A stretch of DNA of 40,913 nucleotides. Origin: Candidatus Woesearchaeota archaeon (GTDB lineage: Archaea; Nanobdellota; Nanobdellia; Woesearchaeales; ARS49). Location of the stretch: NCBI GenBank assembly GCA_003599055.1, contig QZIM01000003.1, positions 1 through 40,913 on the forward strand, in the 5' to 3' direction. Position 1 is the stretch's first letter, and every line of letters starts with the position of its first letter. This document shows positions 1 through 40,913 of this stretch, piece by piece. The translations under genes and the position numbers were made by a program. A model generated the notes under the pieces. That model worked only from the letters and a program-made list of their open reading frames with translations, had not been told where the DNA came from and ran no database searches.

Positions 1-51
1 TTGGCCGACGACTTGGTTTTGTTCGTCTACAACGTCAATGTTTTCATTCAT
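1..51 (-). CDS. Nudix-family protein, N-terminal 17 codons only (cut by window edge)
   Basis: Reading leftward from an ATG whose first base is 51, the window holds 17 codons giving MNENIDVVDEQNQVVGQ before the edge. An opening of the type (I/L)D(V/I)VDExNxVVG is typical of Nudix hydrolases and of the isopentenyl-diphosphate isomerase/IDI-like Nudix group, which hydrolyse or isomerise nucleotide- or prenyl-diphosphates. The Nudix box itself would lie outside the window, so the family call is an inference from this short N-terminus. The ATG overlaps the stop codon of the upstream gene in an ATGA arrangement, so it is probably translated by coupling from that gene and has no promoter of its own here. 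Confidence 0.5.
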   Translation of the reverse strand, partial: MNENIDVVDEQNQVVGQ

Positions 52-749
52 GGGAGAGCGCAGGTTGCTCTTTTTTCGTGTGAGCTGATGCGCATGCAGG
101 CGTTTTCATCTCCGGTTGCGCGCGAGTAGTGTGCAAGGCATTCATCTTCAAAGATGAGGTCTTGGCACAGGACCGGTTGTGTTTTTTTGATTGCGAGTGT
201 TGTGACGCAGTTGGTGAGTGTTCCAAGGTCGCGGATGCGTTGGCAGAGCCGGTGGTCGTCTTTTTGTATTGCGCTTGCAAGGAAGCACCGGTCGCGGTCT
301 TCTCCGCTGAGTTGTTCACAGGGGACGGTAAGGGGCGCGTTGGCGGCCGGCGGGTTTGGCGGTGAAGGAAGGTCTTCGGGCGCAAGGGCAACGGGCGTCG
401 GCTCGGGAAGTGAAGGGAGTTGGGCGGGAGTTTCTACTTCTTCAATGACGCGAATAGTGCCAAGGGGCGCTGCCTCCGCAATAATGATTCCGTGCGGTTC
501 GGTAATGAGGTTTCCGCTCGGGTTTGAAAGTGCGGGTAAAAAGGGGATGATTGCAAGGGCGATGAGCACCATTGCGAGTGCAACGGCAAGAGAAGTGCGG
601 GATGCGGGCGCTTCCTGTTGCGCTGCAGCAATTGCTGATTCAACGTCGCGCAGGCTCCAGCCGACTTCAAGGAGGACGTTCTTGATTTGTTCTTCCGGAT
701 AGCGGCGGTCAAGTGAGAGAATGTATTCGACGAGTTGTCTGTTTGCCAT
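48..749 (-). CDS. Membrane-anchored protein with N-terminal UBA-like helix bundle and C-terminal Cys repeats
   Basis: About 233 residues. Residues 1-45 look like a small three-helix UBA-like fold (QLVEYILSL, PEEQIKNVLLEVGW, LRDVESAIAAAQ). A hydrophobic segment at about 54-74 should span the membrane. Residues about 90-145 are proline rich, a likely spacer. The C-terminal 85 residues hold about four imperfect repeats, each with two cysteines (starting at CEQLSGEDRDRC, CQRIRDLGTLTNC, CQDLIFEDEC, CMRISSHEKRATC), probably an extracytoplasmic disulfide or metal-binding region. I do not recognise the full-length family. The start is the ATG at 749, not the longer in-frame reading, because a TATA box sits 22-29 nt upstream, as for a leaderless mRNA. 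The Nudix-like gene follows with an ATGA overlap. Confidence 0.75.
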   Translation of the reverse strand: MANRQLVEYILSLDRRYPEEQIKNVLLEVGWSLRDVESAIAAAQQEAPASRTSLAVALAMVLIALAIIPFLPALSNPSGNLITEPHGIIIAEAAPLGTIRVIEEVETPAQLPSLPEPTPVALAPEDLPSPPNPPAANAPLTVPCEQLSGEDRDRCFLASAIQKDDHRLCQRIRDLGTLTNCVTTLAIKKTQPVLCQDLIFEDECLAHYSRATGDENACMRISSHEKRATCALP

Positions 750-767
750 ACTTGTTTTGTTGATATC

Positions 768-798
768 GTACTTTATAAGGTTTCGCATGGTAAAGTAC
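768..798 (-). promoter_or_regulatory. TATA box inside an 8-bp inverted repeat
   Basis: Minus-strand TTATAAAG at 771-778 lies 22-29 nt before the ATG at 749. It is partly inside an inverted repeat, GTACTTTA (768-775) and TAAAGTAC (791-798), with a 15-nt centre. A symmetric site over the TATA box is the classic position for an archaeal repressor operator; that role is inferred. Confidence 0.6.
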
Positions 799-808
799 GG
801 CTGTCGTC
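776..808. repeat. 33-bp direct repeat, copy 1
   Basis: The 33 bases from 776 to 808 (beginning TAAGGTTTCGCATGG) recur without change at 992-1024. This copy carries the right half of the TATA-spanning inverted repeat of the gene starting at 749. Confidence 0.9.
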
Positions 809-851
809 GAGTGTTGCGCGACATCAGCGAGAAGAGAGAAGGGTCTTAATT

Positions 852-983
852 ATGTTTTCGAAAAAAACATTTAATTATTTGCGTCTCAATTCGAGCTGAA
901 GAGCGCCTTTTGATCAAACCGCGAAAATCGAAGATTTTCGAGGACCAGAAAATCCTTCGGATTTTCTTGGCTTTTAAGAAAAG
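852..983. repeat. Cluster of four short hairpins in the 750-1088 intergenic region
   Basis: Four inverted repeats sit close together: ATGTTTT/AAAACAT (852-858 with 864-870, loop 5); CGAAAATC/GATTTTCG (922-929 with 933-940, loop GAA); AGAAAATCC/GGATTTTCT (947-955 with 959-967, loop TTC); CTTTT/AAAAG (971-975 with 979-983, loop AAG). The last three are tandem and each has a 3-nt loop. They lie downstream of the minus-strand gene 1089-1925 and upstream of the promoter at 771. No convincing open reading frame occurs in this 339-base gap. Confidence 0.75.
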
Positions 984-991
984 TTTGCGCG

Positions 992-1024
992 TAAGGTTTC
1001 GCATGGTAAAGTACGGCTGTCGTC
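992..1024. repeat. 33-bp direct repeat, copy 2
   Basis: Identical to 776-808, 216 bp away. It keeps the TAAAGTAC half-site (1007-1014) but lacks the partner GTACTTTA and has no TATA box, so it looks like a duplicated fragment of the promoter region. Confidence 0.9.
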
Positions 1025-1034
1025 TATTTTTTCT

Positions 1035-1090
1035 GAAAACTGTTTTCTGAAAACTGAGAACTGAAGACTGACAACCGATAACTGATAACT
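1035..1090. repeat. Heptamer array 1 (8 units, consensus GANAACT)
   Basis: Eight consecutive 7-base units read GAAAACT, GTTTTCT, GAAAACT, GAGAACT, GAAGACT, GACAACC, GATAACT, GATAACT. The array runs into the stop codon (1089-1091) of the minus-strand gene 1089-1925, so in that transcript it is the first part of the 3' UTR and reads as repeats of AGTTNTC. Confidence 0.85.
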
Positions 1091-1925
1091 AACTAAAAAG
1101 GCTCGCAATCCATCCAACTACTGACTTGAAGAATCCTGCAATGCCTGAGGTCGCTTTCATTGCGGGCGTGTCACTGAAGTTTTTGGGTTCTGCGTCGATT
1201 TCAGGAATGGGCGGTGTTGTTTCTTTGGCAGGAGTAGGTTCTGTTTTGGTTTCTTCCTTGCTCTCCGCCTGTTTTTTCATTGCTTCAATTTCTTCAGGCG
1301 TGAGTTTTTTGACGCATTTGCAGCTTGAACAAAGGTGTCCTGATGGGCAGTGCGCGTCTTCTTCGCATTCTTCGCTGGCGTCCTTGTCGTTGTCGCCGCA
1401 GGCAATCACGACAGGGTTGTTCTCAAGGGCTGCTTGTGCGATTTTGCACGTGCAGTCGTTTTGGCAGGAACCGTATTGGGCGGTTGTTTTTCCAAAGCAG
1501 ATGCTGCCCGGAGGGTCGCAGTTTTCGCCCTTGTCTTTTTCGGTGATTTTGTTGCCGCAGGAGCTGATTGGTTTTGAGCTTGAGCCGGAGCTGCCGCCTG
1601 TGCCGCTTGCGTTTCCGGTGCATCTCCCGTTTTCACAGCCGGAATAGCCGAATCGGGTGCAGTCGTAGATTTCATTGCTGCGCTGGCCGCCTTGGCAGAA
1701 GTATTCGCGAAGGTATTTGCTTTTGTTGGTGGATACTGCTTCGTCGGTTGATGTTGAGGTGACGCACGTGTCGTGCAGGTCAGTGATGCCGTATTTGACG
1801 GAGCCGAGGATTTTGAGTGCTTCGTCTTTTTCATCTGCGCCGCCGTTATCGGTGTCCGTGCAGGTCACTGCATAGGCGCCGGTTGCAAGGCAAAGGACGA
1901 TGAGTGCAATAATGAGGCCACGCAT
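1089..1925 (-). CDS. Secreted Cys-rich protein
   Basis: About 278 residues. The N-terminus (MRGLIIALIVLCLATGAYA) is a standard Sec signal peptide with cleavage expected after AYA. The mature part has many cysteines, including CxxC-like clusters (CGDNDKDASEECEED, CPSGHLCSSCKC), a Gly/Ser linker, a Lys/Glu/Pro-rich stretch and a hydrophobic C-terminal helix (GIAGFFKSVVGWIASLF) that could be a membrane-associated tail. These features suit a disulfide-rich surface protein; I do not recognise a named family. The ATG at 1925 is preferred over the TTG two codons upstream because a TATA box lies 24-31 nt before it. Heptamer array 1 begins at its stop codon. Confidence 0.75.
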   Translation of the reverse strand: MRGLIIALIVLCLATGAYAVTCTDTDNGGADEKDEALKILGSVKYGITDLHDTCVTSTSTDEAVSTNKSKYLREYFCQGGQRSNEIYDCTRFGYSGCENGRCTGNASGTGGSSGSSSKPISSCGNKITEKDKGENCDPPGSICFGKTTAQYGSCQNDCTCKIAQAALENNPVVIACGDNDKDASEECEEDAHCPSGHLCSSCKCVKKLTPEEIEAMKKQAESKEETKTEPTPAKETTPPIPEIDAEPKNFSDTPAMKATSGIAGFFKSVVGWIASLFS

Positions 1926-1948
1926 ACCCAAACGGGAAGTTTGGCAGT

Positions 1949-1956
1949 ATTTAAAA
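1949..1956 (-). promoter_or_regulatory. TATA box of the 1925 gene
   Basis: Minus-strand TTTTAAAT-type box, 24-31 nt before the ATG at 1925, supporting a leaderless transcript. Confidence 0.6.
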
Positions 1957-1970
1957 TTTTGCGGATAGGC

Positions 1971-1978
1971 TTTTAAAT
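1971..1978 (+). promoter_or_regulatory. TATA box of the 2000 gene
   Basis: Plus-strand TTTTAAAT, 22-29 nt before the ATG at 2000. It is divergent from the TATA box at 1949-1956 and only 15 bp from it. Confidence 0.6.
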
Positions 1979-1999
1979 GACATTTTCGTTTTGCCGAGT

Positions 2000-2959
2000 A
2001 TGCGGGGGATTTGGCTCATCGTGATAGTGTTGTGCGCAGGGCTAGCTTCCGCTGCACAAATTGACACGGCAATTACGACGATTGCGCTGCAGGGGGGTTT
2101 TGCGCAGGTGCGGTCGCAATATGTGATTATAAGCCAGGGTGTCGAGGACTTGAAGGTCTCTTTGCCTGCGGATGTGCGTGAAGTGTATGCGGATATGGAT
2201 GACCAGCAACGCACGTGCAAAATTGAGAACGGGACTGCCTTTTGCGGGAGTACAAAGGGGCAAAAGCACGTGTTCACGATTGCGTATGAGAGTGAGGGCA
2301 TTGTGGGGAGTTTGGGCGAGCGGGAAGTGGTGAAGTTTTCTGAAGTGTTGCCGTTTCGGGCAAGTGAGCATACGCTGATTCTCAAGTTGGTGCGCGGAAG
2401 CGTGATTGCGCGTGAAATTGACAAGGACGAGTTTTTTTTCGTGACGCCAAAGCCAACGGAAGTGCTTTCGGACGGACAAAGGATTATCGTGACGTGGAAA
2501 TCACGTGATGTTGAGCAAGTTTCAATGAGCGCAGTAACTGAACCGGTGGCGGAAGAGGGAAGCGCTGCATATATCGCGCTTACCATTGCCGCAGTGTTTG
2601 GGGGCGCGGCAACATACGTTGTGCTAAGGCGCAGGTGGCGTGCGCCAAAGGAGGTAAAGCGTTCGGTTAAGCGAAAGGCAAAAGAGCCGGCAAAGGAAGT
2701 TCCGAAAGTTTCGGTCGCCGAACCGACGGTGCAGGTAAAAGCAATTGCGCCGCAGTTTGTCGAGGATGAGCAGCGCGTGGTTGAGCTGCTCAGGTCCGCG
2801 CAAAATCAGGAGCTCTGGCAAAAGCAACTCGTGCAGGAAACGGCATTTTCAAAGGCAAAGTTGAGCCGCATTGTGCGGAATTTGGAAGAGCGGGGAGTCA
2901 TAACAAAGCAGATTTTCGGGAACACGAATAAGATTGGGTTAAAGAAGGAGGGGAGGTAG
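2000..2959 (+). CDS. Membrane-anchored winged-helix protein with extracytoplasmic sensor domain
   Basis: About 319 residues. A signal peptide (MRGIWLIVIVLCAGLASA) leads into a beta-rich ectodomain of about 170 residues, then a transmembrane helix (AYIALTIAAVFGGAATYVVL), a Lys/Arg-rich juxtamembrane segment, and a C-terminal winged-helix domain of about 65 residues (VVELLRSAQ, FSKAKLSRIVRNLEERGVI, ending TNKIGLKK). This is the layout of archaeal one-component transmembrane regulators that sense outside and bind DNA inside; the signal is unknown. The ATG at 2000 is chosen over the TTG at 1991 because of the TATA spacing. Its 3' end (AAGGAGGGGAGG before the TAG) could serve as a ribosome binding site for the next reading frame. 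Confidence 0.75.
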   Translation: MRGIWLIVIVLCAGLASAAQIDTAITTIALQGGFAQVRSQYVIISQGVEDLKVSLPADVREVYADMDDQQRTCKIENGTAFCGSTKGQKHVFTIAYESEGIVGSLGEREVVKFSEVLPFRASEHTLILKLVRGSVIAREIDKDEFFFVTPKPTEVLSDGQRIIVTWKSRDVEQVSMSAVTEPVAEEGSAAYIALTIAAVFGGAATYVVLRRRWRAPKEVKRSVKRKAKEPAKEVPKVSVAEPTVQVKAIAPQFVEDEQRVVELLRSAQNQELWQKQLVQETAFSKAKLSRIVRNLEERGVITKQIFGNTNKIGLKKEGR

Positions 2960-2960
2960 G

Positions 2961-2990
2961 TTGTTTCACGTTGTTTCATCTTGTTTCACG
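2961..2990 (+). repeat. Triple decamer repeat upstream of a TATA box
   Basis: Three consecutive 10-mers read TTGTTTCACG, TTGTTTCATC, TTGTTTCACG, sharing TTGTTTCA. They stop 6 bp before the TATA box at 2996-3003, a position that suits an activator or repressor site. Confidence 0.75.
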
Positions 2991-3563
2991 GATTTTTTAT
3001 ATACTGCAGGGGGCTCAAGGAAATCACAAGCCACCATCCACGAGTATGCGAAGGGGGCCAAAAGCCCCCTCGCTACTCACTTTTCTTGGCTCAGGTCAAA
3101 ATCAAGGAGGAAAGTTCTGTTTTTCGTTCTTGTTGCGCTCGTGCTCGGCGCTCTGGCCTTTTGGTTCAGCCCGTTTTGGAATGCGGAAGTAATTGTGGAG
3201 GAGGCGTGGGTGCAGGTAATGCCGCAAGGAGAACGGGCAGGATTTGCATCGTTATTATTTATTGAGCGGTTAAGCGAAGCAGAAGGGGCACCGGAAGAGG
3301 ATTTTCGTGACCGTATCCTGGCCGCACAGCGGTTGCTGAGCATTGTTGAGGAAAATCTTGATATTGAGGGCAGGCCGTATAAGGTGCTTCGGCAGTTGCA
3401 GGAAGTTGACGACGCGCTTCGCCAGGGTAAGCGCAGGCTTGAGCAGTTTTCGCCGCGTTCGGATGAGGAGGAACTCCTAATTAGGCACGCCAGGCTTCGT
3501 GTTGATATTTTGATTGAGGAAGTGGAGTTAGCAAAGCAAAAGAATAAGGCGCAGCTGGCTTAG
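2961..3563 (+). CDS. Single-pass membrane protein with helical C-terminal domain; start uncertain
   Basis: The certain part is a membrane helix (KVLFFVLVALVLGALAFWF, from about 3111) preceded by a basic stretch (RSKSRRK), followed by about 130 charged helical residues likely to form a coiled coil. I do not recognise the family. The start is unclear. A TTG at 2961 lies one base after the previous stop with AAGGAGGGGAGG just upstream, giving 200 residues. Yet a TATA box at 2996-3003 predicts a transcript from about 3028, and an AAGGAGG at 3104-3110 is correctly spaced only from a CTG at 3117, with no in-frame ATG, GTG or TTG there. The stop overlaps that of the convergent gene ending at 3560 by three bases. 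Confidence 0.6.
   Translation: MFHVVSSCFTDFLYTAGGSRKSQATIHEYAKGAKSPLATHFSWLRSKSRRKVLFFVLVALVLGALAFWFSPFWNAEVIVEEAWVQVMPQGERAGFASLLFIERLSEAEGAPEEDFRDRILAAQRLLSIVEENLDIEGRPYKVLRQLQEVDDALRQGKRRLEQFSPRSDEEELLIRHARLRVDILIEEVELAKQKNKAQLA
2996..3003 (+). promoter_or_regulatory. TATA box with predicted structured leader
   Basis: TTTATATA predicts a transcription start near 3026-3030, which would leave a leader of about 90 nt containing the 15-bp hairpin at 3042-3078 and the AAGGAGG at 3104-3110. Confidence 0.6.
3042..3078 (+). promoter_or_regulatory. Strong leader hairpin (15 bp, two 1-nt bulges)
   Basis: Left arm GAGTA(T)GCG(A)AGGGGGC at 3042-3058 pairs with GCCCCCTCGCTACTC at 3064-3078 around a CAAAA loop. 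It sits between the predicted transcription start and an AAGGAGG sequence, so it could be a regulatory leader structure. No U-run follows, so it is not a standard intrinsic terminator. Confidence 0.6.
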
Positions 3564-3784
3564 CACTTGTCGCAAAAGCCGAATTTGCCTTCTTTTGCAA
3601 GTCCGACAATTGCGTCTTCGAGTTTTTTGCTGTGCTTTTTGAGGTCGTGTTCGAGTTCTTCAATGAGTTTGCCGCAGAGGGGATGGTTTGCCGTTTTGGT
3701 GTCTTTTTTGTACTGGTCGAGTCGCCAGATGAGTCTTCGGCAGTCGGTGAGAAGGGCTGTTTTGTTAAAGTTGCAGTTGTGCAT
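3560..3784 (-). CDS. Small helical protein ending in CxxC
   Basis: 74 residues from the ATG at 3784. It begins MHNCNFNKTALL, is mostly charged alpha-helix (LIEELEHDLKKHSKKLEDAIVGLAKEG) and ends FGFCDKC, so a C-terminal CxxC plus an N-terminal Cys/His may bind metal. I do not recognise the family. The start is chosen because minus-strand GAGGTGAT (3788-3795) is an excellent Shine-Dalgarno sequence 3-10 nt upstream, and the TATA box at 3819-3826 puts transcription start just before it. The longer in-frame ATG at 3808 would lie upstream of the predicted transcript start. Confidence 0.65.
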   Translation of the reverse strand: MHNCNFNKTALLTDCRRLIWRLDQYKKDTKTANHPLCGKLIEELEHDLKKHSKKLEDAIVGLAKEGKFGFCDKC

Positions 3785-3787
3785 ACT

Positions 3788-3826
3788 ATCACCTCTTCTG
3801 ATGAGCATACTGCGCGGGAATATAAA
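3788..3826 (-). promoter_or_regulatory. TATA box and Shine-Dalgarno of the 3784 gene
   Basis: Minus-strand TTTATATT at 3819-3826 and GAGGTGAT at 3788-3795. This is one of the few single genes here with a leader and ribosome binding site. Confidence 0.6.
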
Positions 3827-3828
3827 TG

Positions 3829-4392
3829 CTACGGGGAATACAAGCGCAGGGGAAAGTCAAGGATGCGCCTGCGCACGTGCTCCGCTGTTTGTTCAAGCGC
3901 GCCGTTTGGATTGGCGATAACCTCGTACGGGACGCCCATTTGGTCTTTCCAGTGGAGTTCAGCAGCAAGTCTTTTTTCGGCAGAATCAGGGGTGTCTCCG
4001 CGCACGAGCATTCTTTGTTTGCATTCTTCTTCCGCTTCTTCAAGGAAGAGGTGAAGGAGGGGCGTGTTGTGCGCAGAATAGCGCAGGGTTTGGAGGTTGT
4101 GGGGCGTGAGTATCATAAGGTTGTAGCGGTCGTTTTCCGCTGCACGGGCGACGTCTGATTTTTTGGTGCCGTACCGGTTTCCGTGGACAAGCGGAGTGAC
4201 CCAAAGCCAGTCTTCTTCGCGCGCAAAGTCTTCAAGCGTGCAGGAGGTGTATTCTCCGGGAAAGTCGGTTGGTCGCGAAGGGCGGCTGGTGTTGCTTGGG
4301 ACGTAGGCAAATTGCGGGTGTGCAAGGAGTGCGCGCACAATGCTTGTTTTGCCGCTGCCTGACCGTCCGGTGAAGGTGATGATTGCGCCCAT
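3829..4392 (-). CDS. Guanylate-kinase-like P-loop nucleotide kinase
   Basis: 187 residues, close to the usual guanylate kinase length. The P-loop GRSGSGKT is at residues 9-16. SRPSRPTDFPGEYTSCTLEDF resembles the GMP-binding TTRxPRxGExxGxDYxF segment, and VHGNRYGTKKSDV matches the family's VHGxYYGT motif. Guanylate kinase makes GDP from GMP and ATP. The GMP-binding segment differs from the canonical form, so a related NMP-kinase substrate is possible. The ATG at 4392 is chosen because a TATA box lies 23-31 nt upstream; longer in-frame readings run into the neighbouring promoter. It is divergent from the PRPP synthetase gene, another nucleotide-metabolism enzyme. Confidence 0.65.
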   Translation of the reverse strand: MGAIITFTGRSGSGKTSIVRALLAHPQFAYVPSNTSRPSRPTDFPGEYTSCTLEDFAREEDWLWVTPLVHGNRYGTKKSDVARAAENDRYNLMILTPHNLQTLRYSAHNTPLLHLFLEEAEEECKQRMLVRGDTPDSAEKRLAAELHWKDQMGVPYEVIANPNGALEQTAEHVRRRILDFPLRLYSP

Positions 4393-4414
4393 GCGCACGG
4401 TGTGCGCGCGGTCA

Positions 4415-4423
4415 TTTTTATTG
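4415..4423 (-). promoter_or_regulatory. TATA box of the 4392 gene
   Basis: Minus-strand CAATAAAAA, 23-31 nt before the ATG at 4392. Confidence 0.5.
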
Positions 4424-4474
4424 GTTGCGAAAGCATACTTATCAGGAGCAAGTGATGAAAACGCGCGCGAAAGG

Positions 4475-4481
4475 TATAAAA
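4475..4481 (+). promoter_or_regulatory. TATA box of prs
   Basis: TATAAAA, 25-31 nt before the ATG at 4506. It decides the start: upstream in-frame ATGs lie before the predicted transcript start. Confidence 0.7.
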
Positions 4482-4505
4482 GAGGGGAAGGCTGTGTGCG
4501 GTTCA

Positions 4506-5609
4506 ATGCAAAACGGGAACGGGCCGATTGGCATTGTTGATGTCTCTCCGAATGGGAATCACGCATTTTCTGCAATTGTTTCGTTGATGCTGGGCATCAA
4601 GCCGATTGAGACGAAGGTGAAAAAGTTCAGTGACGGCGAGGTGGATATTGATATTGACGGCTCGGTGCGGGGAACGGATGTGTTTTTGTTTCAGAGTTAT
4701 GTGGCGCCGGTTGGTGAGCGAAAGTACGAGTTTGAGAATACGGTGAGCGCTGCCCGGTCAGGCGGGGGTGCGCGCAGGATTACTGCGGTGTGGCCGTATT
4801 GTTTTGGGATGCGCGGCGAGCGGCAAACAAGGCCAAGGCAGTCGGTTCCTATTGAGGTTTGGGCGCGGTCTGCGTACGCGATGGGTGTTGAGCAGATTGT
4901 GACGGTTGGCCTGCACACGGATGTTATCAAGACGATTTTTCGCGCGGTGGGCGAGCGGGGCGGGATTAAGGTTGAGGATTTGCCGTTCGAGCCGCTTGCG
5001 GCAAATTACATTATGCAGAGCGCGATTGCGCGCGACTTAACGGACATTGTGGTGGCAAGCCCTGATTCCGGCGGGACAAAGCGTGCGGAAAAAGTGCTTG
5101 AGCTGATTGCGCAAAACAGCAGCCTGCGCCCGGACCTTGCGATTGGGCATAAGTATCGCAGTCCGGATGAGCAGACAACTCCGCTGCGGCTTGTGGGTGA
5201 TGTTGCGGGAAAGAGTGTTTTTATCTATGATGATATTGCGGGGACGCTCGGGACGATTGAGGGCGCAACGCGGATGGTTGAGGATGCGGGGGCAAAGGAC
5301 ATAACGCTGCTGTTTATTCACCCGGTTCTTGGCAAGGGGTACGAGGAAAGTCTTGAGCGGCTTGCGGCAAATCCGAAGATTCGCGAGATTGTGTTTGGGA
5401 ATTCGATTCCGCTCAAGTCTGCCGCGCTGAATTGTCCGAAGGTGCGCGAGATTCCGCTTGAGCCGTTTGTTGCGGAGGCGATTCGCCGGCTGAATGCAAA
5501 TGAGAGTATGAGCGATTTGCACAAGTACGGGACGATTGTGGAGATTTACGAGCGGATGCGCGAGGAGGGTGTGAGCCCGCGCCGTTTTGATATTCGCCAA
5601 ATTGGCTGA
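4506..5609 (+). CDS. prs: Ribose-phosphate pyrophosphokinase (PRPP synthetase), divergent
   Basis: 367 residues, longer than the usual 285-320. It makes PRPP from ribose 5-phosphate and ATP for purine, pyrimidine, histidine and NAD synthesis. Recognisable landmarks are KFSDGEVDIDIDGSVRGTDVF (40-60), PSPDSGG-type SPDSGGTKRAEKV (185-197) and the PRPP loop FIYDDIAGTLGTIEGA (239-254). The canonical PYxxYxRQDRK segment is replaced by PYCFGMRGERQTRPRQ (97-112) with VPIE following, and the DLH motif is GLH (His137). It belongs to the family, but it may be a specialised variant. The ATG at 4506 fits a leaderless transcript. Confidence 0.8.
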   Translation: MQNGNGPIGIVDVSPNGNHAFSAIVSLMLGIKPIETKVKKFSDGEVDIDIDGSVRGTDVFLFQSYVAPVGERKYEFENTVSAARSGGGARRITAVWPYCFGMRGERQTRPRQSVPIEVWARSAYAMGVEQIVTVGLHTDVIKTIFRAVGERGGIKVEDLPFEPLAANYIMQSAIARDLTDIVVASPDSGGTKRAEKVLELIAQNSSLRPDLAIGHKYRSPDEQTTPLRLVGDVAGKSVFIYDDIAGTLGTIEGATRMVEDAGAKDITLLFIHPVLGKGYEESLERLAANPKIREIVFGNSIPLKSAALNCPKVREIPLEPFVAEAIRRLNANESMSDLHKYGTIVEIYERMREEGVSPRRFDIRQIG

Positions 5610-5652
5610 TTCTTATCAATATGTTCTGGCATACAGGAAGCACGCGCTAAAT

Positions 5653-5661
5653 GTTTAAAAT
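5653..5661 (+). promoter_or_regulatory. TATA box of the PIN-PhoH gene
   Basis: GTTTAAAAT, 23-31 nt before the ATG at 5684. It overlaps an alternative upstream ATG at 5651, which argues against that start. Confidence 0.6.
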
Positions 5662-5683
5662 GGCGCGGTGCTCTGCCTGCGCT

Positions 5684-7531
5684 ATGGAAAAGGGGCTTGA
5701 GGAAATTGTTGAAACGGGGCGGATGGTGTACGTTCCTGATACGAACGTGTTGATTTTACAGCCGCTTGCCCCGCATATCCTGACCAATGACTGGGACGCG
5801 GTTGCGGAAGACAAGTACGGGCGGGAGTTGGTTGAGCGTCACGCAAAAGAGCGGGAGCTTGACCTCACGCCCAATGACTTGGTGATTCTGAATTTGGTTG
5901 AGGAAGAGCTTGATGATGTGATGCATAATCCGAAGAAAGAGGAGTTCAAGGGTCTTGCCGCGCGGGCGCGCTCGATTTTGTATAACATTCGGAAAGCGGG
6001 ACAAAAGGCGCTTGGTGATGGCGCATCGGTTGTGGAATTGCAGAACGGGGCGAATGTGTATTTCATTGAGCACGATGAGACTGCGTATGAGCTTGATGCG
6101 CGGCTAAAGAAGGCGGACCAGCGGATTGTGTGGAATTTCGGGCGTTTGGCGTATGCAAACCGGGAGATGCCGTTCAGTTTTCGTTTTGTTTCTCAGGATA
6201 AGTATTGCAGGAGCAAGGTGCGCGATGAAATCACGCGGCGGTTTGCGGGAATGCCTGACCAGGAGAAAAGGACGGCGGAGTGCGAGGAGGAGTTTCGTTT
6301 TGAGAATGCAAGCGAGGACCCCCACCAGACGTATCCGGGAGTTGTTCGCATTATCGGGAGCGAGGAGGATTATGCGTTGTTTGCGCAAGGGATGTTGCCC
6401 ATTGAGCCAAAGGAAGAGCGGATTCGTCAATTGCGGCAGGTTGAGTTAAGGCCGAACCAGTTTATTGAGTTGCAGTGCGGGCCAAGGAAGATTGCATTGG
6501 TGGTTTCGCACGAAGGGGCGTTTGCGCAGGACCTGTCAAATTATCAGGAGTTTATGGCGCACGTACGGGAAGAGGAGCGAAAAGGGCCTTCAGGAGATGA
6601 GGGTGTTTCAGGCGATGCGGATGACGCAGTGGCTGTTCCTTCGGATGTGACGAGAAAAGCGCTTGATGACTTGATTGTGAGTTCGGGGCTGCCGTCAGCT
6701 GATATGCAAAAGGTTCGGAATATGATAACCGGGAAGCGAAAGCGTAAGCAGAGTCCTGCTGACCTGTACCCGCAGGTTGTTGAACGGATTCGGGATTTGA
6801 AGGAAAGGCAGGAGTATCGGAGCGGAAGTATTGGGCTGGTCTTGAGCCCGAAGCTGGTTCCTGTTGCAGAGCAGGTGTACGCGCTTGAGTCGCTGATGAA
6901 TCCGGAGGTGCACGCAGTGTCGCTGGTGGGGCCGCAGGGGTGCGGGAAAACGCTCTGGACGGTGTATGCTGCGCTTGCGCAAATTGAGATGGGACGTTTT
7001 TCACGGCTGGTGTATTATAAGACGCCAAGGGGGATGAATAAGGGGCACGGGTTTTTGCCGGGTGGTGAGCGGCAGAAAATTGACCCGTGGACGCACCCGT
7101 GTGTTGATGCATTGATGGAAATTCTGGGAGGGAATGACGGGGGGCCGCAGGAGCGGCAGAAGTGTAAGGATAGAATAGACCGGTTGGAGCGGGAGGGGAT
7201 GCTGCTGTACGGGATTGATACCTACCAGCAGGGTCGGACGTGGCCGGGGACTGATTTTGTGGTTATTGATGAGGCGCAAAATTACAAGCGTGACGAGCTC
7301 AAGTTGCTTTTGGGAAGGGCAGGGCAGGGGACAAAAGTGGTCGTGCTTGGGGACCCTGACCAGATTGGGGCAACGGAAGAAGTGACGCACTGGTTCCTCA
7401 ACAGGAGGAATACTGGGCTTAGCCACCTTATCGGGACGTATCAGGGAAAGAAGCGGTATGCGCACGTGACGCTGTCAAGTCCTGAGGTCATTAAGAGGAG
7501 CGAAATTGCGCTGTATGCGAGGGAGTTATGA
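5684..7531 (+). CDS. PIN-PhoH fusion: PIN ribonuclease domain plus PhoH-type ATPase
   Basis: 615 residues. Residues 13-200 are a PIN domain with the opening VPDTNVLIL (Asp19 as a metal ligand). A middle segment and a disordered linker (EERKGPSGDEGVSGDADD region, about 300-345) lead to a PhoH-type ATPase with Walker A GPQGCGKT at about 415 and Walker B VVIDEAQN at about 525. VLGDPDQI and the following ...NTGLSHLI resemble the PhoH helicase-like motifs. Bacterial PIN-PhoH proteins (YlaK, mycobacterial PhoH2) act as ATP-dependent RNA-unwinding ribonucleases, so a role in RNA cleavage is likely. The region between the domains is longer than in typical PhoH2. The next gene overlaps by ATGA and is likely a functional partner. 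Confidence 0.85.
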   Translation: MEKGLEEIVETGRMVYVPDTNVLILQPLAPHILTNDWDAVAEDKYGRELVERHAKERELDLTPNDLVILNLVEEELDDVMHNPKKEEFKGLAARARSILYNIRKAGQKALGDGASVVELQNGANVYFIEHDETAYELDARLKKADQRIVWNFGRLAYANREMPFSFRFVSQDKYCRSKVRDEITRRFAGMPDQEKRTAECEEEFRFENASEDPHQTYPGVVRIIGSEEDYALFAQGMLPIEPKEERIRQLRQVELRPNQFIELQCGPRKIALVVSHEGAFAQDLSNYQEFMAHVREEERKGPSGDEGVSGDADDAVAVPSDVTRKALDDLIVSSGLPSADMQKVRNMITGKRKRKQSPADLYPQVVERIRDLKERQEYRSGSIGLVLSPKLVPVAEQVYALESLMNPEVHAVSLVGPQGCGKTLWTVYAALAQIEMGRFSRLVYYKTPRGMNKGHGFLPGGERQKIDPWTHPCVDALMEILGGNDGGPQERQKCKDRIDRLEREGMLLYGIDTYQQGRTWPGTDFVVIDEAQNYKRDELKLLLGRAGQGTKVVVLGDPDQIGATEEVTHWFLNRRNTGLSHLIGTYQGKKRYAHVTLSSPEVIKRSEIALYAREL

Positions 7532-8046
7532 CGTTTAAGGGGAGCTTGGTTCGGCTGTCGGCAAGGGAGGACGGGGAGGTTGGGCTGTGGATTGTTGAGT
7601 GGGTTATGCAGAACCGGCTTGACCACGACCGGGTGTATAAGGCGGGAGAAGTCTCTGATTTTTGCAACAAGGAGCAGAATCGCGTGCACGCGGGGCTTGA
7701 GGGGCTTGCGCGGGAGTGGCGTGAGCCTGCAAGTGCAGCAGAGTTGGAGGCGCGATTCGTCAGTAAGCGTCTTGGCTTGTATCGGGAAGTGACGCGTATT
7801 TGTTATGGGTATGATGTTTTGAAGGCGATGTACCAGCACAGCGGAGGAGAGCCGTCGGAGAGAATTCTCGCATCTGCGGTTTTTCTTGCGGGGCGCCTGC
7901 GAAGGTCAGTCTCATCAAGGCCGGAAGGGGTTACGGAATATCAGTGGCAAAAGGAAACGGCAAGGCAGGAGTACCGCCGGTTTTTGTCGTCGTGTCGGAA
8001 CGGTCTGAATGAGGAGACGGGCATTATTTATGATTTGCTGCGGTAG
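7528..8046 (+). CDS. Unknown protein translationally coupled to the PIN-PhoH gene
   Basis: 172 residues, soluble and charged, rich in Arg/Glu and helical, with no membrane segment and no motif I recognise. Its ATG overlaps the PIN-PhoH stop in an ATGA junction, so the two are almost certainly co-translated. The simplest inference is an RNA-binding or regulatory partner of the PIN-PhoH enzyme. It ends nine bases from the convergent DM13 gene. Confidence 0.7.
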   Translation: MTFKGSLVRLSAREDGEVGLWIVEWVMQNRLDHDRVYKAGEVSDFCNKEQNRVHAGLEGLAREWREPASAAELEARFVSKRLGLYREVTRICYGYDVLKAMYQHSGGEPSERILASAVFLAGRLRRSVSSRPEGVTEYQWQKETARQEYRRFLSSCRNGLNEETGIIYDLLR

Positions 8047-8055
8047 GTACTTTGC

Positions 8056-8499
8056 CTATGCAAGTTCTGCCGCGCTGAACAGGACGCCGAATCGTTTGCA
8101 CCAGATGATTGCGGAGTTGAAGTTGTCTGCCTGTTCTTTGGTGATGGGGTAAATCTGGTTCCCACTGTTTCCTTTGAGGGGTTCAAGAAGGATGTAGTCG
8201 CCGACGGAATCGCCGGACGAGATGTCCGTGTTGGGCGAGAGTCCGATAAAGAGGTCCGGGCCGTTGGTGACTTGGAAGTTTTCAAGGACGAGGAAGTGCT
8301 GCCCGTTTTCCTCAACGATTTTTGCCGTTCCGCTTCCTTTGTGGATGCGGTCGATTTCATTGAACGTTCCCGAGCGCAAGACTTCTCCGCCGCTCATCTG
8401 TTCATCAACGTGTTTTGCAAAGGGCGTGGTGCCGATGAAGTACCAGTATGCCCCGCCAAGGGCTGCGATGACGATGAGTGCAATGATGGCTTTTTTCAT
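8056..8499 (-). CDS. Membrane-anchored DM13-domain protein
   Basis: 147 residues. An N-terminal hydrophobic anchor or signal (MKKAIIALIVIAALGGAYWYF) precedes a DM13 domain at about 40-145: GTFNEIDRIHKGSGTAKIV, HFLVLENFQVTNGPDLFIGL, DYILLEPLKGNSGNQIYPI, and SAIIWCKRFGVLFSAAEL with one Cys at 134. DM13 domains are extracytoplasmic and proposed to work in electron transfer or redox chemistry through a conserved Cys; that role is family knowledge and unproven here. The ATG at 8499 replaces the TTG at 8508 because the TATA box lies 23-30 nt before it. Confidence 0.8.
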   Translation of the reverse strand: MKKAIIALIVIAALGGAYWYFIGTTPFAKHVDEQMSGGEVLRSGTFNEIDRIHKGSGTAKIVEENGQHFLVLENFQVTNGPDLFIGLSPNTDISSGDSVGDYILLEPLKGNSGNQIYPITKEQADNFNSAIIWCKRFGVLFSAAELA

Positions 8500-8521
8500 A
8501 AAAGTCAAGAGGGAACATTCG

Positions 8522-8529
8522 TTTAAAAG
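8522..8529 (-). promoter_or_regulatory. TATA box of the DM13 gene
   Basis: Minus-strand CTTTTAAA, 23-30 nt before the ATG at 8499. Confidence 0.6.
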
Positions 8530-8589
8530 AGTATTCCCAAATTGGTTCCGAATACGCGGCCGGAAAAGGGAAACAGGAGGCTGGAAATT

Positions 8590-10029
8590 TCAGCGCTCTC
8601 GCACCGATTCTTCCAGTTTCTTAATAATGTGCACGATATGTTTTGGGAGTTCTTCGATGAGTTCTCCGTATTCAAGCGCGTTTTTGATGAATCCTTTGAT
8701 GAACTTTATCGGGCTCATTTCGGCGCTCATCAGGTCTTCGATAAATGGTTTTGCATCTTTGCTGATGTCAAATTCAGGGTTGAGGAGTGCTCCGACTGAT
8801 TCTGTCGTGACGAGCATTTTTGAGAACAGCACAAGGTCAGGCGGGAAATAGACTTTGTGGTGCACGCCTTCCGCAATGGCATTGAAGAATGCCCGTGTCA
8901 GGGTGCCTTCTTTGAGTTGTGAGCCGTACCAAGAACTGAAAATCAGGTAAAGCGTATTCTTGTATCCTTGGGTGTCAGAGTCAACTGCAATTTCTGCGAT
9001 TTCCAATGTGTGTTTGGTTGCCTCGTCAAATTCCTTGCGCACAAGATGGCTGAGAATCAGCAGGAGCTTTTTGCGCGTGTCTTTTGGAAGCCGTCCGATG
9101 ATGCCGAAGTCAAGGAATCCGAGCCGGTTGTGTTTTATTGCGAGCAGGTTTCCGGGATGAGGGTCGCCGTGGAACATTCCGTGGACGATGGCTTGTTCAA
9201 ACATAAGCCGTGCGCCAGCGGTTGCAAGTTTTTTCCTGTTTATCTTGTTCCTTGCAAGGCAGCGCTCATCATAGATGTTGCACCCTTCAATAAACTGCAT
9301 GGTAAGGACACGTTTGGTCGTGCAGTCCCAATATACTCGAGGGATGACCGCAGTTCTGTTTCCTTTGAAGTTTTTCCGGACTTCATCAGCATATGTTGCT
9401 TCATTTCTGAAATCAAGCTCCTTTCGTGTCCAGTCTGAAAACTCTTCTGCAAGTTTTTTTGGCCGGTATGGCCTGCAGTTTTCCCATTTTTTCTCCATAT
9501 ATTCCGCAGCCCAGGCGATGACGCGCAGGTCTTGCTCGATTCGCTCGTTCAGGTTTGGCCGTTGGACTTTGACCGCGACCACCGTGCCGTTTTTGAGTTT
9601 CGCTTTATGTACTTGTGCAATACTTGCGGATGCAATCGGGTTTTGCTCAAAAGTAGTGAAAACTGATGAGAGCGGTTGCTTAAGTTCTTGTTCTATGATT
9701 TTTTTGACTTCTTCAAAGGGAAATGGAGGTACGTGGTCTTGGAGTTTGCGCAGTTCATCGCAATAGTCTGCAGGGATGAAATCAGGGCGCAGGCTGAGTA
9801 TTTGCCCAAGCTTGATGAATGTCGGGCCAAGGCCTTCAATGACTTTGCGGAAATAGAACGGCAATGATTTCTTTTCCGGAGTGCAAAAGCAGCCGACAAA
9901 CCAGCAGCGAATCCTGCATTTGAGTGAGACGCATTTGCTCAGGCGTGACCTATTGATATAATAGGCAAAGCCGCCGTAGGCGAACGCTTCAAGGATTTCA
10001 ACAAGCCGTTTCTTATCGCTCCAGTTCAT
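8590..10029 (-). CDS. ABC1/UbiB/ADCK-family atypical kinase
   Basis: 479 residues. The family signature KLGQILSLRPDFIPADYCDEL begins at about residue 71, followed by the Ala-rich loop region PIASASIAQVHKAKL, the Lys of VAVKVQRPNL, HGDPHPGNLL at about 287 and the metal-binding DFG of FLDFGIIGRL at about 305. The C-terminus has a long helical tail. UbiB/ADCK proteins are ATPase-like kinases that support quinone or isoprenoid-lipid synthesis at membranes; the substrate here is unknown. It is transcribed divergently from the Cfa gene from one shared TATA box, suggesting co-regulation with a membrane-lipid enzyme. A GTG directly before the chosen ATG is an alternative start. Confidence 0.85.
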   Translation of the reverse strand: MNWSDKKRLVEILEAFAYGGFAYYINRSRLSKCVSLKCRIRCWFVGCFCTPEKKSLPFYFRKVIEGLGPTFIKLGQILSLRPDFIPADYCDELRKLQDHVPPFPFEEVKKIIEQELKQPLSSVFTTFEQNPIASASIAQVHKAKLKNGTVVAVKVQRPNLNERIEQDLRVIAWAAEYMEKKWENCRPYRPKKLAEEFSDWTRKELDFRNEATYADEVRKNFKGNRTAVIPRVYWDCTTKRVLTMQFIEGCNIYDERCLARNKINRKKLATAGARLMFEQAIVHGMFHGDPHPGNLLAIKHNRLGFLDFGIIGRLPKDTRKKLLLILSHLVRKEFDEATKHTLEIAEIAVDSDTQGYKNTLYLIFSSWYGSQLKEGTLTRAFFNAIAEGVHHKVYFPPDLVLFSKMLVTTESVGALLNPEFDISKDAKPFIEDLMSAEMSPIKFIKGFIKNALEYGELIEELPKHIVHIIKKLEESVRER

Positions 10030-10063
10030 CACAACCGTTTTTCAGGAAAGAATCACCTGATGA

Positions 10064-10072
10064 TTTATAAAT
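10064..10072. promoter_or_regulatory. Shared palindromic TATA box for the UbiB-like and cfa genes
   Basis: TTTATAAAT is self-complementary at its core. It lies 22-30 nt before the plus-strand ATG at 10094 (leaderless) and 35-43 nt before the minus-strand ATG at 10029 (about 13-nt leader). No second TATA box is visible in the 64-bp gap, so both genes probably use it. Confidence 0.65.
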
Positions 10073-10093
10073 GATTGCGCATATTTTGGCCGC

Positions 10094-11206
10094 ATGGACC
10101 GGTTCCGGAAGACGGCGCAGGAATTGCTCTTGCGGGCAGGAGTAAAGATAAATGGCGGGAATTCGTGGGACATTCAGGTGAACAACCCTGATTTCTATCG
10201 TCGCGTGCTTGCGGGCGGTTCTTTGGCGCTTGGCGAGTCGTATATGGATGGGTGGTGGGATTGCAGGAATCTTGACGAATTTTTCACCCGCATATTCAGG
10301 GCGGAACTGGAAAAGAAAGTGAGCACGTGGTCGCTCTTGATTCCCTATCTCAAAGCAAGTATCCTCAATCTGCAAAGCAGGTCTCGCGCGTTTCACATAG
10401 GCAAGGTCCATTACGACATCGGCAACGACCTTTATGAGACTATGCTTGACAAGCGGATGACGTACACGTGCGGGTATTGGAAGGATGCCAAAACGTTGGA
10501 GGACGCCCAGGACGCAAAACTCGACTTGGTTTGCAGGAAAATCGGGCTCAAGAAGGGCGACCGCGTGCTCGACATCGGTTGCGGCTGGGGTAGTTTCGCT
10601 AAGTATGCTGCGGAAAAGTATGGAGCAAAAGTCACGGGAATCACGGTTTCAAAAGAGCAGGCCGTTCTTGCAAGGAAGCGCTGCAAAGGGCTTCCCGTGA
10701 CCGTTCGTTTGCAGGACTATCGCGATGTGGACGGGCAGTTCGACCATATCATCTCGCTTGGGATGTTCGAGCACGTTGGGTACAAGAATTATCGGGCGTA
10801 TATGGAAGTTGCTCATCGCTGCCTCAAGGATGGCGGGTTATTCTTGTTGCACACCATCGGCGGCAATTTGTCAGTTAAAGCAACCGATGCGTGGATTGAC
10901 AAGTACATTTTCCCGAATTCCTTGCTTCCGTCAGTAAAGCAAATAGCCGCTTCAATTGAAGGCTTATTTGTCATGGAAGACTGGCACAATTTCGGCGCGG
11001 ATTACGACAGGACGCTGATGGCGTGGTTCAAAAATTTCGATGACGGCTGGCAGAATCTCAAATCAAGTTACGATGAGCGGTTCTATCGGATGTGGAAGTA
11101 TTACCTGCTCGCCTGCGCGGGAACATTTCGTGCAAGAAAAAACCAGCTCTGGCAGATTGTGCTGTCAAAAAAAGGGGTGGCAGGCGGATATGTGCGAATC
11201 TCGTGA
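10094..11206 (+). CDS. cfa: Cyclopropane-fatty-acyl-phospholipid synthase, bacterial type
   Basis: 370 residues, near the 382 of the E. coli enzyme and alignable along its length. Landmarks are TYTCGYWKDA with the conserved Cys at about 126, the SAM-binding VLDIGCGWGSFAKYAAEKYG at about 158, FEHVGYKNYRAY, DKYIFPNSLLPSVKQI, EDWHNFGADYDRTLMAW and CAGTFRARKNQLWQ. The enzyme transfers a methylene group from S-adenosylmethionine to a double bond in a membrane lipid chain. It is unexpected in an archaeon with isoprenoid lipids and suggests transfer from bacteria; it may act on unsaturated isoprenoid chains or on true fatty acyl chains. Sharing a promoter with the UbiB-like kinase supports a membrane role. 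Confidence 0.93.
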   Translation: MDRFRKTAQELLLRAGVKINGGNSWDIQVNNPDFYRRVLAGGSLALGESYMDGWWDCRNLDEFFTRIFRAELEKKVSTWSLLIPYLKASILNLQSRSRAFHIGKVHYDIGNDLYETMLDKRMTYTCGYWKDAKTLEDAQDAKLDLVCRKIGLKKGDRVLDIGCGWGSFAKYAAEKYGAKVTGITVSKEQAVLARKRCKGLPVTVRLQDYRDVDGQFDHIISLGMFEHVGYKNYRAYMEVAHRCLKDGGLFLLHTIGGNLSVKATDAWIDKYIFPNSLLPSVKQIAASIEGLFVMEDWHNFGADYDRTLMAWFKNFDDGWQNLKSSYDERFYRMWKYYLLACAGTFRARKNQLWQIVLSKKGVAGGYVRIS

Positions 11207-11622
11207 TTGAGCTAGTCGGATGGGTGATTTGATGTTGGTTTTGACCGGCCCGGGTTTTAATCAGGTTTATCAGCGTTGGGTCTGAGGCAAGGATTTATGT
11301 TTGGAGAAAAAGTTCTATGCGGGCAGATGCAGAGCGGGCAGGGTATTTTCCAGCCGGGGAGCAGTGTGCTGAGAGCGTATTGTTGTTTGACACTTGCAAA
11401 GGAATGCTGAGCGCCTGAATCAAAGGAATGCGCTTGACAAGTTGCCAGCCAAGCATCTTGCACGAGTGGTGAACGGGCACCCTGTTTTCTCTGACCTGAG
11501 GTTTCGCGCCAGGAGGAAGGCCAAATCAGTCCTGCGGTCCGCTTGGCTCGCGGGGGGTTTTGCGGGATGCGACAGGCAGCATCAGCACAGTCATACTCCT
11601 CATTTTCTTTGTTTTTCTCGCC
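11207..11622. other. 416-base gap with no recognised gene
   Basis: Between cfa and copA I see only short reading frames with unconvincing translations and no tRNA-like structure. The segment 11400-11580 has patches that superficially resemble structured RNA (for example GGAGGAAGGCC), but no complete RNase P, SRP or 5S signature. It may hold a decayed gene or an unknown RNA. Confidence 0.5.
11398..11432. repeat. 11-bp direct repeat, 24 bp apart
   Basis: CAAAGGAATGC occurs at 11398-11408 and 11422-11432 in the gap between cfa and copA. No function can be assigned. Confidence 0.7.
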
Positions 11623-13815
11623 TCATAATTTTTTGTATTTGAGCAATAGCGAGTTTGTGATGACGCTCACTGAGCTAAGCGCCATCGCGCCGCCTGCAAT
11701 GATTGGCGATAAGAGCCAGCCGGTAAACGGATAGAGCACGCCTGCGGCAAGGGGGATTCCAAGGGTGTTGTAAAAGAGTGCCCAGAACATATTTTGGCGG
11801 ATTTTTCGCATAGTTTGCCTGCTGAGCGTGATGGCGTGCGGGATTCCCGTCAGGTCATTACGCATAAGCACAACGTCTCCTGCCTCTAATGCGACGTCTG
11901 TTCCGCTGCCCATCGCGATTCCTACGTCTGCTTGCGCAAGTGCGGGGGCATCGTTTATTCCGTCGCCAATCATCGCAACCTTTCCTTTTTCTTGCAGTCG
12001 CTTGACGTGTTCCGCTTTTTCGTGCGGCAATACCTCTGCGAAAATGTTGGAAATTCCGATTTGAGCGCCAATCGCTCGCGCAGTACGTTGATTATCGCCC
12101 GTAATCATATGTACGGTAATCCCCATTCTGTGAAGGCGCTCGACAGTCTCTTTTGCGCTTTCCTTAACTGTGTCTGCAACGGCAATGAGTCCGAGGATGG
12201 TTCCTTTTTTGGCGAAGGTCATGACGGTCTTTCCCTGTTCTTCAAGTTCGTGGATGTGCGCCTCGTACTTTTTCAAATCGATTTTCTGGCTTGCCATAAG
12301 TTTCTTGTTCCCGAATAAGTATGTTGTTCCTCTCACCGCAGCCGTAACTCCTTGGCCCGGAATGATTTTGAACTTGCTTGTCTTCTCAAATTGGATATTC
12401 TTGGTTCTTGCGTGAGTTACTATTGCTTCGGCAAGAGAATGTTCGCTGTCTTTTTCAACGCTCGCGGCAAGCTTCAAAAGCTGTGTTTCAGTGAGCTTGC
12501 CAAAGGGTATGATGTCGGTTACTTCCGGTTTTCCTTTGGTGAGCGTCCCTGTCTTGTCAAAAACGATGTGATTGATTTTGTGTGTTGTTTCCAAGATGTC
12601 ACCGCCTTTGATGAGAATGCCGTTTTTCGCGCCTCTGCCGGTTCCGACCATGATGGCAGTGGGCGTGGCAAGTCCCAACGAGCAGGGACAGGCAATGACA
12701 AGAACCGCCACTGCGGTGATGAGCGCAAATGAGAATGCTTGCGCGCTGAGGAAATACCACGCGGTAAACGTGCCAAGGGAGGTGAGAATGACGATTGGGA
12801 CAAAGTATGCTGAAACCGTATCAGCGAAGCGTTGAATCGGCGCTTTTCTGCCTTGAGCGTCTTCTATCAAGCGGATGATGTTGGCAAGAGTGGTGTCTTT
12901 GCCGACTTTGGTTGCCTTAAAACGCAAACTGCCGTGCTTGTTGATGGTTCCTCCGATGACCGTGCTGCCTTTGGTTTTTTCAACAGGTATGCTCTCACCG
13001 GTAATCATGCTCTCATCAATAGCCGACGCTCCGGAAATGACCGTGCCGTCAACCGGCACTTTTTGTCCGGGCTTCACGAGCACGACATCATCGGCTTGAA
13101 CTTCTTCGACCGGCATCTCCGTTTCCTTGCCATCGCGGAGAACAATGGCGGTTTTTGCGGAGAGCCGCATAAGTTTCTGGATTGCTTCACTTGTTTTTCC
13201 TTTTGCACTTGCTTCCAAAAGCTTGCCTAATATGACGAGCGTGATGAGAACCGCGGAGACCTCAAAATATTGTCCTTCAAGCCCGGCAAAAACCGCGTAA
13301 ACGCTGTAAAAGTATGCGGCGCTCGTGCCGATTGCAATGAGCGAGTCCATATTGGCTGATGTGTTTTTGAGGGCAGTCCATGTGCCTTTGTAGAAGTCCC
13401 ATCCGATGAAGAACTGAACAGGCGTTGCGAGAATAAGGAGGAAGTATTCTGCAAGCGGCAGGTGTATGCCAAAGTAAAACAGGCCGTCTTCCATAAGGAA
13501 CATGCCGATAATCAGTGCAGGGAGTGAGAAGATTGCGCTTCCGATGAAGAGGACTTTGAGCCGGAAGAGTTCGTATTCGCGTTCTTTGTCTGCTTTTTTG
13601 CCGTCCCCCGTGTACGCGCCGTATCCTTTTGCTTTCACTGCTTCGATAAGTTTTTGCTCGTCTGCCTGCGCGTCATCGTACTCCACGGTTGCTTTTGCGG
13701 TTGAGAAGTTCACGTTCGCGTTTGCTACACCGGGTACTTTTGAGAGTGTTTTGGTAATGACGGTTGCGCAGCTTGCGCAATGCATCCCGGTTATTGAGAG
13801 TGTTGCGTTCTTCAT
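11623..13815 (-). CDS. copA: Copper-exporting P1B-type ATPase
   Basis: 730 residues. One N-terminal HMA domain with GMHCASC (Cys13, Cys16) is followed by eight predicted membrane helices, the CPC metal site (ACPCSLGLATP, about 376-378), the phosphorylated Asp in DKTGTLTKG (about 418), TGDN, GDGINDAPAL and the C-terminal SSVSVITNSLLL typical of Cu(I) pumps. It exports monovalent copper from the cytoplasm using ATP. A minus-strand TATA box at 13848-13857 and a near-palindrome at 13826-13843 precede the ATG. The five-gene ArsR-CopZ operon lies immediately upstream on the same strand with only a 58-base gap, so copA may be read both from its own promoter and by read-through. Confidence 0.95.
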   Translation of the reverse strand: MKNATLSITGMHCASCATVITKTLSKVPGVANANVNFSTAKATVEYDDAQADEQKLIEAVKAKGYGAYTGDGKKADKEREYELFRLKVLFIGSAIFSLPALIIGMFLMEDGLFYFGIHLPLAEYFLLILATPVQFFIGWDFYKGTWTALKNTSANMDSLIAIGTSAAYFYSVYAVFAGLEGQYFEVSAVLITLVILGKLLEASAKGKTSEAIQKLMRLSAKTAIVLRDGKETEMPVEEVQADDVVLVKPGQKVPVDGTVISGASAIDESMITGESIPVEKTKGSTVIGGTINKHGSLRFKATKVGKDTTLANIIRLIEDAQGRKAPIQRFADTVSAYFVPIVILTSLGTFTAWYFLSAQAFSFALITAVAVLVIACPCSLGLATPTAIMVGTGRGAKNGILIKGGDILETTHKINHIVFDKTGTLTKGKPEVTDIIPFGKLTETQLLKLAASVEKDSEHSLAEAIVTHARTKNIQFEKTSKFKIIPGQGVTAAVRGTTYLFGNKKLMASQKIDLKKYEAHIHELEEQGKTVMTFAKKGTILGLIAVADTVKESAKETVERLHRMGITVHMITGDNQRTARAIGAQIGISNIFAEVLPHEKAEHVKRLQEKGKVAMIGDGINDAPALAQADVGIAMGSGTDVALEAGDVVLMRNDLTGIPHAITLSRQTMRKIRQNMFWALFYNTLGIPLAAGVLYPFTGWLLSPIIAGGAMALSSVSVITNSLLLKYKKL

Positions 13816-13825
13816 TATGTTTCAC

Positions 13826-13857
13826 TAATGACATATGCTATTAATGCAATATATAAG
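13826..13857 (-). promoter_or_regulatory. copA promoter and candidate ArsR operator
   Basis: Minus-strand CTTATATATT (13848-13857) is the TATA box. The sequence TAATGACATATGCTATTA (13826-13843) is an imperfect palindrome (14 of 18 symmetric) between TATA and ATG. Its minus-strand ATATGTCATTA matches ATATGTCATCA in the arsR promoter at 16205-16224, so the same regulator may bind both; this is inference. Confidence 0.55.
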
Positions 13858-13873
13858 GTTTTCGTCAGTCGCC

Positions 13874-14320
13874 TTATTCCCGTCTGAGCAAATACAAGCT
13901 TCCCGACAAGATTGCAAGCGTGATAAATTGAATCTCAAAACCGCGCAGCGGAAGTGATGCCCAGCTGAAAGACACCCCGAACGTGCTGAATATGAACGGG
14001 AAGACACTCGTGACGCACGCAGGGCACACCCCTGCGGCAAAACCGCCAATTCCTCCTGCACAGGCGAGTGCTCCTTCCTTGGCGACCCTGCGCTCTTGCC
14101 AGCGGATAAAGCCGTAGACTGCATTGAGCGCAATAAGGCCGGCAATGGTTAAGCTCAGGAGTATCGATACTCCAAACTCCGCCCAGTTAAGCGTGTTCAG
14201 ATAGCGGGGAATGTACTGTATTGTCACGTAAAACTCGCTGAGGTAGACCAGCAGGATGAGGTATGCAAAGAAAATGGCTGCAAGCCAATATGCGTACGGC
14301 GTTTTGAAAACACGGTTCAT
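13874..14320 (-). CDS. Four-helix membrane protein with CPAC motif, copper operon
   Basis: 148 residues with about four membrane helices (near 11-28, 48-70, 88-114 and 130-144). The third segment holds AGGIGGFAAGVCPACVTSVF, giving CPAC at 99-102 plus Cys87, a possible intramembrane metal or thiol-redox site. I do not recognise the family beyond similarity in style to CPxC membrane proteins found near metal genes. The ATG overlaps the stop of the cupredoxin gene in an ATGA junction, making it the last gene of the ArsR-CopZ operon. A role in copper transfer or disulfide chemistry is inferred from the neighbours. Confidence 0.75.
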   Translation of the reverse strand: MNRVFKTPYAYWLAAIFFAYLILLVYLSEFYVTIQYIPRYLNTLNWAEFGVSILLSLTIAGLIALNAVYGFIRWQERRVAKEGALACAGGIGGFAAGVCPACVTSVFPFIFSTFGVSFSWASLPLRGFEIQFITLAILSGSLYLLRRE

Positions 14321-14760
14321 ACGACTTGCAGTTTCCCCGAGCCCATGCCCATCGCGCAGCTAAAGGTGAACGTGCCTGCTTTTTGCGGCGTGAATTCTAC
14401 GATGTTGTCAGAGTCAGTGAACTGTTTTGAGACGCCGAGTTCGGGAATTTGGAATGAGCGGAAACATCCGCTGAGGCGCTGGATGTCCGCGGTTATTCGG
14501 ACCGGCATTCCTTTCTTTACGGTGATGGCTTCAGGCGCATAGTTAAACTTGCCCCAGCCAAGCGTCACTTCCTGCACGCCATTGACAATTTTTGCTTCAA
14601 TTGCTGTCGCCGAGGAAGCAGTGTCCAAAGCGAGTACGCCTGTTGCTTTTGGGACAGGCACGGGTTTCAAAAGAGTAACCGCTCCGAAAAGAAGGAGGGC
14701 AACAAGCGCGATTCCGCCGATGATGTTTATTGTCTTGTTTGATGTTGTGTCTTTTGTCAT
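14317..14760 (-). CDS. Membrane-anchored cupredoxin-like protein
   Basis: 147 residues. A membrane helix at about 11-32 anchors a cupredoxin-type beta sandwich outside the cell: FNYAPEAITVKKGMPVRITAD, SGCFRSFQIPELG and GTFTFSCAMGMGSGKLQVV. Likely copper ligands are Cys99, Cys135, Met137 and Met139, a Cys/Met-rich set without the usual His, which would favour Cu(I). It resembles the cupredoxin-like domains found beside or fused to copper ATPases. The start at 14760 is preferred because AAGGAGGA lies just upstream; an ATG at 14775 in the same frame overlaps the previous stop (ATGA) and is a possible alternative. Confidence 0.85.
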   Translation of the reverse strand: MTKDTTSNKTINIIGGIALVALLLFGAVTLLKPVPVPKATGVLALDTASSATAIEAKIVNGVQEVTLGWGKFNYAPEAITVKKGMPVRITADIQRLSGCFRSFQIPELGVSKQFTDSDNIVEFTPQKAGTFTFSCAMGMGSGKLQVV

Positions 14761-14771
14761 TTTTTCCTCCT

Positions 14772-15695
14772 TCATCCGACTGCAGCAATCCCCGTTCGTG
14801 GCCCGTAGATGATTAATGCATTTAGAGCGATGCTGGCTAAAAGGCAGGCAAAAAAGAACGTTGAAAAGTCTACCGGATGCTTTCTGGTTGTGGTGTTGTG
14901 TTCTACTACTTCTTCAAAAAGCATATACGAAAGCCCCCACATGATAAATACATTAATAATGGTGAAGGCCGGCATAAACCAAAGGATGTTGTCTACGCGG
15001 AACATGGCTCCAATCATGCTTCCCATAACTCCTCCCATCACTCCCGCCATCATGCCCTCCATTATGCCCATAATGCCGCAGCATCTGCCGTTGTAAAAGC
15101 CAACGCCGACCGCAAGAACCATTCCTGCAATTCCCCCGACAAAAAGACCGTTTGTTGCCGCAATGATAGTTCCGAGCATCATGCCGGTCTGCATGCCAAA
15201 AGTCATTCCTATCATCATTCCCACCATACTCGTCACGTTTGTCTTGTATGATTTGATGTGCCAGATGGCTGCACCAATACTCACCACGCTGACATCAATA
15301 TAAAGAATCCACCACGCATACTTCGCCAAAAAGTCAGGGACTGATTTCAAAAAGGTGAAGTACGCAAACAGGTTGAGCGCAAAAAGTGCAAGGAGAGTAA
15401 GAACGGTATTTCTCAGCATCAGCCGCTCAACGGCGTATTTTTGAGGGTTTTTTCTGAAATCCCTGAATCGCTCTGTAAGAGTCATCTTGTGAAGTTCATC
15501 AAGGGAGGCGCGATAGCCCTTTTGCTGAATCGCGCTCACAATCTCGGAGGGTTTGACCTGCCCGTCACTGGTTACTTCAACCGCGTTGTGCTTGAATTCG
15601 AAATGCTCAATGCCCGGCAGTTTTTCCAGAACTTTTGTTAGGACTTTGATGCAGCTTTCGCATTCGATATCCGGACAATAGACCTTGGTTTTCAT
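14772..15695 (-). CDS. HMA domain fused to Met-rich multi-pass membrane protein
   Basis: 307 residues. An N-terminal heavy-metal-associated fold (about 1-70) carries CPDIECESC (Cys7, Cys12, Cys15). About six or seven membrane helices follow. Those at about 155-240 are packed with Gly and Met (MVGMMIGMTFGMQTGMMLG; GIMGIMEGMMAGVMGG) and include a Cys-Cys pair (GRCCGIMG). Met-lined membrane paths are typical of Cu(I) handling, so a copper channel, importer or loading factor is plausible, but I do not know a characterised homologue. It overlaps copZ upstream by ATGA and the cupredoxin gene downstream closely, so these proteins probably pass copper in sequence. Confidence 0.8.
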   Translation of the reverse strand: MKTKVYCPDIECESCIKVLTKVLEKLPGIEHFEFKHNAVEVTSDGQVKPSEIVSAIQQKGYRASLDELHKMTLTERFRDFRKNPQKYAVERLMLRNTVLTLLALFALNLFAYFTFLKSVPDFLAKYAWWILYIDVSVVSIGAAIWHIKSYKTNVTSMVGMMIGMTFGMQTGMMLGTIIAATNGLFVGGIAGMVLAVGVGFYNGRCCGIMGIMEGMMAGVMGGVMGSMIGAMFRVDNILWFMPAFTIINVFIMWGLSYMLFEEVVEHNTTTRKHPVDFSTFFFACLLASIALNALIIYGPRTGIAAVG

Positions 15696-15889
15696 ACGCG
15701 GTACCCTAACTCCTTAATTGCGGCAACTGCCTTTGCCGGATTCCCTTCAAAAGAAACAATCGCTTCCTGTTTTTTCCCATCAAGCGCTATTGAGACGTTT
15801 GTTGTTCCAATCTCGGTCAGCGCGTCAGTCACAAGCATCACGCAGCTTTTGCAGTGCATTCCCTTTACTCTCAAAACGTTTTTTGGCAT
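15692..15889 (-). CDS. copZ: Copper chaperone, single HMA domain
   Basis: 65 residues forming one HMA (CopZ/Atx1-like) domain with GMHCKSC (Cys13, Cys16) and the beta-alpha-beta pattern ending AIKELGYRV. It carries Cu(I) in the cytoplasm to CopA or the neighbouring HMA-membrane protein. The ATG at 15889 is preferred because minus-strand GGGGGTGA lies five bases upstream; a GTG at 15898 overlapping the arsR stop (GTGA) is the alternative. Its stop overlaps the next start (ATGA). Confidence 0.92.
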   Translation of the reverse strand: MPKNVLRVKGMHCKSCVMLVTDALTEIGTTNVSIALDGKKQEAIVSFEGNPAKAVAAIKELGYRV

Positions 15890-15894
15890 TACGT

Positions 15895-16197
15895 TCACCC
15901 CCGCATCCTCTTACAATACTTGCCTGTGTGTTTGTGTAAAAGGCCCATAAGAGGCGCAATCGTTTCTTTATTCAACTCGTACACCCGCTCCCGGCCTTGC
16001 GGCTTGACGAAAACAAAGCCGCATTTCTCGAGGCGCTGCAAATTATGAGAAATTGTCGACTGGTTGCACTCGAGGGCGGAACAAATCTGTGTGACGTTTT
16101 TCGGACCGTCCTTGAGTGTTTCAATGATGTCTATCCTGAACTGATTTGCGAGTGTTCCAAAGAACTTATCATATGGCGCGCGAAGGGCAGTTTTCAT
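15895..16197 (-). CDS. ArsR-family metal-responsive repressor
   Basis: 100 residues with the ArsR winged helix: FRIDIIETLKDGPKNVTQIC, recognition helix CNQSTISHNLQRLEKCGFV, wing KPQGRERVYELN. Cysteines at 39, 44, 59 and 95 and His at 51, 88 and 90 offer metal ligands, so copper or another soft metal is the likely inducer. It is the first gene of the copper operon, starts leaderless from a TATA box 25-34 nt upstream and has a palindromic site between TATA and ATG, consistent with autoregulation. ArsR-type control of copper genes is less usual than CsoR or CopY control. Confidence 0.85.
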   Translation of the reverse strand: MKTALRAPYDKFFGTLANQFRIDIIETLKDGPKNVTQICSALECNQSTISHNLQRLEKCGFVFVKPQGRERVYELNKETIAPLMGLLHKHTGKYCKRMRG

Positions 16198-16204
16198 ATG
16201 GGAA

Positions 16205-16231
16205 ATATGTCATCAATATCATATTTATAAG
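16205..16231 (-). promoter_or_regulatory. arsR-copZ operon promoter and operator
   Basis: Minus-strand TATA CTTATAAATA (16222-16231) overlaps the end of the plus-strand sequence ATATGTCATCAATATCATAT (16205-16224), whose outer arms ATATG/CATAT are symmetric. The site fills the space from TATA to start codon, ideal for repression by the ArsR protein. Confidence 0.65.
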
Positions 16232-16293
16232 CTTTACGAATTATGTAATTCTTCTCAGGAGTTATGTGCGGGAAGAGCCGGCAAAATTGCCCG

Positions 16294-16313
16294 AAAAAAG
16301 CGCGCAGCCGCGC
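16294..16313 (-). terminator. Hairpin plus T6, terminator-like
   Basis: On the minus strand GCGCG-GCTG-CGCGC is followed at once by TTTTTT. It lies after the small gene 16357-16500 and before the arsR promoter, separating the two units. Confidence 0.55.
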
Positions 16314-16356
16314 AAGGGAATCCCTGCGGTCCGGGTTTTGGCATTTGACGCGGATT

Positions 16357-16500
16357 TTAGCAGAGGTGCTGCACGAGCAGTTCCAGCTCTATTGTCTTTG
16401 CGATGTTGTGGCGGCTGAATTTTGGGATTGCGCTCTTCAGGTGAAGGGCTGATTTTTCCCAGATTTTGCCGTTTTTTACGCATATGTTTTTGTATTTCAT
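16357..16500 (-). CDS. Possible 47-residue protein
   Basis: From the ATG at 16500 the translation begins MKYKNICVKNGKIWEKSALH and ends VQHLC; it is basic and amphipathic, and I recognise no family. In its favour: a terminator-like hairpin with a T-run 44 bases downstream and an inverted repeat TTGCAC/GTGCAA just upstream. Against it: its length and the lack of a well-placed TATA box or strong ribosome binding site. A 19-codon frame (16512-16571) precedes it and could be a leader peptide or chance. Confidence 0.35.
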   Translation of the reverse strand: MKYKNICVKNGKIWEKSALHLKSAIPKFSRHNIAKTIELELLVQHLC

Positions 16501-16514
16501 TTGTTTTTATCTCA

Positions 16515-16531
16515 TTGCACTTGTGGTGCAA
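16515..16531. promoter_or_regulatory. Inverted repeat TTGCAC-N5-GTGCAA
   Basis: A perfect 6-bp inverted repeat with 5-bp spacer lies 15-31 bp upstream of the small gene at 16500 and downstream of vapC. It could be an operator or the base of a small hairpin; function unknown. Confidence 0.4.
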
Positions 16532-16632
16532 GTTTAGTGTTATGTTTGGAAAGAAGTCTTGTTTCGTTCATTCTGTATTCAGTTAAGAATGTAAGAGTTG
16601 AATAAATGCGATGTTCTTTCTTTGATTGTTGT

Positions 16633-17016
16633 TTATTTAATTACTATTGCCTCAGGGAGTCCTGCAAAGTCGTTGTCGCACGTGATGATTTTGGCGCCGT
16701 TGATTTTGGCAGCGGCAAGTATGTGCGCATCAACAATGCCGAATTTCGGTTTTGTCTTTCTTCGTGATTGGTACAGATTGCCTGTTTGTCGTGCAACTTC
16801 AAAGTCGATAGATACGAGTTTGGTCATTGACTGCAGTGCGTATATGAGTTCATTGACCGGCTTGTTTTCTCGCGCAAATTTTGCAGAGAGTTCTGAAGCA
16901 ATCATTCCTGTTGTGAGCAGAGTCGCATTTTGGATGAGGTCGCGGATTCTTTTTCCTTTGGATGTCTCGTTGAAGTATTCGATCCACGCAGAAGTGTCAA
17001 TGACATATTTATTCAT
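16633..17016 (-). CDS. vapC: VapC-type PIN toxin
   Basis: 127 residues with a complete PIN active site: Asp7 (YVIDTSAW), Glu42 (ASELSAKF), Asp96 (GIVDAHILAAA) and Asp114 (ITCDNDF). PIN toxins are magnesium-dependent ribonucleases that cut tRNA or rRNA when freed from their antitoxin. The ATG at 17016 overlaps the end of the AbrB-type antitoxin gene by eight bases, the usual antitoxin-first order. The gene ends just before a 130-base gap that holds the possible small gene. Confidence 0.9.
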   Translation of the reverse strand: MNKYVIDTSAWIEYFNETSKGKRIRDLIQNATLLTTGMIASELSAKFARENKPVNELIYALQSMTKLVSIDFEVARQTGNLYQSRRKTKPKFGIVDAHILAAAKINGAKIITCDNDFAGLPEAIVIK

Positions 17017-17215
17017 ATTTTGAGTGTGCCCGGTCAGTCTCTTTGTTATACGGCAAGAGGCCTTTGAACGCGCCGAACCAGTCCTTGCGGACCTTCTTGA
17101 TTTCAAGCTGAATCGTGTCTCCTTCGTGGATTCCTTCGTGGTCTGCGAGGTCCTTTGGTATGCGGACCATAAGCGAACCGCCGATTTTTTTTGTTTTTTG
17201 GATGGTATTTGTCAT
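17009..17215 (-). CDS. vapB: AbrB/SpoVT-type antitoxin
   Basis: 68 residues. The N-terminal swapped-hairpin AbrB domain is clear (TKKIGGSLMVRIPKDLADHEGIHEGDTIQLEI); the C-terminal tail (WFGAFKGLLPYNKETDRAHSKYE) should wrap around the VapC toxin. The ATG at 17215 is chosen over that at 17224 from its distance to the TATA box. An inverted repeat TAACATA-N9-TATGTTA directly upstream is the likely autoregulatory operator. Confidence 0.88.
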   Translation of the reverse strand: MTNTIQKTKKIGGSLMVRIPKDLADHEGIHEGDTIQLEIKKVRKDWFGAFKGLLPYNKETDRAHSKYE

Positions 17216-17218
17216 ATT

Positions 17219-17250
17219 TAACATAATATTATACTATGTTATATTTAAAG
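17219..17250 (-). promoter_or_regulatory. vapBC promoter and operator
   Basis: TATA-like minus-strand CTTTAAATAT at 17241-17250; inverted repeat TAACATA (17219-17225) and TATGTTA (17235-17241) between it and the start. The placement fits repression by the VapBC complex. Confidence 0.65.
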
Positions 17251-17284
17251 TTATCTTTTTTCAGAAAGTACAGGCGCGCACACA

Positions 17285-17707
17285 TTACTGTTTTGTATCA
17301 GTCTCTTCTTCCGTTCCGGGCATTTGGTATGTTCCGTGTGCTTCCGTTCGTTCTGCATTGACGCGCGCGTCAAGGTCAATTGCATCAGTTCTTTTTGTTC
17401 CGCGGTATCGCGCGATGAATCGCTCTGCGTGCAGGATTGGCTGCTCGCCTTCATCACGCGTTTTGCCGATAAGGCCGCTCAGTGCTTCACGTGAGCCGAG
17501 TGCCGCGTTGAATTTGTCCAGGCTGATGGTGCGGTAGCCGCGGCGGGCGTATTCTTTTTCCCAGGATTTCCACTCTTCAACCATTTGGTCAAATCCGACC
17601 ACGTCTCCTGCGTACATATAGCTGAGAGCATCAGAAACTTGTTCTCCTGCCTGAAGGTATTTTTCCTGGACGGTCGATGTAAAGTGTAATCGTTTGAGAA
17701 ATTCCAT
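17285..17707 (-). CDS. Unknown soluble protein in operon with fttA
   Basis: 140 residues, charged and helical, without cysteines or membrane segments; the C-terminal 25 residues look disordered (GTYQMPGTEEETDTKQ). I recognise no family. Its ATG lies two bases after the fttA stop, so the two genes are co-transcribed and probably translationally coupled, making a link to RNA 3'-end processing possible but unproven. Confidence 0.7.
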   Translation of the reverse strand: MEFLKRLHFTSTVQEKYLQAGEQVSDALSYMYAGDVVGFDQMVEEWKSWEKEYARRGYRTISLDKFNAALGSREALSGLIGKTRDEGEQPILHAERFIARYRGTKRTDAIDLDARVNAERTEAHGTYQMPGTEEETDTKQ

Positions 17708-17709
17708 TT

Positions 17710-19602
17710 TTACTTCACTCTGATTGTCTCAAGGTTGCGCGGGGCGACGGTTTCGATGCGTCCGAGCTTGTGGATTGCGGATGCAAGGTCAAGGACCTTT
17801 GTGCTTTCGCCGTGCTGGACGATGACTTTTTTGGGTCGCGGTGAGCATTTGAAGACGAAGTTCATAAGCTGTTTGCGGTCGGAGTGGTCTGAGACGGCGA
17901 CTTTGACGACTTCCATTTTGACCGTGACGACTTCCTGTTTGCTGCCGTCTTTGAAGACGAGTTCTCTATCGCCGCTAAAGACGCGCCTGCCTAAGGTTCC
18001 TTCGGGCAGGTAGCAGGTGAAGATGAGGAGGTTTTTGGGGTTGTCTGCGAGTTGTTTCAAATACTCAACAGATGGTCCGCCAACGAGCATTCCTGATGTT
18101 GCCATAATGACTGCGGGGCCGCTTTCTTCGATGATTTGTTTGCGTTCTTTTGCCGAGCCGATGCGCCTGAAGATGGGGTTAAGGAATGGGTTTTCGTCTT
18201 TGTGGAAGATGTTTTTGCGCAGGTGGAGGTTAAGGAATTCAGGGTAGGCGGTGTGGATTGCCGTGATGTCCCATACCATTCCGTCGATGTAGACGGGGAC
18301 GGGGTCGAGTTCTCCGCGCTTGACCATTCCTTCTATCATGACCATGACGTCTTGTGCTTTGCCTGAGCCAAGGACGGGCATAAGGACTTTTCCTCCGCGC
18401 TTGATGGTTTCGCGGATGTAGTTGCAGAGGAGGTCGTCACTTTCGTGGGCGGGAAGTCCGATGTCCATTTTGCCGCCGTAGGTTCCTTCGATGATGACGG
18501 TTTCAAGGCGGGGGAAGTGGGTGTTTGCAGGGTCAAGGAGCGGGGTTTTTCCGTACTTCAAATCGCCCGTGTAAAGCAGGTTGTGAAGGCCGTTGCCGAT
18601 GTGCAAATGTGCCATGCTGGAGCCGATAATGTGGCCTGCATTGTAGAGTGTCAGGCGAACGTCGGGCGTGATGTCTGAGACTTCTTCCCAGTTGAGTGTG
18701 ATGCAGTGCTTGACGAATTCTTTGACGTCGTCGGTGTCAAAGATGGGTTCTTTGTTTTCTGACTTGGCAATCTTGACCATATCAAGCATAAGGAGCGCGG
18801 CAACATCTCGGGTGGGTTCTGTGCAGTAGGTTGGCCCGCGGAATCCCATTTTGTAAAGGTACGGGATGAATCCGGAGTGGTCAAGGTGTGCGTGAGACAG
18901 GATGATTGCGTCGAGTTGTTGGATGTTGAATTCGGGAGCGTCGAGGATGGGGTATGCTTCTGCTCCGTCTCCTGCAACGTTGATGCCGCAGTCCATAAGG
19001 ATGCGTGATTCGGGTGTTTGGAGGAAGATGCAGCTTCTGCCGACCTGGCGCGCGGCGCCAAGGTGGGTTACGCGAATCCATTCGTTTTTCTTTTCGCGCA
19101 GCCACCCATCGTAGATGCGGTGGCCTACTTTGTCGAGGAATTTGCGGCGGTAGTCCGAGTGTTCGTAGAGGACTGCGCGCACGTTGTCGATTAATTGTGA
19201 TTTGAGTGCGGGGGTTCTTCGGATGTGGGGGACCCAGAGTGCTTTTTCGCGGATGTCGCGAAGGAGCGAGCCTTGTTTTCCGATGGCAAGGCCGGGCTTT
19301 TCTGCTTCGATGATGACGGTGCTGCGCTGCTTGTCAAAGAGGACTGCCGTAATGCCTGCTTCTTCGGGCATGATTTTGCGGATTTCTTTTTCCGCTTTTT
19401 CTTCGGCGATGCAGATGCTCGGGTCGGGGCGGAGTTCTACTCGTTTTTTGAACTCGTGGACGACGGAGCGAATGAGGCCTTGGTCTTCGAGGAAGAACTT
19501 TTTGTCTTTGGTGTAAAGGACGATGTTTGCGCCTTCGAAGGCCGCATCGCTAATTTTGTCACTTGGGACAAACTTAAGGATTTCTTTAATAATTTCTGCC
19601 AT
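17710..19602 (-). CDS. fttA: Archaeal termination nuclease aCPSF1/FttA
   Basis: 630 residues, standard length for the archaeal family. N-terminal KH domains (1-150, with GKQG at 108-111) precede a metallo-beta-lactamase domain with HAHLDH at 237-242 and a beta-CASP domain; HSDR at 573-576 supplies the conserved His of the last motif. In archaea this enzyme cleaves nascent RNA after U-rich 3' ends and ends transcription by RNA polymerase. It lies directly after the proteasome beta gene and before an unknown small gene on the same strand. Its own TATA-like box overlaps the proteasome stop codon, so it may be transcribed from both promoters. Confidence 0.95.
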   Translation of the reverse strand: MAEIIKEILKFVPSDKISDAAFEGANIVLYTKDKKFFLEDQGLIRSVVHEFKKRVELRPDPSICIAEEKAEKEIRKIMPEEAGITAVLFDKQRSTVIIEAEKPGLAIGKQGSLLRDIREKALWVPHIRRTPALKSQLIDNVRAVLYEHSDYRRKFLDKVGHRIYDGWLREKKNEWIRVTHLGAARQVGRSCIFLQTPESRILMDCGINVAGDGAEAYPILDAPEFNIQQLDAIILSHAHLDHSGFIPYLYKMGFRGPTYCTEPTRDVAALLMLDMVKIAKSENKEPIFDTDDVKEFVKHCITLNWEEVSDITPDVRLTLYNAGHIIGSSMAHLHIGNGLHNLLYTGDLKYGKTPLLDPANTHFPRLETVIIEGTYGGKMDIGLPAHESDDLLCNYIRETIKRGGKVLMPVLGSGKAQDVMVMIEGMVKRGELDPVPVYIDGMVWDITAIHTAYPEFLNLHLRKNIFHKDENPFLNPIFRRIGSAKERKQIIEESGPAVIMATSGMLVGGPSVEYLKQLADNPKNLLIFTCYLPEGTLGRRVFSGDRELVFKDGSKQEVVTVKMEVVKVAVSDHSDRKQLMNFVFKCSPRPKKVIVQHGESTKVLDLASAIHKLGRIETVAPRNLETIRVK

Positions 19603-19626
19603 GGTATTTTTTGGTTCTAAGAAACG

Positions 19627-19634
19627 TTTTATTG
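19627..19634 (-). promoter_or_regulatory. fttA TATA-like box containing the psmB stop codon
   Basis: Minus-strand CAATAAAA lies 25-32 nt before the fttA ATG. Its TAA (19629-19631) is the psmB stop codon. Confidence 0.5.
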
Positions 19635-20267
19635 GGGCATCGGAATGTTCAGGTCTTTTTGGACGGCAACGTGGATGCCCTTATCGTCGATTATCCACAC
19701 GTCGATGCCGTTGCCGGTTGCCGTGTCGCGCTGGAGCGCTGCAGTGATTGCCTTGGTTGCAAGTTTGACGCCGTCGTCCGTGCTCATTCCTTTCTTGTAG
19801 AGCGCTTCAAGGACGCCGATGGCAAAGATGCTGCCTGAGCCGTCAGAAACGTAATCGTGAACTTCGGTAATTGAGCCGTCAATGCCAAGGTCGTAGAGGT
19901 GGCTTCCTGACTTGTCATTTCCTGCAAGGAGGAAGCTGACGATGCCGGGCACCGAGCTGAACTTGCGCAGGTTGTTGTAGAGCATTCCTGCAAGGAGGTT
20001 TGCGGTTTCGTGGACCGTGGTTGTGCGCAGGGTTTGCAGGTCCTTGAGCTTGACTTCTGCGCGGATGAGTTTGACTAAGAGTTGTGCGTCGGAGACAAGG
20101 CCGGCCATAGTAACGGCCATGCGGTCTGTTACGCGGTGGATTTTGTCCGTGTGCTTGTTGACAACGAACCCGGCGGTTGCGCGCTTGTCTGCGGCGAGTA
20201 CGACGCCGTCCTTGCACGCGATTCCGACTGTAGTTGTTCCTTTTTGCAGTTTAAGGTCTTGGTTCAT
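19629..20267 (-). CDS. psmB: 20S proteasome beta subunit
   Basis: 212 residues. A 10-residue propeptide (MNQDLKLQKG) is followed by TTTVGIACKDGVVLAADKR: Thr11 becomes the N-terminal nucleophile, Asp27 is the conserved Asp17 of the mature chain, and the Lys of TDKIHRV corresponds to Lys33 after a one-residue deletion. SDGSGSIFAIGVLE is the family's conserved SGS loop. It forms the proteolytic inner rings of the 20S proteasome. The promoter is the TATA box at 20323-20333, leaving a leader of about 33 nt with an unusual hairpin before the ATG. Confidence 0.95.
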   Translation of the reverse strand: MNQDLKLQKGTTTVGIACKDGVVLAADKRATAGFVVNKHTDKIHRVTDRMAVTMAGLVSDAQLLVKLIRAEVKLKDLQTLRTTTVHETANLLAGMLYNNLRKFSSVPGIVSFLLAGNDKSGSHLYDLGIDGSITEVHDYVSDGSGSIFAIGVLEALYKKGMSTDDGVKLATKAITAALQRDTATGNGIDVWIIDDKGIHVAVQKDLNIPMPQ

Positions 20268-20273
20268 TAATAA

Positions 20274-20333
20274 TTTCTTATAAAGAAATGTTCACCCTCT
20301 TGACAGCTCTTGGCAAGCAGAAGTATATAAATC
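20274..20333 (-). promoter_or_regulatory. psmB promoter and leader hairpin
   Basis: Minus-strand TATA GATTTATATAC at 20323-20333. The leader has GAGGGTGA at 20292-20299, then a hairpin TTTCTT-ATA-AAGAAA (20274-20288), then six bases and the ATG. If the hairpin folds, the Shine-Dalgarno-like GAGGGTGA comes within about nine bases of the start codon. Confidence 0.5.
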
Positions 20334-21382
20334 TATCGGTCTGCAGGAATGATGTTTGCTGTTTTCTCGTCGAAGTATCCGCAAGGGTGCCCTGCCGCAA
20401 CTTTCGGAAACCCGTGGCGCCCGATATAGTTGCCAAGGATGTTTTTGATGCGGGCGTCTTCGTGTTCGATTTCGTGATAAACGGTGCGGATGTTGTCGTA
20501 GGGGGTGAATGGGTCGATGCGCGCAAGAGTGTCAAAGTGCGAGGTGAGGTCGTCAAATCGGTCGTGTTTGAACCGGCGCTCGAAGATGTTTTTGGCGAGT
20601 TTGATGCCGAAGGCAACGTCGCGCAGGCAATGCTGTTTGAGTGCGGTGACCGCGCGTATCATCCCAAGGGTGCTTTGCTCGATTGCTTCCCAGGCAACCG
20701 TGTCCTGCGTGTCAAGTCCTGCGTGTTTTGCGATGTTGTAGATGAACCACGAGTATGCGATGTGAAGGGATGGGCAGCAGTTAAGGGGCGGGTCGTATTT
20801 TTGGACGATGGAGAGCGTGAGCCGGTTGTGGTTGTGGTTTCGGGGGACTTTGGTTGGGTATGCGTGGTATGCTTCTTCGGCTTCTTTGTTGAGTTCGACA
20901 ATGGTGCCAAGGAGGTAGCGGAAGTTCCTGCGGTGTTTGTATCGTTTGGTTTTGGCAAGTGCCCGCGCGGTTTGGGCGATGTTGGGGAGGATGTGCGCAT
21001 AGTGGGTGTCTTCTTCCGGTCGGAACGGCACTGCGGCATCTTCTTGCGTTGCAAGGATGTGATAGTCGCGGTCGGCGGTGAGTTTGCTTGCGCTGGTATA
21101 GCGCAGTCTCCAGTCGCGAACGGTCCACGCAATGTCTATGGTGTGGCCGGGGTTTTCAATGCTCATTGGGGCGAGGTGTTCTAAGATGAGTTCAAGGTTG
21201 CGGGCGGCTTCGGGTGCTTGGCGGATGAATTCGAGATTGTCGCCGATGTGTTTTTGGTAGAGGTCAAATCCGGGCCTGACAATTCCGGTGAACAGTTTGC
21301 CGACAAGCCCTCGGTCGCGCCAGGTGTTTGTTTCCTGAATGGGGCGTATCACGGGAAGTGAAATGGGCGCAGGATTAATCAA
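20333..21382 (-). CDS. Soluble PAP2-like (PSLH...HxxxD) protein
   Basis: 349 residues with no membrane helix. Residues 200-262 hold CCPSLHIAYSWF (PSLH 204-207) and MIRAVTALKQHCLRDVAFGI (His251, Asp255). These match the second and third motifs of PAP2-superfamily phosphatases/transferases, closest in form to the Aur1/Ipt1 type (PSLH and TxKQHxxxD). The first motif (KxxxxxxRP) is not clear; K-PRNHNHNRL at 178-188 is the nearest basic stretch. A phosphatase or haloperoxidase-like function is therefore tentative. The start is a TTG at 21382, since no ATG or GTG is near and the TATA box shared with the multicopper oxidase ends 17 bases upstream. Confidence 0.6.
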   Translation of the reverse strand: MINPAPISLPVIRPIQETNTWRDRGLVGKLFTGIVRPGFDLYQKHIGDNLEFIRQAPEAARNLELILEHLAPMSIENPGHTIDIAWTVRDWRLRYTSASKLTADRDYHILATQEDAAVPFRPEEDTHYAHILPNIAQTARALAKTKRYKHRRNFRYLLGTIVELNKEAEEAYHAYPTKVPRNHNHNRLTLSIVQKYDPPLNCCPSLHIAYSWFIYNIAKHAGLDTQDTVAWEAIEQSTLGMIRAVTALKQHCLRDVAFGIKLAKNIFERRFKHDRFDDLTSHFDTLARIDPFTPYDNIRTVYHEIEHEDARIKNILGNYIGRHGFPKVAAGHPCGYFDEKTANIIPADR

Positions 21383-21398
21383 CGTGGTGACACAAAAG

Positions 21399-21406
21399 TA
21401 TTTATA
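21399..21406. promoter_or_regulatory. Shared divergent TATA box between PAP2-like and multicopper oxidase genes
   Basis: TATTTATA read on plus lies 23-30 nt before the ATG at 21429; read on minus (TATAAATA) it lies 17-24 nt before the TTG at 21382. It is flanked by direct repeats GTGACAC at 21387-21393 and 21407-21413, which could be a regulator site serving both genes. Confidence 0.6.
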
Positions 21407-21428
21407 GTGACACCGGGGCTTTTGGCGT

Positions 21429-22862
21429 ATGCGCTGGTTTATCGTGGCAGTATTGCTTGCAGGATGCGTTTTACCGGTTTCTGAACTTCAGAAGGCAGGG
21501 GAAATGCAGGGCGTTATTCTCGATGATGGCGCGCGCTTTTCGTTGGTTGCTGCCCCTGTCAAAAACGAGCTCGCGGGCGTTTCGCTTGAGATGTTTGCGT
21601 ATAACGGGCAGGTTCCCGGCCCAATTTTGCGCGTGAGGCAAAACAGCACCATAACCGTGAATTTCACAAACAATTTGCCGATGGAGTCGACCGTGCACTG
21701 GCACGGGCTTCGTTTGGAAAATAAGTATGATGGTGTTCCTGATGTGACGCAAGGAGCAGTGCAGCCGGGCAAATCGTTTGAGTACAAGTTGACGTTCCCT
21801 GACTATGGTCTGTATTGGTATCACCCGCACACGCGCGAGGATTTGCAGCAGGAGAAGGGTTTGGCTGGCGTGATTTTGGTTGAGCCAATTGAAAAAGCGT
21901 TTGTTCCTGCAAAAGAGGAAGTGCTCGTGCTTGATGATGTCCTGATAACCGAAGGCGGGCTTGAATTTGGCGAACGGGTGGACCACGCACTGATGGGGCG
22001 TTTTGGAAATGTGATGCTGGTGAACGGAAAGGCGAATTATTCGCTGAATGTAAAGACTGGCGAGCGCGTGCGTTTTTTTATAGTTGATGTGGCAAACACG
22101 CGGTTGTTTAATTTCTCAATTGAGGGCGCGCGGCTCAAGGTGGTGGGCGCGGACAGTGAATTGTATCAGGATGAGTTTTTCGCGCCTGCGGTTGTTTTGG
22201 CGCCGGGTGAGCGCGTGATTGTGGAGGCAGTGTTTGAGCGGCCGGGCGTGTACCGGTTGATGCATAAGCATCCGCACGCGGCGTACGTTCTTGGAGAAGT
22301 AATTGTTTCGGGGGAGGAAGTGAAAGTCACTGACTCTGCAAGGAAAAACAAGTGGGCGTATGATGTGTCGGAGTACGTCAACAGGGCTCCTGATTTTGCG
22401 TTTGAGCTGGATGTTGATATGCAAATGATGGGCGGGATGAATCACGCGATGATGGGGCACGGCGCGGGCAGGGTAGAGCCAATTGAGTGGGAAGATACGA
22501 TGCAGATGATGAACGCGCACAGTACGGATAAGAATACGCGCTGGATTATTCGCGAAGTGGCGTCGGGAAGGGAGAATATGGATATTTCGCTCACTGCGAA
22601 AGTGGGCGATGTGAAAATGTTGAGGTTCACGAATCTGAAAGATTCCGCGCATCCGATGCAGCACCCGATTCACCTGCACGGCCAGCGCTTCTTGGTGCTG
22701 GGCGAGAAGAACTCAGTGTGGAAGGATACGGTGATTGTTCCTGCGGGCGAGTCTGTTGATGTGCTAGTTGAGTTTACGAATCCCGGGAAGTGGATGATGC
22801 ACTGCCATATTGCCGAGCATTTGCACGCGGGGATGATGGCAATGTTTGATGTAAGCGCGTAG
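21429..22862 (+). CDS. Lipoprotein multicopper oxidase, Met-rich (laccase/CueO-like)
   Basis: 477 residues. The signal ends in a lipobox (VAVLLAGC, Cys13), so the enzyme is probably membrane tethered outside the cell. All four copper-binding blocks are present: HWHG at 90-93, WYHPH ending at 134, HPIHLHG at about 412 and HCHIAEHLHAGM at about 458, covering the T1 and T2/T3 sites. A Met/His-rich stretch (MQMMGGMNHAMMGHG, about 331-345) resembles the substrate-shielding Met segment of cuprous oxidases such as CueO. Such enzymes oxidise Cu(I) or phenols and reduce O2 to water, implying at least occasional exposure to oxygen. It may protect against copper together with the CopA island 6 kb away. 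Confidence 0.93.
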   Translation: MRWFIVAVLLAGCVLPVSELQKAGEMQGVILDDGARFSLVAAPVKNELAGVSLEMFAYNGQVPGPILRVRQNSTITVNFTNNLPMESTVHWHGLRLENKYDGVPDVTQGAVQPGKSFEYKLTFPDYGLYWYHPHTREDLQQEKGLAGVILVEPIEKAFVPAKEEVLVLDDVLITEGGLEFGERVDHALMGRFGNVMLVNGKANYSLNVKTGERVRFFIVDVANTRLFNFSIEGARLKVVGADSELYQDEFFAPAVVLAPGERVIVEAVFERPGVYRLMHKHPHAAYVLGEVIVSGEEVKVTDSARKNKWAYDVSEYVNRAPDFAFELDVDMQMMGGMNHAMMGHGAGRVEPIEWEDTMQMMNAHSTDKNTRWIIREVASGRENMDISLTAKVGDVKMLRFTNLKDSAHPMQHPIHLHGQRFLVLGEKNSVWKDTVIVPAGESVDVLVEFTNPGKWMMHCHIAEHLHAGMMAMFDVSA

Positions 22863-22864
22863 GG

Positions 22865-23605
22865 TCAGCGTTTGAAGTAAGGCGGGCAATCCTGGTGTTC
22901 TAAGACGAGTTTGCTGCGCTCGGCAGCCGTGCGTGGCGGGTGTGAGACGCAAAAGTCGTAGAACAGTTCAACAAGGTCGTCAAAGGAGTGGTTGCCGTGC
23001 GGGTAGTTGAAAAGTTCTCCTGTTTGTGCCATTCTGCGGAATGTTTCAATGTCTTGGTCGTTTTCCGCTTCAAGGGCAGTGATGGTTTCTCCCGCAAGGT
23101 GTGCGCCAAGGGCGCGGTGGTTTCCGTCAATGAGAAGGTAGTGCGCGCCGCGTGAATAAAGTGCGCTGAGTTCGTCTTTTGCGGTTTTGAAGCGGTCAAT
23201 GGTGCTTTGAACAGAGGTTATGGCGTTTTTAACCGAGTACGGGTGGACGGGAACAATGGTTCCGTCGCGGGTGTCAATGTAAATGTGGGGGCATTGCCGG
23301 AGTGCGGATGCGTGTGCTGCTTCAATGGTGTTTTGTTTTTCCATTCGGGTGAGTTGGTCTGCAACGGTTGTGCGCGGGGCAAGGGTAAGCGCGTCAAGCG
23401 GATAGTCGCGTGAGTGGAAGGAGACGGTTGTTTTGCGGGGAATGGAGTTGTGGTACCGTGGCCCGTGAAGGACGAGGGCAGGAGGCAGGATGTGTCCTTG
23501 TTTTTGGGAGTAGACGCGATGATAAATGCAAAGGGCGGCAACATCGCCAAGCTCATCGGTTTCTGCAGTAATAAGTTGTTCTCCGGAAAGGACGTGTTCT
23601 TTCAT
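22865..23605 (-). CDS. ParB/Srx-like fold protein with DGNHR motif
   Basis: 246 residues. The core YLLIDGNHRALGAHLAGE (DGNHR at 160-164) matches the GxxR-type nucleotide-binding motif of the ParB/sulfiredoxin superfamily, whose members are CTPases, ATPases or nucleases. The N-terminal 120 residues are unlike ParB and no helix-turn-helix is evident, so chromosome partitioning is unlikely. Its role is unknown. It is leaderless with TATA at 23629-23637 and converges on the multicopper oxidase with a two-base gap. Confidence 0.65.
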   Translation of the reverse strand: MKEHVLSGEQLITAETDELGDVAALCIYHRVYSQKQGHILPPALVLHGPRYHNSIPRKTTVSFHSRDYPLDALTLAPRTTVADQLTRMEKQNTIEAAHASALRQCPHIYIDTRDGTIVPVHPYSVKNAITSVQSTIDRFKTAKDELSALYSRGAHYLLIDGNHRALGAHLAGETITALEAENDQDIETFRRMAQTGELFNYPHGNHSFDDLVELFYDFCVSHPPRTAAERSKLVLEHQDCPPYFKR

Positions 23606-23628
23606 AGTGTGGCGGGAAAAGAAGGGCT

Positions 23629-23637
23629 ATTTAAATG
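23629..23637 (-). promoter_or_regulatory. TATA box of the 23605 gene
   Basis: ATTTAAATA on minus, 24-32 nt before the ATG. Confidence 0.6.
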
Positions 23638-23668
23638 TGACTATTTGAAATTACTGAACAGTAACTAC

Positions 23669-24187
23669 TCATTCGCCGGGGGTTTTCCGAAGGGTAAGCG
23701 TGTTCCACCATTGGGGAGTGAGTTCGTGTCCGCTCAGGGGTTTGAACCGGTCCTGTTGGTTCCAGTACAGGATTGCCCGCGCAAGAAGGTCTGTGCTTTC
23801 TTCGCGGGAGCGAAGGTGCCGTGCGGTGAGTTGTGCGCGGGCGGCTTCGCCTTTGATTGTAACTTCCACGGGGTCTTCGTGGAATCCGATTTGCTGAAGG
23901 TATGCGCGGTCGTGCGGGGCGATGTTGACGTATTCATAGACTGCTTCGCAGGGGAGCCCGTCCTGCGAGACTGCGCTGGCAAAGGCAAGGACGGGCTGGG
24001 CAAGGTCATCAAGGGGAATGTGGCGTGCGAGTTGTATGCTGAGCTGGTTGTTTTTGATGCCGCTGAGCGCGATGACAACAAGCCCGCTTTGGTTTTTGAA
24101 GTGTGCGGTGTAAGGCGGAAAAGTAATTCCTTGCGGCTCGAGTTTTTGTGCGAGTTTTGCAGTCCAGTAGTTGGGCGTAAGCGCCAT
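23669..24187 (-). CDS. Unknown protein
   Basis: 172 residues beginning MALTPNYWTAKLAQKLEP. It has alternating beta and alpha prediction, no membrane segment, and a Trp-rich C-terminus (ILYWNQQDRF, PQWWNTL). No family recognised. It is leaderless, with TATA TTCTTATAC at 24210-24218, and lies between the ParB-like gene and heptamer array 2. Confidence 0.65.
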   Translation of the reverse strand: MALTPNYWTAKLAQKLEPQGITFPPYTAHFKNQSGLVVIALSGIKNNQLSIQLARHIPLDDLAQPVLAFASAVSQDGLPCEAVYEYVNIAPHDRAYLQQIGFHEDPVEVTIKGEAARAQLTARHLRSREESTDLLARAILYWNQQDRFKPLSGHELTPQWWNTLTLRKTPGE

Positions 24188-24209
24188 ACAAAGGCGGCGC
24201 TAAGGGCAA

Positions 24210-24218
24210 GTATAAGAA
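24210..24218 (-). promoter_or_regulatory. TATA box of the 24187 gene
   Basis: TTCTTATAC on minus, 23-31 nt before the ATG. Confidence 0.55.
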
Positions 24219-24248
24219 TTTTGCGCGAGTTATACGGCGCAGTCTTCT

Positions 24249-24290
24249 GATAACTGAGAACTGAAAACCAAAGACCAATTGCCAACTCCT
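24249..24290. repeat. Heptamer array 2 (6 units)
   Basis: Units GATAACT, GAGAACT, GAAAACC, AAAGACC, AATTGCC, AACTCCT. The array ends four bases from the stop codon of proS (24295-24297), again at the 3' end of a minus-strand gene. Confidence 0.8.
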
Positions 24291-24294
24291 GCGT

Positions 24295-25740
24295 TCAGTA
24301 GCTTTTCGCAAACAGGGCAATCGCGGTTGCGGGCTTGTCGCATTTGACGCATTTTCCTTTTGGCTGCGGCTGGTCAAATGGCAGGGTCAGGCATTTTGCG
24401 CCTTCGGTTGCTGATTTTATGTGTTCGGCGCATTCTGCTGTGCAGCACCAGGGTGCGTAGATGAGTTTACGCTCTTCAATGGCTTTTGCAAAGTCGCGCC
24501 AGTTTTCCGCCTTGACATTGTTTTCGGCGATGAATTTTTGCGCGTTTTTGAAGAGGTCGTGCTGCATACGTTCGAGTTCTTTTGGAATGTATTCTGCAAG
24601 TTCGCCAAATGGCACAAATGTCTTTTTGCCAAGGTCGCGGCGAACAACGACTGCGTGTCCTTTTTCGAGGTCTTTTGGGCCGACTTCAAGGCGAAGGCAG
24701 ACGCCTTTGAGTTCGTGTTCGTTGAATTTCCAGCCGGGCGTGTAGTGGTCGCGGTCGTCAACAAGGACGCTCGTTCCGGTTTTTTCAATTATTTTTGCGA
24801 TTTCGTGGCATTTTTTCACGACTTTTTCCTTGCTGTCATCGAACATAATGGGGACGATGACGCAGTGGAGCGGCGCGACGCGCGGGGGAATAATGATTCC
24901 TTTGTCGTCGCCGTGGAACAATATCATGGCGCCAATGGAGCGCGTGCTGAATCCCCAACTGTTTTGGTACGGGTGGGCTTTTTTGCCGTTTTCGTCAAGG
25001 AAATTGATGTTGAAGCTTTTTGCAAAGCGCTGGCCAAGGTGGTGTGATGTTGCCGCTTGAACTGCTTTGCCTGACGGGGTCAATGTTTCAACAGAGGTTG
25101 AGTAGTCTGCGCCGGCGAATTTTTCGTTTTCGCTTTTGCGGCCTTTGATGACGGGAACGGCAAGGAGCTCTTCAAAGACGCGGCGATATAATTCCAGGAT
25201 GTCAAGGACTTCTTTTTCCGCATCTTTTTTGTCTGCGAATGCCGTGTGGCCTTCTTGCCACAGGAACTCGCGGCCGCGAAGGAAGGGGACGGGGTGCTTG
25301 AATTCCCATCGGACGACGTTGACCCATTGGTTGATTTTGAGGGGGAGGTCGCGGTAGCTTTGTATCCATTTTGAGAACGCGTCGTACATAATGGTTTCCG
25401 ATGTTGGGCGGATTGCAAGCCGTTCGCCCAAAGGGGTGTGCCCGCCGTGGGTGACCCACGCAACTTCCGGGGCGAATCCTTCGACGTGTTCTGCTTCTTT
25501 GGTGAGGAGTTTTTCGGGAATGAAGAGGGGAAAATAGGTGTTTTGGACGCCCATTTTTTTGATTTCCGCATCAAAGAAGGCAGTGAGTTTTTCCCAGATG
25601 GCAAAGACGCGTGGGCGAAATATCATGCAGCCGGAGACGTCCGTGTAGTCTGCAAGTTCTGCTTTTTGGATGACTTGTGTGTACCATTCGCTGATGTCTT
25701 GGGACTTTTTGACCGTGAGCCCTTGGGTGCTGTCTGCCAT
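24295..25740 (-). CDS. proS: Prolyl-tRNA synthetase, archaeal/eukaryotic type
   Basis: 481 residues. Class II motif 2 (VVRWEFKHPVPFLRGREFLW) and motif 3 (GFSTRSIGAMILFHGDDKGI) are clear, as are the proline site (RPTSETIMYDAFSKW) and the anticodon domain. The C-terminal extension with CC, a single Cys, CVKC and a final aromatic Tyr (FAKSY) is the zinc domain of archaeal and eukaryotic ProRS; there is no bacterial INS editing domain. It charges tRNA-Pro with proline. It is leaderless with a TATA box 23-32 nt upstream and followed directly by heptamer array 2. Confidence 0.97.
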   Translation of the reverse strand: MADSTQGLTVKKSQDISEWYTQVIQKAELADYTDVSGCMIFRPRVFAIWEKLTAFFDAEIKKMGVQNTYFPLFIPEKLLTKEAEHVEGFAPEVAWVTHGGHTPLGERLAIRPTSETIMYDAFSKWIQSYRDLPLKINQWVNVVRWEFKHPVPFLRGREFLWQEGHTAFADKKDAEKEVLDILELYRRVFEELLAVPVIKGRKSENEKFAGADYSTSVETLTPSGKAVQAATSHHLGQRFAKSFNINFLDENGKKAHPYQNSWGFSTRSIGAMILFHGDDKGIIIPPRVAPLHCVIVPIMFDDSKEKVVKKCHEIAKIIEKTGTSVLVDDRDHYTPGWKFNEHELKGVCLRLEVGPKDLEKGHAVVVRRDLGKKTFVPFGELAEYIPKELERMQHDLFKNAQKFIAENNVKAENWRDFAKAIEERKLIYAPWCCTAECAEHIKSATEGAKCLTLPFDQPQPKGKCVKCDKPATAIALFAKSY

Positions 25741-25762
25741 GCACAGATTTGGCAGGAGTTGT

Positions 25763-25772
25763 GTTTATAAAG
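25763..25772 (-). promoter_or_regulatory. proS TATA box
   Basis: CTTTATAAAC on minus, 23-32 nt before the ATG. Confidence 0.65.
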
Positions 25773-25830
25773 GTTTGGCGCGCGGGAAACAGGATAAGTA
25801 TTCACTTTTCAGTGGTTAAGAAGGGAAAAG

Positions 25831-25840
25831 TTTATAAACA
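25831..25840 (+). promoter_or_regulatory. TATA box of the 25861 gene
   Basis: GTTTATAAAC, 21-30 nt before the ATG at 25861; a near-perfect palindrome. Confidence 0.65.
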
Positions 25841-25860
25841 ATTATTTCGATAAGGCAACT

Positions 25861-26436
25861 ATGCCGACACGCAGCCAAATTGAAACGGCAAATGTCCGCG
25901 TTCTTCGGGCGATTCGCCAGTTTAACCATATTGCGCGTGCCGCGCGAATGGTCGAGGGTATCCCGCTCTTCGGAAGGGCAGGGATTGCGACATATATGCG
26001 TTTTTGCCTCGCGAGTCTTGATGATGCGTTTGCCGCGCACTATGTTCCGGGTTCGGATAAGGTTGATGAATGGCAGGAGACCGGCCTTGTTGGCGCGCTG
26101 AATTTGATTTACAATCCGAAGAACAGGGAGTACTTTGCGCGGCTCAGCGAGGCAACACTCGAGGAGCTTGCGGAGATAAGAAAAGACGGGAAACGGGTTG
26201 CCGTTGGCGGGCCTGAAGGAATTGAAATGATGACAAAATCAGGGGAAATCCTGATTTCCTCGGATGTCGGAAAAGGGTACGCGGAACCTGAGTGGGGGTG
26301 CGAAGATGCAGGATACTGGCACGCCTGGCTCAGGGAAACAGTCAAGGCGAACCTTGCGGATGCGCCAACGTTGGGCGTTTTCAAGTATGTGAGCATCACT
26401 GAGGACAGTTATCATCCAAAACAGGTACGGCGCTAA
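25861..26436 (+). CDS. Unknown soluble protein
   Basis: 191 residues beginning MPTRSQIETANVRVLRAIRQ; the first 70 residues look helical and basic, the rest mixed, with no membrane helix. I recognise no family or catalytic motif. It is divergent from proS and leaderless. The next gene's TATA box begins two bases after its stop codon. Confidence 0.65.
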   Translation: MPTRSQIETANVRVLRAIRQFNHIARAARMVEGIPLFGRAGIATYMRFCLASLDDAFAAHYVPGSDKVDEWQETGLVGALNLIYNPKNREYFARLSEATLEELAEIRKDGKRVAVGGPEGIEMMTKSGEILISSDVGKGYAEPEWGCEDAGYWHAWLRETVKANLADAPTLGVFKYVSITEDSYHPKQVRR

Positions 26437-26437
26437 T

Positions 26438-26447
26438 CTTATATACC
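26438..26447 (+). promoter_or_regulatory. TATA box of the 26468 gene
   Basis: CTTATATACC, 21-30 nt before the ATG, beginning two bases after the preceding stop codon. Confidence 0.65.
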
Positions 26448-26467
26448 GTCCTTTCTTGTTTTGCCGT

Positions 26468-26938
26468 ATGCGCGTCATTCACCACACCACGCACCACGTC
26501 CTGTTCCACTTGGGTTTATTCTCCGGGTTTGCACTTTTGGTTCCGGTAATCACAAAAGCAATTGAGCAAAGTGCAAGGCCGTGGACAATTGCGCCGGAGA
26601 CGTTTTATGCGGGAGTAATGCTGGTGATTATCAGTGCGTTTTTGCTCTACCGCGTGAAGGAGAGCTTTCCTGATTTACTGAAAAGTTTGGGCTTTGCAAT
26701 GTTTATTCCGGGCGGGATTAACGTGATTTCTGGAATCATAAACATTAACGATATTTTGGCGCAAAAGCCAAGCATTACCGGTCTTGCGGTTGTAAAGCCG
26801 GTTGCAGAGTTCTATGTGCATCACAGCGTGCCAAGCGTGCTCAGTGTTGCCGCGGTGTATTTGTTTGTCGGCGGGCTTCTATATTGGATTGGCATTAAGT
26901 TGGATGCGGCAAAGAGCAAGTTCAGTTGGGGCAATTAG
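26468..26938 (+). CDS. Four-helix membrane protein
   Basis: 156 residues with four membrane helices (near LFHLGLFSGFALLVPVI, FYAGVMLVIISAFLLY, LGFAMFIPGGINVISGI and VLSVAAVYLFVGGLLYWI) and a His-rich N-terminus (MRVIHHTTHHVLFH) that may bind metal. No named family recognised. The ATG at 26468 is preferred over the TTG four codons earlier because of the TATA distance. Confidence 0.75.
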   Translation: MRVIHHTTHHVLFHLGLFSGFALLVPVITKAIEQSARPWTIAPETFYAGVMLVIISAFLLYRVKESFPDLLKSLGFAMFIPGGINVISGIININDILAQKPSITGLAVVKPVAEFYVHHSVPSVLSVAAVYLFVGGLLYWIGIKLDAAKSKFSWGN

Positions 26939-26998
26939 GCTGCCCGGCAACTAATACGGCAAGGTTGTCAGAACTCAAGAGTGGTTAAGAGGAGCAAA

Positions 26999-27008
26999 GT
27001 TTTAATAG
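26999..27008 (+). promoter_or_regulatory. TATA box of the 27031 gene
   Basis: GTTTTAATAG, 23-32 nt before the ATG. Confidence 0.5.
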
Positions 27009-27030
27009 TGCAAAAAAGGCAAAAAGCCAT

Positions 27031-28011
27031 ATGAGTCTCGGGGACAAACAGGCGTATTTGTTGCGCAAGATGGTGGATGGCTATCAGGCGCTGGCGGTGC
27101 TTTTTGAGGATGCCAAAGAGGGCATAATTACTCAGGAGCACGTTGAGGTGTTGAGCAGTTGTTATGAACTGCTGCCTTCGCAAAAGGAGTATCTGAGAAG
27201 AACAGTTGAGCACGTGATGGACGGTCAGGAAGTGATAAGCTATCTTGAGGAAAAAATCGGGGTGGATGGGGACCGGGTTTTTCAGGATGCGGGGCTGCTT
27301 CATCGGATTGTTGGCAGGAAGCGCGAAGAGAGGGGGATGCGGGCAAAAAGTTATGGGTTTGCGGTTGGTTTTACGCGCGAAGCGCTTGGCAGGAACGTGC
27401 TTGGGGAAGCATACGGTTGTAATATGGAAGCAGCAGAAGGGGCGAAGAGAAAAATCGATGCGTTCTTTTCCGGGCGGGCAAAAAGGAAAGTGAGCGTTCC
27501 GGTTTTTTATATGTTAAGCGAGCGCGCGTGCAGGGAGTATGTGAGGAAACGAGAACAGTTACGCAGCGAGGAAGAGGTGCAGATTGCGGCCTATTTTGAG
27601 ATGGACGCAATTGAAAAGCACGAGTTGCGGCATATTGTTGATGACTATCTTCCAAGGACTTTTGAATTGAGCGAGACACAGGCGTATTTGTTTGACGGAA
27701 GCTATTGGGAGGGCTTGCGAAGGGACAGGCGCGCGCAAAGTGCGAGGTACGCCAGGGAATTTGTCGGCAAGTCAAAAGCAGAGAGAAAAAAGCTCAGCTC
27801 ACGGGCAAAGGATGCTCCTGAACGAAAGGCATTCGATGAGTTCTCCGCGTGGAAGGACCGCTTGTGGAAGGCAATAAAAAGCACGGAAGACTTGAGCTTT
27901 TTTTGTTCGACAACTCCTTTGCGCAAATTGGGAAAGAGGGCAAGGCTGCTCACTGAATTGCGGGAACGTGATTTGCGTAAGGAAGTTACTGGTTCGAGAG
28001 CGAGCGCGTAA
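27031..28011 (+). CDS. Putative gluzincin-like metallopeptidase (HELRH)
   Basis: 326 residues, soluble, highly charged. Residues 197-201 read HELRH inside MDAIEKHELRHIVDDYLPR, an HExxH zinc site, and SETQAYLFDG at 214-223 follows with Glu215 as a plausible third ligand in the ExxAY arrangement of gluzincins. Flanking segments are helical and rich in Lys/Arg/Glu. I do not recognise a named family, so peptidase activity is an inference from motif order and spacing. No signal peptide is present, so it would act in the cytoplasm. Its 3' end overlaps the convergent gpsA gene by 26 bases. Confidence 0.7.
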   Translation: MSLGDKQAYLLRKMVDGYQALAVLFEDAKEGIITQEHVEVLSSCYELLPSQKEYLRRTVEHVMDGQEVISYLEEKIGVDGDRVFQDAGLLHRIVGRKREERGMRAKSYGFAVGFTREALGRNVLGEAYGCNMEAAEGAKRKIDAFFSGRAKRKVSVPVFYMLSERACREYVRKREQLRSEEEVQIAAYFEMDAIEKHELRHIVDDYLPRTFELSETQAYLFDGSYWEGLRRDRRAQSARYAREFVGKSKAERKKLSSRAKDAPERKAFDEFSAWKDRLWKAIKSTEDLSFFCSTTPLRKLGKRARLLTELRERDLRKEVTGSRASA

Positions 28012-28864
28012 GAATCGTGTCCGGTTTGTGTTTGCCTTCAAGCGTGTCGCGCAGTGCATCAATTGCGGGAAGGGCAAGTTTGTGTTTGCGGGAGTAGTCA
28101 GTCACAAGGTCAAGTGCGCGAAGTCCCTCGATGGTTCCCGAAGGCAAAGGACGGGGTTTTCCTTGGAGGAGCGCGGTGCCGCACGAGTGCCCGTATGCGT
28201 GGTTGCGTGATTCTTCGCTCATACTGGTGGCAAAGAGGTCGGATACAAAGGAGAGCGTGGGCAGTTGTTTTTTGTGCTTGTGGCGGTAGAGTGCCTGAAG
28301 GTCAAGGGTGGCAAGGCCGGTAAAGCTGCCCATGGTATTGCACGCGTGGTGTGCAAAATAGCCGTCGATGAGTCCTGCGCCGATGGCAATGATGTTTTTT
28401 GCCGCTGCGGCGAATTGCGCGCCGGTTGCGTCTTTTTCGTGGATGCAGTGGAAGTTTGGCCCGTCGAGTGTTTTCATCCAGTATTGTGCGCGCTCGCCCG
28501 CAAGGGTGGTGATGGTAGGATTTTTGTGCAGGATTTCAGAGGCAAGGTTGGGGCCGTTGAGGGTTGCGGTTGGGTTTGAGAGGTGTTCGGAGAGGATTTC
28601 TGTGGGTGTTTTGAGCCCGCTAAAGAGTCCTTTGGTGCAGGAAAGGATGGCTTGTTTTGGCTTGACGATTGGCTTGAGCATTTCGGCGCATTGTTCAAGG
28701 TATGCGCTGGGGACGCACAAGATGAGTGATTCTGCGGTTTTAATGGAGTGTTTGGTCTGTTCGCTGTACGTGCCGTCTGCTTCAACGTCAACAAGTTTGT
28801 GCGGAAGGCGCAGTATTGTGCTGATTGCTTGCCCGAATTTGCCCGAGCCGACGATGATAATCAC
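27986..28864 (-). CDS. gpsA: NAD(P)-dependent glycerol-3-phosphate dehydrogenase
   Basis: 292 residues, shorter than the usual 330. The N-terminal Rossmann fold begins MIIIVGSGKFGQAIS. The catalytic Lys lies in AAAKNIIAIGAGLIDG, MSEESRNHAYG matches the SxxSRNxxxG signature, and the end (PSGTIEGLRALDLV, LALPAIDALRDTLEGK) matches the family's C-terminal helices. It reduces DHAP to sn-glycerol 3-phosphate, the bacterial lipid backbone, whereas archaea normally make glycerol 1-phosphate. The GTG start overlaps the PIN gene stop (GTGA), so it is the third gene of an AbrB-PIN operon. Confidence 0.85.
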   Translation of the reverse strand: MIIIVGSGKFGQAISTILRLPHKLVDVEADGTYSEQTKHSIKTAESLILCVPSAYLEQCAEMLKPIVKPKQAILSCTKGLFSGLKTPTEILSEHLSNPTATLNGPNLASEILHKNPTITTLAGERAQYWMKTLDGPNFHCIHEKDATGAQFAAAAKNIIAIGAGLIDGYFAHHACNTMGSFTGLATLDLQALYRHKHKKQLPTLSFVSDLFATSMSEESRNHAYGHSCGTALLQGKPRPLPSGTIEGLRALDLVTDYSRKHKLALPAIDALRDTLEGKHKPDTILTRSLSNQ

Positions 28865-29265
28865 AAGAGCACCTGCCGTTTCAATGTTGTTTTGTCAAAG
28901 TCCGAATCATCGCTCACGATTGTTTTAATGCCAAGTGAGAGGGCAGTAGCGTAGTGGATTGCATCACGGGGTTTTAGCGAAGGGTTCAGTTCAAGAAGCT
29001 GCAGGCTCAGTCGTGAAAGCTCTGAAGTGAGCGGTGCAATTGAAAGGTTGGTAAGATGAAAGAGGCGGCCTGCTTGTTGGAGTGCGGTTTTGCGTTCTCC
29101 GGTTTGTTTCCATATGGTCCAAAGGACTTCATCAATCGTGATAGTAGAAGTCACCGCAGGAGTGCCGTTAATTGTTTCTCGCAAGATGCGTGCAGCAGCT
29201 CTCCCTCGTCCTTCATTTGAGAGGGCTGCAAGGATGAAGACGTTTGCATCAAGGTACCGTTTCAC
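28861..29265 (-). CDS. PIN-domain (VapC-like) toxin
   Basis: 134 residues with PIN residues Asp6 (YLDANVFIL), Glu46 (TIDEVLWTI), Asp101 (PRDAIHYA) and Asp119/120 (IVSDDSDF). The start is a GTG overlapping the antitoxin stop (GTGA), giving a first codon immediately before KRYLDANVF. Together with the AbrB-type gene it forms a toxin-antitoxin module unlike the one at 16.6-17.2 kb, and it is coupled to gpsA downstream. Confidence 0.88.
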   Translation of the reverse strand: MKRYLDANVFILAALSNEGRGRAAARILRETINGTPAVTSTITIDEVLWTIWKQTGERKTALQQAGRLFHLTNLSIAPLTSELSRLSLQLLELNPSLKPRDAIHYATALSLGIKTIVSDDSDFDKTTLKRQVLL

Positions 29266-29513
29266 TCGTTCAGCCTCGAATGATAAAGCGCATCCCAATC
29301 AAGGTGTTTCGGGAGTTTTCTTTTGGGTATCGCGGTGAGGAATTGCTCAAGGACTTCCTGTGAGTTCTCTTTTCGTTGCAGGGTGATTTTGTTGTCTTCA
29401 AGGGTGAAGGTAACTTCGGAGTCGGGAAGGAGCCTGAATTGGTCACGCAACGGCTTGGGAATGACGACTTGCCCTTTTTCTCCGATTTTACCCGTGAGTT
29501 CAATTCCTACCAT
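29262..29513 (-). CDS. AbrB-type antitoxin/transcription regulator
   Basis: 83 residues. The AbrB fold is clear at the N-terminus (LTGKIGEKGQVVIPKPLRDQF, then SEVTFTLEDNKITLQRK), followed by a toxin-binding tail. The ATG at 29513 lies 23-32 nt from the TATA box, better than the ATG at 29531. A 17-bp perfect palindrome lies between TATA and start, probably its operator. Confidence 0.88.
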   Translation of the reverse strand: MVGIELTGKIGEKGQVVIPKPLRDQFRLLPDSEVTFTLEDNKITLQRKENSQEVLEQFLTAIPKRKLPKHLDWDALYHSRLNE

Positions 29514-29516
29514 TAA

Positions 29517-29546
29517 GTATGAATTATTCATACCTATTTATATAAC
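29517..29546 (-). promoter_or_regulatory. AbrB-PIN-gpsA promoter with 17-bp palindromic operator
   Basis: GTATGAATTATTCATAC (29517-29533) is perfectly symmetric about a central T. The TATA box GTTATATAAATA is at 29535-29546 on minus. The operator fills the TATA-to-start interval. Confidence 0.75.
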
Positions 29547-29566
29547 TTTCGGTTACCGCTCTCGTT

Positions 29567-30643
29567 TTACGCCTTTGCCCGGTATTCCGGAACCCATCCT
29601 TCCTTGTCCTTAAAGAGGCGGGTTGCCGTGATGTTTTTTTCCTGGGTGAGGAAGAATCGGTGGTATCTGCCTGCGGGAATGAGGATGTAGTCTTCGCGTT
29701 CGACTTCGATGCGCACCCAGCGGTCGTCCGAGTCTCGCACATCGAAAATGCCTTCGCCGCCCGTGATGTACCGCACTTCGTCGTCTTGGTGCTTGTGCTC
29801 TCGCTCGAACGCGAAGAGTTTTTCTTCAAGGCCAAGGCGTTCAGCGCGGGGTTTTCGCGCATCAACGTGCAGGCGGTCTTGGTGGAGGTACCCGTCTTCT
29901 GCCCGTTTTGTTTGCAGGAAGGCAATAGGGTCGGTAACGTTGTCAAGGATGATGCCGTTTGCGGCAAGGTGTTGCGGTGAAACAGGGGTTGCCGTGTCCA
30001 AATGGTACGCTTTTGTGTATCGCCGTTGCGGTTTTGAGAGGTCAATGCCGCGCGCGGATTCTTCAAGGGAGATGCGAAAGAGGTAGTCGTAGCATTCTGC
30101 CTGTGTTTTGGCGTGTTCCCACGTGGTGCCCCAAACGTATACGCCGTGCCCGCGGATGAGGACTGCGGTTGTGTTGGGGTTTTGCTCAATGCTTGCGCGA
30201 ACTGCTGCGGCAAGGTCTTTTTCGTGGCTGACGTTCTCAAGGATGGGTACGTGCAGCATATCAAAGACGTCGTAGCCAAGGATTCCTTTTTGCATTTCAA
30301 TGCCGGTGATTTTGAAGCGCTGCTCAACGGTGTGCGTGACGCGTGCTGCGGGGATGCTGTGGTTGTGAATCACCGCTCCTGCATTTGTTCGTTCATAGAT
30401 TGCAAAGAAGATGGGCGCGCACGCGGAGAGTTTGAGCCCTGCGGGCTCGTGAAGTGCTGCGCGTGTTTTCGCGTCGATGGTGAAAATTTCTTCAGGGCGG
30501 ATGCGTTCTTTTTGGACGCCCGATGGTGCAACGTACACCTTGTTTTCATCGCGGATGCTGATGCCGCCGCCGGTGCCGGATACCCAGCCGAGTTGGTAGA
30601 ATTCGCGTCCGAGTTGGCAGATGGTTTCTTGCGGGGTGTTCAT
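29567..30643 (-). CDS. MtnB-MtnD fusion: methylthioribulose-1-P dehydratase plus acireductone dioxygenase
   Basis: 358 residues. Residues 1-215 are a class II aldolase-fold MtnB domain with zinc ligands HNH (93-95) and the His of RGHGVYVWG (166). Residues about 235-350 are a cupin-type MtnD domain with metal ligands His283, His285, Glu289 (EHKHQDDEV) and His328 (AGRYHRF). The pair works in methionine salvage: MtnB dehydrates methylthioribulose 1-phosphate and MtnD oxidises acireductone to the methionine precursor. A similar fusion is known from the ciliate Tetrahymena. The enolase/phosphatase step between them is not encoded nearby. It is leaderless, with TATA at 30665-30675. Confidence 0.9.
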   Translation of the reverse strand: MNTPQETICQLGREFYQLGWVSGTGGGISIRDENKVYVAPSGVQKERIRPEEIFTIDAKTRAALHEPAGLKLSACAPIFFAIYERTNAGAVIHNHSIPAARVTHTVEQRFKITGIEMQKGILGYDVFDMLHVPILENVSHEKDLAAAVRASIEQNPNTTAVLIRGHGVYVWGTTWEHAKTQAECYDYLFRISLEESARGIDLSKPQRRYTKAYHLDTATPVSPQHLAANGIILDNVTDPIAFLQTKRAEDGYLHQDRLHVDARKPRAERLGLEEKLFAFEREHKHQDDEVRYITGGEGIFDVRDSDDRWVRIEVEREDYILIPAGRYHRFFLTQEKNITATRLFKDKEGWVPEYRAKA

Positions 30644-30664
30644 GACGCGCTGACGACAGGCGGT

Positions 30665-30675
30665 GTTTTTTAATG
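30665..30675 (-). promoter_or_regulatory. TATA box of the MtnB-MtnD gene
   Basis: CATTAAAAAAC on minus, 22-32 nt before the ATG at 30643. Confidence 0.55.
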
Positions 30676-30703
30676 TTTTGTGCAAAAATAATTCTTTGGG
30701 GAA

Positions 30704-33700
30704 TCAGCGCACGTCTTTCATTTTTTGTTTGAGGAATTTCGCAATTTCATCGCCCCAGTATTTTGGCACGGTTTTTGCAAAGGTGGCGCAAAGCCAGTGG
30801 GTGGTTTCTTTGCGGAATCCGTCTTTGTCGCCGTCTATCATATGGTACACGTCGTAGCGGATTTGCGGGTCAAGGCGGGCGCGTGCCGCTCCTGCGTTGA
30901 ATTGTTCGATGAGTTTTTGCTTGAGCGCGATTGCGGATTCGTCGTCTTTTTGCGCTTCTTCGCGCCAGAAGTCTTCGTAGCTGAACGGGCTTGTTTTAAG
31001 GTCTGGTTCGATGGTGAAGAGGAAGTTGCGGAGTTCTTCGGGCCAGTCGCGCTCGATTTCGCGCCGGCGTTCGTTGATGCCGGCGAGGAATTGGGGGTCG
31101 ATGCCTCGTCGCTCTCCGGAAATGATGCGGATGAGTTCTGCTTTGACGTGGGCGGGCGCGTGAAGGGCGCGTGTTTCATCAAGGAGTTTTTGCTTAAGTT
31201 CGGTGTGTTCCTGCTGGGCGCGTGCAAGGTAGTCGCGAGCGGAGATGGGGGCCGCGTTTCGCCCGTTGATTCGCTCAAGGATTTGCGCGTGCATTCTGCG
31301 CAAAAATTCGTATTTGTCTTCGATACGCAGGACGTCAATGTAGCCGAGGAGCGCAAGGGTGAGGGCAAAGGGCGAGGGGAGTTCTGTTTTGATTTCGGTG
31401 ACTTTTGTTTTGCCGCTTGCGATGTGTTCAAGGACGCGTTTTGCGTTGTGGATGTCCATCAGGTCTTCGAGGCATTCGCGTTTTGCTTCGCGCAGGATGC
31501 AGAAGTTTTGGTCGATGCGCTTAAGGGCGCTCATCAGTATCATCGAGCTGACTTGCTGTTTTCCGACGCGTTTTGTGCGGCCAAGGTAGTTGCGCAGTAT
31601 CAGGAATGAGCGGGTTGCGCAGTGGCGGAATCTGCGCTTGTAGACTTCGCTGTTTTCGATTGCCTGTCCCATGACAAGTTCGAGCTTGTCGGGCTTGAGG
31701 AGTTTGAATGCGCCGGTTGCGTTGGCGCTGCCGCTGATGCTAAAGCCGTTGTCGTTGATTGCGATTTCAACGTCTTTGTGCTGGGTTTTGGCGATGGCAA
31801 GGGCGACTGCGCGCGAGAGGCAGTCATTCACGCGCCGTCCGTAGAGCGTGTGAAAGATGGTTTTGGGTTCGCGGCCGTCGCTGGTTCGTTCGATGAGGAT
31901 GTGGTTGTCTGCGGGCAGGTGTCCTGCGTAGTCGTATTGTTCTTTGGCGTAGGAATATATTGCTTCGGCTGCGCGTTCATCGACTTTAAGATACGTGTGG
32001 ATGAATGCAAGCGCTTCTGCCTTGCTTTTGCGCAAGGTGAACTGTTCAAGGAGGTGCCTGCGGAGTTTGCCGATTTCAAGGGCGAGGTCAAAGCTTAAGG
32101 GGAGTTGTTCGCTTGCCCATCTTGGGACGGTGGGCGGGCGGTTGACGGACGCGGTGACTTGCGCGACGGTTCCTCTTGTGTATTTGAAGAGGTAGGTTTC
32201 GCCGCCGAGGACAAAGACGTCGCCGGGCTTGAGCCGTTCAACAAAGTTTTCGTCGAGCTGGCCGACGGTTTGCGTGCCGACTTTGACGGTGACGAATGTT
32301 TCGTCGGGGATGGTGCCGAGGTTGGTGAGGTAGATGACTCTTCCGAGTTTTCCGCGTTTTCCGAACGTGCCGTTTTCGCGCCAGATGCGTGCGTAGACGT
32401 GGCGGTCTTCGAGTTCTGCGTATTCGCCTGCAAGGTAGGAAAGAACGTTGTTGAAGTCGTCCAGTGAGAGGGTTTCATAACAGGCGCTTTTCGTGAGAAT
32501 CTGAAAGGCGTCTTGCTCGTTCCAGGTTTGCTCAAGGCTCATTCCGATGATGTGTTGTGAGAGGACGTCAAGGGCGTTTCGGGGGAGGTGGATGGTGTCT
32601 ATTTTTTTGTGGATGGCGGAGCGGAGGAGGACTGCGCATTCGATGAGGTCGTCGCGGTCCGTGACAATGATGCGTGCTTTGACGGTTTCGTGGAGCTTGT
32701 GCCCGCTTCTGCCTGCGCGCTGCAGGAAGCGCGCGACGGATTTGGGCGAGCCAAGGCAAAGGACGAGGTCGATGTAGCCGATGTCGATGCCGAGTTCAAG
32801 GGAGGTGCTGCACGCAACTGCCTTAAGTTCCCCGTTGCGCAGGCGCTCTTCGATGGAGTGGCGGGCGTCGCGGCTCATGCTGCCGTGGTGCGCGCCGATT
32901 TTGCCGTCGTATTTTCCGGGGTATTTGTGCTTGAGGTGGTCGATGACGCGTTCTGTTGCCGCGCGGGTGTTGGTGAAGATGAGCGTTGTTCTGTGGGCAG
33001 AAATGAGTTCGTCGATGAGTTGGTAGGTTTTGTGGTGGATTTCTGCGTGGGTGGTTTCGATGAGGTCGGGGACGGGTGAGATGACTTGAAAGTCAAGACT
33101 TTTAAGGAATTGGACGTCAATGATTTGGCAGGGGCGGTTTTTGCCGGCAAGATAGTGCGCAACTGCGTCAAGGGGTGAGACGGTTGCGGAAAGGCCGATG
33201 CGGCAAAGTGCGGGCGAGAGAAGCTGGAGTCGTTCAACGCTTAAGCTCAGGTGGACGCCGCGCTTGTTGTCGGCAAGTGCGTGGATTTCGTCGATGATGA
33301 GCCAGTCGACTGAGCGGAGGTGTTCGCGGAATTTGATGCTGGAGAGGAGGATGGCGAGGCTTTCGGGGGTCGTGATGAGGATGTGCGGGGCTTTTGCCGT
33401 CATTGCCGCGCGTTCTGTTTGGGTGGTGTCTCCGGTGCGAACGCCGACGCGGATGCCAAGGGGCTTGCCTGCGATTGCCTCGATTTGCGCAAGGGGTTCG
33501 CGCAAATTTTTGCTGATGTCGTTGGAGAGCGCTTTGAGGGGTGAGATGTAGATTGCATAGACTTTGTCCTCAAGGATTCCTTTTTCTGCGCTGTCAACAA
33601 GTTCGTTGAGGATGGAGAGGAAGCCGGTGAGTGTTTTGGTGGCGCCTGTTGGGGCGGAAATGAGCGTGTTTTTGCGCGCGTGAATTTCCGGAACGCCAAA

Positions 33701-33826
33701 GAGTTGGGGGAGGGAAAAGGAGGGGAAGCGGGAGAAGAACCATTGCTTGACGGTTGGGTTAAGGAGCGCAGTGACTGTCTCGGGCGCGTCGGGGTTTTCT
33801 TTTCGGGGATACTTTTTAGCTTCCAT
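30704..33826 (-). CDS. lhr: Lhr-type superfamily 2 DNA/RNA helicase
   Basis: 1040 residues from the ATG at 33826. RecA domain 1 has SAPTGATKT at 57-65, SPLKAL, TTPESLAILL and DEIH at 179-182 with HALADNKRGVHLSLSVERL. RecA domain 2 has CSTSLELGIDIGYIDLVLCLG and FLQRAGRSGHK. A winged helix and the Lhr-core C-terminal domain follow. Lhr proteins translocate 3' to 5' and act in DNA repair. Oddly, the Walker A has Thr63 where Gly normally precedes the catalytic Lys64. A TATA box at 33878-33886 predicts a start near 33859, so an in-frame GTG there could add 11 residues. Confidence 0.92.
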   Translation of the reverse strand: MEAKKYPRKENPDAPETVTALLNPTVKQWFFSRFPSFSLPQLFGVPEIHARKNTLISAPTGATKTLTGFLSILNELVDSAEKGILEDKVYAIYISPLKALSNDISKNLREPLAQIEAIAGKPLGIRVGVRTGDTTQTERAAMTAKAPHILITTPESLAILLSSIKFREHLRSVDWLIIDEIHALADNKRGVHLSLSVERLQLLSPALCRIGLSATVSPLDAVAHYLAGKNRPCQIIDVQFLKSLDFQVISPVPDLIETTHAEIHHKTYQLIDELISAHRTTLIFTNTRAATERVIDHLKHKYPGKYDGKIGAHHGSMSRDARHSIEERLRNGELKAVACSTSLELGIDIGYIDLVLCLGSPKSVARFLQRAGRSGHKLHETVKARIIVTDRDDLIECAVLLRSAIHKKIDTIHLPRNALDVLSQHIIGMSLEQTWNEQDAFQILTKSACYETLSLDDFNNVLSYLAGEYAELEDRHVYARIWRENGTFGKRGKLGRVIYLTNLGTIPDETFVTVKVGTQTVGQLDENFVERLKPGDVFVLGGETYLFKYTRGTVAQVTASVNRPPTVPRWASEQLPLSFDLALEIGKLRRHLLEQFTLRKSKAEALAFIHTYLKVDERAAEAIYSYAKEQYDYAGHLPADNHILIERTSDGREPKTIFHTLYGRRVNDCLSRAVALAIAKTQHKDVEIAINDNGFSISGSANATGAFKLLKPDKLELVMGQAIENSEVYKRRFRHCATRSFLILRNYLGRTKRVGKQQVSSMILMSALKRIDQNFCILREAKRECLEDLMDIHNAKRVLEHIASGKTKVTEIKTELPSPFALTLALLGYIDVLRIEDKYEFLRRMHAQILERINGRNAAPISARDYLARAQQEHTELKQKLLDETRALHAPAHVKAELIRIISGERRGIDPQFLAGINERRREIERDWPEELRNFLFTIEPDLKTSPFSYEDFWREEAQKDDESAIALKQKLIEQFNAGAARARLDPQIRYDVYHMIDGDKDGFRKETTHWLCATFAKTVPKYWGDEIAKFLKQKMKDVR

Positions 33827-33877
33827 ATTGAAAATAATTAAGAGTGTTTCATCTTGCACCCAAAACATCGTGCACAG

Positions 33878-33886
33878 ATTATAAGC
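33878..33886 (-). promoter_or_regulatory. lhr TATA box
   Basis: GCTTATAAT on minus; it predicts transcription start near 33857-33860, at the alternative GTG start. Confidence 0.5.
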
Positions 33887-33935
33887 TTTGCGGCAATCAC
33901 CGACCAGTGAAAGCAACTCCTGCACCATATAAACA

Positions 33936-33944
33936 TTTATAAAT
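33936..33944 (+). promoter_or_regulatory. TATA box of the 33969 gene
   Basis: TTTATAAAT, 25-33 nt before the ATG. Confidence 0.65.
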
Positions 33945-33968
33945 AACCGCGCAGGGTTTGCGCAAGTT

Positions 33969-34307
33969 ATGAAAACCGTTTATGTGAACGCGACCGATGA
34001 CCGAACGTGGTATCGGGTGGAGTACGCGCAAGGGGAAGAGCGCGCGCAGGTGCGGGTCTGCGCGGACTGGCGCGAGGTTCCTGCGCCAAAGCTCGAGAAC
34101 CTTACGCAGATGGGTTATGAGCTTATGCTGATGTGCCGCAATCTTAAGGCGCAAAAATTGAATCCTGATGTGGAACTGAAAGTTTCTCACGTTCCGGAAA
34201 ATCCGGGGATGTTGTTTTTGTATTGTGCGCTGATGGCGCATTTGCAGCGAAGCGCTGAGCGCTTGCCTAAGGAAAACAGCAATGCAACAAGGGACTCTTA
34301 CGATTGA
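33969..34307 (+). CDS. Unknown protein, first of a two-gene unit
   Basis: 112 residues beginning MKTVYVNATDDRTWYRVEYA; mixed alpha/beta, with one Cys in VRVCADW, one in MLMCRNL and one in LYCALM. No family recognised. It overlaps the next gene by 26 bases, so the two are co-translated. Confidence 0.65.
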   Translation: MKTVYVNATDDRTWYRVEYAQGEERAQVRVCADWREVPAPKLENLTQMGYELMLMCRNLKAQKLNPDVELKVSHVPENPGMLFLYCALMAHLQRSAERLPKENSNATRDSYD

Positions 34308-34932
34308 TTGCAAAATTGTTCGCCCGCCGGAAACGGTGAGCGAATACGAAATTGTTGAGAACCGTCGCGTGCTTCGGGTAAGAAAGGATGTTCCGGTAAG
34401 CGAGCAGCAGGTGCGGTTGGTGGCAAGCCCGTTTCCGAACCGAGTCTTTGGCGCAGGTGATGCCGCTCCAAAGGGCTGGCAGGGCGCGTATGCTGAACTT
34501 CTTGATGACTTGCTTTATCGGCTGGATGGCCCGTTGGTTGCGGTGCGCTGGACTCCTGTTCCCGTCGGGGTAAAGAAGTACACTGCTTTTCTTGAAGGGA
34601 GCGCCATGCGCCAGTTAAGCGACCAGGTAAAAAAGGAGGCGGGTGATTTGCGTGACCGCGTCTCGAGGCAGTCAGGCGGCCAGTATCTCACGCGGCTGTT
34701 GTTGGCGGATGAGAAGTTCGGGCTGGAAGAAGTGCTGTCGGACCCGAAAATGAAGGAACACGCAGGAGCGGGCTATATGCGTGCCGGGCTTCACGTCCTA
34801 AGCGAGCTGGTTGAGGAGAATGAGGCAGAGCTTGCCGTGCTGTACGCTGCAATGCTGAGGAGCAGGGCGCATTTGTCATACGGTACGGCAAAACGGCAAT
34901 GGTCTGAAATTCTAAAGGTTTTACAGCGTTGA
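34282..34932 (+). CDS. Unknown protein, second of a two-gene unit
   Basis: 216 residues beginning MQQGTLTIDCKIVRPPETVS; the second half is helical and charged. No membrane segment or known motif. It starts inside the previous gene with AAGGA about ten bases upstream, and its 3' end overlaps the convergent M50 protease gene by 12 bases. Confidence 0.65.
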   Translation: MQQGTLTIDCKIVRPPETVSEYEIVENRRVLRVRKDVPVSEQQVRLVASPFPNRVFGAGDAAPKGWQGAYAELLDDLLYRLDGPLVAVRWTPVPVGVKKYTAFLEGSAMRQLSDQVKKEAGDLRDRVSRQSGGQYLTRLLLADEKFGLEEVLSDPKMKEHAGAGYMRAGLHVLSELVEENEAELAVLYAAMLRSRAHLSYGTAKRQWSEILKVLQR

Positions 34933-35481
34933 TGCAAGAAAGAGCCCGCCGGCGAGGGCTAAGCTGATTGCCCAAGCGATTTTGTTCCATTGGAAAACCG
35001 CGTGTCCGTCAAATGGCGGGAACGGTATTAAGTTGAAGACGGCAAGGAGCGCGTTGATGTGGAACCCGAGTGTTCCGATTGCGGCAATGGGGAAAAACGG
35101 GGTTAATGCCCAAAAAAAGAGCGCAAGGGCAACATTGGTGAGCGGTCCTGCGAGCGCGATTTGTCCGTGTTGGTTGTGGCTTGCGCCGCGTATCCAAACT
35201 CCTCCTGGCGCAGCAAGGATAAAGCCGGTGAAACTGAGCAGCACTCCGAGGAGGAGCATTTGGTCGTTGGCTTTGAATTCCGCATAGCAGCGGTGTTTTT
35301 GCGCGACAAACTTGTGCGCGAGTTCGTGCAAAAGAAACCCGACTCCCGCGGTGGCAAGGGTGATGGGTAAAATGAGGAGCATTCCTTTCCAGCCGCCAAG
35401 GGCGATTGCGAACATAATGCTGACAAGGAGCCACGCTTTTGCGATTTCTTTTATTTCAATTCCGGTGAACCGATTTAGCAT
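34921..35481 (-). CDS. M50-family site-2-type membrane metalloprotease
   Basis: 186 residues with about five membrane helices. HELAH at 52-56 (FLLHELAHKFVA) gives two zinc His ligands and the catalytic Glu; NLIPFPPFDGH with Asp158 gives the third ligand. GPLTNVALAL is also typical. No PDZ or CBS domain is present, so it is a minimal core enzyme, likely cleaving membrane-bound regulators or signal peptides. It overlaps the upstream secreted-protein gene by seven bases. Confidence 0.88.
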   Translation of the reverse strand: MLNRFTGIEIKEIAKAWLLVSIMFAIALGGWKGMLLILPITLATAGVGFLLHELAHKFVAQKHRCYAEFKANDQMLLLGVLLSFTGFILAAPGGVWIRGASHNQHGQIALAGPLTNVALALFFWALTPFFPIAAIGTLGFHINALLAVFNLIPFPPFDGHAVFQWNKIAWAISLALAGGLFLASTL

Positions 35482-36002
35482 AAGCTCACCGTGTGTTCCA
35501 GATAATTGATTGCGGAAATGGGTTCGCGCGTGGAGAGGAAGACTGCCTGGTCAAAGTACCATTTCGCGTCAGGCGTGCAGGTTCTGTGTGAAAGGGTGTA
35601 GTTGCCAAGGCGCACGTTTTGGGCGGTGATGTTTGCGGCTATTGCTGCGGCCTGTGTCTTTAAGGCAGGAGAGCAGGGCGTATTTGGGTGTTGCATATCT
35701 GATAGGTGCTGAAGGAGGGTTCGTTCGTTGATGTAATAGCCGGGGTTGCCGGAAAGTCCGGTTGGCGTGTAGTAGCGTTCGTCCGCGCCAAGGCGCAGGT
35801 ATTGGTCTATTGTGCGGATGTACGCGCGGCATTCCGCGTCAATTCTGCCGTAGAAGGGCGAGCGGGCGAGTTGCAGCCGTTCAAGGCGGATTATCGCAAG
35901 GTCGTGGGTGACGTCTCCTGTTGCCGTGTTAAAGTTGATGAGTTCTGCGAGCAGGAGTAAGGGGAGTAAGAAAAGGAACAGGAAGATGAGCTCTTTTTTC
36001 AT
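35475..36002 (-). CDS. Secreted or N-anchored protein in operon with the M50 protease
   Basis: 175 residues. The hydrophobic N-terminus (MKKELIFLFLFLLPLLLLAE) is a signal peptide or anchor; the remainder is helical and carries four Cys (AECRAY, NTPCSP, HRTCTP and the last residue). No family recognised. It is leaderless with TATA at 36023-36034. Coupling to the M50 protease suggests a substrate, inhibitor or partner of it. Confidence 0.72.
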   Translation of the reverse strand: MKKELIFLFLFLLPLLLLAELINFNTATGDVTHDLAIIRLERLQLARSPFYGRIDAECRAYIRTIDQYLRLGADERYYTPTGLSGNPGYYINERTLLQHLSDMQHPNTPCSPALKTQAAAIAANITAQNVRLGNYTLSHRTCTPDAKWYFDQAVFLSTREPISAINYLEHTVSLC

Positions 36003-36022
36003 TGTTGCTCTTTATGAATCGG

Positions 36023-36034
36023 AGTTTAAAAAAC
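36023..36034 (-). promoter_or_regulatory. TATA box of the 36002 gene
   Basis: GGTTTTTTAAAC on minus, 21-32 nt before the ATG. Confidence 0.55.
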
Positions 36035-36064
36035 CTTGTGCGATGAAAACAAAGGGCTGGTTTT

Positions 36065-36162
36065 GGCAACTGAAAACTGAGCACTGAAAACCAATAACAA
36101 ACCACCAACCACAAACCACCAACTACAAACTACCAACCACCAACTACAAGCCACCGACTACC
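36065..36162. repeat. Heptamer array 3 (14 units, GANAACT grading into AACYACM)
   Basis: Fourteen consecutive heptamers: GGCAACT, GAAAACT, GAGCACT, GAAAACC, AATAACA, AACCACC, AACCACA, AACCACC, AACTACA, AACTACC, AACCACC, AACTACA, AGCCACC, GACTACC. The array ends one base before the stop codon of the minus-strand gene 36164-36430. It is the longest and cleanest of the three arrays. Confidence 0.92.
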
Positions 36163-36163
36163 A

Positions 36164-36430
36164 TCAAAGTCCAAACGCCTGCGTGAACTCTTTCACTTTT
36201 GCAAAGTCTGCGACAAACTTGCGTCCTTCGTCGGTTATTTCGTAGTGCATTTTGCCTTTGTGTTCGGTTTGTGCAAGGAGTTTTCGCTGCATAAGTTCGT
36301 CAATGTACACTTTCATTCGTTGGTGTGATAAATTACTTTTGTAGAGGAGGTGGGTGGGGAGGATTCTGCCTCCTTTGTCAAGTGCGGCCTTGAGCATATC
36401 ATACACGATGTCGATTTTTGCGCGTTTCAT
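36164..36430 (-). CDS. Archaeal winged-helix regulator (HTH_45-like)
   Basis: 88 residues that match the small archaeal winged-helix type: DIVYDMLKAALDKGGRILPT, LLYKSNLSHQRMKVYIDELM, then KLLAQTEHKGKMHYEITDEGR with the GxxYxITxxG wing. It should bind DNA as a dimer. Its ATG lies inside the upstream membrane-protein gene (32-base overlap), so the pair is co-translated and may form a membrane sensor with a cytoplasmic regulator. Heptamer array 3 follows its stop codon. Confidence 0.85.
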   Translation of the reverse strand: MKRAKIDIVYDMLKAALDKGGRILPTHLLYKSNLSHQRMKVYIDELMQRKLLAQTEHKGKMHYEITDEGRKFVADFAKVKEFTQAFGL

Positions 36431-37103
36431 TGGTGACCAGCCGGGTGCGAAGGAGTGCAAAGAGGAGGAACAGGTAGCCAAGTGCCTGGGTGACGTGTGC
36501 CGTGACGAAGAGCGTGTTCCACCAGTCGCCGGGGAGGATGTAGAATCCTTGGATGAGGAATTGTATTTGTGCTGCGGCAAGGAGTCCGAACGCTTCGAAA
36601 ACGAGGGATGAGCTGCGCGTTTTGACCTGTCGGTGATTTTGGTAGTAGGCAAAGGTGATGAACGCAAGGAAAATGAAGGAGAGCCCGTAGAAGCTGCGGT
36701 AGTAGCTTCCTGAAAGGAGCAGTCCCGGGATGAGGGTCATAAAGAGGAGGGCTGCGATGCGCTTGTCTGAAATTTTGTGCGTGATGCAGACTAAGATGAT
36801 GTATGCGATGAACGCGAGCATGATGTGAATGACGTAGCCTGCAAAGAAAATGAGTGCTGCAGTTGTTTCGCTGAGTGTGATGAAGATGCCGCGAAGGAGC
36901 GAGTCTGCGATGCTGCGGGAGAGGAAGCTGAGGGTTAAGAGTCCTAAGCTGAGGGTGAAGTAGCCGTGCCTGCGTTCTTGGGTGGCGCAGTACGTGCGGT
37001 AGCTTGCAAGGGTGACAAGGAGCGCGATGAATGCGGCAAGGGCTTCGAGTGCTGCGTCTACGCCAAGGAACCAGGATGGCCCGTGCAGGTAGACGTTTAT
37101 CAT
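36399..37103 (-). CDS. Seven-helix membrane protein coupled to winged-helix regulator
   Basis: 234 residues with seven predicted membrane helices (first near ALEALAAFIALLVTLASY, last near LGYLFLLFALL) and a basic C-terminus (NETRKNRHRV). No catalytic motif; I recognise the pattern of archaeal 7TM proteins next to small HTH genes but no named function. The ATG at 37103 lies 24-33 nt from the TATA box at 37127-37136. Confidence 0.78.
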   Translation of the reverse strand: MINVYLHGPSWFLGVDAALEALAAFIALLVTLASYRTYCATQERRHGYFTLSLGLLTLSFLSRSIADSLLRGIFITLSETTAALIFFAGYVIHIMLAFIAYIILVCITHKISDKRIAALLFMTLIPGLLLSGSYYRSFYGLSFIFLAFITFAYYQNHRQVKTRSSSLVFEAFGLLAAAQIQFLIQGFYILPGDWWNTLFVTAHVTQALGYLFLLFALLRTRLVTNETRKNRHRV

Positions 37104-37126
37104 GTGTTGCCATGCGTTTTTGACCC

Positions 37127-37136
37127 CTTTTAAACT
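37127..37136 (-). promoter_or_regulatory. TATA box of the 37103 gene
   Basis: AGTTTAAAAG on minus, between the dnaJ stop and the ATG. Confidence 0.6.
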
Positions 37137-37151
37137 TTATGAACGGCGGCC

Positions 37152-38219
37152 TTAGAAGAGCCCCCATTTCTTTTTCGTTTCCTTCTCGAACTCGCGCAGG
37201 AGTTCTGCCTGTTTTTTGCTGATTTTTTTGGGAACGTCAATGGTGACTTTGATGAGGAGGTCTCCTTTTCCTTTGCCGCGAAGGTGCGGAAGGCCTTCTC
37301 CGTCAAGGCGGATTGTTTCGTTGTTTTGGGTGCCGGAAGGGATGTCGACTTTTTTGGTGCCGTGCAGGGATTCAACGCTGATGTCGCCGCCGAGCGCTGC
37401 CGTGACAAAGCTGATTGGCTTCTCGACAATGAGGTCAGGGCCGTCGCGGATGAACCTATCGTCGGGTTCAATGCGGACAAGGACGTAGAAGTCACCGTCA
37501 GGGGCATCGCCCGTTCCTGCTTCTCCTTCGCCGGCAAGGCGCAGTTTCATGCCGTCTTCAATGCCGGGCGGTATCTTAACGGATAATGGTTCGCGGCTGA
37601 CGAGCCGTCCGTCTCCGTCGCACGTTTTGCAGGTGTTTTCCGCTTTTTCGCCGCTGCCGTGGCAGGAGTTGCACGTGGTGGTGCTGGCAAAGACGCCAAA
37701 GGGGGTTCGTTTTGCCGTGCGGACCGCTCCTTGTCCCTGGCAGGTGCTGCACACGGCAAAATTGGTGCCGCCTTTTCCGTCGCATTCCGTGCAGCGGACG
37801 TGGCGGGAGAGCGGGATGTTTTTGACTGTTCCGTGCGCGACTTCTTCAAGGGTTATTTCAATCTCTGCCGCCAAATCACGGCCTGCTTTTCCTCTGCTGC
37901 CTCTGCGAAAGCCAAAGCCGCCAAAAAGGTTGTCAAAGATGTCGTCAAAGGTAAAGCCGCCCTGTCCCTGGAAGTCGCGGAAGTCAAACCCGCTGAAATT
38001 CGGGGCGTCTGCTTTTCCGAACTGGTCGTAGTTTTTGCGTTTTTCGGGGTCGCCCAAGACTGCTGCCGCTTCGCTGATTTGCTTGAACTTTTCTGTTGCG
38101 CCCGCGTCTTTGTTGAGGTCGGGGTGGTACTGTTTTGCAAGCTTTTTGTATGCGCGCTTGATGTCTTCCTGGCTTGCGTTCTTGTCAATGCCAAGGACGG
38201 AGTAGTAGTCGGTTGCCAT
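37152..38219 (-). CDS. dnaJ: Chaperone DnaJ (type I)
   Basis: 355 residues. J domain with HPD at 32-34; a Gly/Phe-rich stretch ([21 protein letters not shown]); four zinc-finger repeats [32 protein letters not shown]; and the C-terminal substrate-binding domains. It delivers unfolded proteins to DnaK and stimulates its ATPase. Minus-strand TTGAGGTGAT just before the ATG is a strong Shine-Dalgarno sequence. It is the last gene of the grpE-dnaK-(55 aa)-dnaJ operon. Confidence 0.97.
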
Positions 38220-38237
38220 GCATCACCTCAACGGGAG

Positions 38238-38405
38238 TTACTCAAACCTGCCCCGAACTTTGTGTTCGTCTGAGTTGAGCACGTGTTCGAACTCAAGTGC
38301 AGTGAGCTTGCGCGAGGCATAACTTCCCATCCAGCGAAACAGGAGGTAGAGCCCGCCAAGGACGAGTGCTGCTGCGCCAAGGAAGCGCAAGTCAAGTTCA
38401 ATCAT
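38238..38405 (-). CDS. 55-residue single-pass membrane protein between dnaK and dnaJ
   Basis: The ATG at 38405 overlaps the dnaK stop codon (ATGA), and the stop TAA lies 18 bases before the dnaJ ATG. The protein starts [10 protein letters not shown], has one membrane helix ([16 protein letters not shown]) and a charged cytoplasmic tail ([20 protein letters not shown] region). Tight coupling to dnaK and the fit between the two genes strongly support a real gene. I know no described homologue; it might tether the Hsp70 system to the membrane. Confidence 0.75.
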
Positions 38406-40243
38406 GCTTTCTCTCCGTCAATGGTGTCTCCGTTTTCTTTTGCGCGCTTGCCGCCCGCGGGCTTTGCGTTTGCCTGTGCTTCTGCCGCTTTTTTGTACAT
38501 TGCTTCTGCGGCCTTGTGCAGGAGCGCCGTTGCCTCTTCTGTTTCTTTCTTGATTGCGGCAGGGTTGCGTTCGGTTTCTGCAAGGAGCTTTTTCAATGCT
38601 TCGATTTTGGTCCTGATGTGCTCAAGTTCCTTGGAGTCAACTTTGCCTTCAAAGTCTTTGAGCTGTTTTTCCGCGGTGTAGACAAGGGTGTCTGCGTGGT
38701 TGATTGTTTCAATGTCTTCCTTGCGTTTCTTGTCTGCGTCCGCGTGGGCTTCTGCTTCCTTGCGCATGCGTTCAACTTCGGCGGCGTCGAGCTTGTTGGG
38801 CGCGGTGATGCGCATGCTTTGCTCTTTGCTGGTACCGAGGTCTTTTGCCGTGACGGACAGGATGCCGTTTGCGTCGATGTCAAAGGTGACTTCGATTTGG
38901 GGGACTCCGCGCGGCGCGGGCGGGATGCCGACGAGGTCGAATTGGCCGAGCAGTTTGTTGTCGGCAAACATCGGCCGCTCTCCTTGTGCAATGCGGATGG
39001 TCACTGCGGGCTGGTTGTCTGCTGCGGTGCTGAACGTTTGGCTTTTCTTTGCGGGAATGGTGGTGTTCCTGTCCATAAGCTTGGTGAACACGCCGCCAAG
39101 GGTTTCAATGCCAAGGGAGAGGGGGGTCACGTCAAGCAAGAGGATGTCTTTTACGTCTCCTGCAAGGACTCCTGCCTGGACTGCGGCGCCCATTGCGACG
39201 CATTCCATCGGGTCGATGGAGCGTTCGACTTTGCTGCCGAACCAGCTTTCAACGTATTTTTGCACGATGGGCATGCGGGTTGGGCCGCCGACCATGACAA
39301 CGCGTGCGATGTCTGCGTGCTTGAGTTTTGCGTCGCTGAGTGCCTGGTCGACTGATTTTTGGCAGCGTTTTACGATGCCGTCGACCAACTCTTCGAGTTT
39401 TGCGCGCGTGAGCTTCATTTGCAGGTGTTTTGGCCCTGCGTTTGTTGCCGTGATGAACGGGAGGTTGATTTCCGTTTCCATCACCGTGGACAGCTCGATT
39501 TTTGCCTTCTCTGCGGCTTCGCGGATGCGCTGCATGGCGACTGCGTCGTCGTTGAGGTCGATTCCCTGTTCTTTTTGGAATTCTTTGACAACAAAGTTGA
39601 TGAGCGCGTTGTCCATGTCGGTTCCGCCAAGTTGCGTGTCGCCGCTTGTGCTGCGCACTTCAAAGACGCCTTCTCCGAGTTCCATAATGGTGACGTCAAG
39701 GGTTCCGCCGCCAAGGTCAAAGACGAGGATTTTTTGGTCTTTGCCTGCCTTGTCAAGTCCGTAGGCGAGTGCTGCGGAGGTTGGCTCGTTGATGATGCGT
39801 ACAACTTCAAGTCCTGCGATTGTTCCTGCGTCTTTGGTTGCCTGGCGCTGGTTGTCGTCAAAATAGGCAGGGACGGTAATGACTGCTTTGGTGACGGGTT
39901 CGCCAAGGAAGCTTTCCGCGTCGCGCTTGATTTTTTGCAGGATGAATGCGGAAATCTGTTGGGGGGTGTATTCTTTTCCGTAGATGCTGTATTTGAAGTT
40001 TGTCCCCATCTTGCGCTTTGCCGCATAGACGGTGCCTTGGGGGTTGCTGACTGCCTGTCTTCGTGCGGGTTCGCCGACGAGGACTGCGCCGTCCTTGCTG
40101 AATGCGACAAATGAGGGGAATGCTTTTCCGTACATGCTTGCGCCTTCTGCTGACGGGATGATTTTTGGCCGTCCTGCTTCAAGGACTGCTGCTGCGCTGT
40201 TGCTTGTTCCAAGGTCGATGCCGATGATTTTTTCTTTTGCCAT
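38402..40243 (-). CDS. dnaK: Chaperone DnaK (Hsp70)
   Basis: 613 residues. The ATPase domain shows [35 protein letters not shown] and the substrate-binding domain shows [13 protein letters not shown] with [15 protein letters not shown]. The C-terminus is a helical lid and a Lys/Ala/Gly tail without the bacterial EEVD-like end. It refolds proteins with DnaJ and GrpE. Archaeal DnaK genes derive from bacteria by old transfer. A GGAGG Shine-Dalgarno precedes the ATG, 15 bases after grpE. Confidence 0.98.
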
Positions 40244-40258
40244 GGTGGTTTTCCTCCG

Positions 40259-40795
40259 TTAGGAATTTGTGTTGTTTGAGTTTGATTGTGCGTGTTCTGT
40301 TTGTTTTCCTTTTGAGACTTTGACTTTGCTGTACCGGATGACTTTGCCGTTCATCATATAGCCGCGCTGGAGTTCTTCGATGATGGTGTCTTCGGGTGCG
40401 TCGCTTTCGGTTTGCAGGACGACTTCGTGTTTGTACGGGTCGAGTTTTTCTCCGTTTGCCGGTATGGGTTTCACGTTTTCTTCATCAAGGACTTTGTGCA
40501 GGTTTTTGAATATGAGTTCGATTCCTTTGCGTGTCTCTTGGGGGATGTCTTTGAGCTGCAAAAGGGCGCGCTCAAAGTCATCAACGATGAGGAGCAGTTT
40601 CACGATGAGTTTTTCGCTGGCAAAGTTCACGAAATCTTTGCGTTCGCGCTCTGTTCTCTTGCAGTAGTTTTCAAATTCTGCCTGGAGCCGTTTCAAATGT
40701 TCGGTGTAGTCCGCAATGACTGCTTCTTTTTTGGCGAGCTCTTCGCGGAACTTGGCGATTTCGTCCGTTGGTTGGTTCTTGGATTTTTCTGCCAT
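40259..40795 (-). CDS. grpE: Nucleotide exchange factor GrpE
   Basis: 178 residues: a long N-terminal coiled coil (KFREELAKKEAVIADYTEHL onward) and the C-terminal beta domain ending RGYMMNGKVIRYSKVKVSKG, the GrpE signature. It releases ADP from DnaK. It is the first gene of the operon, with a leader of about 20 nt carrying GTGAGGTCG as ribosome binding site. Confidence 0.96.
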   Translation of the reverse strand: MAEKSKNQPTDEIAKFREELAKKEAVIADYTEHLKRLQAEFENYCKRTERERKDFVNFASEKLIVKLLLIVDDFERALLQLKDIPQETRKGIELIFKNLHKVLDEENVKPIPANGEKLDPYKHEVVLQTESDAPEDTIIEELQRGYMMNGKVIRYSKVKVSKGKQTEHAQSNSNNTNS

Positions 40796-40800
40796 TTGTG

Positions 40801-40849
40801 CGACCTCACGTCGTCTTAGTTGAGTTAAAATGCTACAAATATATAAATC
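40801..40849 (-). promoter_or_regulatory. grpE-dnaK-dnaJ operon promoter
   Basis: TATA GATTTATATATT at 40838-40849 on minus with purine-rich GAAAGGAAA just upstream (BRE-like); Shine-Dalgarno GTGAGGTCG at 40801-40809. Confidence 0.7.
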
Positions 40850-40869
40850 TTTCCTTTCAAAACAATAAC

Positions 40870-40907
40870 CTTATATACTTCACACACATCCCGCTTGCCT
40901 GAGGTGA
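40870..40907 (+). promoter_or_regulatory. Promoter and Shine-Dalgarno of a plus-strand gene beyond the right edge
   Basis: TATA CTTATATAC at 40870-40878 and GAGGTGA at 40901-40907, six bases before the window ends at an A that could be the first base of an ATG. The gene would be divergent from grpE; its product is outside the window. Confidence 0.6.
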
Positions 40908-40913
40908 ACCCTA

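Follow-up and report, generated by a model that had tools for sequence, protein, structure and literature searches.

We propose that a gene cluster of a Candidatus Woesearchaeota archaeon encodes a copper(I) homeostasis module, namely an operon of the cupA-copA type rebuilt around a new membrane protein, and we give this reading a probability of about 0.5. Cu(I) would be relayed from the chaperone CopZ and an HMA domain over this membrane protein, termed METM, to an external cupredoxin, and would also be exported by the ATPase CopA. The cluster lies on contig QZIM01000003.1 of a 1.15 Mb genome, within the 40,913-nucleotide stretch of DNA that was analysed as a whole (the window), and its closest relatives by sequence, among the best 80 of 191 matches, are found in Woesearchaeota. 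An initial annotation had regarded the assembled module as unfamiliar. This is true of METM and of a second membrane protein, CPAC, which are both unnamed, but not of the cupredoxin, which is of the known CupA type; the module is therefore a variant of the cupA-copA operon. The same annotation had derived from the gene order a hand-off of copper from chaperone to membrane to external cupredoxin, which fits the anatomy of the encoded proteins, while both the metal and its direction are what we infer from it.

Operon layout and regulation

All genes of the operon are encoded on the minus strand. The first one encodes an ArsR/SmtB-type metalloregulator of 100 amino acids (15895–16197), the winged-helix domain of which matches NF033788 (2.9e-18; 65.5 bits, cut-off 55) and, also above cut-off, HTH_5 (5.5e-12). 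It is followed by a CopZ-type HMA copper chaperone of 68 amino acids with a GTG start and a CxxC motif (15692–15898; HMA 3.7e-10) and by METM (14772–15695), a protein of 307 amino acids in which an N-terminal HMA domain (residues 8–61; Pfam HMA 1.6e-8) precedes a Met/Gly-rich membrane part with seven transmembrane (TM) helices. The next two genes encode a CupA-type cupredoxin of 152 amino acids on an N-terminal TM anchor (14317–14775; Cupredoxin_1 1.7e-8) and CPAC, a small multi-TM protein of 148 amino acids (13874–14320). At all junctions from ArsR to CPAC neighboring genes overlap by 4 nt, with GTGA, ATGA, ATGA and ATGA in gene order. CopA follows after a spacing of 58 nt (11623–13815); it is a P1B-1 copper-exporting ATPase of 730 amino acids with an HMA N-domain and a CPC motif read directly in the sequence (IACPCSLGLATP), and it scores 666.9 bits against TIGR01511 (2.6e-200; cut-off 397). 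Five genes linked by such overlaps and succeeded by CopA had been annotated initially, and the open reading frames, the overlaps and the protein families are all confirmed by our analysis. Directly upstream of the operon a PIN-domain-like protein is encoded beside a small AbrB-like protein (16633–17224, minus strand), probably a toxin-antitoxin pair of the VapBC type.

An archaeal TATA-like element, CTTATAAATA, is located approximately 25–34 nt upstream of the ATG of ArsR (16222–16231, minus strand). Between this element and the ArsR start lies a perfect 7-bp inverted repeat, AAATATG-N10-CATATTT (16203–16226, unstranded), a weak candidate for the ArsR operator. Upstream of CopA, the 58-nt gap contains another TATA-like element, CTTATATATT (13848–13857, minus strand), from which CopA may be transcribed by an internal promoter of its own. 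The word TRATGACATAT occurs three times in the genome, and two of the occurrences are in the ArsR promoter (TGATGACATAT; 16205–16215, minus strand) and in the promoter gap of CopA (TAATGACATAT; 13826–13836, plus strand). This sharing is not significant on local shuffles, since a word of equal length was shared exactly in 18 and with one mismatch in 35 of 300 shuffles (6–12%), and no copper genes are found in the vicinity of the third site. Thus, the word is a weak lead to an operator.

Most of the 18 operon-linked ArsR proteins carry the C-terminal motif [HD]-x-H-x4-C, which reads HKHTGKYC in the window protein and is a candidate metal site. The type of regulator varies across METM loci: ArsR is found in 18 of 81, a membrane-anchored winged-helix protein in 20 of 81, and BlaI together with an M56 peptidase in bacterial loci. 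The recurrent membrane-anchored regulator (for example 2716–3243 of locus L136) has two TM helices and a MarR/DUF7343 helix-turn-helix domain; its outside loop contains two conserved cysteines (CxxxxxxCLH-like), and the protein is a candidate sensor of external copper.

Conserved synteny and distribution

A pattern-based scan over one genome per species (84,980 species) yielded 191 relatives of METM, the best 80 of which were fetched and, together with the window locus, form a set of 81 METM loci. Because they were picked by METM similarity, the counts describe the nearest relatives: on the same strand and within 3.5 kb of METM, a cupredoxin is encoded in 72, CopZ in 60 and CopA in 56 of the 81 loci, and all three are present in 44. 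For CopZ (45 loci) and the cupredoxin (43 loci) the spacing is at most 30 nt or the genes overlap. The co-occurrence in other genomes, on which the initial annotation had staked its module, is therefore strong. Within the proposed five-gene unit it extends to CopZ, METM and cupredoxin, but ArsR (18 of 81) and CPAC (24 of 81) do not belong to the core. The conserved unit is CopZ-METM-cupredoxin-(CPAC)-CopA with an exchangeable regulator, and with these genes side by side in dozens of further genomes, the arrangement exceeds chance by far.

Among the best 80 of the 191 relatives, most loci are from DPANN archaea (Woesearchaeota, Pacearchaeota, Micrarchaeota and Aenigmatarchaeota), and a few records are labelled as bacterial, namely a Parcubacteria group genome, Methylococcus sp. 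and Methylotetracoccus oryzae. The gene order in Micrarchaeota is often cupredoxin-CopZ-METM-CopA. Two bacterial loci, L161 (4466–11044) and L164 (4546–11017), encode BlaI, an M56 peptidase, METM, CopZ, a CcdA-like protein, two cupredoxins and CopA one after another, with DsbA-like genes downstream. The METM homologs of methanotrophs (L171, 5719–6846; L189, 5716–6768) lack the HMA domain and are encoded near a Met-rich protein of 458–486 amino acids that bears a signal peptide and the motif CSACH. On sequenced plasmids neither METM nor CPAC was found; two tblastn matches to METM covered the HMA part only.

Of the 279 genomes examined in the phylum, 48 encode the METM membrane part of the operon type, not counting HMA-only matches and fused paralogs. 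CopA above the curated cut-off is present in 45 of these 48 genomes vs 126 of the 231 others (Fisher 6e-8). Multicopper-oxidase domains do not differ significantly (9 of 48 vs 22 of 231, p = 0.08), and with only 9 of 48 METM genomes encoding such a domain, delivery to multicopper oxidases is not the general purpose of the module. The window itself encodes, on the plus strand and at a distance of 5 kb from the operon, a CueO-like multicopper oxidase that contains a Met/His-rich stretch (21429–22862). On contig 17 of the same genome (L218, 1508–3546), three genes in a row encode a membrane-anchored winged-helix regulator, a DUF411 protein and a copper nitrite reductase that exceeds the TIGR02376 cut-off, and a small Met-rich protein is encoded nearby; this row is possibly a second copper gene set of the archaeon. 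The CueO-like oxidase and the copper nitrite reductase are external copper enzymes that could make use of relayed copper.

METM, the cupredoxin and CPAC

The AlphaFold2 model of METM consists of the HMA domain and seven TM helices (pLDDT 92.4, pTM 0.87), so that the C-terminus is predicted to be outside if the HMA domain is inside. The N-terminal, TM2-3 and TM6-7 loops are basic as expected of inside loops; some basic residues are likewise present in the TM1-2 and C-terminal segments. Methionine makes up 20.5% of residues 156–233 vs 2.6% elsewhere in the protein and forms two ladders, M157, M160, M161, M164 and M168 in TM3 and M209, M216, M220, M224, M227 and M231 in TM5, eleven positions that are conserved to 97–100%. 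TM5 starts on the predicted cytoplasmic side with C205-C206 (93 and 97% conserved), and position 156, a serine in the window protein, is a cysteine in most relatives. Low-complexity noise is ruled out as the source of the Met-richness because in an alignment of 29 sequences Met and Cys keep to particular columns, where they hardly vary. An N-terminal CxxC domain is undetectable in 25 of the 81 METM proteins.

The membrane part of METM has no Pfam or NCBIfam model. For the protein, Pfam gives the HMA domain plus weak Gly-zipper matches and NCBIfam one stray CrcB match, and a DsbD_2 match in Pfam is absent from the 29 members tested. A profile of the membrane part run against PDB sequences gave a pyridoxal kinase at 0.0015, which we regard as a compositional chance match, otherwise weaker matches, and no CTR protein. 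With the whole METM model as query, the Foldseek and VIA-align lists were filled by HMA-bearing entries. METM and cupredoxin are fused into a single protein in loci L118–L122, where the genes stand alone and CopA is not nearby; the one in L118 (5913–6833) is a paralog in the genome of the window, on contig 11. The fused paralogs lack the HMA domain, and in the two sequences compared GG stands in place of the CC pair and DEMH in place of TCM, so that they may work differently.

The best PDB matches of the cupredoxin in phmmer are CupA of Streptococcus pneumoniae (2mry/4f2e, 1.1e-12) and the metal-binding domain of S. pneumoniae CopA (4f2f, 2.2e-11). The Cu(I) ligands of pneumococcal CupA are C74, C111, M113 and M115, arranged in the sites C74/C111 and C74/M113/M115 (PMC5646241). 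They align on C104, C140, M142 and M144 of the window protein (Cys, Cys-x-Met-x-Met), which are kept in 78, 79, 77 and 77 of 80 relatives, respectively. The anchor of the cupredoxin is a hydrophobic segment near the N-terminus, and judged by the distribution of positive charges at this helix, the domain lies on the outer face in 69 of the 80 sequences and on the inner face in 3. Lipobox-like signal peptides occur in several relatives, and the predicted outer C-terminus of METM is the end to which a cupredoxin is fused in the paralogs; an external position of the cupredoxin, as assumed initially, is supported by all three observations. Pneumococcal CupA is described as a protein of the cytoplasmic side, which traps copper after its entry into the cell and passes it to CopA (PMC7558416). 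Its function is therefore not simply transferable, and with the domain predicted outside, the window cupredoxin is related to CupA by fold and ligands and not by cellular role.

In CPAC, Cys99 and Cys102 form a CxxC that is invariant in 33 relatives. Its model is of moderate quality (pLDDT 75.7) with four main helices, and the PDB search with this model gave noise only (E 1.7 and above). A relationship to RseC or DsrM was rejected because the matches (E > 0.03) were not repeated in relatives. Relatives of CPAC are encoded in 34 of the 279 genomes of the phylum, and 15 of 17 strong matches lie within 4 kb of METM. Due to its occurrence also outside the METM operon, CPAC is an accessory protein.

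A possible Cu(I) relay and its relation to known systems

In the proposed mechanism, Cu(I) in the cytoplasm would be bound by CopZ and by the HMA domain of METM. METM would take it up at its cytoplasmic-side cysteines (C205-C206 and, in most relatives, Cys at position 156) and conduct it along the Met ladders of TM3 (M157, M160/161, M164, M168) and TM5 to the external cupredoxin. There, Cu(I) would be kept at the Cys2Met2 site of the membrane-anchored domain, either to be sequestered or to be passed on to secreted copper proteins. CopA would pump Cu(I) out in parallel at the expense of ATP and may also be a source of copper for this cupredoxin. The most likely role of CPAC, in the loci that have it, is to keep the cysteines of the cupredoxin reduced or to add a Cu(I) ligand, and ArsR would repress the operon until it binds metal. 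METM would then be the first representative of a novel class of Cu(I) transmembrane conduits, defined by seven TM helices with two Met-ladder helices, in which Cu(I) is received from CopZ or the protein's own HMA domain and handed over without ATP to a CupA-type cupredoxin outside the cell, mainly in DPANN archaea and in a few bacteria including methanotrophs; this class assignment is tentative and has somewhat less than even odds. Several points speak against the relay. It is energetically unclear how Cu(I) could flow out passively when the cell contains hardly any free copper, CopA alone could suffice for export, and neither the METM proteins without detectable N-terminal CxxC domain nor the fused paralogs without CC pair fit easily.

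CTR1 is thought to work by passive conduction along a Met-lined path with cytoplasmic thiols as acceptors. The Met-lined path and cytoplasmic thiols of METM resemble this presumed mode, and the flow might thus be inward: the external cupredoxin would capture and perhaps reduce scarce copper, METM would conduct Cu(I) in a CTR-like manner to the HMA domain and CopZ, and CopA would guard against excess. The cupric-reducing activity of CupA in vitro (PMC5646241) is in line with such an uptake. However, the genes adjoin CopA and metal-responsive repressors (ArsR, BlaI/CopY-type), the usual setting of detoxification, and the profile search with the METM membrane part retrieved no CTR protein from the PDB, so that we consider uptake unlikely. 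A little less credible still is METM as a copper buffer or scaffold that carries no copper across the membrane, with the cupredoxin loaded outside by CopA only. The HMA domain is indeed missing from many METM proteins, and cupredoxins occur with CopZ and CopA but without METM, e.g. in the Nostoc arrangement CopZ-CopA-double cupredoxin-MerR; yet METM-cupredoxin fusions exist in several genomes, and near-perfectly conserved Met ladders spanning two TM helices exceed the needs of a scaffold.

The invariant CxxC of CPAC, the CcdA-like TM gene between CopZ and cupredoxin beside METM in L161/L164, and the fusion of DsbD_2 to cupredoxin in Acetoanaerobium and Streptomyces would suit a thiol/redox relay, in which the CC pair of METM and the CxxC of CPAC (or CcdA/DsbD_2 elsewhere) pass electrons outward and keep the cupredoxin cysteines or the copper reduced. 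But the invariant feature of METM is methionine, which undergoes no thiol exchange, and a thioredoxin is absent from the window operon; we judge such a relay improbable. The coexistence of METM with the CcdA-like gene in L161/L164 shows moreover that METM is not simply a replacement of CcdA. HMA, Cys and Met sites bind several soft metals and ArsR-family regulators are diverse, which would also allow the module to handle Ag, Hg, Au or Cd. The CPC motif and the score of CopA on the Cu+-ATPase model and the Cu(I) ligands of CupA retained in the cupredoxin make a metal other than copper very improbable.

No description of the module was found in the literature searched, to which subscription papers mostly did not belong and which also seems to contain next to nothing on how DPANN archaea handle copper. 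If the relay of Cu(I) through METM is correct, reduced genomes retain a module devoted to copper, the membrane protein of which belongs to a family unnamed in Pfam and NCBIfam, and a CupA-type cupredoxin has been shifted to the outer face. The module offers a compact test case for the passage of Cu(I) between cytoplasmic and external carriers.

Among known systems, copY-cupA-copA of S. pneumoniae shares with the window operon a TM-anchored CupA-type cupredoxin with the same four ligands next to a copper P-type ATPase and a metal-responsive repressor. It differs in the cytoplasmic side described for CupA, as opposed to the predicted outer position of the window cupredoxin, and in the N-domain of CopA, which is a cupredoxin in the pneumococcal and an HMA domain in the window protein. 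The window operon adds METM, CPAC and CopZ and has ArsR in place of the CopY/BlaI-type repressor, although a BlaI-type repressor does occur in the bacterial METM loci L161/L164. CopZ-CopA efflux operons with ArsR-, MerR- or CsoR-type regulators share chaperone, ATPase and metalloregulator with the window operon but lack METM, the external CupA-type cupredoxin and CPAC. CTR/Ctr1 channels have, like METM, Met-rich TM helices with spaced methionines and Gly-rich packing. This is a resemblance only. CTR channels are trimers of 3-TM chains, METM has seven TM helices in one chain and is fused to HMA, and the profile search detected no sequence relation to a CTR protein of the PDB. In Acetoanaerobium noterae (Clostridia), a protein of 490 amino acids unites a cytoplasmic HMA domain, a membrane domain and a CupA-type cupredoxin in one chain and is directly followed by CopA (L221, 3891–7680), which repeats the logic of the window module. 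Its membrane domain is DsbD_2 (TauE/SafE-like) instead of a Met-ladder 7-TM part (DsbD_2 match 2e-52; 3e-25 in the Streptomyces protein), and ArsR, CPAC and a separate CopZ were not seen in this locus. This HMA-DsbD_2-cupredoxin protein with its CopA is the strongest independent support for the logic of the relay, and the fact that DsbD_2 fills the slot of METM in bacteria suggests two independent solutions.

Follow-up and report, generated by a model that had tools for sequence, protein, structure and literature searches.

Skew-oriented heptamer arrays in a Woesearchaeota genome and their link to S23 (23S rRNA intervening sequence) genes

Degenerate heptamer arrays in the window and across the genome

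What kind of element repeats every seven nucleotides for some 14 units while the units themselves vary is the question raised by one locus of the stretch analysed here (the window; 40,913 nucleotides, contig 14 of a Candidatus Woesearchaeota assembly, G000). This assembly is an 88.7% complete MAG of 1.15 Mb in 26 contigs, all of which were covered, and its archaeal host is evident from a full-length match to the SSU_rRNA_archaea model (1408 bits); coordinates prefixed with C give contigs of the assembly named. The locus (array 3, plus strand, 36,061–36,167) comprises about 14 heptamers in the phase xACyzAw, and the 14 units that an earlier note had placed at 36,065–36,162 are read, in the common phase, at 36,068–36,165. 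An early zone of AACTGAA, AACTGAG and CACTGAA (36,068–36,088) is followed by a late zone (36,089–36,165) that begins with AACCAAT and continues in YACMAAC units (AACAAAC, CACCAAC and so on to the last, TACCATC), the end of which is met by the TGA stop (36,164–36,166) of a minus-strand ORF (36,164–36,430, ATG at 36,430). Array 1 (plus strand, 1,031–1,093), previously counted as eight heptamers at 1,035–1,090, has nine, nearly all of the early type (TTCTGAA, AACTGTT, TTCTGAA, AACTGAG, AACTGAA, GACTGAC, AACCGAT, AACTGAT and AACTAAC), the last of which (reverse complement GTTAGTT) contains the TAG stop (1,089–1,091) of a minus-strand gene at 1,089–1,925. Array 2 (plus strand, 24,245–24,286) was given as six heptamers at 24,249–24,290; about six are present (TTCTGAT, AACTGAG, AACTGAA, AACCAAA, GACCAAT and TGCCAAC), but only about four are strong. 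It adjoins the end of a minus-strand gene (24,295–25,740) that is named from its sequence as prolyl-tRNA synthetase-like and is 81% identical in the congener G001. All three arrays start directly after a minus-strand stop codon. Array 1 and the start of a gene at 48–788 flank a 40-bp direct repeat, TAAGGTTTCGCATGGTAAAGTACGGCTGTCGTC... (positions 776–815 and 992–1,031, 93% identical, copies 216 bp apart), which has the look of a promoter region that was duplicated.

In self-matching at period 7, arrays 1, 2 and 3 score 17.0, 12.5 and 28.0, respectively, whereas 40 simulations of the full window under a Markov-2 model reached at most 11.5 (mean 8.4). Arrays 1 and 3 are thus far outside the simulations, while array 2 is marginal by self-similarity alone and draws support from units, polarity and orientation that match those of the other arrays.

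Arrays occur throughout G000 and form a real family, as a genome-wide count of the kind proposed by the earlier note revealed. At a score of at least 14, 38 segments have period 7, compared with 1, 0, 2, 0 and 5 for periods 4, 5, 6, 8 and 9, and the remaining periodic signal lies at the harmonics 14, 21 and 28. A model of the units (score at least 25) recovered 100 unmerged segments versus one in a Markov-3 control genome; these merge into 79 arrays, 77 of them intergenic. Intergenic tandem heptamers with an AACTGA core, as in TAACTGA-type repeats, were found at 34 AACTGANAACTGA sites versus none in a reversed control. The arrays are polar, with 5' units AACTGAN or AACCGAN and 3' units YACMAAC (phase xACyzAw), and of the 52 arrays that could be scored, 50 run from early to late units and two the other way. 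The consensus words GANAACT and AACYACM noted earlier are therefore both present, but belong to opposite ends of a single polar array rather than being rival motifs. Units vary at four of seven positions in ordered zones, not as the near-identical copies of a simple-sequence repeat, in keeping with the earlier impression of more variation than in a slipped microsatellite; the accompanying statement that the period never breaks was too strong, as several arrays elsewhere contain one-base slips (C3:50526, C15:3759, C21:4210). Array length reaches about 19 units, and density is uneven between contigs (0 to 46 arrays per 100 kb). Near-pure runs within otherwise degenerate arrays, (CACTGAC)12 at C16:5013-5114 and (TACAAAC)13 at C24:2293-2418, are probably recent expansions.

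Long strings are shared between arrays far above the level of within-array shuffles, but below that of a first-order unit grammar, and for the latter reason were discarded as proof of copying between arrays. A mobile cassette defined by shared flanks was also rejected, the similarity being due to overlapping windows or, at five loci, to an upstream region that is repeated. The 5' flank TTTTTATTGTATTATGCCTRTTCGTTCTGAT is common to five arrays (C3:45894, C20:8672, C22:72, C25:813 and, more weakly, C21:4210) and reaches at some loci into repeated upstream regions, perhaps of a multi-copy gene family with attached arrays. An Rfam search of five array loci gave no match.

Orientation and turnover between congeners

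The A/C-rich strand of the array is the GC-skew-positive strand in 74 of 77 G000 arrays (p ~1e-18), which by the usual rule is the leading strand, as is presumed for this genus. In composition the arrays are the opposite of their surroundings, and the orientation is therefore not a mutational bias. Each of the three exceptions, C9:6993 (7020-6953), C16:4944 (with 5013) and C24:9506, is a G-rich arm followed, along the leading strand, by a C-rich arm. GC skew as such is unusually strong in G000, typically 0.4–0.6 at third codon positions and of one sign per contig in nearly all contigs; it is much weaker in the sampled family members.

Relative to the array, the neighbouring genes are opposite/opposite in 30 cases, same/same in 19, same/opposite (convergent) in 16 and opposite/same (divergent) in ten, so divergent, promoter-containing gaps are under-used (ten versus ~22 expected). 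Where a gene faces an array, the array reaches or enters its stop codon (median about -1 to -5 nt), and arrays lie 16–1005 nt, never less than 16 nt, from same-strand or downstream start codons; their limits at stops and starts look as if bounded by selection. The earlier hint at RNA 3' ends found no support, as orientation tracks GC skew (also in all 105 arrays of G001) and not gene direction, and on the same grounds a regulatory 3' UTR was rejected as the main explanation.

G001 was the one congener compared and shares ~70% nucleotide identity with G000 over alignable DNA. It too has period-7 arrays, an outcome that could have gone against the family proposed in the earlier note: 61 segments have period 7 at the same score cut-off, two have period 6 and none period 8. 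Its units are different ones, namely CCTTCNT, CCTAATA, CCTACAA, ACTACAA and GCCAACA. A motif-free scan of G001 yielded 105 arrays, 105 of which run against the local skew, compared with 714 opposite to and 2138 the same as the skew among random G001 56-mers. Between the congeners the period is kept and the sequence turns over. The replichore-skewed orientation of KOPS-like signals is found in both G000 and G001, but not the conservation of a word between relatives. In 36 relatives the AACTGANAACTGA word occurs once or not at all, and short samples from 16 further family genomes and two from the order (~280 kb in total) contained no convincing arrays.

Array positions are mostly independent between the two species: syntenic junctions carry an array only in G000 in 19 cases, only in G001 in 46 and in both in 12 (7.6 expected, Fisher p=0.07). 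ACTAC-type units occupy the same gap in both at C4:49034 and C5:18549, and some late-zone units may be ancestral. Where G001 alone has an array (35 junctions), the gap is wider in that species by a median of 134 bp (p ~4e-10), and genes that overlap in G000 are separated in G001 by 60–140 bp with an array. The G001 arrays are insertions at gene junctions. Junctions with an array only in G000 are not wider than in G001 (n=15, median -7 bp, p=0.36). Some G001 arrays open with a G-rich complementary arm and a loop, both short, and repeated, MITE-like short hairpins (GGTTGAAGGTATAAGGTGGAAGGATGAAGA-loop-TCTTCNTCC) head C-rich arrays, e.g. at C8:8466, C24:48925 and C12:12672. A complementary arm (score at least 12, within 120 bp upstream) was found for 0 of 77 G000 and nine of 105 G001 arrays, and the arrays were accordingly not regarded as hairpins in general.

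S23 genes between heptamer arms

S23/IVP (PF05635, 23S_rRNA_IVP), a four-helix-bundle protein, is the protein of 23S rRNA intervening sequences (IVS). G000 has two S23 genes, one with arms (C24 9096-9410) and one without (C2:15002). The orientation exception at C24:9506 is the arm directly upstream of the former gene, downstream of which lies a C-rich arm; the 5' arm of this complete copy reads ...GTTGTCGGTAGTCAGTTTTCAGTTGTCAGAC and the 3' arm GTCTGAACACTGACGTCTGATAACTGATTACCAAC. Besides this one complete copy, G000 has a few gene-less pairs of G-arm and C-arm, and most of its arrays are solo and C-rich. In G001 the S23 gene syntenic to the C24 copy is framed likewise, in ACTAC units, and a second one has arms in CCTTC units. 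Three of four S23 genes (one of two in G000, two of two in G001) thus lie between inverted heptamer arms in the species' own units. The intact G001 S23 element at C9:15040 runs against the skew. PF05635 is also present in four other genomes of the family, the small samples of which were without convincing arrays.

The arrangement recurs in 46 reference S23 loci (17 plasmid and 29 IMG/VR) that were picked regardless of repeats. Within 100 bp, arms of period 7 flank 14 of 17 plasmid loci and arms of period 8 another two (3.1% and 0% of control windows, respectively); among the 29 IMG/VR loci the numbers are 25 and one (controls 6.1% and 0.2%), giving 39 loci with period-7 and three with period-8 arms overall. 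Across the 46 loci, G exceeds C in 34 of 38 5' arms (C exceeds G in three), and C exceeds G in 24 of 27 3' arms (G exceeds C in none). Complementary flanks were found in 33 of 46 loci versus four of 46 mismatched loci, and 42 loci use 31 distinct units. From these loci we derived the rule that arms are heptamers, rarely octamers, G-rich on the 5' side and C-rich on the 3' side. The G000 and G001 arrays fit its C-rich type and keep the proximal-to-distal unit order of the complete G000 copy.

Period-8 arms are those of L252, L253 and L276 (Gemmatirosa, Picosynechococcus and one IMG/VR contig); as such arms exist, the period belongs to the element and is open to change. A heptamer-armed copy from Azospirillum lies inside a gene recognised from its sequence as 23S rRNA, the classical home of intervening sequences. 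On three cyanobacterial plasmids (L243, L251, L253) S23 genes with arms lie inside cas operons, twice between cas6 and cas4 and once between cas10/cmr2 and cmr3. A phage collection searched for S23 gave no match.

Origin of the arrays

The link of heptamer arrays to S23 is strong, and from it we infer both derivation and movement: the arrays are likely to be solo C-rich arms of S23/IVS-type selfish elements. The full element would consist of a G-rich heptamer arm, the S23/IVP gene and a complementary C-rich arm, which is the layout of the 23S rRNA IVS, here mostly outside rRNA. The window arrays, which have neither an S23 gene nor a second arm, and most other G000 copies would derive from full elements as solo arms; as most arrays are without a second arm, they are at best half an element. 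Array polarity would then reflect the loop-to-base order of a stem, as in the complete C24 copy. Copies would be taken up or maintained in a single orientation with respect to the replication fork, and this replication-locked orientation suggests entry or survival via fork-associated single-stranded or nascent DNA. The arms may subsequently be lengthened or homogenised in 7-nt steps, probably by slippage or else by recombination, and purifying selection would stop them at stop codons and promoters. The S23 protein may act in the element. An origin of the arrays from S23 elements is favoured over S23 elements built from arrays because inverted complementary arms surround the gene.

An alternative in which S23 plays no part, its genes merely sharing the same tolerant sites, is that the arrays are heptanucleotide simple-sequence repeats (reportedly the 'LSSR' heptamers of Mrazek et al.) generated by replication slippage, favoured with the G-poor strand as lagging-strand template. 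Strand-locked orientation would be natural for such repeats, and the homogeneous runs (CACTGAC)12 at C16:5013 and (TACAAAC)13 at C24:2293 look freshly slipped. Seven is also the commonest long unit in many prokaryotes (PMC4679880). However, independent slippage would not yield a common vocabulary, a unit grammar and 5'-to-3' polarity at ~80 loci, nor does it give insertions between overlapping genes or complementary arms on both sides of one gene family; we regard it as an unlikely origin of the arrays, although it may lengthen the arms. The near-absolute skew orientation in two species, independent of gene direction, together with the uneven contig density (0 to 46 per 100 kb), would also suit polar chromosome signals (KOPS-, Chi- or AIMS-like) that are read by a translocating protein along the replichore and kept in orientation by selection. 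A chromosome-wide signal should keep its sequence and spacing, whereas these arrays enter stop codons and vary freely in length, G001 has other words at largely other sites, and the 16 sampled family genomes have no convincing arrays, which makes this reading quite improbable.

The position of the three window arrays directly after minus-strand stops, the many arrays elsewhere that abut stops and the under-use of divergent gaps would be expected of RNA elements that act in regulation or at transcript 3' ends (terminators, protein-binding 3' UTRs) or of translational operators as proposed for Beggiatoaceae. We consider this very improbable, as orientation by replication means that opposite strands are read in different transcripts; in addition, the five array loci searched were without an Rfam match. 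Replication-locked orientation is typical of retroelements and single-strand transposons, and S23 is regarded as kin of Avd, the accessory protein of diversity-generating retroelements, both of which speak for an element copied by its own reverse transcriptase or Y1 (IS200/IS605, RAYT) transposase. Yet neither RVT_1 nor Y1_Tnp was found in the 88.7% complete G000, for which reason these enzymes were rejected as drivers, and no terminal hairpin is common to the G000 arrays; such an origin appears most improbable.

Among known repeats, the nearest named relatives of the arrays are the TAACTGA heptamers published from Beggiatoaceae, Cyanobacteria and Bacteroidetes (MacGregor 2015, PMC4679880). 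The earlier note had called the sequence unfamiliar from archaea; the host is indeed an archaeon, but the word itself was already published. As in marine Beggiatoaceae, the core is AACTGAN, and the TAACTGA repeats are likewise intergenic, sporadic over lineages and mixed with related heptamers in some hosts; in one sample, eight Microcystis sets between stop codons share chromosomal orientation (PMC4679880). TAACTGA repeats are, however, mostly exact, of 2–6 units, forward and just upstream of start codons (PMC4679880), whereas the G000 arrays have degenerate units in two zones, keep their distance from start codons and take their orientation from the replication strand, independently of genes. 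S23 is unmentioned in PMC4679880. The likeness in style to cyanobacterial STRR, seen earlier, holds and extends to the Xanthomonas and Nostoc heptamers GGGAATC and GGGGA(T/C)T, which are intergenic and often form inverted pairs (PMC4692102); STRR-like G-rich units (GGGAGTA, GGGTGTA) occur at S23 loci of Nostoc and Calothrix plasmids. The host here is archaeal, neither it nor the units being those of STRR, and the Xanthomonas heptamers, of other units than in G000, are explicitly without leading/lagging preference (PMC4692102). No link of the heptamers in PMC4692102 to S23 or mobile elements is reported there.

The 23S rRNA IVS with an S23 (IVP) ORF of Coxiella and Leptospira has complementary arms that form a stem around the S23 gene, and in Coxiella a strain-variable number of GACAGAT heptamers precedes the gene of what was called a selfish element (PMC4990558). 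It differs in lying in a 23S rRNA helix, from which it is cut out by RNase III; the G000 copies are archaeal, lie between protein genes and are mostly without the gene and one arm. The arrays further resemble REP/REPIN sequences and MITEs as short, intergenic, non-coding multi-copy repeats that are probably non-autonomous kin of a gene-bearing element, but are 7-nt tandem and sequence-fluid, with no fixed palindrome or target duplication found, and G000 is without a Y1 transposase.

The papers considered here treat heptamer repeats (STRR, TAACTGA, GGGAATC) and the S23/IVP protein as puzzles of their own. The present data tie the two together, through S23 genes framed by heptamer arms at plasmid and IMG/VR loci and through an archaeal genus seeded with what would be solo arms, which point one way along replication in words that differ between species. 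We found no report in the open-access literature that joins intergenic heptamer arrays to S23. More tentatively, a single cross-domain mobile class, for which we propose the name S23 heptamer-stem elements, could stand behind many prokaryotic heptamer repeats, including TAACTGA, STRR and the present arrays, with the period of 7 (sometimes 8) kept, the sequence free, copies gained or kept in one fork orientation and the 23S IVS as the case that landed in rRNA; we hold this to be possible, though somewhat short of probable. The source of a sequence-independent 7-nt period, the fork-bound orientation and S23 as a mobile-element protein are now testable, and such arrays should not be taken for 3'-UTR or promoter signals. 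In bacteria, orientation did not significantly follow the local skew at 8-kb loci (17 versus 13), and a scan of IMG/VR for the two-zone pattern returned none. In 257 Gb, the exact two-zone pattern AACTGANAACYGANAACCAAYNACYAAC occurs at 30 places, compared with a chance expectation estimated at far below one. Its hosts are Hymenobacter and other Bacteroidota, Dolichospermum, Aphanizomenon and other cyanobacteria, Desulfobacterota, Poribacteria and Granulicella, and PF05635 was present in 23 of 25 bacterial genomes with a two-zone array (up to 12 copies) versus none of 14 control genomes, in counts uncorrected for phylogeny.
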